Below are positions 1 to 64,000 of a stretch of 64,000 nucleotides of DNA, one piece after another. A program made the translations under genes and the position numbers. The stretch is taken from positions 1 through 64,000 of the forward strand of contig JABFGB010000022.1 of assembly GCA_013112715.1 (NCBI GenBank). The letters are read 5' to 3'. The notes beneath the pieces are model-generated. The model searched no databases. It was not told the DNA's origin and was given only the letters and a program-made list of their open reading frames with translations. This DNA comes from Chloroflexota bacterium (GTDB lineage: Bacteria > Chloroflexota > Anaerolineae > Aggregatilineales > J027). How positions within the stretch are numbered: the stretch's first letter is position 1; the number at the start of each line of letters is the position of its first letter.

Positions 1-93
1 ACCAACACGCCGACCCGGACACCCACACCGCGTCCGCCCACCGCAACCCCGACCCAGCCGCCACCACCGACGGTCTGCGTGGACTGCGCGTAA
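1..93 (+). CDS. C-terminal end of a Thr/Pro-rich protein (partial)
   Basis: An open frame enters from the left edge and stops at TAA 91-93. Its 30 visible residues are almost all Thr and Pro with a few Arg, then end in VCVDCA. Such T/P-rich low-complexity stretches are typical of linkers and tails of exported Chloroflexota proteins, and this window has several more. The rest of the gene lies outside, so no function can be given. Two hairpins follow the stop, which fits the end of a transcription unit. Confidence 0.6.
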   Translation, partial: TNTPTRTPTPRPPTATPTQPPPPTVCVDCA

Positions 94-107
94 CCAAAAT
101 CACAACG

Positions 108-131
108 GGGTGACGGACAGAAAAGTCACCC
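108..131 (+). other. Hairpin downstream of partial gene
   Basis: GGGTGAC (108-114) and GTCACCC (125-131) form a perfect 7-bp inverted repeat around a 10-nt A-rich loop, 15 bases after the stop codon. It has no T-run of its own, so it may be an mRNA 3' end stabiliser next to the stronger terminator that follows. Confidence 0.35.
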
Positions 132-149
132 TCCCTTCTCCAATCGACC

Positions 150-187
150 AAAATGCCCCAGAAGCGCTTCCGGGGCGTTTTATTTTT
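150..187. terminator. Bidirectional rho-independent terminator
   Basis: An almost perfect long stem: AAAATGCCCC pairs with GGGGCGTTTT, and an inner GAAGC/GCTTC arm continues it. A T-rich tract follows on the plus strand. Read on the minus strand the arm also ends in TTTT. It therefore suits both converging units: the partial gene at the left edge and the acyl-CoA operon ending at 250. Confidence 0.8.
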
Positions 188-210
188 TATATATCGAATT
201 TTGATATTCA

Positions 211-247
211 AGCCCCTCGCCACGTTGGAGAGGGGTTGGGGGTGGAT
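211..247. repeat. REP-like GC-rich palindrome
   Basis: AGCCCCTC (211-218) pairs with GAGGGGTT (230-237) around an 11-nt loop and is followed by GGGGGTGG. Its minus-strand form, CCACCCCCAACCCCTCTCC, resembles a dispersed intergenic palindrome that I recall from many bacterial genomes. It lies just beyond the stop of the acyl-CoA ligase. Only one copy is in this window, so repeat status rests on memory of the motif. Confidence 0.4.
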
Positions 248-249
248 GA

Positions 250-2016
250 TTACTGGCTTTCGGATTTTTCGCGGGCCTCGATTTCCATTTGGGCCAATTG
301 GCGGCGCAAAATCTTCCCCACTGTCGTCTTGGGCAGTTCTTTCACAAACTCAATGCGCGTCGGCACTTCATACCGGGCAAGGCGCTCACCAGCAAATGCG
401 ATGAGTTCCTTATCGGTGGCTTGCATATCGGGTTTCAGCACCACCCACGCTTTGAGGGCTTCCTGACCTACTTTGTCAGCGTCGGGATGGGGTACTGCCG
501 CCACACCAACTTCCAGCACCGCCGGATGTTCGTTTAGCACATCTTCAACGTTGCGCGGATAGACATTAAACCCGCCAATCAATGCCATATCTTTCTTACG
601 GTCTACGATATAAAAATAACCATCTTCGTCCATGCGGGCGATGTCCCCCGTATAGAGCCAGCGTTTGCCATTTTTATCGGTGCGGATGACATTGGTGGTT
701 TCGGTGGGCATATTATGATAGCCGACCATAATCTGCGGCCCTGCCATGCACAACTCACCCGGCTCACCCACAGGCATTTCCGTTTCACCATCTTCTAGGC
801 TGACGATTTTCATTTCCATATCGGGCAGCGGCAGACCGATTGAGCCAATCCGATTTTCGCCCCGTAATGGATTGACATGGGTCGCGGTCGGGGCTTCGCT
901 CATACCAAACCCTTCGGCAATAACCCCGCCGGAAAGTTCCTCAAAGCGCCGTTTAGTGGCAGGGGGCAGGGGGGCTGAACCACTGATGCAAGCCCGAATA
1001 GATTTGAGGCTGACCTCACCCGCGATCACTTTAGGGTGGTTGTTGATGGAGTTGTAAAGAGCCGGTACGCCCATAAATTGGGTGGGTTTATAGCGATTAA
1101 TGCAATCCAATACCTCATCAATTTCGCGGGCGTTGGGGACAAGCACCATCAGGCCGCCCATATAGACGCAAAAACTCAACACGGCGACCATGCCAAAAAC
1201 GTGAAACATCGGGATGGCGGCCAATGAAATTTCCTCTTGACTCGGCCCATCCCCCACCAGCCAAGCGTTGCACATGAGGGTGTTGGCAACCAATGCCTGA
1301 TGGGTTGCCATTGCAGCTTTGGCTACCCCTGTTGTCCCACCCGTATACTGAAAAATCGCAATGTCGCTGGCTTTAACCTCCACAGTGGGGCGCTTGCCTG
1401 CGTTTTGGGTCAAAATGGCTTGGAACCAATAGTCATTGGGTTGAAGCTGTTCCACCCGATGGCCTGTTTTCTTCTCTTTGGCAATCGTAAACAGCGTTTT
1501 GGCCGGGCCGGGCAGATACTCTTTGATGTTGGTCACAATGATATTTTTGACGTCAGTTTCGGCTTGGATTTGCTTCAACATCGGGTAAAACAGGGTTAGC
1601 GAAATCGCTACCTTCGCGCCACTGTCTTTCAATTGTTCCGCCATCCGTTTGGGAGGGTAAGTCGGATTAGTCGCCGCGACCACCCCGCCTGCCTTGAGGA
1701 TGGCATAGAAGCTAATCACAAACTGGACGCAGTTCGGCATGATAATCGCTACTCGATCCCCTTTTTGCAGGCCCATTTCTACCAGCCCTTGCGCCAACGC
1801 ATCCGAAAGTGCATCGGCCTGCTGATAGGACAAGGTGGATTTGATGCGGCCTATCACTGGCAAATGGGCTGAGGTCAGCGTGATGGGGTTGTTGGGAAAT
1901 TTCTTGGCACTCTGACGCAAAAATTCATGCAACGGGTGCTCGGGATAGGGGGCCAGCGAAGGGGGCACTTTTGCATCGTAATGTTTTGTCCACGGGCGGT
2001 CAGCATACGTCACCAT
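250..2016 (-). CDS. fadD: Long-chain fatty acid-CoA ligase (AMP-forming)
   Basis: Activates fatty acids to acyl-CoA with ATP through an acyl-adenylate, in the cytoplasm or at the inner face of the membrane. The 588 residues are normal for the family. Visible ANL-superfamily motifs are the phosphate loop YTGGTTGVAK (224-233), GFGMSEAP (369-376), YTGD (455-458), DRKKD (472-476) and the catalytic lysine in GKILRR (K568). The ATG has a GGAG 10 bases upstream. It is the last gene of a minus-strand operon behind a thioesterase and a CoA-transferase B subunit, which points to acyl-CoA turnover. Exact chain-length preference cannot be read from sequence. Confidence 0.92.
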   Translation of the reverse strand: MVTYADRPWTKHYDAKVPPSLAPYPEHPLHEFLRQSAKKFPNNPITLTSAHLPVIGRIKSTLSYQQADALSDALAQGLVEMGLQKGDRVAIIMPNCVQFVISFYAILKAGGVVAATNPTYPPKRMAEQLKDSGAKVAISLTLFYPMLKQIQAETDVKNIIVTNIKEYLPGPAKTLFTIAKEKKTGHRVEQLQPNDYWFQAILTQNAGKRPTVEVKASDIAIFQYTGGTTGVAKAAMATHQALVANTLMCNAWLVGDGPSQEEISLAAIPMFHVFGMVAVLSFCVYMGGLMVLVPNAREIDEVLDCINRYKPTQFMGVPALYNSINNHPKVIAGEVSLKSIRACISGSAPLPPATKRRFEELSGGVIAEGFGMSEAPTATHVNPLRGENRIGSIGLPLPDMEMKIVSLEDGETEMPVGEPGELCMAGPQIMVGYHNMPTETTNVIRTDKNGKRWLYTGDIARMDEDGYFYIVDRKKDMALIGGFNVYPRNVEDVLNEHPAVLEVGVAAVPHPDADKVGQEALKAWVVLKPDMQATDKELIAFAGERLARYEVPTRIEFVKELPKTTVGKILRRQLAQMEIEAREKSESQ

Positions 2017-2064
2017 ATTTTTTATACTCCTAAACTAATGTTATTTTTTAAATAAGCGATGATT

Positions 2065-2496
2065 TCATGAAGGGTTTGGGTTCGGCGACCAGCGTTCCAC
2101 CCAATCTTCGGGGATGCGGGTCACTTTGCCGTCTTGGGTAATGCAGATGTGGCGTGTCACCCCTGTAACGTGCATGGTGCCATCAGCAGGGTTGTAAATT
2201 TCATAAGCAAACACGATGCGGCGGCTTTTGATCTCCTCTACCCACACCCGCACGGTGACTTGCTGTCCATAAAGCGCTGGTGATAGATAACGCAGATTGA
2301 CCTCACTTACCGCTAAAAAGAAGCCTGCCTTTTCAAAGTCGGCATAATTCGCCCCAATCGCCCGCGAATAGGCACTGCGGCCTTCTTCGCAATAGGCCAA
2401 GTAATTGGCATGATGGACAATCCGCATGGCGTCGGTTTCAAAATAGCGCACGTAAAAGGTGATTTCGTGAAAACGATGGTCGGGCGGTGGTGGCAA
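2065..2496 (-). CDS. Acyl-CoA thioesterase, 4HBT/YbgC hotdog family
   Basis: A 143-residue hotdog-fold thioesterase that would hydrolyse an acyl-CoA to the free acid and CoA. The N-terminal segment has the YbgC/FadM signature: ETDAMRIVHHANY contains the catalytic Asp (about D22) and the following HHANY. The length suits a single hotdog domain. The start appears to be TTG: GGGAGAG lies 7 bases before it, and the next ATG is inside the active-site motif. The gene sits 24 bases after the CoA-transferase B subunit and 48 before fadD, so the three are probably cotranscribed. Its substrate is unknown; neighbours suggest fatty or aromatic acyl-CoA. Confidence 0.85.
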   Translation of the reverse strand: MPPPPDHRFHEITFYVRYFETDAMRIVHHANYLAYCEEGRSAYSRAIGANYADFEKAGFFLAVSEVNLRYLSPALYGQQVTVRVWVEEIKSRRIVFAYEIYNPADGTMHVTGVTRHICITQDGKVTRIPEDWVERWSPNPNPS

Positions 2497-2520
2497 AATT
2501 AATCTCTCCCAGTGGTTGAA

Positions 2521-3339
2521 TTAAAGTGCATTTTCGGCAGCAAGTATATCGCGCAGCAAACCTCGACGGGCCGTTCCCCCCAACATTTCGAGTTTTCGCA
2601 CGCCGAGGGGGTCAATTTCTTCGCGCAATAGACGAATTTCTTCGTCGGTAGGGATGGGTGTTTCATGTACATCCGGCGCAACTTCCAATTCAAAGCCCGT
2701 TTTCTTTTGGATGCGTTCAATACTTTCACCGGGGTGATAGGTCATCAGGCGCATTCGTCCATTGGCCCAGTCAAATTGGCCCAAATCGCTAATGAGATAC
2801 CGCGCTCCTTGTCCCCGTCCCCGTTCCGCCATATGCCCCAATCCGCTGATAAAGTCGAGCTTTTCAACAAAGGTCACGCGAGAATGGCGTGGCACATATA
2901 GGTAAATCTGGTCGGAAAAAACCGTGACATCCGGGATGCCGCCTGTGCCGGGGAGTCGCATTCGGGGGTGGGTATAGTCCTCCCCAAAAGCCACATTGTT
3001 GAAATTACCCACCATGTCTACTTGGGCCGGGCGAAAATATTCTTTCATATGCAGCGAGGGTAAGACATCCGCCACTGCCGAAACAAAGCCGACATTCATG
3101 ACCGATTTGCCCAACCAGAGTGCTTCGATCGTGGCGACACCCAGCGGGGCAGATTCGAAACAAATGCCTTGTCCAATCGCCGAACCATAGGCCACATGGG
3201 GGGCATGGGTTTTGGAAGCCAAGATATAACCTGCCACGACCAACGGGGTTGCCAAGCCCTGTGCCAATAAATCACCGTCTTGAATTTGGCGCGAAATACA
3301 AACCGAAATCAGTTCGTCAATAGTGTAGGCGGTAGACAT
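2521..3339 (-). CDS. CoA-transferase family I, subunit B (GctB/IpdB-like)
   Basis: The B half of a two-subunit family I CoA-transferase. It resembles glutaconate CoA-transferase beta and the IpdB subunit of the ring-opening hydrolase IpdAB of steroid degradation. I recognise the SNLGVFDF-like segment (here SDLGQFDW), the MRLMTYHPG segment and the C-terminal PTDEEIRLLREEIDP. The ATG at 3339 is preferred to an upstream TTG because GGGAGAA precedes it at normal spacing, giving 272 residues. No A subunit is adjacent; a matching one lies alone at 26118 on the other strand. Whether the pair transfers CoA or hydrolyses a CoA ester cannot be decided here. Confidence 0.82.
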   Translation of the reverse strand: MSTAYTIDELISVCISRQIQDGDLLAQGLATPLVVAGYILASKTHAPHVAYGSAIGQGICFESAPLGVATIEALWLGKSVMNVGFVSAVADVLPSLHMKEYFRPAQVDMVGNFNNVAFGEDYTHPRMRLPGTGGIPDVTVFSDQIYLYVPRHSRVTFVEKLDFISGLGHMAERGRGQGARYLISDLGQFDWANGRMRLMTYHPGESIERIQKKTGFELEVAPDVHETPIPTDEEIRLLREEIDPLGVRKLEMLGGTARRGLLRDILAAENAL

Positions 3340-3376
3340 GGCAATAAATTCTCCCAAACCGAGATTTGATTTTTTA

Positions 3377-3406
3377 AGTATAGCCTTGAAAAGTTGGGGA
3401 AGGCAA
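3377..3406 (-). promoter_or_regulatory. Sigma-A promoter for the acyl-CoA operon
   Basis: On the minus strand TTGCCT (3401-3406) and TATACT (3377-3382) are 18 bp apart and 38 bases from the start of the CoA-transferase B gene. The -35 box overlaps the T-run of the terminator of the upstream gene. Confidence 0.6.
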
Positions 3407-3440
3407 AAAATGAGGGGCGGCTTAAATTCAACACCGCCCT
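3404..3440 (-). terminator. Terminator after the lipoprotein gene
   Basis: On the minus strand GGGCGG and CCGCCC form a 6-bp GC stem with a 14-nt loop, then CTCATTTTTT. It lies 9 bases after the stop of the lipoprotein gene and separates it from the acyl-CoA operon. Confidence 0.7.
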
Positions 3441-3448
3441 GATGGAAA

Positions 3449-4798
3449 CTAGCCCTGTGTCACAATCCATGCCAGCCAATCGGCGGTCAATTCTTCAAAG
3501 GTTCTACCCAGAATGTCTTGGCAGGCCTCATCTAACGTTTTTTCGGCGGCCATGCTCTTGATCCATTCATTGCGTTTCGCTTGACCATAGGTAGCATCAA
3601 TATAATAAACAAATGTCCCGGCCTGAAGACCAGCGGCATAATCTTGGGCAGAAGGCTCGCTCTCCCACTCGGCCATCGTGTCCCAATCTTGCATTTGTGG
3701 GGTGTCTGCTTCCGGCTCGACCCCCTCTGTTGTGCCGAGCACGATTCCGGCCATTTCTGAAAGCTGATTGTTACGGCGTGGTACGGTCATGAACTCTTTC
3801 ATCACGAGCATTTGCGCTGTGCCTTCGACCACCCACTGCGGATAATTTCCGATGGTGTCGCCTGCCAGTTGATAGAGCAGACGGTAGACCAACTGGGCCG
3901 CCATGACCTCATCATCGGGGGGTAGTTCGGTATTCACATCTTGCGAAAAGCGCAGTGCTTCGGCGGGTTGGTTCCAGACCCATAAGACATGCAGATAGGT
4001 AATGTCTACCATTGAGCGCAGCGCATCCGGGTATTCATACACCTTGAGATTGAGTGCTTCCGTCGGTTCAATGTCTAATGCGCGGCTGACGATGGTATAG
4101 ATACCGGGGATATTTTCCGCCAAAATAGTTGCGGCTTTGCTAGTCCCTGTGATTGGGCCATAGTCGGGCAGATAGTAGATACGAATTTTTTCGGTGCCGT
4201 CGCTGGGCTGATCGGCTGTCCAGTCGCTTCCATTGCGGTGGAGATTAATCACTTGCCATGCCTCACCTGCAAACAACCAGCGCCGACTATCCGCCGCCTC
4301 TCGATAAAAATGCACGGTAATGGTCGAGCCGCCTGAACCCATATCACTAACTTCGGCCTCACCCGATCCGCGCCATTTAACCGACATCCGCGCAAACGAT
4401 TCCTCTTCGCTGGGGGCGCTGATCGAGCTAAGGGTGATGTCAAATGAATGGGGTGGTTGTTTGGCCCACGCCTCTGCCCAACGCCGCTGCTCGGTAGTGA
4501 ACAGCGGATCACCCTGCCAGACGTTTTCCATATACTTATCTACATTCCCGGCGACAATGGCGAGTTCCATCTGCGCGGTGGTCAGGGCCAGTTCGCTTTC
4601 GACATCGGGCAGCGGAGTGGGCGTTTCACGACTGCGCGGCGTATTGGTCGGGTTGGCAAAGGCGGTTTGGGCAAGGGCGGCGCGGTCAAGATTGGGTGTC
4701 GCAGTCGGCTCGGCATCCCCTTCATCCTTACAGGCGCTTAAGATCAGTAGACTGATAAATAAAAGGCTCAGAGCAAAAGGCATTTTTTTGAGAAGCAT
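3449..4798 (-). CDS. Lipoprotein with a degenerate peptidase-MA-like domain
   Basis: An exported lipoprotein of 449 residues. ATG 4798 is chosen over the upstream TTG because GGGAGA lies 7 bases before it. A hydrophobic signal ends in the lipobox LSAC with Cys23, followed by a Thr/Pro-rich spacer. The C-terminal half resembles the peptidase MA-like (gluzincin) proteins of Chloroflexota. It keeps the PQWVVEGTAQM segment, like the usual P-x-W-x-x-E-G helix, but where HExxH is expected it reads YRLLY. That suggests a non-catalytic relative, perhaps a binding or scaffold protein. The family call is from motif memory only. Confidence 0.6.
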   Translation of the reverse strand: MLLKKMPFALSLLFISLLILSACKDEGDAEPTATPNLDRAALAQTAFANPTNTPRSRETPTPLPDVESELALTTAQMELAIVAGNVDKYMENVWQGDPLFTTEQRRWAEAWAKQPPHSFDITLSSISAPSEEESFARMSVKWRGSGEAEVSDMGSGGSTITVHFYREAADSRRWLFAGEAWQVINLHRNGSDWTADQPSDGTEKIRIYYLPDYGPITGTSKAATILAENIPGIYTIVSRALDIEPTEALNLKVYEYPDALRSMVDITYLHVLWVWNQPAEALRFSQDVNTELPPDDEVMAAQLVYRLLYQLAGDTIGNYPQWVVEGTAQMLVMKEFMTVPRRNNQLSEMAGIVLGTTEGVEPEADTPQMQDWDTMAEWESEPSAQDYAAGLQAGTFVYYIDATYGQAKRNEWIKSMAAEKTLDEACQDILGRTFEELTADWLAWIVTQG

Positions 4799-4827
4799 TA
4801 CAACATCTCCCAAATGGCAGCATGGTC

Positions 4828-4857
4828 ACTATATTTTTACTAGCCCAAAGCCCGCAA
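4828..4857 (-). promoter_or_regulatory. Promoter for the lipoprotein gene
   Basis: Minus-strand TTGCGG (4852-4857) and TATAGT (4828-4833) with an 18-bp spacer, 29 bases before the ATG at 4798. Confidence 0.55.
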
Positions 4858-4885
4858 AAGGTTCAGTTTTAGAGTAGCCGCTTGC

Positions 4886-5185
4886 TTAGAATAGTCGCTC
4901 GACACCAACAACAACCAGCATCGGACACAACACGCAAAAATAGATGAAGTGCAAAAAGGTGGCAAACATCAGCAGCGTGCGCCCAAATGTCCGGGTGGCG
5001 TAGTGTTTTTGGCGTTGATAGTAGAGGCCGATCAGCAGGCCCGTCATTGGCAAAGTGGAGATAATCACAATAAAGATCGTCGCAAAGGGGCCAAGCCCCA
5101 CCTGCTGCAATGTAAGGTTTTCAACCACACGCGGCGGTGGGGATTTGCGACGGACAGGCAGCCGAGATTGCGTTTGATTAGACAT
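4886..5185 (-). CDS. Small membrane protein of unknown function
   Basis: A 99-residue protein not recognised as any named family. The first 25 residues are basic and Pro-rich (PVRRKSPPPR), then come two hydrophobic segments, about 32-55 and 70-97, predicted to span the membrane. It lies 16 bases downstream of rpoD on the same strand and probably shares its transcript. The short basic N-terminus would face the cytoplasm. No catalytic motif is visible. Confidence 0.6.
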   Translation of the reverse strand: MSNQTQSRLPVRRKSPPPRVVENLTLQQVGLGPFATIFIVIISTLPMTGLLIGLYYQRQKHYATRTFGRTLLMFATFLHFIYFCVLCPMLVVVGVERLF

Positions 5186-5201
5186 GAGATATGCCTATCG
5201 T

Positions 5202-7022
5202 TTAAAGCTCCAAATAATCGCGCAAGGGGCGGCTGCGATTGGGATGGCGCAATTTACGCAGAGCTTTGGCTTCAATTTGACGGATGCGTTCACGGGTAAC
5301 ACCAAAGTGCTGCCCGACTTCTTCAAGGGTGTGTTCTTTGCCATCTTTGAGGCCAAAACGCAATTCTAGCACTTCCCGTTCTCGCTCATTTAACACCGAC
5401 AGTGCGCTGCGAATTTGCTCTTTCAACAGCTGACGGGCGGCGGCCTCCACCGGGCTAATCATCTTGTCGTCTTCGATGAAATCCCCTAGTTGACTGGAAT
5501 CCTCTTGTCCAACGGGCATTTCTAACGACATGGGTTCCTGCGAAATCCGCATAATCCGCCGGACTTTGCTGGCGGCCCGCAGCAGTTTGCGCTTCATGGT
5601 GGGGTCGAGTTTTTCGTCGTTTTTCCATGCCTCCCGCACCTGCTCGGTTTCTTCGGGTGTTAGGAATCCGATTTCAACGGCCAGTTGTTCAATCGTTGGG
5701 TCAGTGCCCAGTTCTTGAATCAATTTACGCTGAATACGCATCAGGCGGTTGATAGTTTCGACCATATGCACCGGGATGCGGATGGTACGGGCTTGATCGG
5801 CGATGGCACGGCTGATGGCTTGACGAATCCACCATGTCGCATAGGTGCTGAATTTAAACCCTTTGGTGTGGTCAAACTTTTCCACTGCCCGCAGCAGACC
5901 GATGTTGCCCTCTTGGATGAGGTCAAGGAAGCTAATGCCGCGCCCCATATAACGTTTTGCCATGCTGACGACCAAGCGCAAATTGGCACGGGTCAACACT
6001 TCGGCAGCTTCATTGCCCCGGAACACCGCGCTGGCAAATTCGTCGCGCACGCGGCTGGCATAATAATCTGGCCGACGCTCTACCCACGCGCTAAACGCAT
6101 CAGCAGTTGGTGGTTCACCCGTTTGGCGATAGGCCCGTAACAATTCCTGTTGAATTTCCGGTGGGGTGAGATAGAGGGCATGGAACACTTCGAACAGTGA
6201 CTGTGCCAATCCTGTCCATTTTTCATCACGTCCCCAAGGCCCCTGCGCCATCAAATATTCGCGGATATAGGAGGGCAAATCCACGTCCCAGTTTTCGCGT
6301 AATTGGATGGTCTCGGCGACCACGAGTTCAAAATCGGGCAGGTCAAGTTTATGGGTCGCCACCAATTTTTCGAGCTTGGCCCAATTAGTCAAAATATGCA
6401 GATACAGCGTGTTTAGGACAGTTAAGGGGTCGGTTTGACCTTCTTTGGTCAGAGTGTCTACCAGCCGATTCAGGAACATGACGGCAGTGATTTGCACCGA
6501 AAGCCATGTCTCACGGTTGGAGTCGAGCAGTTCCACCTGCCCGATTTCTTTAAGATACATGCGCACCGGGTCATCCGCAAGCGCCAGCAAATCGTTATCG
6601 CTCTCATCGGCGGTGTCAAACCCAACGTCGTCGAGATCAAAATCGTCGAAATCTAGCTCTTCGTCATCACCCCCCAATTCGCCTGCAATGCCCAGTTCGG
6701 AAAGGGTATCATCAAGGTCGTCAAGGTCCTCCTCTTCAAAATCCTCTTCGACCAACACAGGCTCATCATCGAGGGTGTCTTCCACTTCAATTTCTTCGAC
6801 AGCGGTGGTGCCATCTTCTTGTGTTTCAAATTCTTCCGCGTCCGATACCACAGTAATCCCTTCCAATCGCTTCAAAAATGCCTGTGCTTCCTCACTGGCG
6901 AGATCGCCGAAGACAGCTATAATCTCGGCTTCGGTTAGCTGTCCGGCCTGTTGTCCTTTGGTAGCCAGCGCTTCTACCAGATGGGCTGGGGTCTTTGGTC
7001 GAGAACTCACTCGTTTGCTCAT
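5202..7022 (-). CDS. rpoD: Primary sigma factor, sigma-70 type
   Basis: Directs RNA polymerase to housekeeping promoters. Region 1.2 begins near 150 ([12 protein letters not shown]). Region 2 is complete from about 340 to 420, including [17 protein letters not shown] and [17 protein letters not shown], which melt and read the -10. Region 4 ends with [20 protein letters not shown] (575-594), the -35 reader. At 606 residues it is long: residues 62-150 are strongly acidic, a large insert separates regions 1.2 and 2 (about 165-335), and region 3 has an extra charged segment near 465-490. It starts 5 bases after the dnaG stop, so the two are cotranscribed. Confidence 0.95.
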
Positions 7023-7027
7023 ATCAC

Positions 7028-9076
7028 TTAATTTTCTTGCCGTTGATGCACTAACTCATGACGGGCGCGTTCCAATAAATGTATGGCGAGACTATGGGTC
7101 TTGATGGTTGAATAATCTACCACGAGGGCATCCTCGCCGTCTAATTGAGCCTCACGTTCAAAAAAGTAGAAATCACTCATCTCACGTTTTAATCGTTGCT
7201 GGCGGAGTTCGAATACACAACGCAATAGCTCAAGACTTTGCTGTTCCGCTTCACCATTAAAGCGGCTGAGGTCTTTCATGACACTCTGCAACTCGGTGAG
7301 ATGCAAATTATTGGCCCGCTGTCGAAAAATTTCCAATGGGTGGGGCTGAATCTCTTGCACCGTTCCCCACAATTCTTGCGGTACGTATTCCAGAATATAC
7401 TCCGCTGGCTCATAGTCATCTTGATCTAGCGATTGTTTGATTAAACGGAATAGGGCGCGATAATCCTCGCGGCTGAAATCATCTTGGTTTAGCGGAAGTA
7501 AGGCCGCTGATGCACGTTCTTCTTGGGCAGCCAATTCGCGCAGTCTACGATTAACCTGAAACAAGCGGTCAGGGGTGTGCAACAACAATGATAGACAGTA
7601 ACGTTCAAGCGCCGCACCGGGCTGGCTGGTGTGTCCGTTGCGCCGCTGCATATTATTACCATTTGCCGCGCCTTTAGGTTGCGGGCGATGGGCGGGCAGC
7701 GGTTTGGAGATAGGTTTCATTACACCCGCCGAATGTACCCAGTTCAGCAAATCGCGTTCAGGGATATGTAACCGCACGGCTAGGCGCTGCACATTGTCAT
7801 TACGCTGTAAATCGCTTTCTGTCGCCGTCAGCAAAGGTAATAATTCGTGAGCCAACCGCTGGCGCTCATGAATATCGGCGTGCGGGCTAAGGCCGCGTGT
7901 CCCTATTTCAATCACATAGTCTACCAGCGGTTTAGCCTGATTGACCACTTCCGGCCATTGTTCAGGGTTAGCCCGAATAAAATCATCGGGGTCTTTGCCG
8001 CTAGGTAGTTGTAACACCCGTATATCCAATTGGAGTTTACCCGCCTGCGACATCATGCCCCGCGCATCTAGCCCCTGCGATCCGTTATCGGCACCTGCTT
8101 CGACCAAGCTATCACGGGTCACTTTGAGGCCGCGCATGGTGGCGTTCACCCCGGCGGCGTCTGAATCGAGGGCCAAGATCAGCCGATGGGCATATTTTGC
8201 CACCAATTGCACTTGCGTAGGGGTCAAAGCCGTCCCCATTTGGGCGACCACATTGGTATATCCCGCTTGATGCGCTTGTATCACATCCATATAGCCTTCA
8301 ACGATGACCACTGTTTCGCTTTCACGGATGGCGCGCCGAGCCAAATCAAGCCCGTAGAGCAGGGTGCTTTTGTCAAACAGTGGCCCCTGTGGAGAATTCA
8401 TATATTTCGGTTGCTGGTCATCGGCTAGGGCGCGTGCGCCGAAACCAAGCGTGCGGCCTCGTCCATCCCGAATCGGAATCATCAGGCGGTGACGGAAGCG
8501 ATCATAGACGCGGCCATTGTCATTACGAATGGCAAGCCCTGCCTCTATTAATTCCTCTTCCCGATAGCCTTCTAATCGGAAATGATTCAGAGCGAAATGC
8601 CAGTTATCGGGCACATAACCAATGTTAAACTGCCGGATGGTCGTTTCGTTTAAGCCGCGTCGCGCAACATAGCCCCGTACCGACTCGGCATCGGGTGATT
8701 CGAGAAGATACTGAGTAAAATATTGGGCTGCCGCATCCAGCAGTACCAAGAGACGTTCTTCGGTGTTTTGCCGAGTTGTTTCTTCGGGGGTTTGTGGACG
8801 AAGCTCAATCCCGGCTTTTTCCGCTAGAGCACGTAGCGTTTCCGCAAAATCCCATCCCTCAGCTTTCATCACAAAGCTGAACAGGTCGCCGCCTTCGCTA
8901 CACGCGCCGAAACAGCGCCACGTCTGACGGTCTGGAAAGACGACAAACGAAGGGGTCTTTTCCCCATGAAAGGGGCAAAGCGCCTTGTAATTGCGCCCCG
9001 CTTTTTTAAGGGGGGTATACGCCGACACGATGTCTATAATATCGAGTCGGGCTTTGATGTCGTCAATTACGGACAT
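7028..9076 (-). CDS. dnaG: DNA primase
   Basis: Makes RNA primers at the replication fork. The N-terminus has the CHC2 zinc-finger motif ([11 protein letters not shown], then [10 protein letters not shown]). The TOPRIM core shows [11 protein letters not shown] and the metal site LALDSDAAG. The C-terminal third holds the helicase-binding region. ATG 9076 ([17 protein letters not shown], 682 residues) is chosen over a longer 714-residue frame because the primase family begins here and a good promoter (9119-9147) lies inside the longer version. It forms a two-gene operon with rpoD, like the macromolecular synthesis operon but without rpsU. Confidence 0.95.
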
Positions 9077-9118
9077 ACCAGTAAAAACCTTCTGACCGGG
9101 ATGGTGTTTTGTGTTGGC

Positions 9119-9147
9119 ATTATATGTTTGTTCTAGTCTTAGCGCAA
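9119..9147 (-). promoter_or_regulatory. Promoter for dnaG-rpoD
   Basis: Minus-strand TTGCGC (9142-9147) and a perfect TATAAT (9119-9124) with a 17-bp spacer. Transcription would start near 9112, about 36 bases before the dnaG ATG. Confidence 0.75.
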
Positions 9148-9266
9148 GCGAAGGCTCGAAAAATTTAGGCAATCTTTATGTCGTAAGGCACTTGGCAGAA
9201 CCTCGAAATCAGTCCAAAATTAGAGTTGAAATTATTGAGCCTTGTTCTATTTTGAAGGGGTGAAAA

Positions 9267-9665
9267 ATGATGATGACTGATGAAACCGTGCTCGTCCCAA
9301 CTGATGAGGATATTTTAGAATCGCTCCATGCCCTCGTCCGCTCAAACGATCAAATCCGTGTGTCACGGAATGATTTTACCTATACAGTGGTCAATGGGGT
9401 GGTGAAATTGGTGGGCCATGTGAGAACCCCCATTGTGCGGCGGATGTTTAAAGACAGCGTGCTGCAATTGGCGGGGGTCAGCGCGGTAGATGATACAGAA
9501 TTATATGATGATGAGAGCCTGCTCCTCGCGGTGGGTAAGGTTTTACCTGTTGGAGTACGGGCACGTATCAATCACGGCGCAGTAGCTCTAAGCGGAACTT
9601 CGGCGGATGAGATCATCGCCAACGTGGGTGAAATTCCGGGTGTCCGATTGGTGACTTTTAGTTAA
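9267..9665 (+). CDS. BON-domain protein
   Basis: A 132-residue protein with no signal peptide. Its first two thirds match a BON domain: an amphipathic helix (DEDILESLHALVRSN), then a beta strand ending in VVNGVVKLVGHVRTP, then RRMFKDSVLQLAGVSAVDD. The second half (VGVRARINHGAVALSGTS) looks like a shorter second copy. BON domains bind phospholipids or membranes in other bacteria; the role here is unknown. GGGG lies 6 bases before the first of three ATG-like codons. It starts a plus-strand run with the esterase genes, 8 bases upstream of the next gene. Confidence 0.75.
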   Translation: MMMTDETVLVPTDEDILESLHALVRSNDQIRVSRNDFTYTVVNGVVKLVGHVRTPIVRRMFKDSVLQLAGVSAVDDTELYDDESLLLAVGKVLPVGVRARINHGAVALSGTSADEIIANVGEIPGVRLVTFS

Positions 9666-9673
9666 ATCGTTCA

Positions 9674-10690
9674 ATGCGAAAAAAATTACCTCTATCCCAT
9701 ATCCCGACCAGTATTTTGGTGCTGGTTGGGATTCGACTTTTGGTGGTGGCCTGCGAGCCATTAGCCCCCGATGATCAGAGTCAACAGGTCATTGTTGTGA
9801 CGGCCACTCCGTTGCCATCCCCACGACCAAGCGCCACCCCACCATTTGTGACACCACTGCCGACCCGTGTCGAAGCAACCGTTACCCCTACGATTGCAAC
9901 ACGCCCGACGGTGAGCCTCCCCCCCTGTGAGGAAACCGAGGGCCGGGTGTTGGATGCCACCTTTACCAGCACCATCATGGAAAATGATGTGCCCTATCGC
10001 GTGTATCTGCCCCCCTGTTTTTTTATCACCGGACAGCGCTATCCCTATGTGATTTTGCTACATGGCTCAACCTTCGATCAAACCCAATGGACGGATGGCT
10101 TGGACGTACAAACGGTTATGGACGAGCAGTTGGCGGATCCACTGAACCCCCTGCCGCCAATGGTCTTGATTATGCCCTATGGCGATTATCTGATGCAGGA
10201 AAATATTTTTGACGAAGGCGCGTCCTATGAAAATGTCATTTTGGACGAACTCATCCCAACCGTCGAAAGCCAATATTGCCTATGGTCAGAGCGCGAGGGT
10301 GGGGCGATTGGCGGGATTTCGCGCGGCGGCTTTTGGGCGGTCAGCATGGCGTTTCGACATCAAGACCTATTTTCAGCGGTGGGGGGGCATAGCCCAGTTT
10401 TTGATGCTGACCTTGCCCCGCCTCTCTATGACCCACTGCAATTGGCCGAAACCATCCCGCCGACGACCCAACTGCGGATTTATCTGGATGTGACTCAATC
10501 TGATGTGGCCGAACCTAATGTGACGACGGTCTCGAATATTTTGCGCTTAAATGGCGTCGAGCATACCTATGAAATCAGCCCGACGGGCGATCATGATAAT
10601 GAATATTGGGCGGGGCATGTATTGGATTATCTGATGTTCTATGGGCAAGATTGGCCGCGTAATGCTACCGAACTGCCGAGTTGTTTTTAG
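9674..10690 (+). CDS. Esterase lipoprotein, alpha/beta hydrolase (EstD/PHB depolymerase-like)
   Basis: A secreted, lipid-anchored esterase of 338 residues. The signal ends in the lipobox VVAC with Cys27. A Thr/Pro linker (about 40-80) leads to an alpha/beta hydrolase. The oxyanion segment is YVILLHGS (125-132), the nucleophile elbow GGISRGG has Ser216, Asp271 is the likely acid (in YLDVTQSD), and His307 lies in TGDHDNEYW. These residues recur in the PPC-esterase two genes downstream, so the two are paralogues. The substrate is unknown; related enzymes act on carboxylic esters such as feruloyl or trehalose-mycolyl esters. Confidence 0.82.
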   Translation: MRKKLPLSHIPTSILVLVGIRLLVVACEPLAPDDQSQQVIVVTATPLPSPRPSATPPFVTPLPTRVEATVTPTIATRPTVSLPPCEETEGRVLDATFTSTIMENDVPYRVYLPPCFFITGQRYPYVILLHGSTFDQTQWTDGLDVQTVMDEQLADPLNPLPPMVLIMPYGDYLMQENIFDEGASYENVILDELIPTVESQYCLWSEREGGAIGGISRGGFWAVSMAFRHQDLFSAVGGHSPVFDADLAPPLYDPLQLAETIPPTTQLRIYLDVTQSDVAEPNVTTVSNILRLNGVEHTYEISPTGDHDNEYWAGHVLDYLMFYGQDWPRNATELPSCF

Positions 10691-10699
10691 GATCATCAG

Positions 10700-11053
10700 A
10701 TGTTGACCATACAGGAAGCTGACTATCAACTCCTCATTTTCACAGGGCCTGATCCCCTTGACCCCCAAGATGATAATGTGGATGTTGAGGTTGTTTTTCC
10801 AAATGGCGAACGATATGTTGCGACATTCTTTACACTCAAGAATCTGGAAACGATTATGAATCGTCATGCTGAAAGTGGTGAATGTAACAACGGCAAATAT
10901 TTATGGGCCGCCGATATGGTCATTGTTCGTGAACTGACCACAGAAACCGTTCGGGAAACAGTGGCCTGCTTAGTTCTTGATGGTGAATTAAAATCCGCTT
11001 TTTCACTTGCCTCCGATGTAGTGGAAACTCTATCGAATCAATCTACAGAGTAA
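10700..11053 (+). CDS. Hypothetical protein between two esterases
   Basis: A 117-residue soluble protein that I do not recognise. It starts 9 bases after the esterase stop and ends 8 before the next gene, so it belongs to the operon. It has no signal peptide, unlike its neighbours, so it is probably cytoplasmic. A beta-rich N-terminus (DYQLLIFTGPDPLD, VDVEVVFPNGERYVATFF) is followed by alpha/beta segments. It could be a small regulatory or immunity-like partner, but nothing in the sequence proves that. Confidence 0.65.
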   Translation: MLTIQEADYQLLIFTGPDPLDPQDDNVDVEVVFPNGERYVATFFTLKNLETIMNRHAESGECNNGKYLWAADMVIVRELTTETVRETVACLVLDGELKSAFSLASDVVETLSNQSTE

Positions 11054-11061
11054 GCAGGTAT

Positions 11062-12264
11062 ATGAAAATCGTTGAAAAGGTTGTTTTAGTTGCAGTTGTC
11101 ATTATAGTTCTAGCGCTTCCGTTCAAGACCTATGCCCGCCAAAATGGGGGTGGGGTAATCCAAATGGGTGAGACCATCGCGGCGGATTTGGCATCGGGTG
11201 AAACCGACATATGGACGTTTACAGGTCGTCATGGGCAGATGGTCACGATCTCAATGGAGCGTTTCCCCGCTGACCAAGCCGATACCCTTGACCCATATGT
11301 GGATCTGTATGGCCCGGACGGCGCACTCATCGCCTCGGATGACGACAGCGGCCCGGGCAAAGATGCGCTGATTTTGGGCGTTACCCTGCCCGCCGATGGG
11401 AATTATTCCATTCAATTAAGCAGTTTTGACGATTTCAGCCCCGGCATTTACCAGATTGCGTTGGCGGAAAATGTTTTGCCAGAGGGGTGTACCTCGCTGC
11501 AAGGCACGATGGTTCAAGTGGATCCTTGGTACAGCGCCATCGCCCGCGAAAATCTACGCTATCGGGTTTATTTGCCGCCCTGTTATCAAACCAGCGCTGT
11601 CAAGTATCCGTATGTGCTGCTGATGCACGGCTCGAATACCGATGATTCGCATTTTGACCGTTTAGAAATGGACGAGGCCCTTACCCGCGATATAGCGTTG
11701 GGTCGCCTGCCCCCAATGGCGTTGGTGCTGCCCTTTGGCGGCGTGATGGCAAATACGAATGTCTTTTGGATTGACGGATCATACGAATACGTGATTTTGA
11801 ACGAACTCATGCCGCTCGTCGAAAGTACCTACTGTCTACAAAATACACCAGAAGGACGGGCGATTGGTGGGATTTCACGCGGCGGTTTCTGGGCCTATCT
11901 CATCGGCCTGCGCCACCCCGAACTATTTACCGCTGTTGGTGGACATAGCCCCTTTTTCGATTTGTACCACGCCCCTGATACCCATAATCCCTTGGCGCTT
12001 GCCCTCACCGTTGAATGGCCTGCCAATGCTCCCCGTCTCTATATGGATCGGGGTAAGGATGATTATGCCCAAGTGAATATTGATTTGATTGCGCAGCGCT
12101 TGACCGAACATGGCATTCCTTTTACCTATGTACTGCACCCGACGGGTGAACACCGCGATGAATATTGGGGGGCGCATGTCGAAGCATATTTGATGTTTTA
12201 TGCTGAGACATGGGATGCCAGTACCTATCCTCCGTGTGATTTGCCCAATGGTGGGTTGAATTAG
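11062..12264 (+). CDS. Secreted PPC-domain esterase
   Basis: A 400-residue exported protein. It has a signal peptide (about 1-25), then one PPC (pre-peptidase C-terminal) beta-sandwich at 33-135 with the typical DPYVDLYGPDG, SDDDSG and GNYSIQL segments. An alpha/beta hydrolase follows at about 143-385. The catalytic set is Ser272 in GGISRGG, His364 in TGEHRDEYW, and an Asp near 329-334. It is a paralogue of the lipoprotein esterase at 9674 with the linker replaced by a PPC domain. PPC domains usually sit C-terminal to secreted peptidases, so an N-terminal PPC on an esterase is less common. Confidence 0.82.
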   Translation: MKIVEKVVLVAVVIIVLALPFKTYARQNGGGVIQMGETIAADLASGETDIWTFTGRHGQMVTISMERFPADQADTLDPYVDLYGPDGALIASDDDSGPGKDALILGVTLPADGNYSIQLSSFDDFSPGIYQIALAENVLPEGCTSLQGTMVQVDPWYSAIARENLRYRVYLPPCYQTSAVKYPYVLLMHGSNTDDSHFDRLEMDEALTRDIALGRLPPMALVLPFGGVMANTNVFWIDGSYEYVILNELMPLVESTYCLQNTPEGRAIGGISRGGFWAYLIGLRHPELFTAVGGHSPFFDLYHAPDTHNPLALALTVEWPANAPRLYMDRGKDDYAQVNIDLIAQRLTEHGIPFTYVLHPTGEHRDEYWGAHVEAYLMFYAETWDASTYPPCDLPNGGLN

Positions 12265-12278
12265 AAAGAGTCGTTTGC

Positions 12279-13991
12279 ATGAGAGTGTTTTACCGCTTTG
12301 CGATTTTTGCCTGCGTACTGACGACCCTCTTGATTTTTGTGCCCTTTGCAGCCGCACAGGATGATCTAAATTTGCCCTTGAATAACCCCACTGCCGGAAC
12401 GCTTACCGCAGCCGTGCCGCAGCAAACATGGCGTTTTCAGATCGGGCAGGCTCAAACCCTTAGCTTGGATGTTGCCCGCAGCACGGGCAATTCGGTGCTG
12501 ATTGTGATTCTCAATCAGATGAACAGTGCCGATACGCCGCTGCAAATCATCAAAGCGCGGGGGGATACCACCGGACGGGTCTACATTCCCCAACTCTATC
12601 TGGAAGCCGGAAGTTATGCGCTGACAGTGACAGGTGATTTGGTGGCGGTAGGTGGTGAGACGGTTGATTATTATATTTTGCTGGCGACGGTGGGATCCCC
12701 GATTGCCCCAACCGCTGACGTGGCAACCTTTACGCCTAGCCCGACGGCGAATCGTACTGCTACCCCAATCCCCTCTAATAATGCGACTCAGATTGCCGAA
12801 GATGAGGTGGGTATATCCGGTTTTAAATTGATTGAATCGGGTGAGGCGCTCGAATTTGGTGAAATGCGCGAAGGGATATTTGAACAGGAAGGCGATATCC
12901 ATCAATTTACCTTTTTTGGTACGACGGACATGGTGGTAACGCTAAGTTTTAGCCGGATGGATGAAGAGGCGACATTTGACCCCTATCTGCGTCTGCAGGC
13001 CCCTGATGGCACCATCATCGCCGAAGATGATGACATCGTACCAACCACACTCGATTCAGTCATTAACAGTGTCATTTTGCCAGCCGATGGGACATATACT
13101 GTTTATGCCGGAAGCGCTACCGGATTTGGTGTAGGGAGCTATCTAATCGGGATTGGTATAGGCGTTACCGTCGCGGATGTCGAACGTGGCACACTCGCCC
13201 CTGATTTCACGCAAACCGCCACCCTCGAATTTTATGGCGCACGAGATCGTTGGTTAATTGGCTTGCAAGCAGGAGATGTCGTCACCATTTATCTCAAGCG
13301 GGTAGACAATACGACAACCTTTGACCCGATGGTGGAGTTGGTCGCACCGGGGGGCGAATCATTAGCCTTTGATGATGATAGCGGTGGCGATAACAATGCG
13401 TTGATTACCGATCTGACGGTTACAGAAACCGGACTGTATAGCATCCATGTGGCCGGGTTTGGCAACAGTGAATTGGGGACATATGAACTGCGCTGGTCAC
13501 GCGAAACCGCCACCCCTGCCATTCCATCAACTCCATCCCTATCGCCCAGCGCGACCACCCGTCTCTTGCCAAGTTCAACCCCGACCCCAACGACTTCTAA
13601 TGTGTCCCAACTTCCTAGCCCACAGGCCACCCCGATATTGGTTAGTCCTACTGCGACGGTTTTTGCGACGGTTGCAGCGGTTTTACCTCCGGCGGGTTCG
13701 GAACGGGGCAGTGTGAGCGAAGGCGGGGTCTTTGAACGTCAGATTGATATTCCCGCTGGCGACAGTCTATTGGTATTTGTCGAAGGCTATTGGAGTTTTG
13801 ATGCGATTTTGGAGTTGGTTGATCCCTCTGGGGTAGTGATCGAAATGGTGGATGATGTCGGGTTCAACACCACCTTTGACCGTAACCCGCGTCTGACCGT
13901 TATTATTCCAGTCGAAGGGCGCTATGTGCTGCGTGTTTATGGATATGAAGGTAGTGCCGGAGAATTTAGCCTTAACTGGCGTGTACAATAG
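12279..13991 (+). CDS. Secreted multi-PPC-domain protein
   Basis: A 570-residue exported protein made of beta-sandwich repeats with no catalytic domain. Signal peptide 1-26. A first PPC-like unit spans 31-137, followed by a T/P linker at 143-170. Two clear PPC units lie at 190-292 (DPYLRLQAPDGT, AEDDD, GTYTVYAG) and 302-406 (FDPMVELVAPGGE, FDDDSGG). A long Ser/Thr/Pro linker at 410-465 leads to a fourth unit at 476-569. It probably binds or displays surface glycan, or stabilises the neighbouring esterases outside the cell. It starts 14 bases after the PPC-esterase. Confidence 0.8.
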   Translation: MRVFYRFAIFACVLTTLLIFVPFAAAQDDLNLPLNNPTAGTLTAAVPQQTWRFQIGQAQTLSLDVARSTGNSVLIVILNQMNSADTPLQIIKARGDTTGRVYIPQLYLEAGSYALTVTGDLVAVGGETVDYYILLATVGSPIAPTADVATFTPSPTANRTATPIPSNNATQIAEDEVGISGFKLIESGEALEFGEMREGIFEQEGDIHQFTFFGTTDMVVTLSFSRMDEEATFDPYLRLQAPDGTIIAEDDDIVPTTLDSVINSVILPADGTYTVYAGSATGFGVGSYLIGIGIGVTVADVERGTLAPDFTQTATLEFYGARDRWLIGLQAGDVVTIYLKRVDNTTTFDPMVELVAPGGESLAFDDDSGGDNNALITDLTVTETGLYSIHVAGFGNSELGTYELRWSRETATPAIPSTPSLSPSATTRLLPSSTPTPTTSNVSQLPSPQATPILVSPTATVFATVAAVLPPAGSERGSVSEGGVFERQIDIPAGDSLLVFVEGYWSFDAILELVDPSGVVIEMVDDVGFNTTFDRNPRLTVIIPVEGRYVLRVYGYEGSAGEFSLNWRVQ

Positions 13992-14042
13992 TGTTACTAT
14001 AAATGCACCGTCCTTATCCATCAACGGAAATACATATCTCCT

Positions 14043-15899
14043 ATGAAAACCCCATGTCGCCGCCTCACAGCATTCCTTAGCCTGTTGCTTATTGTTGGAC
14101 TGTTGTCGTCATGGGTGGTTAGTGGTTCGCTTTATGCCCAAGATGGGATTCAGCTTGTCCCTAATCAAATGGTGACAGGGACGATTGATACCCCCGGTCA
14201 GGAAAACGAATACTTTTACGATGGAACGGGCGGCACGGACATTGAAATCGAAGTGCAGGCCGCCGCTGGTTCTCAACTTGTGCCATCCGTTGCCCTAGAG
14301 GATATTGAGGGCAACATTTTGGCGTCGGAGGCTCGTTCGCGCAGTGCCGTGATTGCGATTACCCTGCCTGCCACCTCGACTTATCGGGTGCTGGTAGGGG
14401 GTAGTGGTGATTCGACAGGCGCTTATCAATTGGAACTACGGGTTGAAGAGACCACCACCAACATTCCATCCGGCCCTGCCCAACTGCCGACCAGTACCTT
14501 AAATTTTCCCACCCCGACTCCAGAGGGCACGCTTGCCCCTACGCGCATTCCCCCCGGTGTTAGCCGCACGGGTCGCCCGATTCAACTCAACAGCACGGTG
14601 GAGGGCTATTTAGCGGTAGGCCGTTGGGATGTATGGCAGTTTGACGCCGAAGCGGGTCAGGTCGTCACCATTGAATTGACCTCTACTGATTTTGACCCCT
14701 ATTTGGAATTGTATGAGCCGTCCGACACCACCGTGCCTTTTATCGCCGATGATGATGGCGGGCGTGGCACAAATTCCCTGATCTATAACACCCAACTCCT
14801 CATGTCGGGGACGTATCAGATTTATGTCCATTCATTTGAAGATTCCAGCAGTGGGGCGTATGAGTTGTCACTGTTTGAAGGTACAGGCACGGTCGTCTCG
14901 GTAGAAAACAGCACACCTCTGCCTTTTGGAGAGACTGTGATTGGAACCCTCACCACGCCGGAAGCCGCCTATTATTTTGAAGGAACGGCGGGGCAGCAAA
15001 TCAGTCTATTTTTAACCTCCTCCCAGTTTGATACCTACCTTGAACTGCTTGATGCTGAAGGCACGTTGGTTGGGGAAAATGACGATGATGGACGCACCAC
15101 CAACTCAGCTTTAAATCTTGAACTCCCTGACGATGGGATATTTTTCGTTCTGGTTTCGGCCTATGAAACGCTGATTGCAGGCGAGTTTGAGTTAGAACTC
15201 TATGCACTCGATTCGATTGAATCCCCCGGCGGTACACTCGACATCGGGCAGACCGCCAAAGCCCGCCTTTTGCCAGAGACGGCGGCCACTTGGACATTTC
15301 AAGCAACCGCCGGGCAAATCATCAGCATATCCGCCATGCCACAAAACCCCACCGAACAGTTGGATTTGTTTGTGGATTTGATGGATGCCGACGGGCGTGT
15401 ATTGATTTCTGATGACGATTCCGGTTTGGGATTAAGCCCACAAATTACCGATTATCCACTGCCCATCGCCGGTGAATATGCAGTGCGTGTACGTGAAGCC
15501 TCCGCCACGATTGGTGGACGCTATCTATTGGCACTAGCGGAGGGCCGGGTCTATTTTTCGCCATTGGGGGTGCCTGCTGGCGTCGTTGTTTTGCAAGATG
15601 GCTCGGCTTGGGTGGCTGGGGCTATGGATGATACCATTCAGGCCTATGCCCTGTGGGTAATTCCCGTGATCGAAGGTCAACAATTGAATATCCAAACACT
15701 GACCGCCCTTGAGGGCAGCAATTTCCCCGGCGATTTTGAAATGCGCCTATTTGATACCGACTGGGATTTGGCTGCGGAATCAGTAAATGGGGTCTTGGAT
15801 TTACAGCGGATTCAACCCCCCAGCGATTATCTGCTGTTAGTCCATTTTCGTGGGATTGGTGAACAGCCGTATCAATTGGTATTCACCACATCCCCATAA
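14043..15899 (+). CDS. Secreted multi-PPC-domain protein
   Basis: A 618-residue exported protein built like its upstream neighbour. Signal peptide to about residue 33 (SLYAQ). PPC-like units are at 40-134, 185-280 (DPYLELYEPSD, ADDDGG), 298-388 (DTYLELLDAEG, ENDDDG) and 398-500 (DLFVDLMDADG, SDDDSG). A degenerate fifth unit is at 515-616. A T/P linker (148-172) separates the first two. The acidic DDD-G turns may bind calcium, as proposed for some PPC domains. No enzyme domain is present. It is the last member of the operon, 17 bases before the pseudouridine synthase. Confidence 0.8.
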   Translation: MKTPCRRLTAFLSLLLIVGLLSSWVVSGSLYAQDGIQLVPNQMVTGTIDTPGQENEYFYDGTGGTDIEIEVQAAAGSQLVPSVALEDIEGNILASEARSRSAVIAITLPATSTYRVLVGGSGDSTGAYQLELRVEETTTNIPSGPAQLPTSTLNFPTPTPEGTLAPTRIPPGVSRTGRPIQLNSTVEGYLAVGRWDVWQFDAEAGQVVTIELTSTDFDPYLELYEPSDTTVPFIADDDGGRGTNSLIYNTQLLMSGTYQIYVHSFEDSSSGAYELSLFEGTGTVVSVENSTPLPFGETVIGTLTTPEAAYYFEGTAGQQISLFLTSSQFDTYLELLDAEGTLVGENDDDGRTTNSALNLELPDDGIFFVLVSAYETLIAGEFELELYALDSIESPGGTLDIGQTAKARLLPETAATWTFQATAGQIISISAMPQNPTEQLDLFVDLMDADGRVLISDDDSGLGLSPQITDYPLPIAGEYAVRVREASATIGGRYLLALAEGRVYFSPLGVPAGVVVLQDGSAWVAGAMDDTIQAYALWVIPVIEGQQLNIQTLTALEGSNFPGDFEMRLFDTDWDLAAESVNGVLDLQRIQPPSDYLLLVHFRGIGEQPYQLVFTTSP

Positions 15900-15916
15900 G
15901 TAATTGAGGAATAGCA

Positions 15917-16783
15917 ATGGAAGAACGTATTCAAAAACTCATCGCGCAGGCGGGCATCGCATCGCGCCGTGCTGCCGAAGAAATGATTGTTCAGGGGCGT
16001 GTGTCGGTTAACGGTACAGTTGCCATACTCGGACAAAAAGCCGACCCCGAAACGGATGTTATCAAAGTAGATGGCAAAGCGCTGCCCCGACCCGAAAAAC
16101 ATCGTTATGTCATCGTACACAAACCGCGTGGGTATATTTCCTCCACCGTCGAAGATGAGCAGATTTATGTGCCGACGGTCTTGGAATTGGTTAACAGCGA
16201 CGTTCGCCTCTATCCGGTAGGGCGTTTGGACGTCAACAGCGAAGGATTGGTGCTGCTGACCAATGATGGCGAACTCACCAATCGGCTGACGCATCCGCGT
16301 TATGGACACGAGAAGACTTATAAGGTGCTGCTGGAAGGCCATGTCAACGATGAAAAACTGAATCGCTGGCGCAGCGGCATAACCCTACCGGATGGGTTCC
16401 GCACCGGCCCGGCCAAAGTGATTCTGTTGGAAGGTTCACGCGATGGCACGTGGGTGCGGGTTGTCTTGCGTGAAGGCCATAAACGCCAGATTCGTGAGAT
16501 TGCCGATTTGTTGGGCCATCCCGCCAAACGCATTATCCGTACCCATATTGGCTCATTGGCGCTGGGTGATTTACCCCCCGGCAAATGGCGTGAACTCACC
16601 CATGATGAAGTCAAGGCTCTACGTGATAATGCCGGAATTGGCAAACAGCGTCGGCCCAATCAGCAGCGATCTTCCGCCGCCAAACCGGAAGGTCAACGAT
16701 CAAGCCGCCGCTCTTTGGATGGGGAGCGTCCATCTCGTCCATCATCCCGTACTACACCACGTCGCCCCCGCCGAGATAAATAA
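15917..16783 (+). CDS. rluB: rRNA pseudouridine synthase, RsuA/RluB family
   Basis: Converts a specific uridine of ribosomal RNA to pseudouridine. An S4 RNA-binding domain occupies about 1-60 (RIQKLIAQAGIASRRAAEEM). The catalytic domain follows with GRLDVNSEGLVLLTNDGEL, where Asp105 is the catalytic Asp, and later GHKRQIREIADLLGHP. The last 45 residues are a basic, Ser/Arg/Pro-rich tail, common in this family and probably an RNA contact. RluB/RsuA choice cannot be settled by eye; the tail favours RluB-type. A plsC-like gene follows after 5 bases. Confidence 0.88.
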   Translation: MEERIQKLIAQAGIASRRAAEEMIVQGRVSVNGTVAILGQKADPETDVIKVDGKALPRPEKHRYVIVHKPRGYISSTVEDEQIYVPTVLELVNSDVRLYPVGRLDVNSEGLVLLTNDGELTNRLTHPRYGHEKTYKVLLEGHVNDEKLNRWRSGITLPDGFRTGPAKVILLEGSRDGTWVRVVLREGHKRQIREIADLLGHPAKRIIRTHIGSLALGDLPPGKWRELTHDEVKALRDNAGIGKQRRPNQQRSSAAKPEGQRSSRRSLDGERPSRPSSRTTPRRPRRDK

Positions 16784-16788
16784 AAAAT

Positions 16789-17523
16789 ATGAGTACCGAC
16801 GTATCCGTATCCCCCCAAACCGATATTGTTCAACAGCAGGTTCACTATGGCTGGCGGCGCAAATTGATGCGCGATTGGCTGCTCCGTCCAATCGGCTTTC
16901 GTGTGATTGTGCGCCCGACCATCTTTGGGACAGAATATGTTCCCGCCAGCGGCCCAACCCTGTTGGTCATGAACCATATCGGCTTTCCTGATCCAGTGGT
17001 GGTAACAGGGGCGGTCACATCGCGCTATGTCATCCCAATGTCCAAAATCGAAAATTTCAATTCGCCCTTTATCGGCTTTCTGGCACGGGCATGGGGGGCG
17101 TATCCGGTAGATCGGGATAAAGTGGATCGGCAGGCGCTTGAAAACACGATTGCTCTGTTAAAAGCGGGCCATTGTGTTTTGATTGCCCCGGAAGGCACAC
17201 GCCAACAGGCTATGATTGAAGCCAAAGAAGGGTTCACTTATGTTGCAGTTAAATCCGGCGCGACGGTTGTGCCGATTGGCTTGGAAGGGACACATTTGGT
17301 TGGCAGCAATATGAAACGGCTGCGGCGTACCCCGATTGAGATTCGTTTTGGGCCAGCCTTCCGCTTTAAGACGGGGGGGCGTTCACATGTGCCGCGTCCT
17401 GAGATGCGCCAGATGACCCAAGAGGCGATGTATCAATTGGCCCAGTTGGTCAATCCCGAACGGCGCGGTTTTTATACCGATCTATCGCAGGCTACGACGG
17501 AAACATTGGAATTCGTATCGTGA
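16789..17523 (+). CDS. plsC: 1-acyl-sn-glycerol-3-phosphate acyltransferase (PlsC family)
   Basis: Transfers an acyl group to lysophosphatidic acid in phospholipid synthesis, at the inner membrane face. The 244 residues hold the family's motif I as NHIGFPD (62-68, HX4D) and motif III as APEGTR (133-138). A Gly/Pro-rich segment near FIGFLARAWGAYPVDR sits where motif II lies. The gene starts 5 bases after the pseudouridine synthase, so they share a transcript. Other members acylate other lysolipids, so the exact acceptor is inferred. Confidence 0.85.
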   Translation: MSTDVSVSPQTDIVQQQVHYGWRRKLMRDWLLRPIGFRVIVRPTIFGTEYVPASGPTLLVMNHIGFPDPVVVTGAVTSRYVIPMSKIENFNSPFIGFLARAWGAYPVDRDKVDRQALENTIALLKAGHCVLIAPEGTRQQAMIEAKEGFTYVAVKSGATVVPIGLEGTHLVGSNMKRLRRTPIEIRFGPAFRFKTGGRSHVPRPEMRQMTQEAMYQLAQLVNPERRGFYTDLSQATTETLEFVS

Positions 17524-17532
17524 AAATTGCCC

Positions 17533-17561
17533 ATGACAAATTTTGCGTAACCGGGTATCAT
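17533..17561 (+). promoter_or_regulatory. Promoter of glmS leader
   Basis: ATGACA (17533-17538, five of six to consensus) and TATCAT (17556-17561) with a 17-bp spacer. It lies just after the plsC stop and would start an RNA near 17568, about 60 bases before the ribozyme cleavage site. Confidence 0.55.
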
Positions 17562-17591
17562 GTGACTTATCGTATCCAAAAAAGATGAAAG

Positions 17592-17790
17592 GAAGGCCGT
17601 CGAGCGAAAACAGTCTGAGGGGATAATAGCGCATGGCCTGTGCGTAAACTTCACTTCACAGGTGACGAGGTAACGGTTCCTGCCGAGGGGCAGTGCTAAC
17701 CCTGTAACAAGGGGAAAATCGAGGTTTCAGCGGATGCCGTTCGGGGTAAATCATCACTACTCCGGTTACTCCCCACACAACAAGCAGGTT
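17592..17790 (+). ncRNA. glmS ribozyme (GlcN6P-responsive self-cleaving leader)
   Basis: The 390-base space before glmS contains conserved glmS-ribozyme blocks in order. AGCGC (17628-17632) gives cleavage between A17628 and G17629. CCTGTG/CACAGG (17637-17642/17657-17662) forms P1. GACGAGG (17664-17670), ATCGA (17718-17722) and GCGGATGCC (17730-17738) follow. A GGGGTAA/TTACTCC arm downstream fits a P4-type stem. In the family, glucosamine-6-phosphate acts as cofactor for cleavage and lowers glmS mRNA. The segment between GACGAGG and ATCGA is enlarged and has two extra small hairpins (CTGCC/GGCAG and CCCT/AGGG). The rest of the leader, to 17913, shows nothing clear except the ribosome binding site. 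Confidence 0.8.
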
Positions 17791-17913
17791 TTTTCATAAA
17801 CCCCACTGGTGACAGCGGGACAACTCCGCCTGCCGTGATGAGGCTCTAGGTATTTTTGCCCAGAGAGCATATCTATTTGCGTTCCTCAAAATCAAATAGG
17901 AGGCTATTAGGCC

Positions 17914-19758
17914 ATGTGTGGAATCGTTGGTTACGTCGGTGGGCGTGATGCTGCGCCGATTATCCTGAACGGCTTGCAATTGTTGGAATATCGCGGTTAC
18001 GACTCCGCTGGTATCGCCATTTTAGAATCAAACGGTCAAATCCAAGTCCGGCGTCAGGTCGGCAAATTGGGCAATCTGCGCCACGAAGTTGAACTCGCCC
18101 CCGTCAAAGGGTCGCTGGGTATCGGGCATACCCGTTGGGCGACACACGGCGCACCCAGTCAGCGTAATGCCCATCCCCACACCAGCATGGATGGCGCAAC
18201 CGTCGTCGTCCATAACGGCATTGTGGAAAATTTCTTGTCCCTGCGTGCCGAATTAGAAGCGGAAGGGGTCGTGTTTTCATCTGATACCGATACTGAAGTG
18301 ATTGTGCATTTGGTCGAACGCTATCTCTCCGCAGGCAAGGACATCACCGCCGCGACCCAACTTGCCGTACAGCATTTGTGTGGGGCACACGCCATCGTCA
18401 TCATGAGCGCCCATTATCCCGGTCAATTGGTTGTGGCGCGGATTGGCAATGCGGGTGGGGTGGCGATTGGCTTGGGCCAAGATGAAATGTTTATCGCCTC
18501 CGACATCCCCGCTATTTTGGAACATACCCGCCGCATGGTCTTTTTGGAAGATCGGCAGATGGCAACCATCACCGCTGATGGCTACACCGTTCAAACGATT
18601 GATGGTGTACCCATCCAAGCAGTAGTACATGATGTCCCCTATGACCCTATCAGCGCCGCCAAAGGGGAATATCGCCATTTCATGCAAAAGGAAATCCACG
18701 AACAGGCCCGTGCTATTACCGATACCATCGGCGGACGGGTAGATTTTAAGACGGGTGAAGTCTTCCTGCCTGATTTACCCCTTACCGCTAACGAAGCCAA
18801 ATCACTGCAACGGCTGATTACGGTAGCGTGTGGCACAAGCTACTATTCCGGCCTGATCGGGAAATTCGCCATCGAAAAATTAGCCCGTCTGCCTGTTGAG
18901 GTGGATTATGGCAGCGAGTATCGTTATCGTGACCCCGTATTGGACGAACACTGCGCGATGTTGGCAATCACCCAAAGTGGCGAAACGGTGGACACCCTCG
19001 CGGCGATGGAAGTGGCGAAACACTATCGCATTCGCCTGTGGAGTATTGTGAATGCACTCGGTAGTCAAGCCATGCGGATTGCGGATGGGTTTATCACGAT
19101 GCAGACTGGCCCGGAAATTGGCGTAGCCTCCACCAAAGCCTTTACTGCCAGTGTGGTAGACCAGATTTTACTGGCGCTCTATCTAGGGTATCTGCGTGGC
19201 ACACTGACCGAAAAAGACATGATCGCCTATACCGCCGACCTCGCCACTTTGCCCGATTTGGTGGGGCGGGTATTGAGTGATGAACACGCCATTGAGCAAT
19301 TGGCAGGCCGCCTCTATCACTACGAAGATTTCCTCTATCTAGGGCGGGGGATTAATTATCCTGTCGCGCTCGAAGGGGCCTTAAAGCTCAAAGAAATCAG
19401 CTACATCCACGCCGAGGGCTATCCGGCGGGTGAGATGAAACATGGCCCGATTGCCCTGATTGATGAAAATTTGCCCGTCGTGGTGGTCGCGCTGCAAGAT
19501 GAGGTCTACGACAAGATGCTCAGTCAAATTGAGCAGGCCAAAGCACGCGGCGGCATCGTCATCGCTATTGCGACAGAAGGGGATACCCTGATCGCCGAAA
19601 AAGCCGACCATGTGTTGTATGTCCCGCGTGTCTCGTGGTTATTGAGTCCGGTGGTGGCGGTCATCCCACTGCAACTGCTGGCCTATCATATCGCGGTACG
19701 ACGCGGGGCGGATGTTGACCAACCGCGCAACCTTGCCAAGAGTGTCACCGTCGAATAA
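17914..19758 (+). CDS. glmS: Glutamine-fructose-6-phosphate aminotransferase (isomerizing)
   Basis: Makes glucosamine-6-phosphate from fructose-6-phosphate and glutamine, the entry to UDP-GlcNAc and cell-envelope glycans. The N-terminus MCGIVGYVGGRDAAPI carries the catalytic Cys2 of the class II glutaminase, followed by GHTRWATHG. Two SIS sugar-isomerase domains follow (ACGTSYYSG and ITQSGETVDTL in the first; LGRGINYPVALEGALKLKE in the second), and the C-terminus PRNLAKSVTVE is the usual one. AGGAGG lies 10 bases before the ATG. Length 614 is typical. The upstream ribozyme indicates feedback by its product. Confidence 0.97.
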   Translation: MCGIVGYVGGRDAAPIILNGLQLLEYRGYDSAGIAILESNGQIQVRRQVGKLGNLRHEVELAPVKGSLGIGHTRWATHGAPSQRNAHPHTSMDGATVVVHNGIVENFLSLRAELEAEGVVFSSDTDTEVIVHLVERYLSAGKDITAATQLAVQHLCGAHAIVIMSAHYPGQLVVARIGNAGGVAIGLGQDEMFIASDIPAILEHTRRMVFLEDRQMATITADGYTVQTIDGVPIQAVVHDVPYDPISAAKGEYRHFMQKEIHEQARAITDTIGGRVDFKTGEVFLPDLPLTANEAKSLQRLITVACGTSYYSGLIGKFAIEKLARLPVEVDYGSEYRYRDPVLDEHCAMLAITQSGETVDTLAAMEVAKHYRIRLWSIVNALGSQAMRIADGFITMQTGPEIGVASTKAFTASVVDQILLALYLGYLRGTLTEKDMIAYTADLATLPDLVGRVLSDEHAIEQLAGRLYHYEDFLYLGRGINYPVALEGALKLKEISYIHAEGYPAGEMKHGPIALIDENLPVVVVALQDEVYDKMLSQIEQAKARGGIVIAIATEGDTLIAEKADHVLYVPRVSWLLSPVVAVIPLQLLAYHIAVRRGADVDQPRNLAKSVTVE

Positions 19759-19785
19759 TTCTCGGATGGGGAATCCGTAAATTTT

Positions 19786-19829
19786 GCCGAACGCGCTGCC
19801 AGTGGGGACGGGTGGCGCGTTTGGCTTTT
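19786..19829 (+). terminator. Terminator after glmS
   Basis: A long stem pairs GCCGAACGCGCTGCC with GGGTGGCGCGTTTGGC, with two G-T pairs inside, and is followed by TTTTAATT. It overlaps the 3' end of the convergent dual-OB gene (stop at 19828). Confidence 0.8.
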
Positions 19830-20586
19830 AATTAGGCAGTCGAATCCCTTGTTGCCTAAAATCATCAAAGGTTTGACCATCGAGATAATCAGGAAAAGTA
19901 TAGATGCCATTGACTTGCAACCAACACCAGCCCTGCCAAGGACGGGTAAGGCCAAGCCGCAGCCAAACCTCTGAATTTTTGAGTTTTTTGGCTATGACAG
20001 TCCGAACACCGTCTTCTCCCCGTTTGCGCTCAAGGGCATGAACGTAATAGCGGAAGGTCAGGTCGGTAATCGTAATTTCAGGATAGCGGGTGCCGGTGGC
20101 ATCAGTAAAGCGAATACGATACCCATGTTTTTCGCCTTCAGGGGTCTGTAAAACACGGTAATCAAACCAATCAATGGTTTGCGGTTTAATTGTGCCGAGC
20201 GAGCGTACACCAGTGCCGGGGGTAATATTCTTTTTGTGATGCAAGGTCGTCTCAAAAATGGCTTCTACCGATGGGAAGGTTGTTTTTTCAAGCACTTGTC
20301 GCCAACTGTCTTCAGTTGCTATGCGTAACACCTGATTCGAACCTTGTCTTTCCCAATCGAAATCTTCTACGTGTGGAGCAATTCGATCTGGTGCGGTATG
20401 GATGGAAAGGTTGACAACCGCACGCGGACGAATGATTTGCTGGTCATGAAGATAAAGATGCTGTTGAAAGATGCCGGGTGGGGGTAAATCTATTCTAATT
20501 TGTTGGCTTTTATGGTCAACGCCTGCGACACAGACTCGTTCACCCTGCATTTGGGTCAAATCAGTGATAATAAATTCATGTTCCAT
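19828..20586 (-). CDS. Dual OB-domain protein associated with DUF488
   Basis: A 252-residue cytoplasmic protein. It matches the type that NCBI calls dual OB domain-containing, which I recall as a frequent neighbour of DUF488 genes. The N-terminal half is beta-rich (EFIITDLTQMQGERVCVAGVD, IRIDLPPPGI). The second half carries another barrel-like region with DLTFRYYVHALERKRG and ends LGLTRPW. OB folds bind nucleic acid or oligonucleotides, so a nucleic-acid-linked role is likely but unproven. It is the third gene of a minus-strand set with two DUF488 genes, 18 bases after the nearer one. Confidence 0.7.
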   Translation of the reverse strand: MEHEFIITDLTQMQGERVCVAGVDHKSQQIRIDLPPPGIFQQHLYLHDQQIIRPRAVVNLSIHTAPDRIAPHVEDFDWERQGSNQVLRIATEDSWRQVLEKTTFPSVEAIFETTLHHKKNITPGTGVRSLGTIKPQTIDWFDYRVLQTPEGEKHGYRIRFTDATGTRYPEITITDLTFRYYVHALERKRGEDGVRTVIAKKLKNSEVWLRLGLTRPWQGWCWLQVNGIYTFPDYLDGQTFDDFRQQGIRLPN

Positions 20587-20604
20587 AGATCGCTAACGTT
20601 TCGT

Positions 20605-21060
20605 TTACATGAGATGATAAATTTCCACTTCTGACCAGTGCAAGGCCATATATTCAGCAACGAGGCGGCGATGACAATGGTCTGGTTCATGTTCGCTGCA
20701 TAATAGGCAAGCACGATGGTTTTGCCACCACTGACGATCTAATTGGGCAATGAGGTTTCGTTTTTCCAAGAGACCTTTAAATGCGACTTCATATTGATCC
20801 CATGCCGAATCCTCCCGGTATTGTTTTAAGAAGGATTCTTCAGGGGCCATCTCTGGCATATAGCGATAATCACAGCTAATCAAATTTTGCAGCAAATAAG
20901 GGAGGTCGCGCCCTTTGGCAAAACCGCTGAGTTGGGAATCGGGTTTAAGGCGTGTATCTACAAGAACTTGGATCCCATGATTTTTCAAAAGGCCAAAAAA
21001 TTGTTCGGCCGTTTTTTGAGTAAATCCGATTGTGTAGAGATGAATTGGCTGTACTATCAA
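20605..21060 (-). CDS. DUF488 protein (short form)
   Basis: A 151-residue DUF488 protein. It begins HLYTIGFTQKTAEQFF, has the DTRLKPDSQ segment, and ends with the conserved LLCSEHEPDHCHRRLVAEYM, whose Cys and His residues could form an active or metal site. The biochemical activity of the family is not established as far as I know. The start is TTG overlapping the TGA of the upstream DUF488 gene (TTGA), with GAGAGG 5 bases before, so translation is probably coupled. This form is the one usually paired with the dual-OB protein that follows it. Confidence 0.82.
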   Translation of the reverse strand: MIVQPIHLYTIGFTQKTAEQFFGLLKNHGIQVLVDTRLKPDSQLSGFAKGRDLPYLLQNLISCDYRYMPEMAPEESFLKQYREDSAWDQYEVAFKGLLEKRNLIAQLDRQWWQNHRACLLCSEHEPDHCHRRLVAEYMALHWSEVEIYHLM

Positions 21061-21653
21061 AAAAGCCTCTCTTGGATAAACTCCTCTGGAAAGTTTTTAG
21101 CGGTGATAGGTGTGACATTCCCATCCCGTTCAATATGATTCACTACTATATCAACCTCATTATCTATGATTTTCAATTTGGGGTCAACTAGCGAACGAGC
21201 AATTAAATGATGGCGGTGGCATTCTAGGGGGTTGCCTTCACTGCACATAATCGTGACATTGCCACCCAGTTCAGTCGCCTGACGCACAATAGTCAAAAGA
21301 TGGGTGACCCCCTTTAGATATTTTTCATGGCACATCATTGCCTTATAGTCTACTTTTTTGAGGAACTCAGCCCGTGTCGTATCTTCATCGGGCAGCTCAT
21401 CGTCTTTATAAAGTTCGGCTTCTTTAGGGCGTCCCCCCAAATATTCGCCTGCATAGCGATATTGGATGCCACGCTGTTCTAAAAATGCTTGGAGTTCAGA
21501 TTTATTGAATTGAGGCGCAAATTTGCTGTAGGGGGCACTTCGTACATCTACCAATACGGTGATATGGTAGGTTTGGAGCAAAGTCAAAAATTCTTCAGAA
21601 GTGTGGTTGCTATGACCAATGGTGTAGAGGGTAAGTTTTTCGGGTTCATTCAT
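21057..21653 (-). CDS. DUF488 protein (long form, copy 1)
   Basis: A 198-residue DUF488 protein. It has LYTIGHSNHTSEEF at the N-terminus, DVRSAPYSKFAPQFNK, and the conserved MCSEGNPLECHRHHLIARSL near the C-terminus. It is a close relative of the gene at 23482-24018: both share TIGHSNH, DxRSAPxSxFxPxFNK, LGGRPK and CHRHHLIARSL. It opens the three-gene set DUF488-DUF488-dual-OB. A 9-bp inverted repeat directly abuts its start codon and an extended -10 promoter lies 35 bases upstream. Confidence 0.85.
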   Translation of the reverse strand: MNEPEKLTLYTIGHSNHTSEEFLTLLQTYHITVLVDVRSAPYSKFAPQFNKSELQAFLEQRGIQYRYAGEYLGGRPKEAELYKDDELPDEDTTRAEFLKKVDYKAMMCHEKYLKGVTHLLTIVRQATELGGNVTIMCSEGNPLECHRHHLIARSLVDPKLKIIDNEVDIVVNHIERDGNVTPITAKNFPEEFIQERLF

Positions 21654-21685
21654 GAGAATAGTCCTGACAACCTGATACTATTCTC
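21654..21685 (-). promoter_or_regulatory. Inverted repeat abutting DUF488 start codon
   Basis: GAGAATAGT (21654-21662) and ACTATTCTC (21677-21685) form a perfect 9-bp inverted repeat with a 14-nt spacer. It sits between the -10 box and the ATG on the minus strand, so it is transcribed. The Shine-Dalgarno-like AGGA lies at the edge of its loop. It could be an operator or a translation-controlling hairpin. Confidence 0.45.
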
Positions 21686-21687
21686 TC

Positions 21688-21696
21688 AGTGTAGCA
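21688..21696 (-). promoter_or_regulatory. Extended -10 promoter for DUF488 operon
   Basis: Minus-strand TGC-TACACT (21688-21696) with no good -35. The same layout, TGC-TAGACT, precedes the paralogous DUF488 gene at 24018. Confidence 0.45.
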
Positions 21697-21721
21697 CAGA
21701 AATTCTAGGCCACATGACTTT

Positions 21722-21749
21722 TTGCATCCCCGAAAATCCGAAGTACAAT
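21722..21749 (+). promoter_or_regulatory. Promoter of BRO-N gene leader
   Basis: TTGCAT (21722-21727) and TACAAT (21744-21749) with a 16-bp spacer. Transcription would begin near 21756, giving an untranslated leader of about 200 bases before the BRO-N start. Confidence 0.5.
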
Positions 21750-21766
21750 AGAACACACCATCTAAA

Positions 21767-21908
21767 AGGGGCAACCCCTAAGTGCGCTAACATCAAAGGG
21801 GTTGTAAAACTTATTTGCTTATCAGGAGGTCATTCTATCAATGAATGTTATCTAATGCTACCTATGATTTGTGGCTCAAGTAATGGGGTTGTGGAAATGA
21901 CAACCCCT
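21767..21908 (+). promoter_or_regulatory. Structured leader with competing hairpins
   Basis: Five complementary blocks lie in the leader of the BRO-N gene: AGGGG (21767-21771), CAACCCCT (21772-21779), AGGGGTTGT (21797-21805), GGGGTTGT (21885-21892) and ACAACCCCT (21900-21908). Block 2 can pair with block 3 over 8 bp, block 4 with block 5 over 8 bp, and block 3 with block 5 over 9 bp; the last excludes the other two. This is the layout of an attenuator. AGGAGG at 21824-21829 precedes a tiny frame MNVI (21841-21855) that overlaps the next ATG. Function is inferred. Confidence 0.4.
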
Positions 21909-21962
21909 CGTTGTTTTATATCAACTTTGTATTCAAAACTTCAAGGAGCATATTTGTCATGA
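21855..21962 (+). CDS. Possible 35-residue coupled leader peptide
   Basis: A small frame starts at an ATG overlapping the stop of the MNVI frame (TAATG) and ends in TGA overlapping the BRO-N start (ATGA). Translating it would melt the 21885-21908 hairpin and bring ribosomes to the BRO-N start. Its product has no recognisable motif. It could be chance, since BRO-N has its own strong AAGGAG. Confidence 0.2.
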   Translation: MLPMICGSSNGVVEMTTPRCFISTLYSKLQGAYLS

Positions 21963-22888
21963 AAAGCAATTTAGAACTGTTTCTCAGTGGGAATCAAACT
22001 TCAGCTAACCGCCCATTGCCAGAATTAATTATCGAGCATCTTGGCGGAACGATGATGTATGTGGATCAACCTGACGGCACACGGCTATATCGCGTCGTTG
22101 ATTGGGTTTATGAGATCAAAGGTTCGTCGGCTAAGGAACGCAACACCGCTTGGGCAAATCTTAAAAGGGTGATTGTCAAACTAGGTGATATAAACCTAGA
22201 TGAGATTGTATACCCTCTTGAAATTGAAACCCCCGGTGGGCCACAAACTACCGAATTTACAACTGACGAAGGCTTATATGCTATCACCCAGCGTATGTCT
22301 GATCGCTCACTTGTCGTCCGCCAAGTCAAAGATTATCTCGCAAAAGCAGGTGTATTCGTAGACGATCTTCGCACCGAACCGGAACAACGTGACGAACTGA
22401 TGGAACGCCTCATTGCCGAAAATCCCGAACGGGCGATGGAAGCAATCGTAGCCCGCTATCGAGCGCAAGGAAAATCTGATTTGTGGATTGAGCGCCGTAT
22501 TGTTGGGATGCAAAAACGCAATAAATTTACCTCTGCCCTACGAGAAACATCTGCCAGTTCGCCTAATTATGCCCAAGCGACTAACGCGGGTTATCAAGGC
22601 GCATTCAACATGATGAAAGACGAGATTGTGGCCTACTTGGGATTGACCAAACAGCAAGCCCGCCAATTACGCGACCACATTTCGGAAATCGCCTTGCAGG
22701 GTATCGCGCTTTATGAGACCGCCTCCGCTGAGAAAATGAAGATCATGAAACGCACCTTGACCCCACTCGAACAGGCCGAAATCGTGCGTACCTGTGCCCG
22801 CATCGTTGCCCCGTCCATGAAAGCCCTTGCCGATTATGTGGGGGTAGATGTGCTGTCCGGTCAGCCGCTTCTGACCACTGGCGAATAG
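21959..22888 (+). CDS. BRO-N/DinD-like antirepressor-type protein
   Basis: A 309-residue protein. The N-terminal 110 residues resemble the BRO-N domain of phage and virus antirepressors (RVVDWVYEIKGS, WANLKRVI, FTTDEGLYAITQRM, VRQVKDYLAKAGV). The middle RYRAQGKSDLWIERRIVGMQKRNKFTSAL and the C-terminal part recall DinD, a DNA-damage-induced protein. The ATG at 21959 is chosen over a longer frame because AAGGAG (21943-21948) lies 10 bases before it. It stands alone on the plus strand between two DUF488 sets and is probably DNA-binding. No other phage genes are near. Confidence 0.75.
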   Translation: MKSNLELFLSGNQTSANRPLPELIIEHLGGTMMYVDQPDGTRLYRVVDWVYEIKGSSAKERNTAWANLKRVIVKLGDINLDEIVYPLEIETPGGPQTTEFTTDEGLYAITQRMSDRSLVVRQVKDYLAKAGVFVDDLRTEPEQRDELMERLIAENPERAMEAIVARYRAQGKSDLWIERRIVGMQKRNKFTSALRETSASSPNYAQATNAGYQGAFNMMKDEIVAYLGLTKQQARQLRDHISEIALQGIALYETASAEKMKIMKRTLTPLEQAEIVRTCARIVAPSMKALADYVGVDVLSGQPLLTTGE

Positions 22889-22902
22889 GATTTTTTATCA
22901 CC

Positions 22903-22942
22903 AAAATGCGCTGCTTATGAAAATGGGTAGCGCGTTTTTTTA
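22903..22942. terminator. Bidirectional terminator between BRO-N and hicB
   Basis: A 12-bp stem pairs AAAATGCGCTGC with GTAGCGCGTTTT, allowing T-G pairs, followed by TTTT on the plus strand. The minus strand also ends in a T-run. It serves the convergent BRO-N gene and hicB, whose stop codon is in the T-tract. Confidence 0.75.
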
Positions 22943-23182
22943 TGCTTTTTCCGTTTCGGGTTCTGGAATGGGCACGCCAAGTGAAAGGGCTGTTTCTAGC
23001 CACAACCTTTTGGCGTCGTCAATCATGCTAAGGGCGTCCTCACGGGATTCACCGTTGGTCATGCAGCCTTTGAGCAGCGGAATTTTGGCAAACCAATAGC
23101 CATCTACATCAGGGGTTAATTCGATGGTATAAGGCAATGAGAGATAATATTCGAGAGTTTTATTCGTCGTTTTGCTGCTCAT
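22940..23182 (-). CDS. hicB: HicB-family antitoxin
   Basis: An 80-residue HicB-type protein, the antitoxin of a type II toxin-antitoxin pair. The signature is YTIELTPDVDGYWFAKIPLLKGCMTNGES followed by REDALSMIDDAKRLWLETAL. It ends soon after the partial RNase-like fold (GVPIPEP) and lacks a long DNA-binding C-terminus, so its own operator binding may be weak. Its start lies inside the end of the hicA gene (23-base overlap), the usual toxin-first order. Confidence 0.85.
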   Translation of the reverse strand: MSSKTTNKTLEYYLSLPYTIELTPDVDGYWFAKIPLLKGCMTNGESREDALSMIDDAKRLWLETALSLGVPIPEPETEKA

Positions 23183-23447
23183 CTTCTACCTCTTCAAATG
23201 GCTTGTACTTCCTAATCTCGTCTATCAAACCTACTGCATCCTTAACATAAATTGGTTTTATTGGTTTCCTATAAGGTACAACAAATAGTATGGTTTCGTC
23301 ACCTACCTGAACCTGAAAAATCCGATGACTACCACTGGAACGCTCTAATACGAACCCATGATCTTCTAATACCTGTCGTAACTCCTCAAAAGAAACATTA
23401 TTCGGATTTTGACGTAGCCTTTGTAATCTTTTTTCACGTTTGCTCAT
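23160..23447 (-). CDS. hicA: HicA-family mRNA interferase toxin
   Basis: A 95-residue HicA-type toxin, which in the family cleaves mRNA. The double-stranded-RNA-binding-like core is present: VSFEELRQVLEDHGFVLERSSGSHRIFQ, where the His of GSH is the catalytic residue. It is followed by VVPYRKPIKPIYVKDAVGLIDEI. ATG 23447 is preferred to a longer frame that runs into the DUF488 gene upstream. A charged N-terminal 18 residues and an acidic tail (EEVEDEQQNDE) extend the minimal fold. It lies 34 bases after the third DUF488 gene. Confidence 0.85.
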   Translation of the reverse strand: MSKREKRLQRLRQNPNNVSFEELRQVLEDHGFVLERSSGSHRIFQVQVGDETILFVVPYRKPIKPIYVKDAVGLIDEIRKYKPFEEVEDEQQNDE

Positions 23448-23481
23448 AACCTCATAATCCAATAATTTATAGTAGCGGTAG

Positions 23482-24018
23482 TTACCCTGTTTCCCCAAAA
23501 TCCGCAGTAGAAATCGGACGCAGTTCACCATCTTTCAAAATATGCACCATCTCAATGCTGACCTCATCCCCGACGATTTTCAACTGAGGGTCAAGCAGCG
23601 AACGGGCAATTAGATGATGGCGGTGGCATTGGTCAGGGTCGCCTTCACTGCACATAATCGCCACTCGACCCGCCTGTGCCTCAACTTGCCGAAGCAGCGC
23701 CAGCAAATCCCGGATGCCTGCCTGATACCATTCCTGCTGCATGACCAATCCAAAATCCACTTTGTCATTGACATAAACATTGGGGTCTTTCGGTCTGCCA
23801 CCCAGCGCCTCCCCACTAAAATGATAGGTCATGCCGTGTTCGGGTAGGGTGCTTTCAAGGCGCTTTTTATTAAAATGCGGCGAAAATCGGCTTTGTGGAG
23901 CACTGCGAATATCCACCAAGTCCGTAATCGCATGTTGTTTCAACAACCCCAAAAAATCATCAAGCGGGTGATTGCTGTGTCCGATGGTATAAAGCGTCAG
24001 GCTTGCACTTCCACTCAT
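23482..24018 (-). CDS. DUF488 protein (long form, copy 2)
   Basis: A 178-residue paralogue of the DUF488 protein at 21057-21653. It keeps LYTIGHSNHPLDDF, DIRSAPQSRFSPHFNKKRL, LGGRPKDPN and IMCSEGDPDQCHRHHLIARSL, and its C-terminus also aligns (KIVGDEVSIEMVHILKDG). It heads a set with hicA and hicB on the minus strand. The BRO-N gene and HicAB therefore lie between two related DUF488 copies. The upstream extended -10 resembles that of copy 1. Confidence 0.85.
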   Translation of the reverse strand: MSGSASLTLYTIGHSNHPLDDFLGLLKQHAITDLVDIRSAPQSRFSPHFNKKRLESTLPEHGMTYHFSGEALGGRPKDPNVYVNDKVDFGLVMQQEWYQAGIRDLLALLRQVEAQAGRVAIMCSEGDPDQCHRHHLIARSLLDPQLKIVGDEVSIEMVHILKDGELRPISTADFGETG

Positions 24019-24054
24019 AAAAATAATCCTAATCTGCTTGATGGTTCCATTTCC

Positions 24055-24063
24055 AGTCTAGCA
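24055..24063 (-). promoter_or_regulatory. Extended -10 promoter for DUF488-hicAB
   Basis: Minus-strand TGC-TAGACT (24055-24063), 37 bases before the DUF488 start, with A/T-rich DNA upstream and no good -35. Confidence 0.45.
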
Positions 24064-24149
24064 CAAATTTTTGATCACTCCGCTACCATACTTCGCCTTA
24101 TCTTAACGGCCATCTCCCCGCCTTCAAATATAACTGTCACGTATAAATC

Positions 24150-24165
24150 CGTAACCGTGGTTACG
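24150..24165. promoter_or_regulatory. Palindrome, possible operator
   Basis: CGTAACC and GGTTACG form a perfect 7-bp inverted repeat with a 2-bp centre, about 90 bp upstream of the DUF488-hicAB promoter. Such symmetric 16-bp sites are typical of dimeric repressors. The rest of the 24019-24282 space shows no gene. Confidence 0.35.
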
Positions 24166-24256
24166 AATTCAACCTCGGCGCATATAAGGGATAGTAATAG
24201 AACCTGTGTTCTATAGCGACGGCATATGTTGTGTTGATTGACTAGAGCTAGATTCA

Positions 24257-24279
24257 GCACGGCGGCTTTAGCCCCGTGT
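24257..24279. repeat. REP-like hairpin after nth
   Basis: CACGG (24258-24262) pairs with CCGTG (24274-24278) around GGCTTTAGCC. The form GGGGCTAAAGCC resembles a widespread intergenic palindrome I know from many bacteria. It lies just after the nth stop and may also act as a weak transcription stop. Confidence 0.4.
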
Positions 24280-24282
24280 CTT

Positions 24283-24969
24283 CTAAGCGCGATTTTCCTG
24301 ATACCAATTGCAAATATCGGTCAGCGGGCATTTTTCGCAGCGGGGGTCTTTCCATACACAAATCTTTTGCCCATGTTTCAGCAGGGCCACATGAAAATTA
24401 AACAGGGTATAAGGATCGGCTGGCAGCAAATTTCGCAGGAGGGTATGGGCCGCAGTCGGGTTCACTTTCGGCCCAATCAAGCCCACCCGCTGACTTACCC
24501 GATGCACATGCGTATCCACAGGCATGACGGGCTTTTGAAAACAAAATAGCAGAACCAGTGTGGCGGTTTTGATACCTACACCGGGCAGGGAAGTCAGCCA
24601 TGCGAGGGCTTCTTCTGTCGGGGTATCACGCAAAAAATCAATATTAGCCTCGCCCCGTTCCCCAATAATCCGACTGAGGGTAGCCTGAATATTCGGTGCT
24701 TTGACCTCCGGGAAATTTGCCACCTTGATCGCGTCAATCAATTCATTGAGTGGGGCATCCCGCACGGCCTCCCATGTGCCAAAACGCCGCCGCATTTCTG
24801 CATAGGCAGTCGCTTCATTTTGCTCGGTTGTGCGGTGCGACAACATGGTGGAGATTAGCTCGTGCATCGGCTCACGGCGTGGTTTGAGGGGACGTTCGCC
24901 ATGCAGAGCCACCAATCGCTCATACACCAGCATCGTTTTGGCTTGTAGGTCGGCATTGGTTTTCGGCAT
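24283..24969 (-). CDS. nth: Endonuclease III-family DNA glycosylase/AP lyase
   Basis: Removes oxidised pyrimidines and cuts abasic sites in base excision repair. The helix-hairpin-helix LPGVGIKTA (128-136) holds Lys134, the nucleophile of bifunctional members, and VDTHVHRV has the catalytic Asp152. The four [4Fe-4S] cysteines (204, 211, 214, 220) show the correct C-x6-C-x2-C-x5-C spacing. The usual LSAQTTD segment reads LSHRTTE, so the Gln that enters DNA in E. coli Nth is replaced. Length 228 is normal. GGGGAG lies 8 bases before the ATG. Confidence 0.92.
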   Translation of the reverse strand: MPKTNADLQAKTMLVYERLVALHGERPLKPRREPMHELISTMLSHRTTEQNEATAYAEMRRRFGTWEAVRDAPLNELIDAIKVANFPEVKAPNIQATLSRIIGERGEANIDFLRDTPTEEALAWLTSLPGVGIKTATLVLLFCFQKPVMPVDTHVHRVSQRVGLIGPKVNPTAAHTLLRNLLPADPYTLFNFHVALLKHGQKICVWKDPRCEKCPLTDICNWYQENRA

Positions 24970-25040
24970 AGGTGAGGCTCCCCTGTTAAATTTGGGGAAA
25001 TTCTAACCCGCTCTATTCCATACCTTGTAGGTCATATGGC

Positions 25041-25964
25041 CTAATTTGAGCGCGGTAGATTTTCCAATATCGTTTGCAACCGCTCCGGTAATGCCGCCTC
25101 AAAAGTCAACCGTTCCCCTGTCACCGGATGGTCAAAACTGATGCGATAGGCATGGAGAAAAAGGGTTTTGATGCGCTGTTTGCGTGGCCCATAAACCGCA
25201 TCCCCCACCACTGGGCACTCGATGAACGCCAAATGGACGCGGATTTGATGGGTACGTCCAGTGATGGGGTGGACATCCAACAGGGCATAGTCCTCATAGC
25301 GTTCACGCACCTGAAATTCCGTCACCGATTCTTTGCCATCCCGTACCACCGCCATGCGCTTGCGATTTTTGGGGTCGCGTCCAATCGGGGCATCAATTTT
25401 GCCACGATCTGTTGTTGGGGTGCGTTCCGTCAGGGCCAGATAATGTTTTTCGATGGTACGGGCCTTAAATTGCGCCATCAATTTTTCGCGGGTGGGGTCG
25501 GTCAATGCGATCAGAATGACGCCAGAGGTTTCTTTGTCCAAGCGATGCACGATGCCTGCACGGGTTTCATCATCCCCGACTGAAGCTGTTTGGGACCACC
25601 GATTCAAGACAGCGTTGACCAGTGTGCCGTGTTCATTGCCATATGCAGGATGCACCACCATACCAGCGGGTTTGTTGACGACGGCTAAATATTCATCCTC
25701 GTACAGCACATCGAGCGGAATATTTTCGGGTAGGACGGGTTGATCGCCTTCGATGGGGGGTAAGGTGACGGTCACACAATCCTCGGCCTCAAGACGATAG
25801 GCGGGTTTGCTGGTTTCGCTGTTGACCTGAACCTCCCCGGCCTTGATGAGTTCCTGAATACGGGTACGCGATAGGTCAGGTAGGCGCATCGCCAATACTT
25901 TATCCAGCCGTTCGCCTATTTCAGCAGCATCGGCGCAAAATTCAAAAATATCGAGTTCTTCCAT
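25041..25964 (-). CDS. rluD: Pseudouridine synthase, RluD/RluA family
   Basis: Forms pseudouridine in 23S rRNA. The 307 residues contain an N-terminal S4 domain (GERLDKVLAMRLPDLSRTRIQ), the linker DIPL-type segment, NKPAGMVVHPAYGN, and the catalytic HRLDKETSG with Asp143. Later come GRTHQIRVHLAFIECPVVGD and LHAYRISFDHP, all usual for RluD. AGGA lies 7 bases before the ATG. Nothing else is linked on this strand. Confidence 0.92.
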   Translation of the reverse strand: MEELDIFEFCADAAEIGERLDKVLAMRLPDLSRTRIQELIKAGEVQVNSETSKPAYRLEAEDCVTVTLPPIEGDQPVLPENIPLDVLYEDEYLAVVNKPAGMVVHPAYGNEHGTLVNAVLNRWSQTASVGDDETRAGIVHRLDKETSGVILIALTDPTREKLMAQFKARTIEKHYLALTERTPTTDRGKIDAPIGRDPKNRKRMAVVRDGKESVTEFQVRERYEDYALLDVHPITGRTHQIRVHLAFIECPVVGDAVYGPRKQRIKTLFLHAYRISFDHPVTGERLTFEAALPERLQTILENLPRSN

Positions 25965-26072
25965 TCAATTATCCTGATAGTTACGGCCTGAGCGATTTGG
26001 AATGTTTATTATACATGACGGCTCTGCGAACTTAATCGGCGAATCATGCCAGCCAAAATTTCTGATGGCTTA

Positions 26073-26081
26073 TGGTAGACT
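26073..26081 (+). promoter_or_regulatory. Extended -10 promoter for CoA-transferase A
   Basis: TGG-TAGACT (26073-26081), with transcription starting about 30 bases before the ATG at 26118. No convincing -35 is seen. Confidence 0.4.
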
Positions 26082-26117
26082 AGGGAGCATCTCATCCCCG
26101 TCAAAAAGGAATTGATT

Positions 26118-26960
26118 ATGGCCCACACACCCCACATCAATCGTGTCGTCTCACTGGAAGAAGCGGCCTCATTGGTACAATCCGGCATCACATTGGGCTT
26201 GGGTGGGGTGACGATGTATCGCCGTCCGGTGGCCTTTGTGCGTGAACTTATTCGCCGCGAGGATCGGCCCACCAATCTAGCCCTGCTAAATTTCACCTCC
26301 GGCTATGAATCGGATTTGCTGGTGGGGGCGGGGGTCATCCAAAAAACGCGCACCTGTTATTTCGGTCTAGAGATTTTTGGCCTCGCCCCGATGTTCACCC
26401 AAGCGGCGAATCTGGGCGAAATTCAGATTATCGAGGAGACCGAAGCCAGCCTTGCGATGGGTATCCGCGCAACAATGGCCGGGGTGGGCTTTATGCCTGC
26501 TTGTGCATGGCTGGGGACAGATTTACCTAGATTACGACCCGATGTCAAAACCGTACAAGACCCCTACAGCGGTGAGACGCTGATGGCTTTTCCCGCCTTG
26601 TCCTGCGATGTCGCCGTCATTCATGCGCTCGTCGCCGATAAACGGGGCAACGCCCAAATTAACCAAAATCGCGGCATTGATATGGAATTGGCAATGATCG
26701 CCAAACAGGTCATTATCACCGCCGAAAAAATCGTGGATGTGCTGGATAAAGACGTGCATATCCCCTCGCCCGTCACCACAGCCGTCGTACATGCACCATT
26801 TGGGGCATGGCCGACCTCATGTTATCCCGATTATCCAGTGGGGGGCGGCGAAATTTTGCATTATATAGATGCCTGCAATGGTGAAGATTTTGAGGGCTAC
26901 TTGGCGACATTCTTGAGCGCGGAGTGGGGTCAGCGCGTAATATATTCACAGAATGCTTAG
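26118..26960 (+). CDS. CoA-transferase family I, subunit A (GctA/IpdA-like)
   Basis: The A half of a family I CoA-transferase or of an IpdAB-like CoA hydrolase, 280 residues. Family features include LGLGGVTMYRRPVAFVREL near the start, CYFGLEIFGLAPMF, the segment IIEETEASLAMG (with a Glu where IpdA has its functional Glu), and VIHALVADKRGNAQI. The ATG at 26118 has AAAAAGGA 7 bases upstream; an in-frame TTG before it is rejected. The matching B subunit is 23 kb away on the other strand (2521-3339), which is odd because these subunits are normally adjacent. Confidence 0.82.
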   Translation: MAHTPHINRVVSLEEAASLVQSGITLGLGGVTMYRRPVAFVRELIRREDRPTNLALLNFTSGYESDLLVGAGVIQKTRTCYFGLEIFGLAPMFTQAANLGEIQIIEETEASLAMGIRATMAGVGFMPACAWLGTDLPRLRPDVKTVQDPYSGETLMAFPALSCDVAVIHALVADKRGNAQINQNRGIDMELAMIAKQVIITAEKIVDVLDKDVHIPSPVTTAVVHAPFGAWPTSCYPDYPVGGGEILHYIDACNGEDFEGYLATFLSAEWGQRVIYSQNA

Positions 26961-26988
26961 TTCTTACGTCCAAAATCTGACCTATAAT
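26961..26988 (+). promoter_or_regulatory. Promoter of the S41 protease gene
   Basis: A perfect TATAAT (26983-26988) with a weak TTCTTA (26961-26966) 16 bp upstream, about 30 bases before the start codon. Confidence 0.5.
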
Positions 26989-27018
26989 TATGCCTATAGA
27001 TTGAGTAGTTGGAGATAA

Positions 27019-28269
27019 ATGGTAATGCGTAGTCAATTCAACAAGGTCGCCAGTCTGGTATTGTTAGTGACTTTGACCTTTGGGGCAGGTTACTTTTTCC
27101 GCGATTCGCAAGAACCTGTGGTTGCCCAAACAGGTACAAGTCGGGATGAGCTTTTTGCGCCGTTCTGGGAATCGTGGGATTTGCTGCATGATAATTATGT
27201 TGATCCCCTTGATGAAGAGTCGGATGTCCATTTGATGGAAGCGGCCCTTGATGGAATGCTGACTTCTTTAGGCGATCCGAATATGGGCTATATGGACCCG
27301 GAAACCTCCCAGATGGTTTTTTCAGACCTTTCGGGTGAATTTGAAGGTATTGGCGCGACGGTGCGTAAAGATGAAGAAACCGGCGCCTTGTTGATTGTAC
27401 GTCCGCTACCGGGATCACCTGCGGAACAAGCCGGGATTTTGCCGGGGGATGAAATTGTCACGGTAGATGGTCAAGACATCACCCAGATGGAGCAGGAAGT
27501 CATCATTACCCTTGTGCGTGGGCCAGCCGGAACCGATGTGGTTTTAGGGGTACGGCGTGAAGGCAGTGAAGACATCATTGAGATCACGGTGACACGCGCC
27601 CGTATCAGCCTGCCCAGTGTGGAGTTTGATATTTTGGATGGCGACATTGCCTATATCCAACTCTATGATTTTTCGCGGGATGCTGGCTCCGAATTGACCG
27701 AAGTCCTCATTGAATCCGATGCTCAAAATCGGGCGGGCCTCATTCTTGATCTGCGCGGCAACACAGGTGGTTATTTGGATGTCGCGCTCGAAGTGATGAG
27801 TCAATTTGTTGAATCCGGCCCAATTATGATTGAGCGCGGTTCAGGCGATCAAGAACAGATTTATCAAGCCTTTGGTGGTGCATTGGCCCCCACCGTGCCG
27901 ATGGTGATTTTGGTAGATGCCAACAGTGCCAGCGCCAGCGAAATTCTGGCCGCGACCTTCCAAGACTTAGGACGGGCAACCGTCGTCGGAACGCAGTCCT
28001 ATGGCAAGGGTACCGTCCAGACATGGCGACAGCTTTCCAACGGCGGCGCGGTGCGTATCACGATTGCGCGCTGGTACACACCCGAAGAACGTTCGATTGA
28101 TTTGGTCGGTGTGACGCCTGATATTGTGGTCGAGTTTGAACCGCTCGAACCCGGCACGATTTACAGCTATGACGTAGATAGCCAGTTGCAGGCAGCCATT
28201 AAAGCGTTGGATGGGGTTGGTTTACCCCAAGTCCACCTCCCAATTTCTGGGGGTCTGTGGCATCTGTAG
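27019..28269 (+). CDS. ctpA: S41 C-terminal processing peptidase (CtpA-like)
   Basis: An exported serine protease of 416 residues that trims or degrades envelope proteins. A signal or anchor segment (about 8-27) is followed by the S41 N-terminal part. A PDZ domain lies at about 106-190 (GEFEGIGATVRKDE, PGSPAEQAGILPGDEIVTVDG). The catalytic core has RGNTGGYLD, Ser305 in ANSASASEIL and Lys330 in QSYGKGTVQ, exactly 25 residues apart as in characterised members. ATG 27019 and ATG 27025 are both possible; GGAG at 27011-27014 is nearer ideal for the second. Confidence 0.92.
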   Translation: MVMRSQFNKVASLVLLVTLTFGAGYFFRDSQEPVVAQTGTSRDELFAPFWESWDLLHDNYVDPLDEESDVHLMEAALDGMLTSLGDPNMGYMDPETSQMVFSDLSGEFEGIGATVRKDEETGALLIVRPLPGSPAEQAGILPGDEIVTVDGQDITQMEQEVIITLVRGPAGTDVVLGVRREGSEDIIEITVTRARISLPSVEFDILDGDIAYIQLYDFSRDAGSELTEVLIESDAQNRAGLILDLRGNTGGYLDVALEVMSQFVESGPIMIERGSGDQEQIYQAFGGALAPTVPMVILVDANSASASEILAATFQDLGRATVVGTQSYGKGTVQTWRQLSNGGAVRITIARWYTPEERSIDLVGVTPDIVVEFEPLEPGTIYSYDVDSQLQAAIKALDGVGLPQVHLPISGGLWHL

Positions 28270-28356
28270 GATGAATTTACGGCATTTTTACAATCACTGC
28301 GTAGAATTATTTGAGTTATGTGGTGATTGTGATGAATTGGGAGTGTGAGGTGAACA

Positions 28357-29049
28357 ATGTTCTTTGACCCAGCCTATTTTATGTGTGTATTGATTCCCAC
28401 CCTTATCCTGAGTGGGGCGGCACAGATGGCGGTGCGCGGGGCCTATAGCAAGTGGAGTCAGCGAGCCAACGCCAGTAATGCGACAGGCGCAGATGTGGCC
28501 CGTCATTTGATGCGCTCGTATGGTTTTGAGGTGAATTTACAAGAGACCCCGCAAGAACTCGGCGATCATTTTGATCCGCGTTCAGGCGTGGTGCGTCTCT
28601 CGTCAAAGGTGGGGCGACAACCATCCGTTGCTTCAATGGCGATTGCCGCGCACGAATTTGGGCATGTGCAGCAGTATCAGCAAAACAGCCCCTTAATTGC
28701 GGCGCGTGGGTTTATCCTGCCTGTAGCCCAGTATGGCGGCGGTCTTTCAATTTTTGTGATTATCGCCGGATTGATGCTGAATTTTACGGGCCTAGCATGG
28801 CTCGGTGTCTTGCTTTTTGCGGCGGCGACCCTGTTTTCGGTTTTGACGCTGCCAATTGAACTCGATGCCAGCCGGCGGGCTATGAAGATGTTAGAAGAAC
28901 AAGGGATGCTGCGAACTTCCGAGGATCGCAGTGGGGCACAGTCGGTTTTACGGGCTGCCGCGTTCACGTATCTGGCTGCCATGATCGGCTCAGTGTTAAA
29001 CTTACTCTACTACGCTATGCTGGTTTCTGGTATGAGCCGCCGCGATTAG
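28357..29049 (+). CDS. YugP-type zinc metallopeptidase
   Basis: A 230-residue membrane metalloprotease of the Zn_peptidase_2 (YugP) family. The N-terminal hydrophobic segment (about 6-26) is followed by the zinc site HEFGH (99-103) in SMAIAAHEFGHVQQY. Two to three further membrane segments lie at about 120-165 and 205-225. The PIELDASRRAMKML motif after them is typical and includes the third zinc-ligand region. GAGG lies 6 bases before the ATG. Substrates are not known. Confidence 0.88.
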   Translation: MFFDPAYFMCVLIPTLILSGAAQMAVRGAYSKWSQRANASNATGADVARHLMRSYGFEVNLQETPQELGDHFDPRSGVVRLSSKVGRQPSVASMAIAAHEFGHVQQYQQNSPLIAARGFILPVAQYGGGLSIFVIIAGLMLNFTGLAWLGVLLFAAATLFSVLTLPIELDASRRAMKMLEEQGMLRTSEDRSGAQSVLRAAAFTYLAAMIGSVLNLLYYAMLVSGMSRRD

Positions 29050-29070
29050 TCTTAGCTCACTGAACTTTGC

Positions 29071-29107
29071 AAAACGCCATTGTCTAGTGATAGCAGTGGC
29101 GTTTTTT
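29071..29107 (+). terminator. Terminator after the YugP-like gene
   Basis: AAAACGCCA pairs with TGGCGTTTT around a 17-base loop and continues into a run of T. It lies 22 bases after the stop. Confidence 0.8.
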
Positions 29108-29121
29108 GATTTGGCACTTCG

Positions 29122-29150
29122 TTGTGGGGATGCCGTTCTTGATTTATAAT
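29122..29150 (+). promoter_or_regulatory. Promoter of glyQS
   Basis: TTGTGG (29122-29127) and TATAAT (29145-29150) with a 17-bp spacer. The leader to the ATG is about 45 bases, too short for a T-box. Confidence 0.7.
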
Positions 29151-29199
29151 CTGCCCGCACTTGCATTAATTCCCTGAACTGAATATGAGGTTAACACGC

Positions 29200-32100
29200 A
29201 TGGCGAACCCCAAAGCGTTGTCTTTCCAAGATGTTGTACTTAAGCTAGACCAATTTTGGGCTGAACAGGGGTGTTTGCTTTGGCAGCCCTATAACATTCA
29301 AGTCGGGGCTGGCACGAACAACCCCGCAACCCTGCTGCGTGTGCTGGGGCCAGAGCCGTGGTGGGTGGCCTATATTGAGCCAAGCATCCGGCCTGATGAT
29401 GGTCGCTATGCGGAAAATCCCAATCGTATGCAGTCATTTTATCAATATCAGGTCATTCTCAAACCCGACCCCGGCAATCCCCAAGAAATTTATCTCAAAA
29501 GCCTAGAAGCCATCGGCATTGACCCCCGCCAACATGACATCCGTTTTGTCGAAGACAACTGGGAAAGCCCGGCATTAGGCGCATGGGGATTGGGTTGGGA
29601 AGTCTGGCTAGACGGGCAAGAAATTACCCAGTTTACCTATTTTCAACAGGCGGGTGGTATGACGCTTGACCCGGTAGCCGTTGAAATCACCTATGGCGTG
29701 GAGCGTATCGTATTGGCCCTCCAAGATGTGGACGCGGTGTGGGATATACGGTTTGCATCGGGTGTGACGTATGGCGACCTGTACCGCGAAAGTGAAATTG
29801 AACACTGCCGCTATTATTTTGAAATCGGGGATGTGCAGGGTCTTAAACAAACCTACGAAGTCTATTCCAATGAGCATAAACGGGCACTCGAAGCCGGGGC
29901 CTTGATTCCAGCCTATGATTATGTGTTGAAATGTTCACACCTGTTTAATGTTTTGGATACACGCGGGGCGATTGGTGTAACCGAACGGGCCTATTATTTC
30001 CGCCGGATGCGCGACATGACGCGCAATGTTGCCAAAGCCTTCGTCGAACAGCGTGAGCAACTGGGTTATCCACTGTTGAATCGCAAGACGCCTTGGACAA
30101 TCAAGTCAGAGGAAAAATTCACCATTACTTCCATGTCACAGCCAGCCAAACCTGCGGATGTGCTATTAGAAATCGGCGTGGAAGAAATGCCCTATGGGGA
30201 TGTGGCGACAGGAACTGAACAACTCAAGGCCCAAGTTCCGGCTCTATTGGATAATCTCTTTTTGGAACACGCTGGGGTCGAAATTTATGGCACCCCACGC
30301 CGCCTTGCTGTCTTGGTGCGTCAGATGGCAACCCATCAAACCACCCGTACTGTCGAGGTCAAAGGCCCACCCGTCAGCCGTGCCTTTGATGATAAGGGCA
30401 ACCCCACCAAAGCTGCTGAAGGCTTTGCCAAAGGGCAAGGCGTTCTGTTAAGTGATTTGCAGCGTAAATTCATTGATGGTGGGGAGTATATTGTTGCTAA
30501 TGTGACTCACGATGGTCAGCCCGCGATGGAAGTGCTGGCAAAGGCCTTGCCAGAACTCATTGCCAATATCAAATTTGACAAGTCTATGCGCTGGAATAGT
30601 TCGGGGATTGCTTTCTCCCGTCCAATTCGCTGGTTAGTCGGGCTATATGGCGATCAGGTGATTGCCTTTAATTACGCCGATGTCCATTCGGGCAAAATCA
30701 GTCGCGGTTTGCGTCCATTGGGGTCGCCGGAAATCCCCTTGAAGGATGCCGCCAGTTATTTGGAAACCCTCAAAGCCAATGGCATTACGCTTGACCCTGA
30801 ACAACGACGCGAAATCATTTGGCAGCAGGTGATTGCACTGGCGAACGAGGTTGGGGGCAAGGTGGCGGAAGACCCCGGTTTGTTGGATGAGGTCGTCAAT
30901 CTTATCGAACAGCCGACGGTGCTGCGTGGCGAATTTGACAAAAAATTCCTTGAACTGCCGCGTGAAGTGCTGGTGACGGTCATGCGCAAACATCAGCGCT
31001 ATTTCGCGGTAGAAGATGAACACGGTCAACTGCTGCCCTATTTCCTTGCAGTACGTAACGGGGATGATCTGCATCTCGATAAGGTCACGCACGGCAATGA
31101 GCATGTCTTGGTGGCCCGTTTCAGCGATGCGGTCTACTTCTTTAACTCGGATCGTGAGCAACCGCTCGAAAGTTATTTGCCTCGCCTCGGTACGTTGACC
31201 TTCCAAGAAAAACTAGGTTCGATGCTCGATAAAAACAACCGTGTTGCAACGATGGTTGACCCCTTTGGCGAACTGCTCGGTGCGGCGGATGATGTGATGC
31301 CGATTGTGCGGCGTGCGGCCCAACTTGCCAAAGCTGACCTTGCAACTCAGATGGTGGTTGAAATGACCTCCCTGCAAGGGGTGATGGGTCGCATTTATGC
31401 TACGTTGGGAGGCGAGTCACCCGAAGTCGCCAACGCCATTTTCCAACACTGGCTGCCGCGTAGTGCGGACGATATTTTGCCCAGCGGCGCACCGGGGATT
31501 CTATTGGCCTTGTTAGATCGTTTGGATAGCCTTGTGGGGTTATTTGCGGTGGGCCTTGCCCCAACCGCCAGTGCTGACCCCTTTGCATTGCGTCGGGCCG
31601 CATTGGGGGTTATCCAAATTTTGCTAGATCAGCGACTTGAACTCGATTTGCGCGATGCCATTCAACTCGTGGCGCGGTATCAGCCAGTGGATGTCAGTGA
31701 AGAAGCAAAGGCTGCTGTTATGGAATTTATCATGGGCCGCCTGCGGGTGTGGTTGGTTGAACAAGGGCAACCGCGTGATGTCATTGAAGCAGTTTTGGCA
31801 GAACAGGGCCATAATCCCGTGCGTACTGTGACGGCGGTCCATGAACTGCGCCAATGGACAGAGCATGAAGATTGGGCCGGAATTTTGGACAGCTATGCGC
31901 GATGTGTGCGTATCAGTCGTGACAAACCGACCTATACCCTGCACCCTGAAAAATTTACGCTTGAGGCTGAGAAAGCCCTGTTTGAAGCCTATTTCACTTA
32001 TAACCGCCGCCTGCATCCCATTGAACATAATGTGGGACGTTTCTTGGCGACCTTCATCAACATGGTGCCCGCCATTACCGACTTCTTTAAGGAAGTCATG

Positions 32101-32208
32101 GTTATGGATGAAAATCAGGCTGTGCGTGAAAACCGCCTTGCTTTGTTGCAGCATATCGCAGCAATGGCACATGGTCGGGCTGATTTAAGCAAATTGCAAG
32201 GGTTCTAG
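29200..32208 (+). CDS. glyQS: Glycyl-tRNA synthetase, fused alpha and beta chains
   Basis: Charges tRNA-Gly with glycine. Residues 1-300 are the alpha chain ([37 protein letters not shown], and FTYFQQAGG). From about 313 the beta chain begins ([16 protein letters not shown]) and runs to the end with its anticodon-binding part. In most bacteria these are two genes, glyQ and glyS. Both parts look full length (1002 residues), so the fusion is not a truncation. ATG 29200 is chosen because GAGG lies 9 bases before it; the ATG at 29185 overlaps that site. Confidence 0.95.
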
Positions 32209-32234
32209 TTTACATACTTAGGAGGGTGGGTCGA

Positions 32235-32828
32235 ATGGCTTGCCCTTTTATTTTGGATAAACAAGGAAAAGATATGCGCTGGTATAACGAACCGCAGATG
32301 TGGGCAGCACCAACCAACACGATTCGCTTTACAACCAATCCCAAGACCGATTTTTGGCGCAAAACCCATTCGGGGGCTATCGCTGATAATGGGCATTTTT
32401 ATTATCAGACCGTCGCTGGAAGTTTTACAGTCGAAGTGAAATTTAGCGGGCAATATCGAGATTTGTATGACCAAGCCGGATTGATGCTGCGCCATGATGA
32501 AAGTACATGGTTGAAATGTGGGATCGAGTATGTCAATGGGGTCTATAACGCCAGTGTAGTCATTACCCATGATTACTCTGACTGGTCAGTGACCGCCCTC
32601 AAAGAAAATCCAGCGGCGATGTGGCTGCGCTTGGTCTGGCATCAACCCACCATCGAGGTTTATTATTCACTAGATGGGGAGATATATAACATGATGCGCC
32701 AAGCCTATTTGACCACCGCCAATGAACTCCAAGTAGGCGTGATGGCCTGTTCACCAACGGGCAACGGCTTTGAGGCAACTTTTGAACATCTCAAGATTGA
32801 AAAATTTGAAAAGAATGAAAAAGCCTAG
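32235..32828 (+). CDS. DUF1349 (concanavalin-like) domain protein
   Basis: A 197-residue protein of the DUF1349 family, a beta-sandwich with a concanavalin-like fold, sometimes labelled YesU or regulation of enolase 1. Characteristic are the start MRWYNEP, FWRKTHSG, YDQAGLMLRHDESTWLKCGIEY and WLRLVWHQPTIEVYYSLDGE. A perfect AGGAGG lies 9 bases before ATG 32235. A second ATG at 32274 with AAGGA 6 bases before it begins exactly at the domain, so the true start could be there (184 residues). No signal peptide is seen. Function is probably sugar-related binding, unproven. Confidence 0.8.
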   Translation: MACPFILDKQGKDMRWYNEPQMWAAPTNTIRFTTNPKTDFWRKTHSGAIADNGHFYYQTVAGSFTVEVKFSGQYRDLYDQAGLMLRHDESTWLKCGIEYVNGVYNASVVITHDYSDWSVTALKENPAAMWLRLVWHQPTIEVYYSLDGEIYNMMRQAYLTTANELQVGVMACSPTGNGFEATFEHLKIEKFEKNEKA

Positions 32829-33427
32829 TCCATGCCTAGCCGCTTGGCAATTTCTTCCGGCACAGGATAAACACGCTCCGACGGTAGTAATTTTTTGGCT
32901 TTATCATATTCCCCATCCCGACAAAACGCATGAATTTTGCGGGTGAGGGGGGTGTAATCTTTGATTTCGGTAATCCACTTGGTCGCATAATCTTCAATTA
33001 AGTGGCGACTGATGCCCACCTGAATGGCGGAATATTCCAATTTTGCTCCCCGTAGGGAACGTTCCGGGTCCCACTGCACAATCACCCGCGCTTTTTCAAA
33101 CTGTTCGCGCCACGCCTCGTTGCTGCCATAAATTTTCTTTTCGGGGTGGGTAAGAACCGCCTCACGCAAGGCTGATTCCCACGCCTGCCGCCGAATTCGG
33201 ACCGCCAAAATCATCGCTTGGTCAGATTTTTGCCCCCAGTTGCTGCGCTCCATTAACCACAGAAATGATGGTTTAATCCACGTCATGCGTGTGAATGAAA
33301 ATGGGGCAACAAATTTTTGGGCCTCAATCGCGGGCAGGCCGATTTCTTTACGATAGGCTTGATACACCACTAGCGTCTCACGGTCAAAATCTGCCCGGAT
33401 TTCATAGATTTTGGGGCCGCTCATCAC
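32825..33427 (-). CDS. DUF4291 protein
   Basis: A 200-residue protein matching DUF4291: EIRADFDRETLVVYQAYRKEIGL at the start, then FTRMTWIKPSFLWLMERSNWG and the VQWDPERSLRGAKLEYSAIQVG segment. The family is found in bacteria and fungi and has no assigned activity that I know of. It is convergent with the DUF1349 gene, overlapping it by 4 bases at the 3' end. It lies downstream of the DsbA-like lipoprotein gene with a 17-base gap, so cotranscription is possible. Confidence 0.82.
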   Translation of the reverse strand: MMSGPKIYEIRADFDRETLVVYQAYRKEIGLPAIEAQKFVAPFSFTRMTWIKPSFLWLMERSNWGQKSDQAMILAVRIRRQAWESALREAVLTHPEKKIYGSNEAWREQFEKARVIVQWDPERSLRGAKLEYSAIQVGISRHLIEDYATKWITEIKDYTPLTRKIHAFCRDGEYDKAKKLLPSERVYPVPEEIAKRLGMD

Positions 33428-33444
33428 AAGGGCATCCTCAAGTT

Positions 33445-34266
33445 TTAAGGTTGTACCGATTCGACCAACGCTTGGACTTCAGCAAACGAAGCGCGTGGCG
33501 TTTGGGAGCCATCACCACTGCTAAAGAATTGCCAGTTATCACCCCTATCGGTGCTATACACAACCGTCGGAACGGAATTAATGCCGAGGTCGTTTCTCCG
33601 TTGTTCCATTTGTTGCATCACCTCAGTTTGGGCTTCGGCGTCGAGACAGGCTTGAAATAGTTCGCGGTTTAAGCCTAATTCACTGGCTTTTTCGATTAGG
33701 CGATCCGACGTAAATTCTTGGTGGCCTTCTCGTGATTGGATGGTATAAAGCTCGCTGCGATATTCCCAAAACGCGCCTTGTTCACCCGCGCACAGAGCCG
33801 CTTTACCTGCTGTTTGGGAATACTCACCACCGACAAAGGTCAGAATATTAAAGGTGTAGAGGGCTTGCCCTGTACGTACCATTTCCGTGATGATGCGTTC
33901 CGCTTCAGGGGCGTATTCCGCGCAGTGGGGGCACGAAAAATCGGAATATTCCGCCAACACAATCGTCGCATTGGGGTTGCCAATATAAGGTGTGCCATCT
34001 TCCAACACCCCGCGCACCACTCCCGGTGCAACATCCGGGGCGGGAACGACAAACCGACCTGTTGCGGATGCGGCGTCTACATCTAGGGGAATGCCTGCAA
34101 ACGCCGGATAACGTGATGCGTCATCTAAAGGGTTGTGGGCCGCTACCGGTTCACCGACCTCAACCCCGCTGCCTCCACCAAAATCGCTGTCCATACCAAT
34201 ATTGAGAAAACTGCATGAGATCAAGGCTAGAACGATAGGCAGATAGATCAAATTTCTCAGCTTCAT
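33445..34266 (-). CDS. DsbA-family thiol oxidoreductase lipoprotein
   Basis: An exported thioredoxin-fold protein of 273 residues. ATG 34266 is chosen over a longer frame because GGAGAG sits 4 bases before it and a signal peptide starts there. The lipobox is ALISC with Cys18. The active site is CPHC (Cys112 and Cys115) in EYSDFSCPHCAEYAPE, and the cis-proline loop is GINSVPTVVYS. This is a DsbA-like disulfide oxidase or isomerase acting outside the membrane. It follows the kinase gene by 16 bases on the same strand. Confidence 0.88.
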   Translation of the reverse strand: MKLRNLIYLPIVLALISCSFLNIGMDSDFGGGSGVEVGEPVAAHNPLDDASRYPAFAGIPLDVDAASATGRFVVPAPDVAPGVVRGVLEDGTPYIGNPNATIVLAEYSDFSCPHCAEYAPEAERIITEMVRTGQALYTFNILTFVGGEYSQTAGKAALCAGEQGAFWEYRSELYTIQSREGHQEFTSDRLIEKASELGLNRELFQACLDAEAQTEVMQQMEQRRNDLGINSVPTVVYSTDRGDNWQFFSSGDGSQTPRASFAEVQALVESVQP

Positions 34267-34282
34267 GGTTCTCTCCACACAC

Positions 34283-36883
34283 TTAATCATTTGGATTATT
34301 GAGAATGCTGGTGCAGTCAAAATTGCCTTCATTGGCCCGTTGCAAGTAGGGCGCAAATTCATCACTCAGGTCGCTTTGGGTGATGACGGCTACATCGGCA
34401 AGAGCGTCCGGCAAACGATCTATTTTTCGTCGTACATCAGCCCGTAGCAAATAAAGCGCAATAAAACTCGGATCACGTTCGATGGCTTGGCTGTAAGCGG
34501 TTTCGGCGTCTTCATATTGTCCCAAATTGCAATAGGCCAAGCCCCGTACCATATAGACTTCAGCAAGGTCAGGGTCAATACTGATGGCTTGGTCGGTATC
34601 GGTGATCACGGTATTAAATTGGCCTAAAAACAGATTACCAGCAGCCGAATTAAACCATGTGTAGACCAAATCAGCATCCCGACCATAAACGGCTTGCAGA
34701 ATGCGATTTGAAAAAGTGGGGTCAGGAAATTGACGAGCGATGGTTTCGTTTGCGGCTATCGCATCTTCAATTCGACCTTCCCGCAGCGACACTAGAACCT
34801 GCACAATATAGGGGAAATTGGTGGTTGGCGTTTCTGTTTGAGCGATGGACTCGTCGCTGGCCTGTTTCGCCTCCGTATAGTTGCCTTCAAAGTAGAGTGA
34901 AATGCTTTCTAGGGCAAGTGGAAACCAATCTCCCGGACGAAGTTCAGCCGCGTACTGATAAGCTGTACTCGCGTCGGTCAACTCATCAGCAAAAACGGCT
35001 TGGAGTCCTTTTAAGACATAGGGTGTGGCCCACCGATCTAGACCCTGCCGTTCGGCCAATAACAGGGCGGTATTCACATCTTCTCTGGCTTCAACCCGAT
35101 TCCCTGTGCGTTGGCGTAGCGTGCTGCGAGCCGCATACAAAATAGGGCTACGTTCGGCCTCAATGGCGCGGTTGATGGCCTCAAGTGCCACATCTGGTTG
35201 ACGGAAGGATGTTAGATAGCGATAGTAGTCGGCGGCGATGCTGGTGCCAATGATGGTGGCGGTATCTATCGGGCCGATTTCATCCGCGATTGCCAGCGTA
35301 ACAGCAGTTTCATAAACATTGCCCTCAGCAAACTGCAAAATGCCACAGGCCGAAATAATGATCGGGGCGATGGATTGGCGACGTTCGTTGTTGAGTTCAA
35401 TCCGGACATTGGTCAGCTTGGCAAGGGCATCGGGGGTAAGCTGAAGATTGCTAAATCCATTTGACGCATCCGCCACCCCCAATTGGATTTCGAGTTGAAT
35501 GAGGTCGTTGGTGTAGTTCCCCCAGACAATTAAGGGGGCATTGTTTAATAAGGCTGCTTCTTGGGCCGCTTCGGTTGTGGTAATGACACGCGGATAGGCC
35601 CGGACTCGGATATTGGAAAACACGACATCGCGTTCTAATTTTTGCTGCAAGTCGTCCACAATAAAACGCGCGACATCCCGTTCGTCTCCACCTGTATGCT
35701 CCAAATCCGCCACCAGCACCAATACCTCACCCTCCGCAACCGGGTCAATTTTGATCGGCCCTTTGGGTGTATCGCTTGTATCAGATGATTTATCATCATT
35801 GCCTTGTGTCAGCACGAACAAAGCCCCGCCGATGATTACCACCCCAAGCAATACCGCTCCGAAGATGGCCCATATCGGAAGACGGCGGGTTGATTTTTCG
35901 ACGGGCGCGGCAACGGCGGTTTGACTAGAGGGGGTGCTCAAGATGGGATTCATAATCTGTACGTTGATTTCGGGGAAAGCAGCCGAGGTGGGTGTTCTAA
36001 AGCGCGATTCCTCGGAAGTAGGAATGGGTTTAGTGGCTGGCCCACTCTGCGAACTAGAGAGTTTAATCCCGGACATCATGGCTTCGAGTTCCGCACCAAC
36101 CTGCCGCACGCTGGGGATACGATTGTCGGGGTCTTTCTCTAACATCCGCCGAATTAAATTTGCCAATGCTTCGGGTACATCGGATCGTAGGCCCTGTAAA
36201 TCGGGAGCAGGTTTCTGCATAATGGCGAAGAGGAGTGCGGCTTGGGACTCTTCATTAAAAGGCCGCCGACCTGCCAACATCTCATACAACATCACACCAA
36301 AAGCCCAAATGTCGCTGCGGGCATCCAACTGATGACCAGAGATAGCTTCGGGGCTAAGATAAGCGGATGTCCCCATGACCATACCTGTCTGGGTAAGTTC
36401 ACTACCCGCCTGCCATGCAAGGCCAAAATCGGTCAGGCGCGGTGTGCCATCTTCGGCAATCAGCACATTGGCGGGTTTGAGGTCGCGGTGGACGATATTT
36501 AAACGATGGGCACGAGTGAGGGCGTCGGCGAGATCGAGGGCGATTTCCATAACCCGCTTGATGAGTAGTTGGGGCTGTTCCAATAACAAATCGCGCAGCG
36601 TGCCACCTCCCACGTATTCCATCACAATATAATGGCGGCCTTCTTCTTGGGCCATTTTAATGACTTTAACAATGTTGGGGTGGTTGAGTTTTGCCAGCAG
36701 TTCACCCTCACGGGCAAACCTCTGTAACTGGTCAGGGTCTTGGGCAACAATTTCCGGCTTTAACACTTTGATGGCGACGGGCTGTTCGGTGGTGCGATCC
36801 ATGCCTCGATAGACATCCCCCATGCCGCCGCCTGCTAGAAAACTCCCCATTTCAAACCGATTGGCAATAACCTGCTGGCTCAT
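34283..36883 (-). CDS. Membrane Ser/Thr protein kinase with TPR sensor region
   Basis: A Hanks-type kinase of 866 residues. The kinase domain (about 10-268) has the glycine loop AGGGMGDVY, Lys39 in VAIKVLK, the catalytic loop HRDLKPANV (132-140), DFG (152-154) and the SPEA segment. A juxtamembrane linker leads to one membrane helix (about 335-359). The outer part has a receptor-like beta/alpha region, then TPR repeats at about 580-850 (for example AEVYMVRGLAYCNLGQYEDAETAYSQAI). PASTA repeats are absent. Partners are not evident; the next gene is the DsbA-like lipoprotein. Confidence 0.92.
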   Translation of the reverse strand: MSQQVIANRFEMGSFLAGGGMGDVYRGMDRTTEQPVAIKVLKPEIVAQDPDQLQRFAREGELLAKLNHPNIVKVIKMAQEEGRHYIVMEYVGGGTLRDLLLEQPQLLIKRVMEIALDLADALTRAHRLNIVHRDLKPANVLIAEDGTPRLTDFGLAWQAGSELTQTGMVMGTSAYLSPEAISGHQLDARSDIWAFGVMLYEMLAGRRPFNEESQAALLFAIMQKPAPDLQGLRSDVPEALANLIRRMLEKDPDNRIPSVRQVGAELEAMMSGIKLSSSQSGPATKPIPTSEESRFRTPTSAAFPEINVQIMNPILSTPSSQTAVAAPVEKSTRRLPIWAIFGAVLLGVVIIGGALFVLTQGNDDKSSDTSDTPKGPIKIDPVAEGEVLVLVADLEHTGGDERDVARFIVDDLQQKLERDVVFSNIRVRAYPRVITTTEAAQEAALLNNAPLIVWGNYTNDLIQLEIQLGVADASNGFSNLQLTPDALAKLTNVRIELNNERRQSIAPIIISACGILQFAEGNVYETAVTLAIADEIGPIDTATIIGTSIAADYYRYLTSFRQPDVALEAINRAIEAERSPILYAARSTLRQRTGNRVEAREDVNTALLLAERQGLDRWATPYVLKGLQAVFADELTDASTAYQYAAELRPGDWFPLALESISLYFEGNYTEAKQASDESIAQTETPTTNFPYIVQVLVSLREGRIEDAIAANETIARQFPDPTFSNRILQAVYGRDADLVYTWFNSAAGNLFLGQFNTVITDTDQAISIDPDLAEVYMVRGLAYCNLGQYEDAETAYSQAIERDPSFIALYLLRADVRRKIDRLPDALADVAVITQSDLSDEFAPYLQRANEGNFDCTSILNNPND

Positions 36884-36922
36884 TACTTATACCCCCACAC
36901 GTACTTCGATAATTACGCAGGC

Positions 36923-36931
36923 ATTGTAGCA
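36923..36931 (-). promoter_or_regulatory. Extended -10 promoter of the kinase gene
   Basis: Minus-strand TGC-TACAAT (36923-36931), 39 bases before the kinase start. The -35 position reads TTCCCC, a weak match. Confidence 0.5.
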
Positions 36932-36963
36932 TGAGGCATCAAAATGGGGAATTTCAGCGAATA

Positions 36964-38298
36964 TCAATCCACCTTTTTCTTGCGCGTGCCGTCGGGTTTG
37001 ACCTTTAGCAGCAAATCTTTGACATCCACAATTTGTACAGGTTCACCTTTAGCAATCGCTACCCCGTCATTGGACTCCGCCTTCCAAAGTTCGCCGTTGA
37101 TAAACACCATCCCGTGCGGTTCGAGGGCGACTCGCACCTCACCAACCTGTCCAATCATATGCGACATTCCCAATAGTGGGGTTTGGTTGCGGACGCGCAT
37201 CACAAAATAGACCGAGATAATGCCCAGCGCAGCAACCAACGCGCTTTGCCCAATCAAAATAGGAATCGAGATTTTGCCAAACTGCCGTACATCATCATTG
37301 TTAAAGAGAATCAACCCTCCGACAGCAATCGAAATGGCGGCGGCAGTGGAGAGCGCACCAAACGAGTGCGGGGTGATAATTTCAACTACCAGCAGGGCAA
37401 AAGCTAACCCTACAAAGATGAGGCCGAGCCAATTGATGGGCAGGACGCCTAAGCCATACAGCGAGAGTAGAAGACAAGCCGCGCCAATGGTACCCGCTGC
37501 CCAACCCCCCGGCGCACGCATTTCCAAAATGACCAAAATGACCCCCAAACTGAGGAGGGTAAATACAATGGTGGGGTCGGTCAAAATCAGCAACAGGCGT
37601 TCAATGAGACTCATATGCAGGGTGCGGATGGGCAGACCTGTTAACTCAAGGGTGACAGATTCGCCGCGTACATCCGCGACGGTTGTACCATCCATTTGGG
37701 CAATTAAATCGCGGTTGTCGGTAGCAATATAGTCAATCAGGCCAACTTGTAGGGCTTCATCGGCTGACACGGCTTCGGCATCGGTGATAGTGCGCTCGGC
37801 TAAATCAACGGCTTGAGGGCCACGTCGCTCTGCTAAGGTACGGGCCATCGCGGTCAGCACCTCTTTTACCTTACGATCCGCCGTTTCGTTGAGGTCGCTG
37901 GCATCGCTGTTGATTGGACTTGCGGCCCCAATAACCGTTTCAGGTGCCATCGCTGCAATATGACCCGCTAGGGTAATGAGTGTGCCTGCCGAAGCTGCCA
38001 TCGCCCCACGCGGCGCGACATACACCACAACGGGTACTCGGGCGCCACGCAGGTTTTTTACGATGTCTTCCATGGTCGAAACGCTGCCACCGGGGGTATC
38101 CAAGCGGATGATGACCAGCGTCGCGCCATCCTCTTCCGCCTTTCCCAAGCCGCGTTCGATATAATCTTGCATGGCAGGGACAATCGGGCCGTCAGCCTCC
38201 AAGATCAAAATATGGGCTTCATCGGCCTGTACATTCGCCGGAACCAAAAACGACCCTAACAGCATCAACAAAATGACCAACAATAGACGACGGGCCAT
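36964..38298 (-). CDS. nfeD: NfeD family protein, long form with ClpP-like serine protease domain
   Basis: A membrane protein of 444 residues. A signal peptide (to about 25) is followed by a ClpP/SppA-like protease domain: IIRLDTPGGSVSTMEDIVKNL, then PRGAMAASAGTLITLAGHIAAM with the candidate nucleophile Ser and the Lys-containing helix region later. Four or so membrane helices lie at about 230-350. The C-terminal OB-like NfeD domain (from about 370: GMSHMIGQVGEVRVAL) ends at DLLLKVKPDG. In the family this form clips partner proteins such as stomatins. No stomatin gene lies beside it in this window. Confidence 0.9.
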   Translation of the reverse strand: MARRLLLVILLMLLGSFLVPANVQADEAHILILEADGPIVPAMQDYIERGLGKAEEDGATLVIIRLDTPGGSVSTMEDIVKNLRGARVPVVVYVAPRGAMAASAGTLITLAGHIAAMAPETVIGAASPINSDASDLNETADRKVKEVLTAMARTLAERRGPQAVDLAERTITDAEAVSADEALQVGLIDYIATDNRDLIAQMDGTTVADVRGESVTLELTGLPIRTLHMSLIERLLLILTDPTIVFTLLSLGVILVILEMRAPGGWAAGTIGAACLLLSLYGLGVLPINWLGLIFVGLAFALLVVEIITPHSFGALSTAAAISIAVGGLILFNNDDVRQFGKISIPILIGQSALVAALGIISVYFVMRVRNQTPLLGMSHMIGQVGEVRVALEPHGMVFINGELWKAESNDGVAIAKGEPVQIVDVKDLLLKVKPDGTRKKKVD

Positions 38299-38384
38299 AT
38301 CCTACCCACATCCTTTCCCTATATAATTCCCCTATCTATAATGGTAAACCCAAAGTTCGCGCTTCACTCCCCCCAGATTTGGGG

Positions 38385-38390
38385 TAGAAT
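38385..38390 (+). promoter_or_regulatory. Possible -10 box giving a near-leaderless mRNA
   Basis: TAGAAT (38385-38390) ends 8 bases before the ATG of the next gene, and no Shine-Dalgarno sequence is present. If used, the mRNA would begin within a few bases of the ATG. The -35 region is weak. Confidence 0.3.
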
Positions 38391-38398
38391 CCAACACT

Positions 38399-39142
38399 AT
38401 GCCAACACCGTTTATGCACATGGTCGCCTCTCAGCGGCTCGTCAACGACCCCCAATTCTCCCATGCTGATTTTGTTCAGGCGCATTGGGGTGAATTTTTG
38501 CTTGGTTGCATCTCCCCCGACGCGCATCATAGGGGCAACCTCACCCGCGAGGATACGCACTTTTTCGCCTATCGTCCCAAAGTCGAACCCCATGCGGTTC
38601 CCGCCATGCTGACCGCCCATCCTAACCTGACCAATGGCGCAGTTAAGGATGAAGCCCAACGCGCATTTGTGGCAGGCTATCTGAGCCATTTGGAAATGGA
38701 CGAGGTGTGGTGTGAGGATATGTTGTTTCCTGAATTTATTTATGGGAAATGGCCCTCACGCGAAACCAGCCATTTTATGCTGCATGTGTTGTTAGGATGG
38801 ATGGATGCCCGTGATTATTTGGGATTGGGCCTCTCCCATCAATCGGCATTAGCGGGGGCAACCCCTAAGCATTGGCTGAATTTTTTCCCCGATGAAGCCC
38901 TAATTGCGTGGCGAGATGTGGTAGCTAGTCAAATTCAGCCCGTCGGGACAAGCCAGACCGTCGAAATTTTGGGTAAGCGTATCCCACAGGGAATAGACGG
39001 CCTGCATACGATTCTCCAATCCCCAGAGCGCCTTGCGGCTGAATTGTGGGTACAAATTACACCGGAAAAGATGGCTGCCGTTGAAGCAACGATGTATGAG
39101 CGGATGCGGCAGGCTGTGACGGATTATTTAGGTGCAGAGTAA
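38399..39142 (+). CDS. Zinc-dependent phospholipase C-like protein
   Basis: A 247-residue protein. It matches the zinc-dependent phospholipase C family: MPTPFMHMVASQRL, FLLGCISPDAHHRGN, a string of His and Asp residues (DTHFF), and FVAGYLSHLEMDEVWCED, which resemble the metal ligands of the all-helical fold. No signal peptide is visible, so it is probably cytoplasmic, unlike secreted members. Start ATG lacks a ribosome binding site. Activity on phospholipids is inferred from family only. Confidence 0.7.
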   Translation: MPTPFMHMVASQRLVNDPQFSHADFVQAHWGEFLLGCISPDAHHRGNLTREDTHFFAYRPKVEPHAVPAMLTAHPNLTNGAVKDEAQRAFVAGYLSHLEMDEVWCEDMLFPEFIYGKWPSRETSHFMLHVLLGWMDARDYLGLGLSHQSALAGATPKHWLNFFPDEALIAWRDVVASQIQPVGTSQTVEILGKRIPQGIDGLHTILQSPERLAAELWVQITPEKMAAVEATMYERMRQAVTDYLGAE

Positions 39143-39154
39143 GGGAAAGATAAG

Positions 39155-40165
39155 ATGCACATTCTTGTAACAGGCGGGGCGGGATATATTGGGTCAACCA
39201 CCGCCGCGCATTTTATGCAGGCCGGACATCGCGTGACCATTTATGACAACCTTTCGCGTGGGCATCGCGCTGCTATTCCCGAAGGGGCGGAATTCATACG
39301 GGGAGATATTGGAGATCACGGCGCGTTGTCAGTGCTGTTCCAATCGCATAAATTTGATGCTGTCGCCCATTTTGCTGCATTTATTGAAGCGGGCGAGTCA
39401 ATGGAGAAACCGGGCAAGTATTTCCGCAATAACGTGGTTAATTCGCAGGCGTTGTTGGATGCTATGAATGACAATGGGGTTAAACGTCTGGTGTTTTCCT
39501 CAACAGCGGCGGTTTATGCCAGCAAAAACGCCACCCTGAATGAAGAAGACCCACTGGGGCCAAGCAATGTCTATGGTCATACCAAACTGATGATTGAAGA
39601 AATGATTCATTGGTATGCACGGCAAGCGGGCCTAAAATATGCAGCCCTGCGCTATTTTAATGCTTGTGGTTCGATGGTGGACAGCACTGGCAAGTCTATT
39701 CGCGGCGAGGCCCACCAGCCCGAAACCCATCTGATCCCTTTGACGCTGCAAGTACCACTCGGTCAGCGCAGTGAGATCAAGATTTACGGCGACGACTATC
39801 CAACCCAAGATGGGACATGCATCCGCGATTATGTCCATGTCGAAGATTTGGCCTCAGCGCATGTCTTGGCCCTTGAAGCAATTGATGAACGCGGTGAAAT
39901 GACCTATAACCTCGGCAATGGGCGGGGGTATAGCGTCAAAGAAGTCATTGACGTGGCTCGCAAAGTGACCGGACATGAAATCCCAGCACAGGTGGTAGAC
40001 CGCCGTCCGGGGGATGGGGCGGTTTTGGTAGCCTCATCGGAACGTATCAATGATGAACTCGGTTGGCAGCCACGCCGCCCGACATTGGAAGCGATTATTG
40101 AAACAGCATGGGCATGGCATCAGGCGCACCCACATGGATATGCGGAAGGTGATGGCAACGCCTAA
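39155..40165 (+). CDS. galE: UDP-glucose 4-epimerase
   Basis: Interconverts UDP-glucose and UDP-galactose. It has the Rossmann NAD motif TGGAGYIG (7-14), DNLSRGH, the AAFIEAGESMEKPGKYFRNN segment, the catalytic Ser-Ser-Thr region FSSTAAVYA, and Tyr-x3-Lys in YGHTK. GDDYPTQDGTCIRDYVHVEDLA is the usual substrate-binding loop. Length 336 is standard. It sits before two membrane glycosyltransferases and a GT4 enzyme, so it probably supplies nucleotide sugar for surface glycans. Its end overlaps the start of the next gene. Confidence 0.92.
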   Translation: MHILVTGGAGYIGSTTAAHFMQAGHRVTIYDNLSRGHRAAIPEGAEFIRGDIGDHGALSVLFQSHKFDAVAHFAAFIEAGESMEKPGKYFRNNVVNSQALLDAMNDNGVKRLVFSSTAAVYASKNATLNEEDPLGPSNVYGHTKLMIEEMIHWYARQAGLKYAALRYFNACGSMVDSTGKSIRGEAHQPETHLIPLTLQVPLGQRSEIKIYGDDYPTQDGTCIRDYVHVEDLASAHVLALEAIDERGEMTYNLGNGRGYSVKEVIDVARKVTGHEIPAQVVDRRPGDGAVLVASSERINDELGWQPRRPTLEAIIETAWAWHQAHPHGYAEGDGNA

Positions 40166-42125
40166 TTCGCCTAATTGGGAACGTCTGATTTTGCTGACGA
40201 TTTTGGTCGTCGGCTTTGTTTTGCGTTTTCAACACTTCGGTGCCATCGAGGTCAATCTCGATCAGGTCTATCCGATCTGGCAGGCGCTCGATACGCTGGA
40301 TAATGGACATTTTCCACTGGCAGGGCAGGGGACATCGGTGTTATTCGCCAATCCCCCTCTGACGGGCTACATTTTTCTCCCCCTGATGGCGCTCACCCGC
40401 CAATTTATGATGGTCTATGTATTGACTATCAGCCTTAACAGCCTTGCCATATATTTTGCCTATCGGGGTCTCAAGCGGCTAATGAATTCACAGGCGGCGC
40501 TGATTGGCACGGCCCTTTTTGCGGCGAATGCGTGGATTATCGAGGACAGCCGACGCACATGGGTGCAGTGCCTGATGCCATTTTTCACCTGCTTGATCTT
40601 TTGGGCATTGGTCGCGGTCATCACCCGCACTACCTCCCGGCCCGGTCAAAAAACATTGATTGCGCTGGTCGGCCTTGCGATTTTCGCCAATACCTATTTG
40701 CTGTCTTATGCCCTTGTCGCTCCGGTGAGTTTATTGATTTTGATTTATTGGCGGCGTATTCCCAAAAAAACACTGCTGGTGGGTGGAGTGATTTTTGTAG
40801 CCCTGTTTGGGTTATATGTTATCGGATTGGCGCGTCAGTGGGACGATACCAAGACCCGTACCGAGTCGTTCACGGGGGGCAATTCCAGCCTGTCTGATGA
40901 AGCCCTTAGTCATGCGCTCCGACAGGTGACAGGGTGGGAATATCCGGCGGCGCGGGGGGTCTATGCTCCGGCGCGGGATGCCGTTATGCGTTATGACATC
41001 ACCAATGTCGTCCATTATGTTTTCACGGCGATATTGCTGGCGGGGGTGGCACGCGCCCTCTATTTTCTCGTCAAACGCCGTCATACGCCCGAACAAGACA
41101 CAGCCGTGATCTTGCTGCTCTGGTTTTGGCTGCCTGTTTTGATGATGACCTATGTCTCCAAATCGGTGCATCCCCACTATTTGCTGCTGACCCTTCCAGC
41201 GGGGCATGGCTTAGTCGGTTGGGCCTTAGCGCCGCTGTTTCAACCGACCCCCTCTCCAAAATTAGCGGGCGTGAAATTCAGGGTCATCGCTCAATATGCT
41301 GCCGTTACAGGGGTCATTTTTACGATGGGCCTGAATGGACTCAATACCATTCGTTATGGTCAAGAGATCGCCACATACCCCGGCAGTCGCATCCCATGGA
41401 CCCTGCCGATTGATGCCGCAATGAAATTGGGGGCGGGCATTCGTGAAAATTATCAAGAGGACATGGTGGTTTATACCCAAATCGGCGAATGGCCTTCAAT
41501 GGCGATGTCAGGGGAAACGTTTCCGGCGGTCTATAATTTCTTGATTCACGATGCAGTGGTTATTCCTAAAGGCGGCGGGTTATATATCAAATTTCATGGC
41601 CCGACCCAGCCGATTGATCCACCCGCGCATGGTCAGGTAGTGGACATCCCGATTCACTTGGATGATGGCACACGCATTAGCCTATGGGAGTTGCGGCAAG
41701 ATTTTACGCCGCGCAACCCAGCCGATATTCCGTCCGATGTAGGGATTCGCTTTATTGGGTGGTGGTTGCTTGACCCACTGCGCCCCGGTCAAACATCAAC
41801 CCTGCGGGTGTATTGGCAGATAGATGGCCTTGCGCCGGAACGGGGGGGATGGAATTTCGCGCCCTATGCCCACGTTTTGGATAACCAGCGACAGGTGCGG
41901 TATATCGCGGATGGGGCATATATTCCCGCGCTAACATGGCGGGTGGGGGATTGGATGATTTATGATCTCAAACTGCAAGTTCCAGCCGATATTCAAGAAC
42001 CGATAACTGTGCTGACCGGATTTTATGACAGCCCACGCGGGGTCAATGCGATTTTTCATTATCCCGATGCTAGTGGGCAAATACAGTTTACAGCCGATCT
42101 GATTTTGTTCACCACCGAGCCGTAA
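40134..42125 (+). CDS. GT-C membrane glycosyltransferase (PMT/ArnT-like) with C-terminal beta domain
   Basis: A polytopic protein of about 663 residues. Ten or more hydrophobic segments lie in the first two thirds (for example RLILLTILVVGFVL). The first outer loop (VNLDQVYPIWQALD) holds acidic residues as in dolichol-phosphate-mannose-type transferases. The C-terminal 150 residues are a soluble beta-rich domain (LRVYWQIDGLAP, YAHVLDNQRQVRYIADGAY) shared with the next gene. The start is uncertain: ATG 40134 has AGG at fair spacing, while 40140 and 40152 are alternatives. It overlaps the galE end, so the genes are coupled. Confidence 0.72.
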   Translation: MDMRKVMATPNSPNWERLILLTILVVGFVLRFQHFGAIEVNLDQVYPIWQALDTLDNGHFPLAGQGTSVLFANPPLTGYIFLPLMALTRQFMMVYVLTISLNSLAIYFAYRGLKRLMNSQAALIGTALFAANAWIIEDSRRTWVQCLMPFFTCLIFWALVAVITRTTSRPGQKTLIALVGLAIFANTYLLSYALVAPVSLLILIYWRRIPKKTLLVGGVIFVALFGLYVIGLARQWDDTKTRTESFTGGNSSLSDEALSHALRQVTGWEYPAARGVYAPARDAVMRYDITNVVHYVFTAILLAGVARALYFLVKRRHTPEQDTAVILLLWFWLPVLMMTYVSKSVHPHYLLLTLPAGHGLVGWALAPLFQPTPSPKLAGVKFRVIAQYAAVTGVIFTMGLNGLNTIRYGQEIATYPGSRIPWTLPIDAAMKLGAGIRENYQEDMVVYTQIGEWPSMAMSGETFPAVYNFLIHDAVVIPKGGGLYIKFHGPTQPIDPPAHGQVVDIPIHLDDGTRISLWELRQDFTPRNPADIPSDVGIRFIGWWLLDPLRPGQTSTLRVYWQIDGLAPERGGWNFAPYAHVLDNQRQVRYIADGAYIPALTWRVGDWMIYDLKLQVPADIQEPITVLTGFYDSPRGVNAIFHYPDASGQIQFTADLILFTTEP

Positions 42126-42128
42126 ATC

Positions 42129-44429
42129 ATGCCTAGCTTGCTTGACACCCTCCGCAAACATCTGCCACTCATCGTTTTGTTGGGGGTGTTTTTGTTGGTC
42201 GTGCGGCTGTACGGGTGGGCCATTACGCCGTTTGAAGGCCCAGACGAACCCTCACATTTCGCCTATATCCTGAAAGTGCGCGAGACAGGTGAACTCCCCG
42301 ACCCTGATGCTGACTTCGACACTACCATTGCTCAACAGGTTAGCCAAGCCCCTTTGTATTATGTTTCGGCGGCGCTGTTTAGCCATCTGCGTGATTTGGG
42401 CCTACTCGATGCGGAGGCCAAAGGCAACCCTTGGCGCGGTTATCCTGCTCCCGAAACCAGCCGGGATAATCGTAATTTTTACCTGATGTCGAAAAATCAT
42501 GTGCTGACCAAGGGAGAGCAGGATTTAGCCGATGCCCTGCAATGGACACGCCTTTTATCCGCTGTGTACGGCATGGTGGCGGTGGCGGGGGTCTATTGGG
42601 CTGGGGTGGCGTTATGGCCTCATCAGCGCGGGTGGGCATTATTGGCGGCGATGGGATTGGCCTTTAATCCCCAAGCCCTACACGGGTTCGCGGTGGTCAG
42701 CAATGATGTCGGCGCGATGGCATTTGGGTCATGGGTGTTGGCAGGAGCGCTGCATTTATTACGCGATTGGCAAAATCGGCGCTGGTTGATTGGTACAGGG
42801 TTGTGTATGGGATTGGCGGCCCTCTCTAAAACCAGTGGATTATCCCTGTGGCTTGTTCCGATGGTCGCGCTTGGTTTAGGGTGGTTGCAAAATCGTGTCC
42901 ACAAACATTCTGCTCCTCTCTCCCGATTATTCATTGGATGGCTGATTTTATGGGGTCTTGCCTCCATCATTGGTGGATGGTGGTACGTGCGCGGAGCGAT
43001 TTTGTTTGATGACCCCTTTGGCACACAGCCACATATCAACATGCCTTGGGGGATTCAAGAACACCCCTCCATGCTGGAAAGGTGGCCCGAATTTCGTGAC
43101 CGCATCCCGGAGTTGACGCGGGAACTTTGGGCGCGATTTGGGTGGCGCTCGGTGTTTATCAAAGGTTGGGGATATGTGCTGCCAATTGGGTTGGCGGTGG
43201 TTGGAGTATTGGGGTGGATAAAAGCTCTATTCAGAGACACGATTAGGAAAAATATTATCTCCAATAAACCTCCCCAGTCCATTTCAGTGGACTTTGCAAG
43301 GATAGCCGTAGAATTTATTCTACGGGTAAAAGTCGAAATTATACTTCTCCTCATCCTCACCCTCGGCATCTTCTCCCTGCTGCAATGGTCAACCATCAGT
43401 CATGTCGTGCCGGGGCGATTATTGCTGCCCTACTATCCAGCTTTTGTACTGTTATTGGTGATGGGCCTGCACCAATTTCCCAGAACACGGGTGTGGGTAG
43501 CAGGTGCTTTAGGTGGGTTGGCGGTGGTTATCGCCCCAACCACCATTTATCCTGCCTTTGGACGCCCTCCGTTGACCGAAAATCCGCCCGAAAATTTGAT
43601 GGGTGAGACGTTGGATTATGGTCAAGTCGATTTTCTAGGTTTTAAGGTGGATGATACACGTATCCACATAGGCGATTTGCGTGAATTTACCTTGTGCTGG
43701 CGGGCCGAAGATGCCAGCGAAAAAATCCCAATACCCTACGCCTTTGCCCTGCATGTCATTGGGCCGGATGATGAAGTCGTAGGGCGGCGCGAATCGTATC
43801 CCGGCTTGGGCAACTATACCTTGTGGGAACCGGGCAAATCGTTTTGTGATACGTTTGGCTTGCCGATTGGCGGGAATCTTAAAATCGGGCAGATTTATCG
43901 GCTGTCCTTGACCCTGCTCCAATTTGAAACAGGCAACCGTTTGCCGAATTATGCCTCGGATGGCAGCGAATTGTTTACCACCTATATCGGCTCATTGATC
44001 TCCCCCGCCGCGAAAATTGACCCGGCTGAATTGGACGCCGCGCGCTTCCGATTTGAGGGCATATCATTGGTAAGGTATGCGGTCAGCCATGACGCCGACC
44101 ATCTGCAATTATCCCTGACATGGGGCACACGCAGCCGCCCCGCCAATACCTATAAGTTGTTTGTGCATATCGAGGATACCAATGGTCAGCAGGTGGCCCA
44201 GCTTGATCCCTTAGCAGGTGGGGAGCAATATCCGACATGGGCATGGGACGCCGGGGAGCGCATTCCTGATGTGATTACCCTGCCATTAACAGGCTTGCCA
44301 GCCGGGACATATCAAGTCAAGATGGGGCTGTATCAAGCCGAAAGTTTTACACGATTACATGCGACGGATGCTGCTGGTAATGCCTTGCTGGACGACACGG
44401 TTATTTTAGACACCTTTAGGATTGAATAG
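42129..44429 (+). CDS. GT-C/DUF2142-like membrane glycosyltransferase with C-terminal beta domain
   Basis: A 766-residue polytopic protein. After a first helix comes the loop motif FEGPDEPSHFAYILKVRETGELP, typical of a large group of bacterial membrane glycosyltransferases (DUF2142/PMT-like). About ten helices follow, including the FGWRSVFIKGWGYVLP segment. From about residue 500 it has two beta-sandwich-like units (FTLCWRAEDASE, YAFALHVIGPDDEV, YPGLGNYTLW, then LFVHIEDTNGQ). It starts 3 bases after the previous gene stop. It probably transfers sugar from a lipid carrier to outside acceptors; the acceptor is unknown. Confidence 0.78.
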   Translation: MPSLLDTLRKHLPLIVLLGVFLLVVRLYGWAITPFEGPDEPSHFAYILKVRETGELPDPDADFDTTIAQQVSQAPLYYVSAALFSHLRDLGLLDAEAKGNPWRGYPAPETSRDNRNFYLMSKNHVLTKGEQDLADALQWTRLLSAVYGMVAVAGVYWAGVALWPHQRGWALLAAMGLAFNPQALHGFAVVSNDVGAMAFGSWVLAGALHLLRDWQNRRWLIGTGLCMGLAALSKTSGLSLWLVPMVALGLGWLQNRVHKHSAPLSRLFIGWLILWGLASIIGGWWYVRGAILFDDPFGTQPHINMPWGIQEHPSMLERWPEFRDRIPELTRELWARFGWRSVFIKGWGYVLPIGLAVVGVLGWIKALFRDTIRKNIISNKPPQSISVDFARIAVEFILRVKVEIILLLILTLGIFSLLQWSTISHVVPGRLLLPYYPAFVLLLVMGLHQFPRTRVWVAGALGGLAVVIAPTTIYPAFGRPPLTENPPENLMGETLDYGQVDFLGFKVDDTRIHIGDLREFTLCWRAEDASEKIPIPYAFALHVIGPDDEVVGRRESYPGLGNYTLWEPGKSFCDTFGLPIGGNLKIGQIYRLSLTLLQFETGNRLPNYASDGSELFTTYIGSLISPAAKIDPAELDAARFRFEGISLVRYAVSHDADHLQLSLTWGTRSRPANTYKLFVHIEDTNGQQVAQLDPLAGGEQYPTWAWDAGERIPDVITLPLTGLPAGTYQVKMGLYQAESFTRLHATDAAGNALLDDTVILDTFRIE

Positions 44430-44430
44430 G

Positions 44431-45576
44431 ATGCACATCGCTTTTAATGGATGGTTTTGGAATCAGCAGCGGGTCGGCAGCGGGCAATATATCCGCCATC
44501 TCATGACCGCCCTGCAAAAGGTTGCGCCGGAGTTGATGATGACGCTGGTCGTGCCGGATTTTGTGCAGGAATTAAGTGACCTGCCGGAAAATGTGAATAT
44601 CGCTCGTGCCCCGACCCAATTTAGGGGCCATTTGCAGAAGGTGTGGTTTGAACAGCGCGGCTATCCTCAAATCGTACGACAGGTCGGCGCGGATATTGCC
44701 CATGTGCCCTATTGGGGCGGCCCCCTCAGCAGCAAACCCGCCCGTCTGGTAACATCGGTATTGGATATTATTCCGTTGGTGCTGCCGGAATATCGTGGCG
44801 GGGCAGGCGCGAAATTTTATACCAGTTTGGTCAGTGCAACCGCAAAGGGTTCAGCGCATATCATCACCCTATCCGAGGCCAGCAAAGCCGATATTGTCCA
44901 GCATCTTGACATCCCCGCCGAACAAATCACGCCGACCTATCTCGCGGCGGATGATCGTTTTCGTCCGGCGGCCTATCCCGATGAGGATGAGGCGGTGCGC
45001 CAAAAATATGACCTGCCGAGCGAATTTGTATTGTATTTCGGCGGCTTTGACATCCGCAAAAATGTGCATAATCTATTATTGGCGTGGACGTATGCCGGGC
45101 CATCGTTGGGGGAGCAAGTGCCGCTGGTCTTGGCGGGTAATCAACCCAAAGAATGGGGCACGCCGCGATTTCCCGATTTGCGGAAATATGCCCATGAATT
45201 GGATATCGAACGGTATTTAGTCTGGTTGGGTGAAATTGCCGAGGAAGATAAACCCGCCCTCTATCGCTTGGCAAAGGCAGTAGTTTTCCCCAGTCGTTAT
45301 GAGGGATTTGGTCTGCCCATACTCGAAGCGATGGCGTGTGGCACGCCTGTGATTGCCTGCGATGTATCCTCGATTCCCGAAGTCACAGGCGACGCGGCTT
45401 ATCTTGTGCCACCCGATGATGCGCGACAGTTAGGAGCGGCGATTTTGGCGGTGGTGATCCAAGACGATTTACATAACCATCTAGCCAATGCCGGACGCGG
45501 ACAGGCGACTAAATTTACATGGCGCAAAACGGCCCAAAAAACGCTCGAAGTCTATGAACAGGTGATGCGGGACTAA
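44431..45576 (+). CDS. Glycosyltransferase family 4 (GT-B)
   Basis: A soluble or peripheral glycosyltransferase of 381 residues. The N-terminal Rossmann half begins [24 protein letters not shown]. The C-terminal half has the nucleotide-sugar motifs ILYFGG-type (here [13 protein letters not shown]) and [26 protein letters not shown] with the EX7E glutamates. ATG 44431 is chosen over a TTG upstream that would overlap the previous stop. It is the last member of the galE-GT-C-GT-C-GT4 run and probably acts at the inner membrane face. Confidence 0.88.
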
Positions 45577-45585
45577 AAAATAACC

Positions 45586-46824
45586 ATGATTAGAAGCATA
45601 CGCTGGTTTATTGTTTTAATCACCGTCGGGTTGCTGCTGTCGGCCTGCGGGGGGGATGATAAAAAGGGTGAGCGGGTAGAGGTCACTCAATCCACCGCGC
45701 CGCCCCCGATTACCCAAACACCGGATGGTTTCAGTCTAGGCGATAGTGAATCGCAGGCCGTCGAACCGCGTGATTATATTTTGGGGCCGGAAGATGCCCC
45801 TGTGACGATCATCATGTATGCCGATTTTCAGTGTTCGCGCTGTGCCCGCTATGCCCGCGATCTGGAAATTCTGCGCGGTCAATATCCTGAAAGTTTGCGG
45901 CTCATTTGGCGACACCTGCCCGATACCCAGAGCAATGATAAAGCTGGACTCGCTCTCCAAGCCGCCGAAGCCGCCGCTGCCCAAGATCATTTCTGGGATA
46001 TGCAGGCGATTTTGTATACCACGCAGGCGGAATGGGTAGACCTCTCTCTAGAGGATTTCCGCACCAAACTGACCGACTATGCCGAAACCGCAGGCTTGGA
46101 TGTCGAACGCTTTAACCGCGAATTGGACGAAGGATTGTATGCCCCACTGGTGGAGCAGTATCAGGCACAGGCCGCCACGCTGGAGATTGTGGGCATTCCG
46201 ACCCTGCTGGTTAATGGCGAATTGTTGAATGACCGGGATGACCTATTCGGTCTAGATGGAGTGGTGCGATTGGCCCTCTTGGAGCAGGATTATTTTGAGT
46301 CCGCGCCGCCGTTCACCCTCGACCCCGCCAAAGATTATCAGGCCGTCATCGAAACTGAAAAGGGCGATATTCGGATTGACCTGTATGAAGATGAAGCCCC
46401 CCAGACGGTCAATAATTTCGTGTTTCTGGCGGAGCAGGGCTGGTATGATGCCAACACCTTTTTCTTGGTCATCCCCAACTTTTATGCCCAATCGGGTGAT
46501 CCCAGCGACACTGGACGCGGCTATCCGGGTTATCGTATATCAGGTGAAGAACAAAATGGCCTCGTTTTTGACCGCGAGGGTTTAGTGGCGATGTCCCATC
46601 CCCCCGGCGAACCTAGCGAGGCAGGTAGCCAATTTTTTATCACGTTTGGGGCGCTACCGAATCACGAAACGGAGTGGGATGGTCAGTATACGATTTTTGG
46701 CGTGGTGACAGAGGGCATGGATGTGTTGCAGTCTCTAACGCCGCGCAACCCTGGTGATCCGCTGCGTTTTCCCAATCCGCCGCCGGGGGATTGGATTCGC
46801 TCTGTCCGTATCGAAGCCAATTGA
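45586..46824 (+). CDS. DsbA-cyclophilin fusion lipoprotein
   Basis: An exported lipoprotein of 412 residues joining two folding domains. The lipobox is LLSAC (Cys21). A DsbA-like thioredoxin domain at about 60-240 has CSRC (83-86) and the cis-proline loop VGIPTLLVNG (202-211). A cyclophilin domain follows at about 253-410 (IETEKGDIRIDLYEDEAPQTVNNF, GSQFFIT). In the cyclophilin the usual catalytic FHRV reads FFLV, so the arginine equivalent to R55 of CypA is Leu294. The PPIase activity is therefore probably reduced or absent, while the thiol site is intact. Only 9 bases follow the GT4 gene. Confidence 0.88.
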   Translation: MIRSIRWFIVLITVGLLLSACGGDDKKGERVEVTQSTAPPPITQTPDGFSLGDSESQAVEPRDYILGPEDAPVTIIMYADFQCSRCARYARDLEILRGQYPESLRLIWRHLPDTQSNDKAGLALQAAEAAAAQDHFWDMQAILYTTQAEWVDLSLEDFRTKLTDYAETAGLDVERFNRELDEGLYAPLVEQYQAQAATLEIVGIPTLLVNGELLNDRDDLFGLDGVVRLALLEQDYFESAPPFTLDPAKDYQAVIETEKGDIRIDLYEDEAPQTVNNFVFLAEQGWYDANTFFLVIPNFYAQSGDPSDTGRGYPGYRISGEEQNGLVFDREGLVAMSHPPGEPSEAGSQFFITFGALPNHETEWDGQYTIFGVVTEGMDVLQSLTPRNPGDPLRFPNPPPGDWIRSVRIEAN

Positions 46825-46834
46825 GGATAGGGAA

Positions 46835-47695
46835 ATGAAAGGGCTTTTGGCATTTCTGATTGGCGCTATCAGCCTAATTGCAGGGTTAGGGGGCAAAAAA
46901 TTGGTCGAGCGCCGCCGCCCTGATCCGCCCGATTCCCCCGCCAATCACCGCCTGCCATTTGAACGGGTGCGTTTTTACAGCCGTGATGATCTATTGTTGC
47001 AAGGGTGGTGGATTCCGGCACGCCACACCGCCAAAGGCACAATTATTCAGTGTCACGGACAGAATGGCAGCATGGATGCCGATGTACGCCAAGCGGGAAT
47101 GCTGCACGACGCCGGATTTAATGTGCTGATGTTTAATTTTCGGGCGCATGGTGAATCTGAGGGCAATTTTGTGACCTTTGGCTTGCGCGAACAATATGAC
47201 CTGCTTGGCGCGTTGGATTATTTGGTCGGGGCACACGGCATTGAGCAAGTCGGTGTCTTGGGATTTAGCATGGGCGGTGCAACGGCCATTTTGACGGCAG
47301 CCCGTACCAAACAAATCGGCTCGATTGTCGTGGACGGTGCGATTGCTACCCTACATCAAACCTTGACGGGCTGGCTGGTCGAAAAAAATATCCCATTCGT
47401 TTTGGCGAGCGGTTTGGCATGTTTATTTATCGTCGGTGGCTCGATCATCAGCATGGCGCGGTTGGATCGGGTGAATACGCATCATTGGATTCAGGCGGTT
47501 CGATGTCCGGTATTGTTCATTCATGGCGCGGAAGATACCCTTGTTTCGACCCGTGCCATCCGCGAGATCGCCGTCAATGCCCCCTCTGGCAGTGACCTAT
47601 GGATTGTTCCCAACTGCCGCCATCGCCGTGCCCATATTAAATACCCGGAGCAGTATGCCCAAAAAGTCGTAGAATGGTTTGAAAACACACTCTAA
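46835..47695 (+). CDS. Alpha/beta hydrolase with N-terminal membrane anchor
   Basis: A 286-residue hydrolase. ATG 46835 (MKGLLAFLIGAISLIAGLGG) is preferred to the longer frame, which reads through the upstream gene's end. The N-terminal 20 residues are hydrophobic, probably an anchor or uncleaved signal. The fold shows GTIIQCHGQNGS, FNFRAHGESEG, the nucleophile GFSMGG with Ser145, VLFIHGAEDTLV with the acid Asp, and a C-terminal His-rich CRHRRAHI. It resembles BAAT/lysophospholipase-type hydrolases. Substrate unknown. Confidence 0.82.
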   Translation: MKGLLAFLIGAISLIAGLGGKKLVERRRPDPPDSPANHRLPFERVRFYSRDDLLLQGWWIPARHTAKGTIIQCHGQNGSMDADVRQAGMLHDAGFNVLMFNFRAHGESEGNFVTFGLREQYDLLGALDYLVGAHGIEQVGVLGFSMGGATAILTAARTKQIGSIVVDGAIATLHQTLTGWLVEKNIPFVLASGLACLFIVGGSIISMARLDRVNTHHWIQAVRCPVLFIHGAEDTLVSTRAIREIAVNAPSGSDLWIVPNCRHRRAHIKYPEQYAQKVVEWFENTL

Positions 47696-47716
47696 TTTCA
47701 TCAGGTGGAGCATCCG

Positions 47717-48757
47717 ATGGAAGCCGTACCCCCGAATTCTTTAGTGCCTCAAAATCCATCCGACCACCCATCATCAATCTCTGACACTCCCAAGACCATC
47801 CACGACCCCTTGACCCCGGCAGAAGCACAACGTATCGAAAAATTGCTGAACTATGCTGAAGTTGCCATGCACCGTCGCAATCTGGAGACGGCGGTCAGGG
47901 CATGGACAGCAGTATTGGAGATTCGGATAGATCATCCTGAAGCATTAGCAAAAGCGACCAAAGCTCTCTATGACGGTTATTTCACCGAGGACGCATGGAC
48001 ACTTATGTTACGGGCACTGCGCGGTGGTTCCACATCGGCGACGGTGTTTCTGTTGGGGATTGAATTGGCCGAAAAAATAGGACGCTGGCGGGAGGCGGAT
48101 GAAATTCGGATGCGGTTGGCGCGATTGCCAGATGCCGACCCGGAAATTATCTTGAAAGCCGCCCAGCAGTTGAGAGATTCGGGTCATCCCGAAAACGCCG
48201 TCAAATTATTGGAAACCGCCCTAACACGGCACCCGGAAAATCAAACGCTGTGGCGATATTTAGGGGATGGGTATCGGCAGACGCGCCATGCCAAACTTGC
48301 CGCCGTAGCCTATGATCGTGCTGCACGCTTGGGGCCACGTACCGAAGATGGCAAAAAAGCCGAAGCCGCCCTTCAAAACGAAATTCCCATCGTCAGCGAA
48401 CGTGAACAGCGTAGTTTTCTGTTGGCCTTTCGGGAAGCAGTGGCAGTCAGTTTGTTGTTTCTCGTTTTGGGTTTTCAGGATGCCGGACTCGATTTTTCGC
48501 AAATGGGGCGCTCACGCTGGTTGGGGATAGGGTTGTCGCTGTTGGGGGGCTATTTGCTGGTAACAGCGACATCGGGGTCACGCCAGCAGCCGTTTGGTAG
48601 ATGGTTCAGCAATCAATCTGGTGAAGGCGAATCACCGGAAATCACAGCGGAAGCACGGACTGCGCTCGGTTTAATGGGCGGGATACTGTTGATGGTGGCT
48701 TTTAGGCTAGTGCTGCCAATCGGCTTGTCGCTACTCGCCGACAAGTGGGGAATCTAA
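47717..48757 (+). CDS. TPR-like protein with C-terminal membrane helices
   Basis: A 346-residue protein. A Pro/Ser-rich N-terminus (to about 30) is followed by helical repeats at about 35-220 that look like TPR units (AEVAMHRRNLETAVRAWTAVLEI, GHPENAVKLLETALTRHPENQTLW). Three hydrophobic segments lie in the C-terminal third (SLLFLVLGFQ, WLGIGLSLLGGYLLV, LMGGILLMVAFRL). GGTGGAG lies 6 bases before ATG 47717. It is followed by a rhomboid protease after 5 bases, so the pair may work together at the membrane. No known family was identified beyond TPR. Confidence 0.65.
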   Translation: MEAVPPNSLVPQNPSDHPSSISDTPKTIHDPLTPAEAQRIEKLLNYAEVAMHRRNLETAVRAWTAVLEIRIDHPEALAKATKALYDGYFTEDAWTLMLRALRGGSTSATVFLLGIELAEKIGRWREADEIRMRLARLPDADPEIILKAAQQLRDSGHPENAVKLLETALTRHPENQTLWRYLGDGYRQTRHAKLAAVAYDRAARLGPRTEDGKKAEAALQNEIPIVSEREQRSFLLAFREAVAVSLLFLVLGFQDAGLDFSQMGRSRWLGIGLSLLGGYLLVTATSGSRQQPFGRWFSNQSGEGESPEITAEARTALGLMGGILLMVAFRLVLPIGLSLLADKWGI

Positions 48758-48762
48758 GACAC

Positions 48763-49602
48763 ATGGCGATTATTCTGCTCGCAATTCTCTTTACTATCCT
48801 TGAATTGCTGCTGTCCTCGCTGTTTTACCCGATGCCATTTCGAGATTCGCGTGGGGAGATGCGCTATCGGACGTTCCCATGGATGACGTGGACAATAATT
48901 ATCCTCAATATTTTGGTGTTTATGTTATGGCTCGTCCCCGACATGGTGGCAGCCCGTAGCTCTGTCCTTCGCAGCAAGGTCTTTTTGTATGGCTATCGAG
49001 AAGCCGAACTACACCAATCGCAAAGTATTGGCGCGTTGATGACCTTCACCGCCATTTTTATGCACGGTAGTTTTGCCCATTTATTTGGCAATATGCTCTA
49101 TCTGCGGGTGTTTGGATTTCGAGTGGAGGATGCGTGCGGCCCTTGGCGATTTCTAGCCTATTATTTGCTGGCGGGTATGGTGTCGAATGTTTTTGATGTG
49201 CTGCTGAATCCGATTGAGGCACAGGCCAATTTTGCAGGGATCGGCGCGAGCGGGGCCATTTCTGGGGTGATGGGGGCGTACCTCATCTTGTTTTATGGCG
49301 AACGCATCACCTGTCTGTGGGGGGTGGGGTCGCTGCTGCGTTTTATCGCCGTGATTCCGATACGCTTGTTTACGCGCCGCCGACCCGCTTGGTGGCATTG
49401 GCGATTGCAAATCCCATCGGTGCTGCTGCTGTTCCCTTTTTTGATTATGGAAACCGTGCCTTCCATCAGCATCATTGAAAGTGGTTATGAGAGCAATATT
49501 GGGCACTTGGCCCATGTGATGGGTTTTTTGGCAGGCTTCACCATTTTTTTGTTTATCCGCAAAGATATGCTGATGCGCTACCTACAGGGGCGTGCCCTAT
49601 AA
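48763..49602 (+). CDS. Rhomboid family intramembrane serine protease
   Basis: A 279-residue polytopic protease that cleaves transmembrane segments. The first hydrophobic segment is near residues 3-20. HGSFAHLFGNMLYLRVFG is the conserved HxxxN-type helix. The nucleophile Ser163 lies in GIGASGAISG, and the partner His251 in NIGHLAHVMGFLAGF. ATG 48763 is chosen because the longer frame starts inside the previous gene; the ribosome binding site is weak. The preceding TPR-like gene ends 5 bases upstream. Confidence 0.9.
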   Translation: MAIILLAILFTILELLLSSLFYPMPFRDSRGEMRYRTFPWMTWTIIILNILVFMLWLVPDMVAARSSVLRSKVFLYGYREAELHQSQSIGALMTFTAIFMHGSFAHLFGNMLYLRVFGFRVEDACGPWRFLAYYLLAGMVSNVFDVLLNPIEAQANFAGIGASGAISGVMGAYLILFYGERITCLWGVGSLLRFIAVIPIRLFTRRRPAWWHWRLQIPSVLLLFPFLIMETVPSISIIESGYESNIGHLAHVMGFLAGFTIFLFIRKDMLMRYLQGRAL

Positions 49603-49637
49603 AAGAAATTTTCGGCGGGTTTGCACACGCAGGCATA

Positions 49638-49646
49638 TGTTATAAT
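49638..49646 (+). promoter_or_regulatory. Extended -10 promoter of icd
   Basis: TGT-TATAAT (49638-49646), about 50 bases before the icd ATG. TTGCAC at 49621-49626 is only 14 bp upstream, too close for a normal -35. Confidence 0.55.
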
Positions 49647-49697
49647 CCACCGCGTTTCTTTGGATGACCGTAACTAATTTAGGAGTCAAAGCCCATT

Positions 49698-50951
49698 ATG
49701 GCCTACGAAAAGATTAAAGTACCTACCGAAGGGGATAAAATAACGGTAGGTAAAAACGGCAAATTGGTAGTGTCTGACCATCCCATTTTGATGTACATCG
49801 AGGGCGATGGCATCGGGCGCGATATTATGAAAGCCTCGCTGCGGATTTGGGACGCCGCAGTCGAAAAAGCCTACAGTGGCAAACGCAAGATTTCATGGAT
49901 GGAAATTTATTCCGGCGAAAAAGCAGCCAATGTTTTTAATGGCGATTATATGCCCGAAGAAACGTTTGACGCCCTCCGCGAATATCTGGTCGGGATTAAA
50001 GGCCCACTGACGACCCCCGTCGGTGGTGGTTTCCGTAGCTTAAATGTAACGCTGCGCCAAGTGTTGGACTTATATGCCTGTATCCGTCCGGTACGCTGGT
50101 ATGAAGGCGTACCCAGCCCGGTGAAAAGCCCACAGGATATAGATGTGGTTATCTTCCGCGAAAACACCGAAGACGTGTACGCGGGTATCGAATTTGAAAG
50201 CGGCTCACCCGAAAATGAAAAATTGGCCCGTTTCCTGCGCCAAGATTTGGGTGTCGAAGGTTTCTTTGAGGGTGCTGGTTTAGGCATCAAGCCCATCAGC
50301 GAATTTGGCTCCAAACGTTTGGTGCGGAAGGCTATCCAATATGCCATCGAACACAAACGCAAGAGTGTGACCCTAGTACATAAGGGTAATATCCAAAAAT
50401 TCACCGAAGGCGCATTCCGTAAATGGGGCTATGAAATTGCCGCAGCGGAATTTGGCGAACAAACCATTAGCTGGGATGATGTTGAAAAGAATCATGGCGG
50501 TAAAGTGCCCGAAGGTAAGATTTTGATTCAGGACACCATCGCCGACATCATGTTCCAAAAGATGCTGCTGCGTCCCTCCGAACACGATGTCATCGCCACC
50601 CCCAACCTGAACGGCGACTATCTCTCCGACGCGATTGCGGCTGAGGTCGGCGGCGTCGGGATCGCCCCCGGTGCGAATGTCGGTGACGCGGTGGCCCTCT
50701 TTGAAGCGACACACGGTACTGCGCCCAAATATACCGATCAAGATGTGGTCAATCCGGGGTCATTGCTGTTCTCTGGTGTCATGATGCTGGAACATATCGG
50801 TTGGCAGGAAGCCGCAGATATGATTACCCATGCCTATGAAGCGACCATCCGTCAAAAGATCGTGACCTATGACTTTGCCCGCCAGATGGAAGGCGCAAAA
50901 CAGGTCAAAACCAGCGAATTTGCCACCGCGATCATCGCCAATATGAAATAG
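49698..50951 (+). CDS. icd: Isocitrate dehydrogenase (NADP+)
   Basis: Oxidatively decarboxylates isocitrate to 2-oxoglutarate in the TCA cycle. The 417 residues are collinear with E. coli Icd. Ser114 in [13 protein letters not shown] is the substrate-contacting, phosphorylatable serine in E. coli. [14 protein letters not shown] is present, and [11 protein letters not shown] carries the Lys-Tyr pair that specifies NADP+ over NAD+. A ribosome site (AGGAG) precedes the ATG. A small helical gene follows after 15 bases. Confidence 0.95.
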
Positions 50952-50966
50952 GGAGGATGGGCGGCG

Positions 50967-51212
50967 ATGGCAAAACGTGAAAACCGATTAAAACCGATTG
51001 AACACGAGCGGCGCCAAATTGAGAACCTCAAAACACTGGAACCGATTGCGACGCCGCCCGAACTGCGACCTCTTTCGGATGGCCTAATTGATTTGGTCTT
51101 GGCTGCGTTGGACGGGGTATCTGTCCTAGAGTCGGGTCATCGAATCACAAAAGCCGATTTGCAGCAACTCGTCAGTTTGTTAGAAGATTTGCAAAAATTG
51201 GCCCAAGATTAA
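50967..51212 (+). CDS. Small hypothetical protein after icd
   Basis: An 81-residue protein, not recognised. It is mostly helical: a basic N-terminus (MAKRENRLKPIEHERRQ), then DGLIDLVLAALDGVSVLESG and a leucine-rich C-terminus (LQQLVSLLEDLQKLAQD) that could form a coiled coil or dimer. GGGAGG precedes the start in the 15-base gap after icd, so it is probably cotranscribed. The stop is followed by a convergent hydrolase gene after 24 bases. Confidence 0.6.
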   Translation: MAKRENRLKPIEHERRQIENLKTLEPIATPPELRPLSDGLIDLVLAALDGVSVLESGHRITKADLQQLVSLLEDLQKLAQD

Positions 51213-51236
51213 TGGGGCCAGATGTTGAGGGTGTGG

Positions 51237-52082
51237 TTAGCCATTGATGGCTTGCCACACCCGATCTAACCCCGCTGCAATCGGTTCGATGACATCTCGA
51301 TCCGTCCAATAGGCCATGTGCGCCGCCGGGGTCATGTTGGCTGGGAATTTTCCCACATCCACCTGACAATCTTCCGTGACCACTGCCGCGTATTTCTCAT
51401 TGAGGGTCTTTAACGGAAAACCGACGACATCATCTTTATCGAAGAAATTTACCCACTCGCCTTTGAGATCAGGATAGTAATGGGCCAACTGCGGGGCGGG
51501 CACTTGAATCGGCTTGCCGAAATTGTTATAGCGCAAACTCCACAGGGCGATAGGACTCCCCAATGTATAAAACAGGGTCAGTGTTTCGCCGCGTTCGAGA
51601 GGGGTATCCGCCATCGCGTCTTTGACATTGGCCGAAATAATGGGGCGATAGGGTTCGATTTGCAGGTCATAGATGTAATTGCTGCTGATGACCGTTCCTA
51701 GACTGTGCGCGATGATACACAGGGGGGCAGTCGGGCCGGCTTTTTCCGCTAAGAGGTGGATAGCCTGAGCAAAAACGCGGTGGATGCCATCGTAGGCTGA
51801 CCGATCATCGGGGGCCGGTTGATAGGCCAGCGCGTCGGCGACAAAATCAATGGCGAATTCCCGCAGGCGTGGAAATCCTAACTTACCCCCCTGCTGCAAA
51901 CGCTGTTGAAGTTCGTTTTCAACATCTTGCATGACTTTGGCCCAATAAATCGGCTCAATGACAATATCGGCCCGACAGGTCTCCCCACAATGACTGAGGA
52001 GGGCCTCACTGATTTCAGCGGCAAATTCGGGTACTTGTTTGCCGATGCCATGAATAATTGCCACCGCGATTTTTTGGGTCAT
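51237..52082 (-). CDS. Alpha/beta hydrolase (putative lipase-type)
   Basis: A 281-residue protein. It has KIAVAIIHGIGKQ as the first strand and oxyanion region, then IIAHSLGTVISSNY with the nucleophile Ser in AHSLG. The core resembles lipase-like or chlorophyllase-like hydrolases that begin with xxHGxG. The His and Asp partners are likely in DKDDVVGFPLK and PAAHMAYW. ATG 52082 is used because AGGA lies 8 bases before it. It is the last of three minus-strand genes. Confidence 0.75.
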   Translation of the reverse strand: MTQKIAVAIIHGIGKQVPEFAAEISEALLSHCGETCRADIVIEPIYWAKVMQDVENELQQRLQQGGKLGFPRLREFAIDFVADALAYQPAPDDRSAYDGIHRVFAQAIHLLAEKAGPTAPLCIIAHSLGTVISSNYIYDLQIEPYRPIISANVKDAMADTPLERGETLTLFYTLGSPIALWSLRYNNFGKPIQVPAPQLAHYYPDLKGEWVNFFDKDDVVGFPLKTLNEKYAAVVTEDCQVDVGKFPANMTPAAHMAYWTDRDVIEPIAAGLDRVWQAING

Positions 52083-52092
52083 GGGATTTTTC

Positions 52093-52731
52093 CTAGCCAG
52101 CAAATAGACTAATGATCCAAGCAGTCAAAAGAAGTAGGCAACTGCACAGCAAAAACGCCACGACTAACAATGCCACCATGATGGACTTGGACACATTACC
52201 AACTCCCGAAGCATCAATAGTAGGCAGACCGGGGATGTTCAGATTGCGTCCGAGGCCATTGAGCGTATTCATAATTCCGTCGAGGGGCGATTGTTGTTCT
52301 GGTGCTTCAATATAGTCATCGGCGCGTGACCGACCTCGACGCGGCGGTGGGTTGTCAATCGTGACCCCCCGATTGCGACGATTGGCCCGTTCCATCAATT
52401 GGGCGGCCCGCTGCACGGCTGGCGAGGGTTGATTGGGGTCGAGTGGCGGCACAGATGCACCGGGTCGGCGATAGCGCGGATTGGTCGCGGGTGTAGGGTC
52501 GGCCAATGGGTCGGATTGCGCTTGGTCGTCCCAGTCCCGATAGTAGCTGCTATTGCGGTTTTCCTCAACCAAGCCCCCTGCATAATCTTCGATATTGGCA
52601 AAATCGCCATCGGAACGATCTCCTGCATCCGCCATGCCGAGGGCATCGTCTTCATAATTGAGACGCCGATTTCTCCGACGGCGGCGTTCATTGAAATTGT
52701 TCTGGCCGTCGTATTGATCAAATTCACCCAT
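52093..52731 (-). CDS. Charged membrane-anchored protein of unknown function
   Basis: A 212-residue protein, unrecognised. The first 170 residues are low in hydrophobicity, with an Arg-rich patch (RRRRRNRRL), acidic stretches and Pro/Asp linkers. A single hydrophobic segment ends the protein (SIMVALLVVAFLLCSCLLLLTAWIISL). This is a tail-anchor-like layout. It overlaps the upstream gene by one base (TAATG) and precedes the hydrolase by 10 bases. The three are likely one operon. Confidence 0.65.
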   Translation of the reverse strand: MGEFDQYDGQNNFNERRRRRNRRLNYEDDALGMADAGDRSDGDFANIEDYAGGLVEENRNSSYYRDWDDQAQSDPLADPTPATNPRYRRPGASVPPLDPNQPSPAVQRAAQLMERANRRNRGVTIDNPPPRRGRSRADDYIEAPEQQSPLDGIMNTLNGLGRNLNIPGLPTIDASGVGNVSKSIMVALLVVAFLLCSCLLLLTAWIISLFAG

Positions 52732-53441
52732 TAGCTTATATCTCCAAATAGGACATCATAGGCATCATCGTCGCCATGTGCGGCCAAGTACCCCGCCACA
52801 AATCCCGGCTCTAGACTTTGATTGAGAGCCGTTTGTTGACCCGCAAGCGCGGTATGAATTGAATCTTGCAGCAGCAGACGTCGCATATCTAACAATTTGC
52901 GTTCGGCTTGACCCAGCTTCCAATTGTTCCACACACGCAGGGCGGTGTCGGCAACCTGTAGGGCGGTCTGGGTCACTTCGAGTAATCGTTGTGCTCGTTC
53001 TACATTAACCATCAAGCGGGCGGCGGGGCGGGCCAATTTTGCAGGCAGAGGGGGAGGACTGGGCACAAGGCTGCGCGAAGTCGGGATAGCATCTATGAGT
53101 CGTCCGGGCGCAGTTTGGCGCAGACTGAGATAGGGCTGCCACACGGGATTATCGCCACCCATTAATCCCAGTTTATTCCATGCCTGATCGTCCGCCAGCA
53201 GATTTTCAAAACGCGGGAGAAGCATTTCTTGGGCCAACGATACCCCACTGATCGAATCTGCCTGCCATTGTTGGTCAATGTGTTGGGGCAGGTCGGTAAA
53301 AACATAACGGACGGTGGCAATACGTGTTCGCAAAATACTAAGGTTGCTTGTCAGGGTATGCTGTTCGACCTGATGCAGCACATAGAGGCGCAGATAGCGC
53401 ACGAAAAATTGACCCTCTGATGGAGGTGGTAGTGAATTCAT
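52731..53441 (-). CDS. Hypothetical helical protein
   Basis: A 236-residue soluble protein, unrecognised. It is mainly helical (FFVRYLRLYVLHQVEQHTL, RAQRLLEVTQTALQVADTALRVW), with a short Pro-rich break around 125-135. No signal peptide or membrane segment is seen. It heads a three-gene minus-strand cluster with the charged anchored protein and the hydrolase. The start codon follows an extended -10 promoter, TGC-TATAAT, 37 bases upstream. Confidence 0.6.
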   Translation of the reverse strand: MNSLPPPSEGQFFVRYLRLYVLHQVEQHTLTSNLSILRTRIATVRYVFTDLPQHIDQQWQADSISGVSLAQEMLLPRFENLLADDQAWNKLGLMGGDNPVWQPYLSLRQTAPGRLIDAIPTSRSLVPSPPPLPAKLARPAARLMVNVERAQRLLEVTQTALQVADTALRVWNNWKLGQAERKLLDMRRLLLQDSIHTALAGQQTALNQSLEPGFVAGYLAAHGDDDAYDVLFGDIS

Positions 53442-53477
53442 GTCAAACCCTCACCAGCTTTTTCAATCTATTAAATC

Positions 53478-53486
53478 ATTATAGCA
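53478..53486 (-). promoter_or_regulatory. Extended -10 promoter for the 53441-51237 cluster
   Basis: Minus-strand TGC-TATAAT (53478-53486), 37 bases before the first gene of the cluster. No good -35 is found at 16-18 bp. Confidence 0.55.
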
Positions 53487-53515
53487 GATTGTGGCAGGGC
53501 CTATCGCTAAACCCG

Positions 53516-53547
53516 AAAGGTTCAATTGGACAAAACTTGAACCCTTT
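53516..53547. other. Hairpin in intergenic region
   Basis: AAAGGTTCAA and TTGAACCCTTT pair over 10 bp with one bulged C. It lies between divergent genes in an otherwise featureless 256-base gap and has no T-run. Confidence 0.3.
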
Positions 53548-53697
53548 GGCCTCAAAAAACCTAGACATGGTAGACGCCGACACATTAGGTAAAATAGGTC
53601 GCGTCAAAAATTTGCACAACTCCATTTTTAAAGCACTTTTTCAGTCGAGCAATAAAACTTGGCTGCATGGCGATGAAATGAAAGGAAAATTTCTACA

Positions 53698-54642
53698 ATG
53701 AGTGGTCGTAAACTTTTGGTGGTGGTCATCACCGCCTTGATGGTACTGGCGGTTTTGCCCGTACAGGCCCAAGAAGGCGAAGATTTGCTGAGTGTTGTGA
53801 CAACCGCCTTTACCAATCTGAATGCCTTACAAGGCTATCAAGCTACGACAGAACGCGAACAAACCCAAACAATCAGCAGCGGCGAAGGGTATCTGGCACT
53901 TGCTTCGGACATCAGCATGGAGCAAACGATCACAGCGTTGGTGCGTCCTGCTGCTGAAGGCCAGACGGAAGCCAGCAGTTTTGTGGTTGAACAACGTAAT
54001 TCGGTCTTTATTGACGACACTACGGACAACTCCAACCCCACACGCCAAAATATCAACCTTGAAGTGGTACAGATTGATGGTCAGGTGTATGTCCGCATTC
54101 CCAATGACGTCGAAGGACTGTTTACTGCGACGGATTGGGTCAATATCAGTGAAAATCCCGATGCCCTGCCGCTGGGGGAAGACTTTGATTTTGCCGGGAT
54201 TATTAACCTTAGCGGGATTAGCGGCGCACTCTTTACCCCGGATACCGTGACCGCCATTGAGGAAGGCGCGAACGAAGGCATCAGCGGCCAATTGATGCGT
54301 GTGTTTACCCTGACTATTGACCCTACCGCTTTGTTTAACAGTGTGGATGGAGCGGTCTTGTTGGGCTTAGGGGACGCGAACGATCCAGTGGTACAGGCTG
54401 TTTTGAGTACCATGACCATCCAATATACCGTCTGGATTGGGCAAGATGACAATTTGCCCCATCGTTTGCAGGCCGCCATCAATGTAGATGTGGAACTTGG
54501 TGCGGATTTGACCGGGGGTGATGCGGTGAAAGTGGTGATTAGCAACGAGGGCACGACGGATTACACTGCGTTGGGTGAACCCGTAGATATTCAGGTTCCC
54601 ACTCCGGCCCCGGATGAAGAAGGCGAAGCCGAAGTCAGCTAA
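53698..54642 (+). CDS. Exported protein, LppX/LolA-like fold (putative)
   Basis: A 314-residue exported protein. The signal peptide ends at VQAQ (about residue 25). The mature part is beta-rich with long alternating strands and motifs such as GQVYVRIPNDVEGLF, ATDWVNIS and QYTVWIGQDDNLPHRLQ, which recall the LppX/LprG-type and LolA-like lipid-carrying half-barrels of actinobacteria and Chloroflexota. It ends in an acidic Pro-rich tail. The fold assignment is a resemblance only. AAGGA lies 11 bases before the ATG. Confidence 0.6.
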   Translation: MSGRKLLVVVITALMVLAVLPVQAQEGEDLLSVVTTAFTNLNALQGYQATTEREQTQTISSGEGYLALASDISMEQTITALVRPAAEGQTEASSFVVEQRNSVFIDDTTDNSNPTRQNINLEVVQIDGQVYVRIPNDVEGLFTATDWVNISENPDALPLGEDFDFAGIINLSGISGALFTPDTVTAIEEGANEGISGQLMRVFTLTIDPTALFNSVDGAVLLGLGDANDPVVQAVLSTMTIQYTVWIGQDDNLPHRLQAAINVDVELGADLTGGDAVKVVISNEGTTDYTALGEPVDIQVPTPAPDEEGEAEVS

Positions 54643-54654
54643 ATCTTTGATTCG

Positions 54655-54663
54655 TGCTACAAT
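54655..54663 (+). promoter_or_regulatory. Extended -10 promoter before the AIM24 gene
   Basis: TGC-TACAAT (54655-54663), giving a leader of about 35 bases before the ATG at 54702. Confidence 0.5.
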
Positions 54664-54701
54664 CGTAGGGAGTATTCTACTTTTTCTGTGAGGGAAACCC
54701 T

Positions 54702-55382
54702 ATGGAATACGAGATCAAAGGTACTGTCATGCAGTCGCTTGAAATGCGTCTAAAGCAAGGCGAAACCGTCTATACCGAGGCGGGGGGCATGGCATGGATG
54801 ACTGACGGTATTGACATGAAAACGTCGGGTCGTGGTGGCATTGGCAAGATGTTGGGGCGGGCGCTTTCGGGCGAGAGCCTTTTCTTGACCAATTATACCT
54901 GCACGGCACCACAAGGCATGATTGTTTTTGTGCCGGAAGCACCGGGCAAAATTATCCCACTGCCGCTCCAAGCCGGACACAGTATGATTGCCCAACGCGA
55001 TGCTTTTATGTGCGCGGAAGACAGCGTACAAATCGAAATGCACTTCCGCCGCAAACTGGGCACGGGCTTTTTCGGGGGTGAGGGTTTTGTGTTGCAAAAA
55101 ATCACCGGGCCGGGTATTGCGTTTGTTGAAATCTCCGGTGAAGTCGCGGAATATAACCTGCAACCCGGTCAACGCCTCAAGGTAGACCCCGGCCATATTG
55201 CGATGTACGAGCCGAGCATCAATTATGATATTCAAATGGTCAAAGGCATCACCAATATGTTCTTTGGCGGCGAGGGCTTGTTCCTTGCCACACTCACCGG
55301 GCCGGGGCGTGTCTGGTTACAGACCATGCCCGTGAGTAATTTGGCTCAAAAGATTCTATCATTTATGCCAAAAGGTGGTTGA
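54702..55382 (+). CDS. TIGR00266/AIM24-family protein
   Basis: A 226-residue protein of the AIM24 family (TIGR00266). Recognised by the start YEIKGTVMQSLEMRLKQGETVYTEAGGMAWM, the repeats of GGEGFVLQKITGPG and GGEGLFLATLTGPGRVWLQTMP, and the beta-helix-like pattern. The bacterial role is unknown; a mitochondrial relative is linked to inner-membrane organisation. GAGGG lies 11 bases before the ATG. Confidence 0.88.
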   Translation: MEYEIKGTVMQSLEMRLKQGETVYTEAGGMAWMTDGIDMKTSGRGGIGKMLGRALSGESLFLTNYTCTAPQGMIVFVPEAPGKIIPLPLQAGHSMIAQRDAFMCAEDSVQIEMHFRRKLGTGFFGGEGFVLQKITGPGIAFVEISGEVAEYNLQPGQRLKVDPGHIAMYEPSINYDIQMVKGITNMFFGGEGLFLATLTGPGRVWLQTMPVSNLAQKILSFMPKGG

Positions 55383-55434
55383 TCTGCTTGGCATTTGAGA
55401 TTTGATGGTAATTGTCTATACGTTAGGAGCGATA

Positions 55435-56724
55435 ATGCGAAGTTCATTTTCAGTCGGAATGCGGGGTGCGCTGTTGACCTTTGTGCTGGTGGCAACAGGG
55501 GTCGTAGGAATGGGCACGACGCTACCCGTCAATGCGCAAGATGACGGGGCGCAAACCCCGGCTCAATTGTGTGAAGCGGCTATACCAAATGTCACCGAAC
55601 CTGAGACCCGTACCTATGATGCCCCCGAAGCAGTGTTGGAAGAAGGCGTAAATTATCAGGCCATTTTCTGCACCGAGCAGGGCGCAATTTATGTTGACCT
55701 CTATGAGCAATTTGCACCCGTTACGGTCAATAATTTTGTCTTTCTTGCCAACGAAGGGTACTACAACAACACGACATTCCACCGTGTTATCGCAGATTTT
55801 ATGATTCAAGGCGGCGACCCGGAAGGCACTGGTATGGGTGGCCCGGGCTATGAATTTCAAAATGAAGTGCTGCCCTTCCTCACTTTTGCCGAAGCTGGCG
55901 TGCTGGCAATGGCGAATGCTGGCCCGGATACCAATGGCAGCCAGTTCTTTATCACCCGTGCTCCTACGCAATACTTGGATGGCGACTACTCCATTTTTGG
56001 GGTTGTACTTGAAGGCCAAGAGGTGGTTTTGAATGTGGCCGACCGCGATCCTGATACCGCAACCGAAGAGGGCGATACCCTCCACACGGTTTTGATTGTT
56101 ACTGACCCCTCGACTGTTCAGACCACGTATGTTCCGCCTGTGCCATTTACGGCTGATCAGACGTTTGAAGTCATATCAGCCCTGCTGCCCGCGGAGAGTG
56201 GGTTTACCCAATTGGAGCAGGGGACGGGGTTGTTTACAGGGAGTGAAGAAGCAGTTAGTCAATTCGAAGAAGCTGCCCAAGAAGCCGCGACCACATGGTA
56301 TGGCCTAAATGGGTTTGCTTATGAAGCTGGTAGTTCTTGGCAGGTTGCGGCGTGTCCAGCCGACCCTGAACTCTTTGGGATCGGTTTGCGCATGTTGGAC
56401 TGGGGTACAGCCGAAAACGCTGCTGCCGCCGTGCAAGACGCTTCATTGGGTGAGTTGATGACTGCTCAAGGGTATACTCTCTATGAAACGGATGAGGCAA
56501 CATTGAGTGGGCCACTATTCACGCGCAATACCAGTGCATTCTGTGATAAACCCGGCATTCAGGCCCGTTACATCTTCCCCGAAGGCCGCTATGTGTTGAT
56601 GGTGGACATCATGGTGGATGAAAACGTGGAGGCGCTCGACCAACTGCCGTTGCTCATCAAGACCAACTTCTCCGATATTTTGGAAGGATTGGTCGGGAAT
56701 ATCATTCTCGCTGGAATGAATTAG
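55435..56724 (+). CDS. Secreted cyclophilin-type peptidylprolyl isomerase
   Basis: An exported protein of 429 residues. ATG 55435 is preferred because AGGAG lies 5 bases before it. A signal peptide (to about 35, LPVNAQ) precedes a cyclophilin domain at about 75-225. Its catalytic Arg is intact in TTFHRVIADFMIQGGD (Arg117) and GSQFFITRAP follows. From about 240 to the end is an extra 190-residue region of unknown fold (QTFEVISALLPAESGFTQLEQG). It catalyses proline isomerisation outside the cell; the extra region may bind clients. Unlike the lipoprotein at 45586 this one looks active. Confidence 0.88.
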   Translation: MRSSFSVGMRGALLTFVLVATGVVGMGTTLPVNAQDDGAQTPAQLCEAAIPNVTEPETRTYDAPEAVLEEGVNYQAIFCTEQGAIYVDLYEQFAPVTVNNFVFLANEGYYNNTTFHRVIADFMIQGGDPEGTGMGGPGYEFQNEVLPFLTFAEAGVLAMANAGPDTNGSQFFITRAPTQYLDGDYSIFGVVLEGQEVVLNVADRDPDTATEEGDTLHTVLIVTDPSTVQTTYVPPVPFTADQTFEVISALLPAESGFTQLEQGTGLFTGSEEAVSQFEEAAQEAATTWYGLNGFAYEAGSSWQVAACPADPELFGIGLRMLDWGTAENAAAAVQDASLGELMTAQGYTLYETDEATLSGPLFTRNTSAFCDKPGIQARYIFPEGRYVLMVDIMVDENVEALDQLPLLIKTNFSDILEGLVGNIILAGMN

Positions 56725-56746
56725 GCTTCGATCTGCAAAATCAAAT

Positions 56747-56773
56747 GGGGTGGTTGGCAAAAACAATCACCCC
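56747..56773 (+). other. Hairpin between cyclophilin and biotin carrier genes
   Basis: GGGGTGGTTG and CAATCACCCC pair over 10 bp with one G-T. No T-run follows, so it may be an attenuating or stabilising hairpin. Confidence 0.3.
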
Positions 56774-56838
56774 GGATATGTTTGGGTGAACGGCAACGTC
56801 CACCCTTTGTTTATTTGCACTTAGGGGTTTGAGAAAAA

Positions 56839-57336
56839 ATGAAATATTTTACAACCGTCAATGGACAGACCTACGAAGTCGAAATCAACCGTGAGGGAGA
56901 GGTTAAGGTCAATGGCGAAGTCCGGCAAGTGGATTTTAAGACTCTAGGTGTCAATCAGATTTATTCACTATTGATTGACAACCAATCGTTTGAGGCCGTC
57001 GTAGAAGACCGTGATGGCAAATTCCAAGTGTTGATGGCGGGTGATTTATATGAAGTGGATGTCACCGACGAACGGGAGATGCGTCTGGCGAGGGCTTCCG
57101 GTACGCTTGCTGGAGTAGGTGGAGAAGCCACTATCCGTTCCCCTATGCCGGGTACTATTGTGGCGATCCCCGTCACGGTTGGACAGGAAGTGACCAAAGG
57201 GATGCCAGTGGTGATTTTGGAATCCATGAAAATGCAAAATGAACTCAAAGCCCCCCGCGATGGTGTTGTCCATCACATCAATGTTAAACCCGGCGATAAT
57301 GTGGATCAAAACCAAGTCTTAGTCACGATGCACTAG
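56839..57336 (+). CDS. Biotin/lipoyl carrier protein (BCCP-like)
   Basis: A 165-residue carrier for biotin. The C-terminal domain (about 98-165) has ATIRSPMPGTIVAIPVTVGQEV and the attachment motif ILESMKMQNE with Lys131, the biotin site. ESMKM is typical of biotin carriers rather than lipoyl ones. The N-terminal half (KYFTTVNGQTYEVEINREG, VDFKTLG) resembles biotin-carboxyl-carrier subunits of acyl-CoA or oxaloacetate carboxylases. No carboxylase subunits are adjacent, so its partner lies elsewhere. Confidence 0.85.
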   Translation: MKYFTTVNGQTYEVEINREGEVKVNGEVRQVDFKTLGVNQIYSLLIDNQSFEAVVEDRDGKFQVLMAGDLYEVDVTDEREMRLARASGTLAGVGGEATIRSPMPGTIVAIPVTVGQEVTKGMPVVILESMKMQNELKAPRDGVVHHINVKPGDNVDQNQVLVTMH

Positions 57337-57391
57337 CCACCCAAAAACTTGAATCCACCTTAGAAAATTTCCCTTGCGATGGAGTAATAAT

Positions 57392-59232
57392 TTGCCCCAG
57401 TGGTCTCGCCACAGTCTACGGTTTTTGATTGAGCCATTATTTGGATTACCCCGGTTTACCTACCTAATTGCGATCCTCTACATAGCATTGGCAAGCGTGT
57501 ATGCCATGGTGACCCCGGTATTTGAAAAGCCTGATGAAAATTGGCACTTTGCCTTTGTGATGCACCTTGTCGAAAAAGGGGAACTGCCCTATCAAAGCCT
57601 CCCAACTCGTAATCACTATGCCGAGCAGCAGGGTAGCCAACCACCGCTTTATTATTTGACGTTAGCGGGTCTTTTAAAGGTGACTAACCAAGATGAGTTA
57701 ATGACGGGGTTTCTGCGGCTGAATGTCCGTAACCCTCAATTTGGGCAGCATACGTCACTTTGGCCCGATAACGAAAATGTCTTTGTTCATGGGCGGTGCG
57801 CTAACGAATGTGCCAAAACTGAACGGGCGGTTTATATAGGGCGAGGGCTAAGTATATTGCTAGGCCTCATTGCTGTCCTTGCAGCGGCTTGGACGATACA
57901 ATTGATATTTCCAGACCATCCCGCCTTGCTAATGATTTTTGTTGGCAGTATCGCCTTTAACCCCCAGTTTTTGCACATTTCATCTTCGGTCAGCAACGAC
58001 CCCATGACCTTTGCGACGGTCAATCTCGCCTTCCTATCAGGCTTTTGGTGGCTAAAACATCCGACCAGCTACCGACGAGTCGCTGCATTGGGGGTGATAG
58101 TTGGCCTAGCGGCATTGTCCAAACCAAGTGGGTTAAGTGTGGGGGTGATTGCCGGAATTCTTTTGTTATGGGCAGGCAAGCTCACATGGCAAACGAGATT
58201 TAAGCAGCTTCTCTTGTTTGGAACTATCGTCTTTGTGGTGGCGGGTTGGTGGTATATCAATAATCTTGTCCAATATGGCGAACTGACCGGGGTAGAGCGC
58301 CACATCGAAATTACAGGCGTCCGAGCACCAGAGGCAAGTTTTGAGCAAATCAAAACGGAATGGCGTGGCGTTGGGGATTCGTATTGGGCGTCATTTGGCT
58401 GGGTAATCTCAATATACGTTCTTCCATTCCCTATGATGCGGCACGTATTTTGCAGGCTGTTTTGGCGATTCTATTTGTAATAACGGTGTTTGCACGATGG
58501 CGGACTTGGAACATTGAGCAGCGCTGGTTGATCGTGTTGTCGCTGGTGCAGGTGATTCTAGTAGCGGCGCTGTTAGCACGCTGGATGCGCATGACGGTTG
58601 CGCCCCTTGGCCGATTGATGTATCCCGCCATGATTCCTATATCACTTGTGATGGCGGTTGGATGTCTCAACTTAAGGCCTCAACGCCGGCGGGGTGTAAT
58701 TAGTATCGGGCTAACTTCCTTGTGGGCAGTTGTCCCGATTACTCTGGCTGTTACATTGATTTCTCCTGCTTATCGTCCGACGCAAACACTGATGGATGCT
58801 CAACCCGGCGAAGTCGAAATGTCGTTTGCTGAAAATGGGCAGGAAAAAGCGGTGGTACGCGATTTGGTGTGGAGTGAAGATCAAAACTGGATTTTCCTAC
58901 AAGCCTATTGGGAGACTAAAGCTGAATTTACCTTTGATTACCAAATATTTGTGCATGTCTTGGATGCACAAGGCAATATTATCAGCCAGCGCGACACCTA
59001 TCCGGGCTTGGGGAATCGGCCTACGACGTTATGGAAAGCAGGGGAGGGATTTTCCGATATTGTGGTTATCCCAAAACCAGCGGGTCAAGTTTTTGTAAGT
59101 TTTGCAATTGGGCTATATCGAGCGCATGATGGCATGTTTGAGCGTCTCTCCGTGACAAGTCCAGTATTTGAAATACGTGACAATGCGGTACAAATTCCAA
59201 TTGAACAAATCCGGCGCGGGGCCGTTCCCTAG
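57392..59232 (+). pseudogene. Frameshifted GT-C/DUF2142-like glycosyltransferase
   Basis: A polytopic glycosyltransferase like that at 42129, broken by a one-base deletion near 58404. The first part starts at TTG 57392 (GGAG 7 bases before) and has the family loop FEKPDENWHFAFVMHLVEKGELP. It reads to YWASFGWV and then leaves frame. The other frame resumes exactly at N-LNIRSSIPYDAARIL and runs to 59232 with further helices and the C-terminal beta domain (QIFVHVLDAQGN, YPGLGNRPTTLW). Restoring one base gives about 613 residues. No slippery heptamer is present, so a mutation or a sequence error is more likely than programmed frameshifting. Confidence 0.8.
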
Positions 59233-59321
59233 CTCATTATCCTTCCGCAGCGATATGTGCGAAAATAACCAGCCCTTCTCTCAAAGCACTAGTTATTTCG
59301 GCGTTCGCTAAATTCAAAAGC

Positions 59322-59699
59322 CTATTTGTTACGCCCAAAACCTCCTCGGCTTCGGATATTAGGGCTATCAACACCACGTCCCCCCAGCCGTGTTGATCCA
59401 CCCCCGCCTAATCGTCCACCCCCCCAACCGCGCTTAGTTTCACCGACGGATACGTTCGGGCGAGTTCCAAAACTGCCTCTGCTGCGGATGGTAGGGTCAT
59501 CATAGGTGGGCCGGTTTTCATATCCCTCATTCCCAAATGACCCCCGACCTTGAATATTGGGATCATCATACTGGGGATAGTCCGTGCCAACAGGATTTTC
59601 ACTGGCGCGTGCAGGGAAACCACGTGCCAAGCGGCTTAAGACCATCAATACGACGATGACCAAAAAAGTGAACATACAAAAGGTAAGGATGCTATCCAT
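59322..59699 (-). CDS. Membrane-anchored protein with RSRGSFG repeats
   Basis: A 125-residue protein. The N-terminal hydrophobic helix (ILTFCMFTFLVIVVLMVLSRL) is followed by a Gly/Arg/Asn-rich tail with three copies of a 9-residue motif: DPNIQGRGSFG, DPTIRSRGSFG and SPNIRSRGGFG. The middle is Gly-rich (GWGGGRLGGGGSTRLGG). Not recognised. The repeat may bind a partner or RNA. It lies 12 bases downstream of the next gene on the same strand. Confidence 0.65.
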   Translation of the reverse strand: MDSILTFCMFTFLVIVVLMVLSRLARGFPARASENPVGTDYPQYDDPNIQGRGSFGNEGYENRPTYDDPTIRSRGSFGTRPNVSVGETKRGWGGGRLGGGGSTRLGGRGVDSPNIRSRGGFGRNK

Positions 59700-59711
59700 T
59701 GATTTTTGCTC

Positions 59712-60260
59712 CTATTGAACGCTTAATGCGACAGAATCGGTCTCGTTACCGTTCACCACAAAAACGACCTCGTAGTTACCGGGTTGAAGTTCGGCCCCCG
59801 CTGTTGGCTCGAAGACAAAATTGATACAGGTGTCGTTATAGTCTTGGGCTGCGCTAATCACCGCTGTGTCCTCAACAGGTTGGCCTTCACGATAGAGCCG
59901 CGCAAAAATATTCGTGCCTGTGCTCACAGCACTATTGGGAGCTACAACATAGATCGAATCCGTCGGGGTAAAGGTGGAGGTGTTGTCGGTTGGACAGCCA
60001 TTCCGATCCACATTACTTGTTGTTACCAATGAACCGAGGGACACATCCCCTGTATTGTCGGCTGGTACTTCCACTTGCCCACCATTGTCATTATTAGCGT
60101 CGTTGTTGTTATCGTCATCATCGCCACCCAATATCATAGGCAGAATGAGAATAACGCAAGCCAGCACCACTAAAATAAGACAGCCAAAGCCTAACGTCTT
60201 GGCATCCAGTTTCATGCGGTTCTGAGGCGGAGTATTCGTTTTGCCGAGATTCATGCTCAT
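59712..60260 (-). CDS. Membrane-anchored protein with Ig-like domain
   Basis: A 182-residue protein. A membrane segment lies at about 27-45 (GFGCLILVVLACVILILPMIL). It is followed by an Asp/Asn-rich linker (GGDDDDNNNDANNDN) and a beta-rich domain at about 75-180 (DSIYVVAPNSAV, TNIFARLYREGQPVED, LQPGNYEVVFVVNGNE), similar to Ig-like domains of surface proteins. It precedes the RSRGSFG-repeat gene by 12 bases. Function unknown. Confidence 0.65.
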   Translation of the reverse strand: MSMNLGKTNTPPQNRMKLDAKTLGFGCLILVVLACVILILPMILGGDDDDNNNDANNDNGGQVEVPADNTGDVSLGSLVTTSNVDRNGCPTDNTSTFTPTDSIYVVAPNSAVSTGTNIFARLYREGQPVEDTAVISAAQDYNDTCINFVFEPTAGAELQPGNYEVVFVVNGNETDSVALSVQ

Positions 60261-60413
60261 TTTCCCTATCTTTCTTATCGTTGCAAAAGGCTACACCTTG
60301 TTTGATCGTAAGATTTTTCTGGCGGGAATCCATCGGGCAGGCAGTTGGTTTCAGCTTGGGACATTTAGCAGGGCGGGGGTTAGGCTAACTGACCCATCTC
60401 GTCAACATCGCCC

Positions 60414-60442
60414 TTGTGAGAAAAAACGCCAATCCGTATAAT
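60414..60442 (+). promoter_or_regulatory. Promoter of the GT4-flippase operon
   Basis: TTGTGA (60414-60419) and TATAAT (60437-60442) with a 17-bp spacer, about 35 bases before the GTG start at 60483. Confidence 0.75.
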
Positions 60443-60482
60443 CGCTTGGCTTTTCCCTGAAGTTTATAGCTAGGAGACTGTT

Positions 60483-61730
60483 GTGCAGCGAAAATCCGCT
60501 TACAACATCCTGTGTGTGGCGGCGACTCCCTTCTTTGTGGATCGCGGTGGTCATATTCACATTTATGAACAAGCCCGTGCCCTCCAAAAACTGGGCAATA
60601 AGGTGACCATGGTGACATATCACATCGGGCGTGATATGCCAGATTTAGACATCCGGCGCATTGTCAACATTCCTTGGTATAAGAAAACGGATGCTGGCCC
60701 ATCCTACCAAAAGCCCTATTTGGCTCTGTTGCTGCTCTTGAAATCCATCCAAGTGGCACGTGAAATCAAACCCGATGTGGTTCATGCACATGGCTGGGAT
60801 TCGTGTTGGGTGGCGTGGTGGCTGTGGAAACTCTTGGGCATCCCCTATATTTTTGACATGCAGGGGAGTTTCTCCGGTGAGATCGCTGAACATGGTTACA
60901 GTGCCAAAGGCGGCCCCTACTATAATTTCCTGAGTGGCATAGAACGGCTGACGTTGAAAAAATCCCCAGTCGTTTTGACCTCCTCGACACAAATTTGCCA
61001 GCAATCCCGTGAACGGTTCAACCTCAGCGATGACCATGCGTGGGCCATCTTGGATGGGGTAGATACGGATGAATTTTCGCCGGACACCTATCCACACGAT
61101 TCGGTTTTGCATGAGAAATTGGGTCTGCCTACTAACAAAAAAATCATTGTCTTTATGGGCCTGCTCAAAACCTATCAAGGCGTGGATGATATGATCGAGG
61201 CCGCGCGGGTATTGGTGCATGAACGCGGTTACACCGACGCTCACTTTTTGGTGATGGGTTTCCCCGATGAAGATTTGTATGCGGCTAAGGCGGCTGAAAA
61301 AGGCGTGAAAGACTATTTCACCTTTACGGGCAAGGTCGAATATCGGGAAACCGGACATTACATGGCCCTCGCAGACGTAGCCATTGCCCCCAAGATTGCC
61401 ATTACCGAAGGCGACGCCAAAATCTATTTCTACATGGCGATGGGTTTGCCTGTCGTGGCCTATGAGCGGCCGGCCAGCCTTGAAATTCTGGGCGATTTGG
61501 CCTTCTATGCCAAGTTCCATGACCCGATAGATTTGGCGCGGGCTTTGCATGAAGCCCTTGAAAATCCGGATTTGAAGGCACGTGGCGCGGCGAGTCGTCA
61601 AAAAGCGGTGGATGAATATTCATGGACAGCCGTTGCCCGACGCATTATGGATGCCTATGCGATTGCCGAAGATCGCATGTCGGGTCGTCGTCGTGCGAAT
61701 GAACCTGTGATTGGAACCCAGCGGACATGA
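60483..61730 (+). CDS. Glycosyltransferase family 4 (GT-B)
   Basis: A 415-residue glycosyltransferase. It starts with GTG at 60483, with AGGAGA 6 bases before it. The N-terminal half has VDRGGHIHIYEQARALQKLGN and DVVHAHGWDS, typical for GT4. The C-terminal half has VFMGLLKTYQGVDDMIEA and the EX7E region, here KIYFYMAMGLPVVAYERPAS, which lacks the common EGFG. Its stop overlaps the next start (ATGA), so it is coupled to the LPG-synthase-like membrane protein. Confidence 0.88.
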   Translation: MQRKSAYNILCVAATPFFVDRGGHIHIYEQARALQKLGNKVTMVTYHIGRDMPDLDIRRIVNIPWYKKTDAGPSYQKPYLALLLLLKSIQVAREIKPDVVHAHGWDSCWVAWWLWKLLGIPYIFDMQGSFSGEIAEHGYSAKGGPYYNFLSGIERLTLKKSPVVLTSSTQICQQSRERFNLSDDHAWAILDGVDTDEFSPDTYPHDSVLHEKLGLPTNKKIIVFMGLLKTYQGVDDMIEAARVLVHERGYTDAHFLVMGFPDEDLYAAKAAEKGVKDYFTFTGKVEYRETGHYMALADVAIAPKIAITEGDAKIYFYMAMGLPVVAYERPASLEILGDLAFYAKFHDPIDLARALHEALENPDLKARGAASRQKAVDEYSWTAVARRIMDAYAIAEDRMSGRRRANEPVIGTQRT

Positions 61731-62764
61731 CCGAAACCACACCAACTAAGCGCTCAGTCAACTGGAAACGTATTTGGAACTGGGGTCGCCTGATTTTAGG
61801 CGTAGGCGGTCTTGGGATCGTTATCTATAGCGTGTCTGAACGAGATGCGTTGATAGAAGGCCTACTGAAAGTCAATTTGTGGTGGGTATTGGTTGCCCTA
61901 GTGCTAAATTTTGCCGCCACCCTTGTCAAAACAGGCCGATGGTGGTTAGTGCTGCAAGGGAGCGATATTCCAAACCTGAAACCCTCCCGCTTATTGGGAA
62001 CGTACCTAGTCGGTATGTTTTTTAGCCAATTTATGCCGGGGTCTTCGATGGGCGGGGACGCTATGCGCATGGTTGAGATGAGCGCAGATTCTGGCAAAGC
62101 CGCTAGTTCAGTCGCCTCGGTGATGATTGAGCGTGTTGTGGGCATGTTGACTATTTTGAGTACCGCCAGCCTGATTCTGCTGTTCACCAACTATGATGAA
62201 TTGACCCTAACCTTTGAATTGGCAATGCACATCCTGTCAGTTGGCGGGATTGCGGCCTTGTTTGTCTTACGAATGGGCTGGTTTGTTGAGCCATTTACCA
62301 AGTTGCTGACGCGCTTCAAATTAGGCAAGGTTGCGGGGAAGGTGGTCTCACTCAGCGAAGCGCTCCAAAGTCAGCTTGGCAGTGTCCGTATCTTGTTTTA
62401 CATGGTTGCCCTATCCTTTTTGGCAAATGCCATGACCATGACGGGGGCTTATTTGGTGCTGATCGGTTTTGGTGAAACAGTGCCCTACTTTGCCTTTATA
62501 CCGCTGATGTGTATGGCCGTAGCGGTTGAATTGATTCCAATTTCCCCCGGCGCGTTGGGCCTACGTGAAGCCACCTATGTCGCCTTTTTGACAGGCTTTT
62601 TGGGCGTGGCTGAATCCGCCTCACTGGGGACGGCCCTCGTTGTGCGTGCGATTAGCATGGTGCATGGTGTCATCGGCGGCCTTATTCTGGTCAGTCGAGG
62701 GATTAGTTCCAATCAGAGGAGCGAAGTCAACCCCAACACCACCGCGCCATCTGCGACATCCTGA
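61727..62764 (+). CDS. Lysylphosphatidylglycerol synthase-type flippase domain protein
   Basis: A 345-residue polytopic protein of the LPG_synthase_TM (UPF0104) family. Hydrophobic segments recur throughout, with FFSQFMPGSSMGGDAMRMVEMSADSG and MIERVVGMLTILS, which are the family signatures, and IPISPGALGLREATYVAFL near the C-terminus. Such stand-alone domains probably flip or move lipids; no synthase domain is present. It overlaps the GT4 gene by four bases, which suggests a lipid-linked glycan function. Confidence 0.88.
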   Translation: MTETTPTKRSVNWKRIWNWGRLILGVGGLGIVIYSVSERDALIEGLLKVNLWWVLVALVLNFAATLVKTGRWWLVLQGSDIPNLKPSRLLGTYLVGMFFSQFMPGSSMGGDAMRMVEMSADSGKAASSVASVMIERVVGMLTILSTASLILLFTNYDELTLTFELAMHILSVGGIAALFVLRMGWFVEPFTKLLTRFKLGKVAGKVVSLSEALQSQLGSVRILFYMVALSFLANAMTMTGAYLVLIGFGETVPYFAFIPLMCMAVAVELIPISPGALGLREATYVAFLTGFLGVAESASLGTALVVRAISMVHGVIGGLILVSRGISSNQRSEVNPNTTAPSATS

Positions 62765-62771
62765 TAATTTT

Positions 62772-62806
62772 AGGTGGAGTAACCAAGTTGCTCCACCTCT
62801 TTTTTC
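62772..62806 (+). terminator. Terminator after the flippase gene
   Basis: AGGTGGAG (62772-62779) pairs perfectly with CTCCACCT (62791-62798), followed by CTTTTTT. It lies 8 bases after the stop. Confidence 0.85.
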
Positions 62807-62824
62807 AACAGTTTAGAGGCTGGT

Positions 62825-63457
62825 ATGCCAAATCTCCCATCTGACGACACGCTGCAAAAAATCTTGACCGAACTTGAGCCAGAAAATCATCTGGGGGCAC
62901 TTTTGACCGTGCAAATGGGTGGCACGCCGGAAGAAGTTCAACTGTTGCTGCAAACCACTGAATTTGATGAGGAGCGAAACGGCCTGCGCCCCACCGGAAG
63001 TTATATCATTCGTTGTTTAGGTGTACGTGAACATCGAGTCAGCGTTGGTTTGTTTAATTCGATGGTCTATACGGAAACACACTCCCTTTTGTGGAATCAT
63101 AATTATCCTTTTCAGCAAGTCTATTTTAGCGGTATGCCCGATAACGTGGATGGTCTGATGCTGGAACTGACCCAGTTATACGGACAGCACTATGGCAATT
63201 TCCGCACCCTTGCCGATGACCTCAATCGTGCTATGCCCCTAGGGAAGTTGCTCACTTCGGGGCGTGGGCTGTTGGGAGAAATGCCCATCCCCATGACCGA
63301 AAAAGTGCAAAAATTACTCGAAGGTCATGGCCTAGCCGTCAGTTTAATAGACTCTGACCAAAATCCACCTGAAGCGCAACACGCTTTGTTGGTGATGGAC
63401 GACTCTTTTTTCATTGCTCAACTCTATAGTGCCGACCCCCTTGAAGGTAAAAATTAG
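62825..63457 (+). CDS. Hypothetical protein
   Basis: A 210-residue soluble protein, unrecognised. It starts MPNLPSDDTLQKILTEL and has an alpha/beta layout: YIIRCLGVREHRVSVGLFN, then SLLWNHNYPFQQVYFSG, then MLELTQLYGQHYGNFRTLADDL. GAGG lies 5 bases before the ATG. It sits between the flippase operon terminator and the DICT gene, so it may be cotranscribed with the latter. No enzymatic motif is seen. Confidence 0.6.
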   Translation: MPNLPSDDTLQKILTELEPENHLGALLTVQMGGTPEEVQLLLQTTEFDEERNGLRPTGSYIIRCLGVREHRVSVGLFNSMVYTETHSLLWNHNYPFQQVYFSGMPDNVDGLMLELTQLYGQHYGNFRTLADDLNRAMPLGKLLTSGRGLLGEMPIPMTEKVQKLLEGHGLAVSLIDSDQNPPEAQHALLVMDDSFFIAQLYSADPLEGKN

Positions 63458-63557
63458 CCCTTCTTGCCAGACCGCGTTATCGTAGAGGAAGATAAAATTC
63501 AGTCTGCCCGAATACTGTTAAGCCTCAAAGGTTTTGGGTCTATAGAGAGGTCACTGG

Positions 63558-64000
63558 ATGACGCGCATACAGGCTTTGACCGAAAATGCTTCCCTTTTTG
63601 AAATTGTTGACCACCCGACTACCCCTTTTCTCTTTACTGAACACCGCCATAGCCTCATCAGCATTAGCCGAGAAATCGAAAACTGTGTTATGGAAATCAG
63701 AACGCCCGTGCGGGTTTTTGCTGGTTTCCAAAAGCTGAGTTTTTTTCTGCCCCAGCTTAAACGTTATCGTGAAATTGCCCCAAAAGCCGAATCGGTATGG
63801 GTTTTTGGCGTGCCAGATATTACCCCACCTGATGTACCGGGTATTGAGTATGTTTTATTGCCCCCCGATCATTTATTGACACAAGAATGGTTTTTGGTGG
63901 TTGAATCTGCCGAATACTTTAGTGCGCTGGTCGCCAAAGATCTGAGTGGTCTAGCATTACCTCAAACGGAACGACTGTTTCGGGGGATTTGGACATTTGA
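63558..64000 (+). CDS. DICT sensory domain protein (partial, N-terminus)
   Basis: Starts at ATG 63558 with GAGAGG 7 bases before and runs off the right edge (147 residues visible). It resembles the DICT sensory domain found with diguanylate cyclases and two-component proteins: LISISREIE, RVFAGFQKLSFFLPQLKRY, VWVFGVPD, QEWFLVVESAEYFSALVAKDL and ERLFRGIWTF. The output domain, if any, lies outside the window. It would make this a signalling gene, possibly for cyclic-di-GMP. Confidence 0.65.
   Translation, partial: MTRIQALTENASLFEIVDHPTTPFLFTEHRHSLISISREIENCVMEIRTPVRVFAGFQKLSFFLPQLKRYREIAPKAESVWVFGVPDITPPDVPGIEYVLLPPDHLLTQEWFLVVESAEYFSALVAKDLSGLALPQTERLFRGIWTF

Follow-up and report, generated by a model that had tools for sequence, protein, structure and literature searches.

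A glmS-class element in the leader of a Chloroflexota glmS gene

The window, a 64,000-nucleotide stretch of Chloroflexota DNA, contains an open reading frame that encodes GlmS (MCGIVGY start; Pfam GATase_6/7 and two SIS domains). The 5' leader of this gene carries an element at 17619-17843 that is very probably a glmS-class self-cleaving riboswitch, its cleavage and ligand being those expected from the known class (Table 1). A first-pass annotation had placed a glmS ribozyme with an enlarged core at 17592-17790, directly before glmS and in a host outside the Firmicutes. Both the gene and the host assignment hold: the best GlmS relatives among named genomes are all from Chloroflexi/Anaerolineae metagenome-assembled genomes (MAGs), with 73% identity for JACRBK010000564.1, and the host is an Anaerolineae-related member of the Chloroflexota. 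The element overlaps the proposed interval, but its 5' partner strand begins only at 17619 and its 3' end lies beyond the one first noted, at 17843, once P4 and the second strand of P3.1 are included.

Four conserved blocks, AGCGC, GACGAGG, AUCGA and GCGGAUGCC (17730-17738), occur in the order first described. The departure of the first core strand from the standard was also read correctly (GCGCA here vs the usual GCGCC), and the segment between GACGAGG and AUCGA, estimated at about 47 nt, is exactly 47 nt long and holds two hairpins. We find the catalytic and pocket nucleotides of the class in place (A-1, G1, C2, the catalytic G, AUCG and GCGGAUGCC), together with P1, P2 and the P2.1/P2.2 double pseudoknot, in which the outermost P2.2 pair (5-53) is A/A and not of the usual form. 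The RF00234 alignment further contains the P3/P3.1 pseudoknot and a P4 with an A-rich internal loop and a GNRA tetraloop. The last G of GACGAGG, G17670, is the counterpart of the catalytic guanine Tte G40 / Bsu G42 (numbering of PMC11602151).

Table 1. Parts of the element and its surroundings (positions in the window)
Feature	Position	Strand	Basis or remark
P0 5' strand GGGGAUAA	17619-17626	+	In leader, ends 2 nt upstream of scissile A-1; partner-swap tests
Predicted cleavage site A-1/G1	17628-17629	+	RF00234 alignment
P2.2 5' strand GCGCAUG	17629-17635	+	Position 5 is A, not C; C2-G56, G3-C55 and C4-G54 kept in alignment A2
P1 hairpin GCCUGUG/CACAGGU, 7 pairs	17636-17663	+	6/7 pairs changed on both sides, 52 loci
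J1/2 core GACGAGG	17664-17670	+	A2 alignment, covariation
P2.1 5' strand CGA	17666-17668	+	Within GACGAGG; pairs with UCG of AUCGA
P2 5' strand AACGG	17672-17676	+	Partner 17737-17741; 3/5 pairs covary, other 2 invariable
41-nt insert UU-(hairpin A)-CUAA-(hairpin B)-GAAA	17677-17717	+	Stands in for short P2-to-P2.1 linker
Hairpin A CCUGCC GAGG GGCAG U G	17679-17695	+	7/7 pairs with double changes, 52 loci, 93.8% of cells paired
Hairpin B CCCU GUAACA AGGG	17700-17713	+	All 4 pairs changed on both sides; 97.6% of cells paired
AUCGA, with UCG as P2.1 3' strand	17718-17722	+	Invariant in A2; partners 17666-17668
P2.2 3' strand AGCGG	17729-17733	+	Position 53 is A, not G
P2 3' strand CCGUU	17737-17741	+	Covariation
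P3 hairpin CGGGGU/ACUCCG	17742-17764	+	Sequence
P3.1 5' strand UCAUCAC, in P3 loop (L3)	17751-17757	+	Class-wide swap test, z = -4.7
P0 3' strand UUACUCCCC, one bulged C	17766-17774	+	Between P3 and P4; swap tests; MFE and centroid folds
P4 domain AGCAGG/CCUGC, internal loop AUAAA + ACAA, GUGA tetraloop	17783-17834	+	RF00234 alignment
P3.1 3' strand GUGAUGA, complement of L3	17835-17841	+	RF00234 alignment, swap test
Shine-Dalgarno-like AGGAGG of glmS	17898-17903	+	Sequence
glmS, regulated gene	17914-19758	+	ORF; Pfam GATase_6/7, two SIS domains

A cmscan search of 451 nt (17500-17950) against all 4227 families at a relaxed threshold returned RF00234 as the sole family (29.4 bits, E = 3.7e-5), with a match at 17617-17843 that covers the full length of the model (1-167). 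The RF00234 hit that had been proposed as a check was thus obtained, though only below the curated limit: the score does not reach the gathering cut-off of 37 bits, a curated detection threshold and no property of the molecule, and cmscan at gathering thresholds gave no match in the window. Relatives that share the window's insert do lie above the cut-off, for example locus L017 at 67.4 bits. Across the whole 5.55 Mb genome the element is the single RF00234 match (E = 1.1e-4). We dropped folding stability as evidence, the minimum free energy (MFE) fold of the whole stretch being no more stable than those of shuffles (z = 0.21) under a fold model without pseudoknots.

A promoter-like site at 17533-17561 scored no better than shuffled sequences. 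Further along the window, three neighbouring look-alike ORFs (20605-21060, 21057-21653 and 23482-24018, minus strand) resemble the DUF488 type by eye.

Distribution in the Chloroflexota

RF00234 matched 216 of 396 genomes of the class at E <= 0.1, with 116 above the cut-off, and 28 of 41 genomes of the order. By these counts, glmS ribozymes are common in the class and nothing exceptional. Of 166 class loci retrieved with RF00234, 143 have a GlmS N-terminus directly downstream, and the core anchors could be parsed in 159.

From an alignment of relatives with 52 rows we built an insert-aware covariance model, R1, which scores the element at 92.7 bits (E = 1.5e-19); this E-value is optimistic because the window's own sequence is one of the 52 rows, while the gain elsewhere is unaffected. 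R1 found 233 of the 396 class genomes at E <= 0.001 and also detects genomes that were left out of its building. Among 19 named Chloroflexota MAGs it recovered 16, vs 12 by RF00234, and among those gained over RF00234 is G421, the closest relative. Across the phylum R1 matched 137 of 400 genomes, and matches of insert length also occur outside the class (coded families f72, f73 and f109). Current annotation therefore overlooks much of this regulation, given that RF00234 at its cut-off reports 116 of 396 class genomes, and not the window, vs 233 for R1.

Two hairpins beside the sugar-binding pocket

The form of the element is typical of Chloroflexota: next to the pocket that binds the sugar there are two added hairpins, and a further helix spans the cut site. 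The insert replaces a 3-nt linker after the P2 5' strand, just 5' of the A and U of AUCGA, the nucleotides that line the GlcN6P pocket in solved glmS ribozymes, and it leaves P2.1 and the catalytic G unaltered. In the 159 parsed class loci the segment between GACGAGG and AUCGA measured 8-10 nt (plain, n = 23), 29-30 nt (n = 6) or 39-116 nt (n = 130). The mode of the long segments is about 48-54 nt, making the window, at 47 nt, an ordinary member, and nearly all of the 130 long loci read GGUU-(hairpin A)-(C/U)UAA-(hairpin B)-GAAA-AUCGA. The first-pass annotation of an enlarged core was thus right as to homology, position and hairpins, but the RNA is no rare outlier; most glmS ribozymes of the class have the same insert.

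Covariation in alignment A2, which holds 52 distinct class sequences, identifies hairpins A and B as real conserved structures. All 11 of their pairs are changed on both sides, P1, P2, P2.1, P2.2, A and B jointly have standard pairs in 96.4% of cells, and the covariation score is 0.622, where shuffled alignments reach 0.179 and slid structures no more than 0.139. The P0 and P3 columns of alignment A1, being out of register, were left out of the pair counts. Catalytic and pocket nucleotides are near-invariant in A2. A one-off insertion or an assembly error was ruled out, as an identical or near-identical insert is present in four more genomes of the genus (L048, L052, L053 and L054) and the class shows covariation.

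The insert could also be something more than part of the ribozyme, such as a second sensor or a protein-binding site, in which case the hairpins would be a functional module of their own and not just passive support. Conservation is strong at the joints GGUU, CUAA/UUAA and GAAA while the stems vary, as for a defined three-dimensional motif, and across a tree of 135 GlmS sequences the full insert was gained or lost on only some 10 occasions. However, the loops of both hairpins are unconserved, and the 23 plain and 6 one-hairpin loci still mostly precede glmS, so the insert is dispensable in some lineages. We consider a separate module fairly unlikely.

Two further arrangements were seen in the class. 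Six loci (L032, L061, L168, L179, L189 and L220) are intermediate, with a single hairpin in the form GGUU-hairpin-GAAA-AUCGA. In L011, L015, L020, L021, L028 and L152, the P2-P2.1 linker is plain and a hairpin lies instead between AUCGA and GGCGG, in the P2.1/P2.2 loop.

P0, a helix across the cleavage site

The leader strand GGGGAUAA is complementary to UUACUCCCC, which joins P3 and P4, and the pairing also appears in both the MFE and centroid folds. Positions 1-19 of the RF00234 model, which correspond to the 5' stretch of P0, are unpaired. For 73 distinct class leaders, chosen so that more than 3 of 12 positions separate any two of them, pairing with their own partners averaged -11.2 kcal/mol vs -7.9 kcal/mol with swapped partners (z = -13.1; 5000 permutations, fixed 22-nt partner window), and a wider 50-nt partner window gave z = -9.5. 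The two strands change together in L018 (GGCAGACGA/ACGUUUGCC), L043 (AGAGAGUAUU/CAUACUCUCU), L029 (GAGAAGACGA/ACGUCUUUCUC) and L006 (GGAGAAAG/UUUUCUCC). The same swap test in Bacillota gave no pairing signal among 27 distinct leaders (z = -0.4). An artefact of G-rich leaders was ruled out, since swapping partners weakens the pairing and the Bacillota control is flat. P0 was also found in loci that lack the insert and hence characterises the group and not the insert.

The outer P2.2 pair

The usual C5-G53 pair is missing in the window, which has A5/A53 together with U6. Within the class C5-G53 occurs in 67-68 loci, and A5 with A53, mostly with U6, in 73-74, which makes A5/A53 the commonest type. 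The two types have switched about 10 times on the GlmS tree (135 sequences). U6 is in excess in the A/A type (57/74 vs 36/68, p = 0.003), but the excess vanishes after correction for phylogeny (median p = 0.6). Nor did the presence of the insert prove to be tied to A5/A53 beyond shared descent.

Substitutions at 5-53 are very harmful in the minimal core, at a cost of about 1000-fold (Andreasson and colleagues, PMC7125110); nonetheless the pair is poorly conserved, and the P2.2 bulge has been proposed to be mobile between positions 6, 5 and 4 (PMC7125110). We suggest that a U6-A53 pair with A5 bulged may bridge the weak outer end of P2.2, which would fit the mobile-bulge idea. Because the association depends on phylogeny and is lost on correction for relatedness, U6-A53 was not upheld as a proven pair and stays at the level of a suggestion.

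The absent C5-G53 pair bears on whether the RNA still cuts. It could descend from a glmS ribozyme and no longer cleave, or glmS could be under an ordinary binding riboswitch or protein-bound control, in either case with a non-catalytic fold. The importance of the pair to catalysis in the minimal core (PMC7125110) would fit such a loss, as would an insert that abuts the pocket nucleotides and an RF00234 score under the cut-off; yet nearly all relatives, widely diverged as they are, retain A-1, G1, C2, G3, the position of the catalytic G, AUCG and GCGGAUGCC, and the roughly ten interchanges between A/A and C/G types would be hard to explain were one type dead. A terminator-like site was also sought in the leader, and none was found. 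On this balance a loss of cleavage appears quite improbable. The lack of an RF00234 match at the gathering score could be cited for a resemblance by chance, or for a structured leader of unrelated origin, but either is extremely improbable given the E-value of 3.7e-5 over all families, the single match in the genome, glmS downstream here and in 143/166 relatives, and the covariation.

Relatives upstream of other genes

In some class genomes there is a second copy that is not upstream of glmS; the downstream gene calls are Pfam-supported for representatives. Nine loci (L177, L183, L208, L235, L237, L241, L251, L259 and L337), in hosts that include Anaerolinea sp. Tomsk_49_42 and Anaerolineaceae UBA5365, have the glutamine synthetase gene glnA directly downstream. 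Apart from L241, all of these are changed at position 4 and combine AGCGG with AGCGGCUG or AGCGACUG, which would suit a bulge of P2.2 at that position; the pocket nucleotides are retained. A literature search of partial coverage found no description of glmS ribozymes upstream of glutamine synthetase.

Twelve loci (L326-L331, L333, L334, L336, L339, L340 and L341) are followed by a gene for an AraC/Ada-like protein and then by an EamA transporter gene. These RNAs form a diverged glmS-like family that RF00234 mostly misses, and all 12 come from a single coded family (f32); they mostly have AGCGGCUG, UCACGAGG, AUCGGAU-N-GAUC and an extra hairpin before P4, and their 5' ends are resolved except in L326 and L330. 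The sequence AGCG(G/A)CUG...AGCGG is found in most copies linked to glnA or ada and permits C5-G54 and U6-A53 with position 4 bulged.

Other downstream genes include a glutamate-synthase-like gene in L035 (Pfam Glu_synthase) and in L038 and L325 (sequence resemblance), and a DegT/DnrJ aminotransferase gene in four loci (L154, L159, L165 and L224). In L016, L019, L147 and L216 the downstream gene is a GTPase-SIS fusion that itself precedes glmS. In L024 a glmS-like ribozyme lies upstream of a fused CofD(YvcK/GlmR-like)-phosphoglucomutase/phosphomannomutase gene, a fusion that places two steps linked to GlcN6P use within one protein.

Proposed mechanism

GlcN6P is the product of GlmS, and in B. 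subtilis the downstream glmS mRNA with its 5'-OH is degraded by RNase J. By analogy, GlcN6P would bind the preformed P2/P2.1/P2.2 double pseudoknot of the Chloroflexota element and act as cleavage cofactor, with cleavage expected between A17628 and G17629. The 5'-OH downstream mRNA would then decay by the RNase J route, and because the cleaved mRNA would be degraded, GlmS synthesis would fall. The genome encodes an RNase J-type protein (588.6 bits, above the cut-off), which is compatible with the B. subtilis decay route. In this RNA the two hairpins sit in the linker entering the ligand pocket, and P0 clamps the leader immediately before the cleavage site onto the junction of P3 and P4, where it would hold the 5' product on the ribozyme after cleavage. 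The core of the glmS ribozyme is marginally stable (PMC11602151), and we think that this fragile core is stabilised from the periphery by P0 and the two hairpins.

A broader joint reading, which we put forward tentatively and hold to be possible rather than probable, is that the GGUU-A-CUAA-B-GAAA insert and P0 define a distinct Chloroflexota subclass of glmS ribozymes. P0, by holding the 5' product, could alter product release or make cleavage reversible, and in part of the phylum this subclass may have spread beyond glmS, reaching genes for glutamate synthase, GlmR-GlmM and Ada/EamA as well as glnA. If so, GlcN6P would be a wider signal for nitrogen and the cell wall.

Comparison with known glmS ribozymes

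Cofactor-dependent RNA catalysis has one of its models in the glmS ribozyme, which is also a target for drugs. The structural and mutational work in PMC11602151 and PMC7125110 rests on few Bacillota sequences. A large natural family that has an altered outer P2.2, an insert by the cofactor pocket and a helix spanning the cut site offers a direct test of what the core tolerates, and also lets the published idea of a mobile P2.2 bulge (positions 6, 5 and 4; PMC7125110) be tested.

Our literature search on Deinococcus or Chloroflexota glmS ribozymes yielded nothing usable, and no Deinococcus glmS on plasmid records was among the matches listed. McCown, Roth and Breaker in 2011 (RNA 17:728) reportedly described several Deinococcus-Thermus glmS variants with additional stems in the catalytic core. 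By that account, core insertions as such would already be known.

Like the canonical glmS ribozymes of B. subtilis, B. anthracis and T. tengcongensis (RF00234), the element has the A/GCG cleavage context, GACGAGG, AUCGA and GCGGAUGCC, the helices P1, P2, P2.1 and P2.2, the P3/P3.1 pseudoknot, P4 with its A-rich internal loop and GNRA tetraloop, and a place upstream of glmS. Unlike them, it has an insert of 41 nt with two hairpins at a place that takes up about 3 nt in Bacillota (segment of 8-10 nt in all Bacillota loci parsed), a P0 across the cleavage site that Bacillota lack, and A5/A53 in place of C5-G53. Some families of the class differ from the window in having a plain linker, one hairpin, or an insert between AUCGA and GGCGG (e.g. 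L011, L020, L021 and L028), whereas most glmS ribozymes of the class share with it both the two-hairpin insert and P0.
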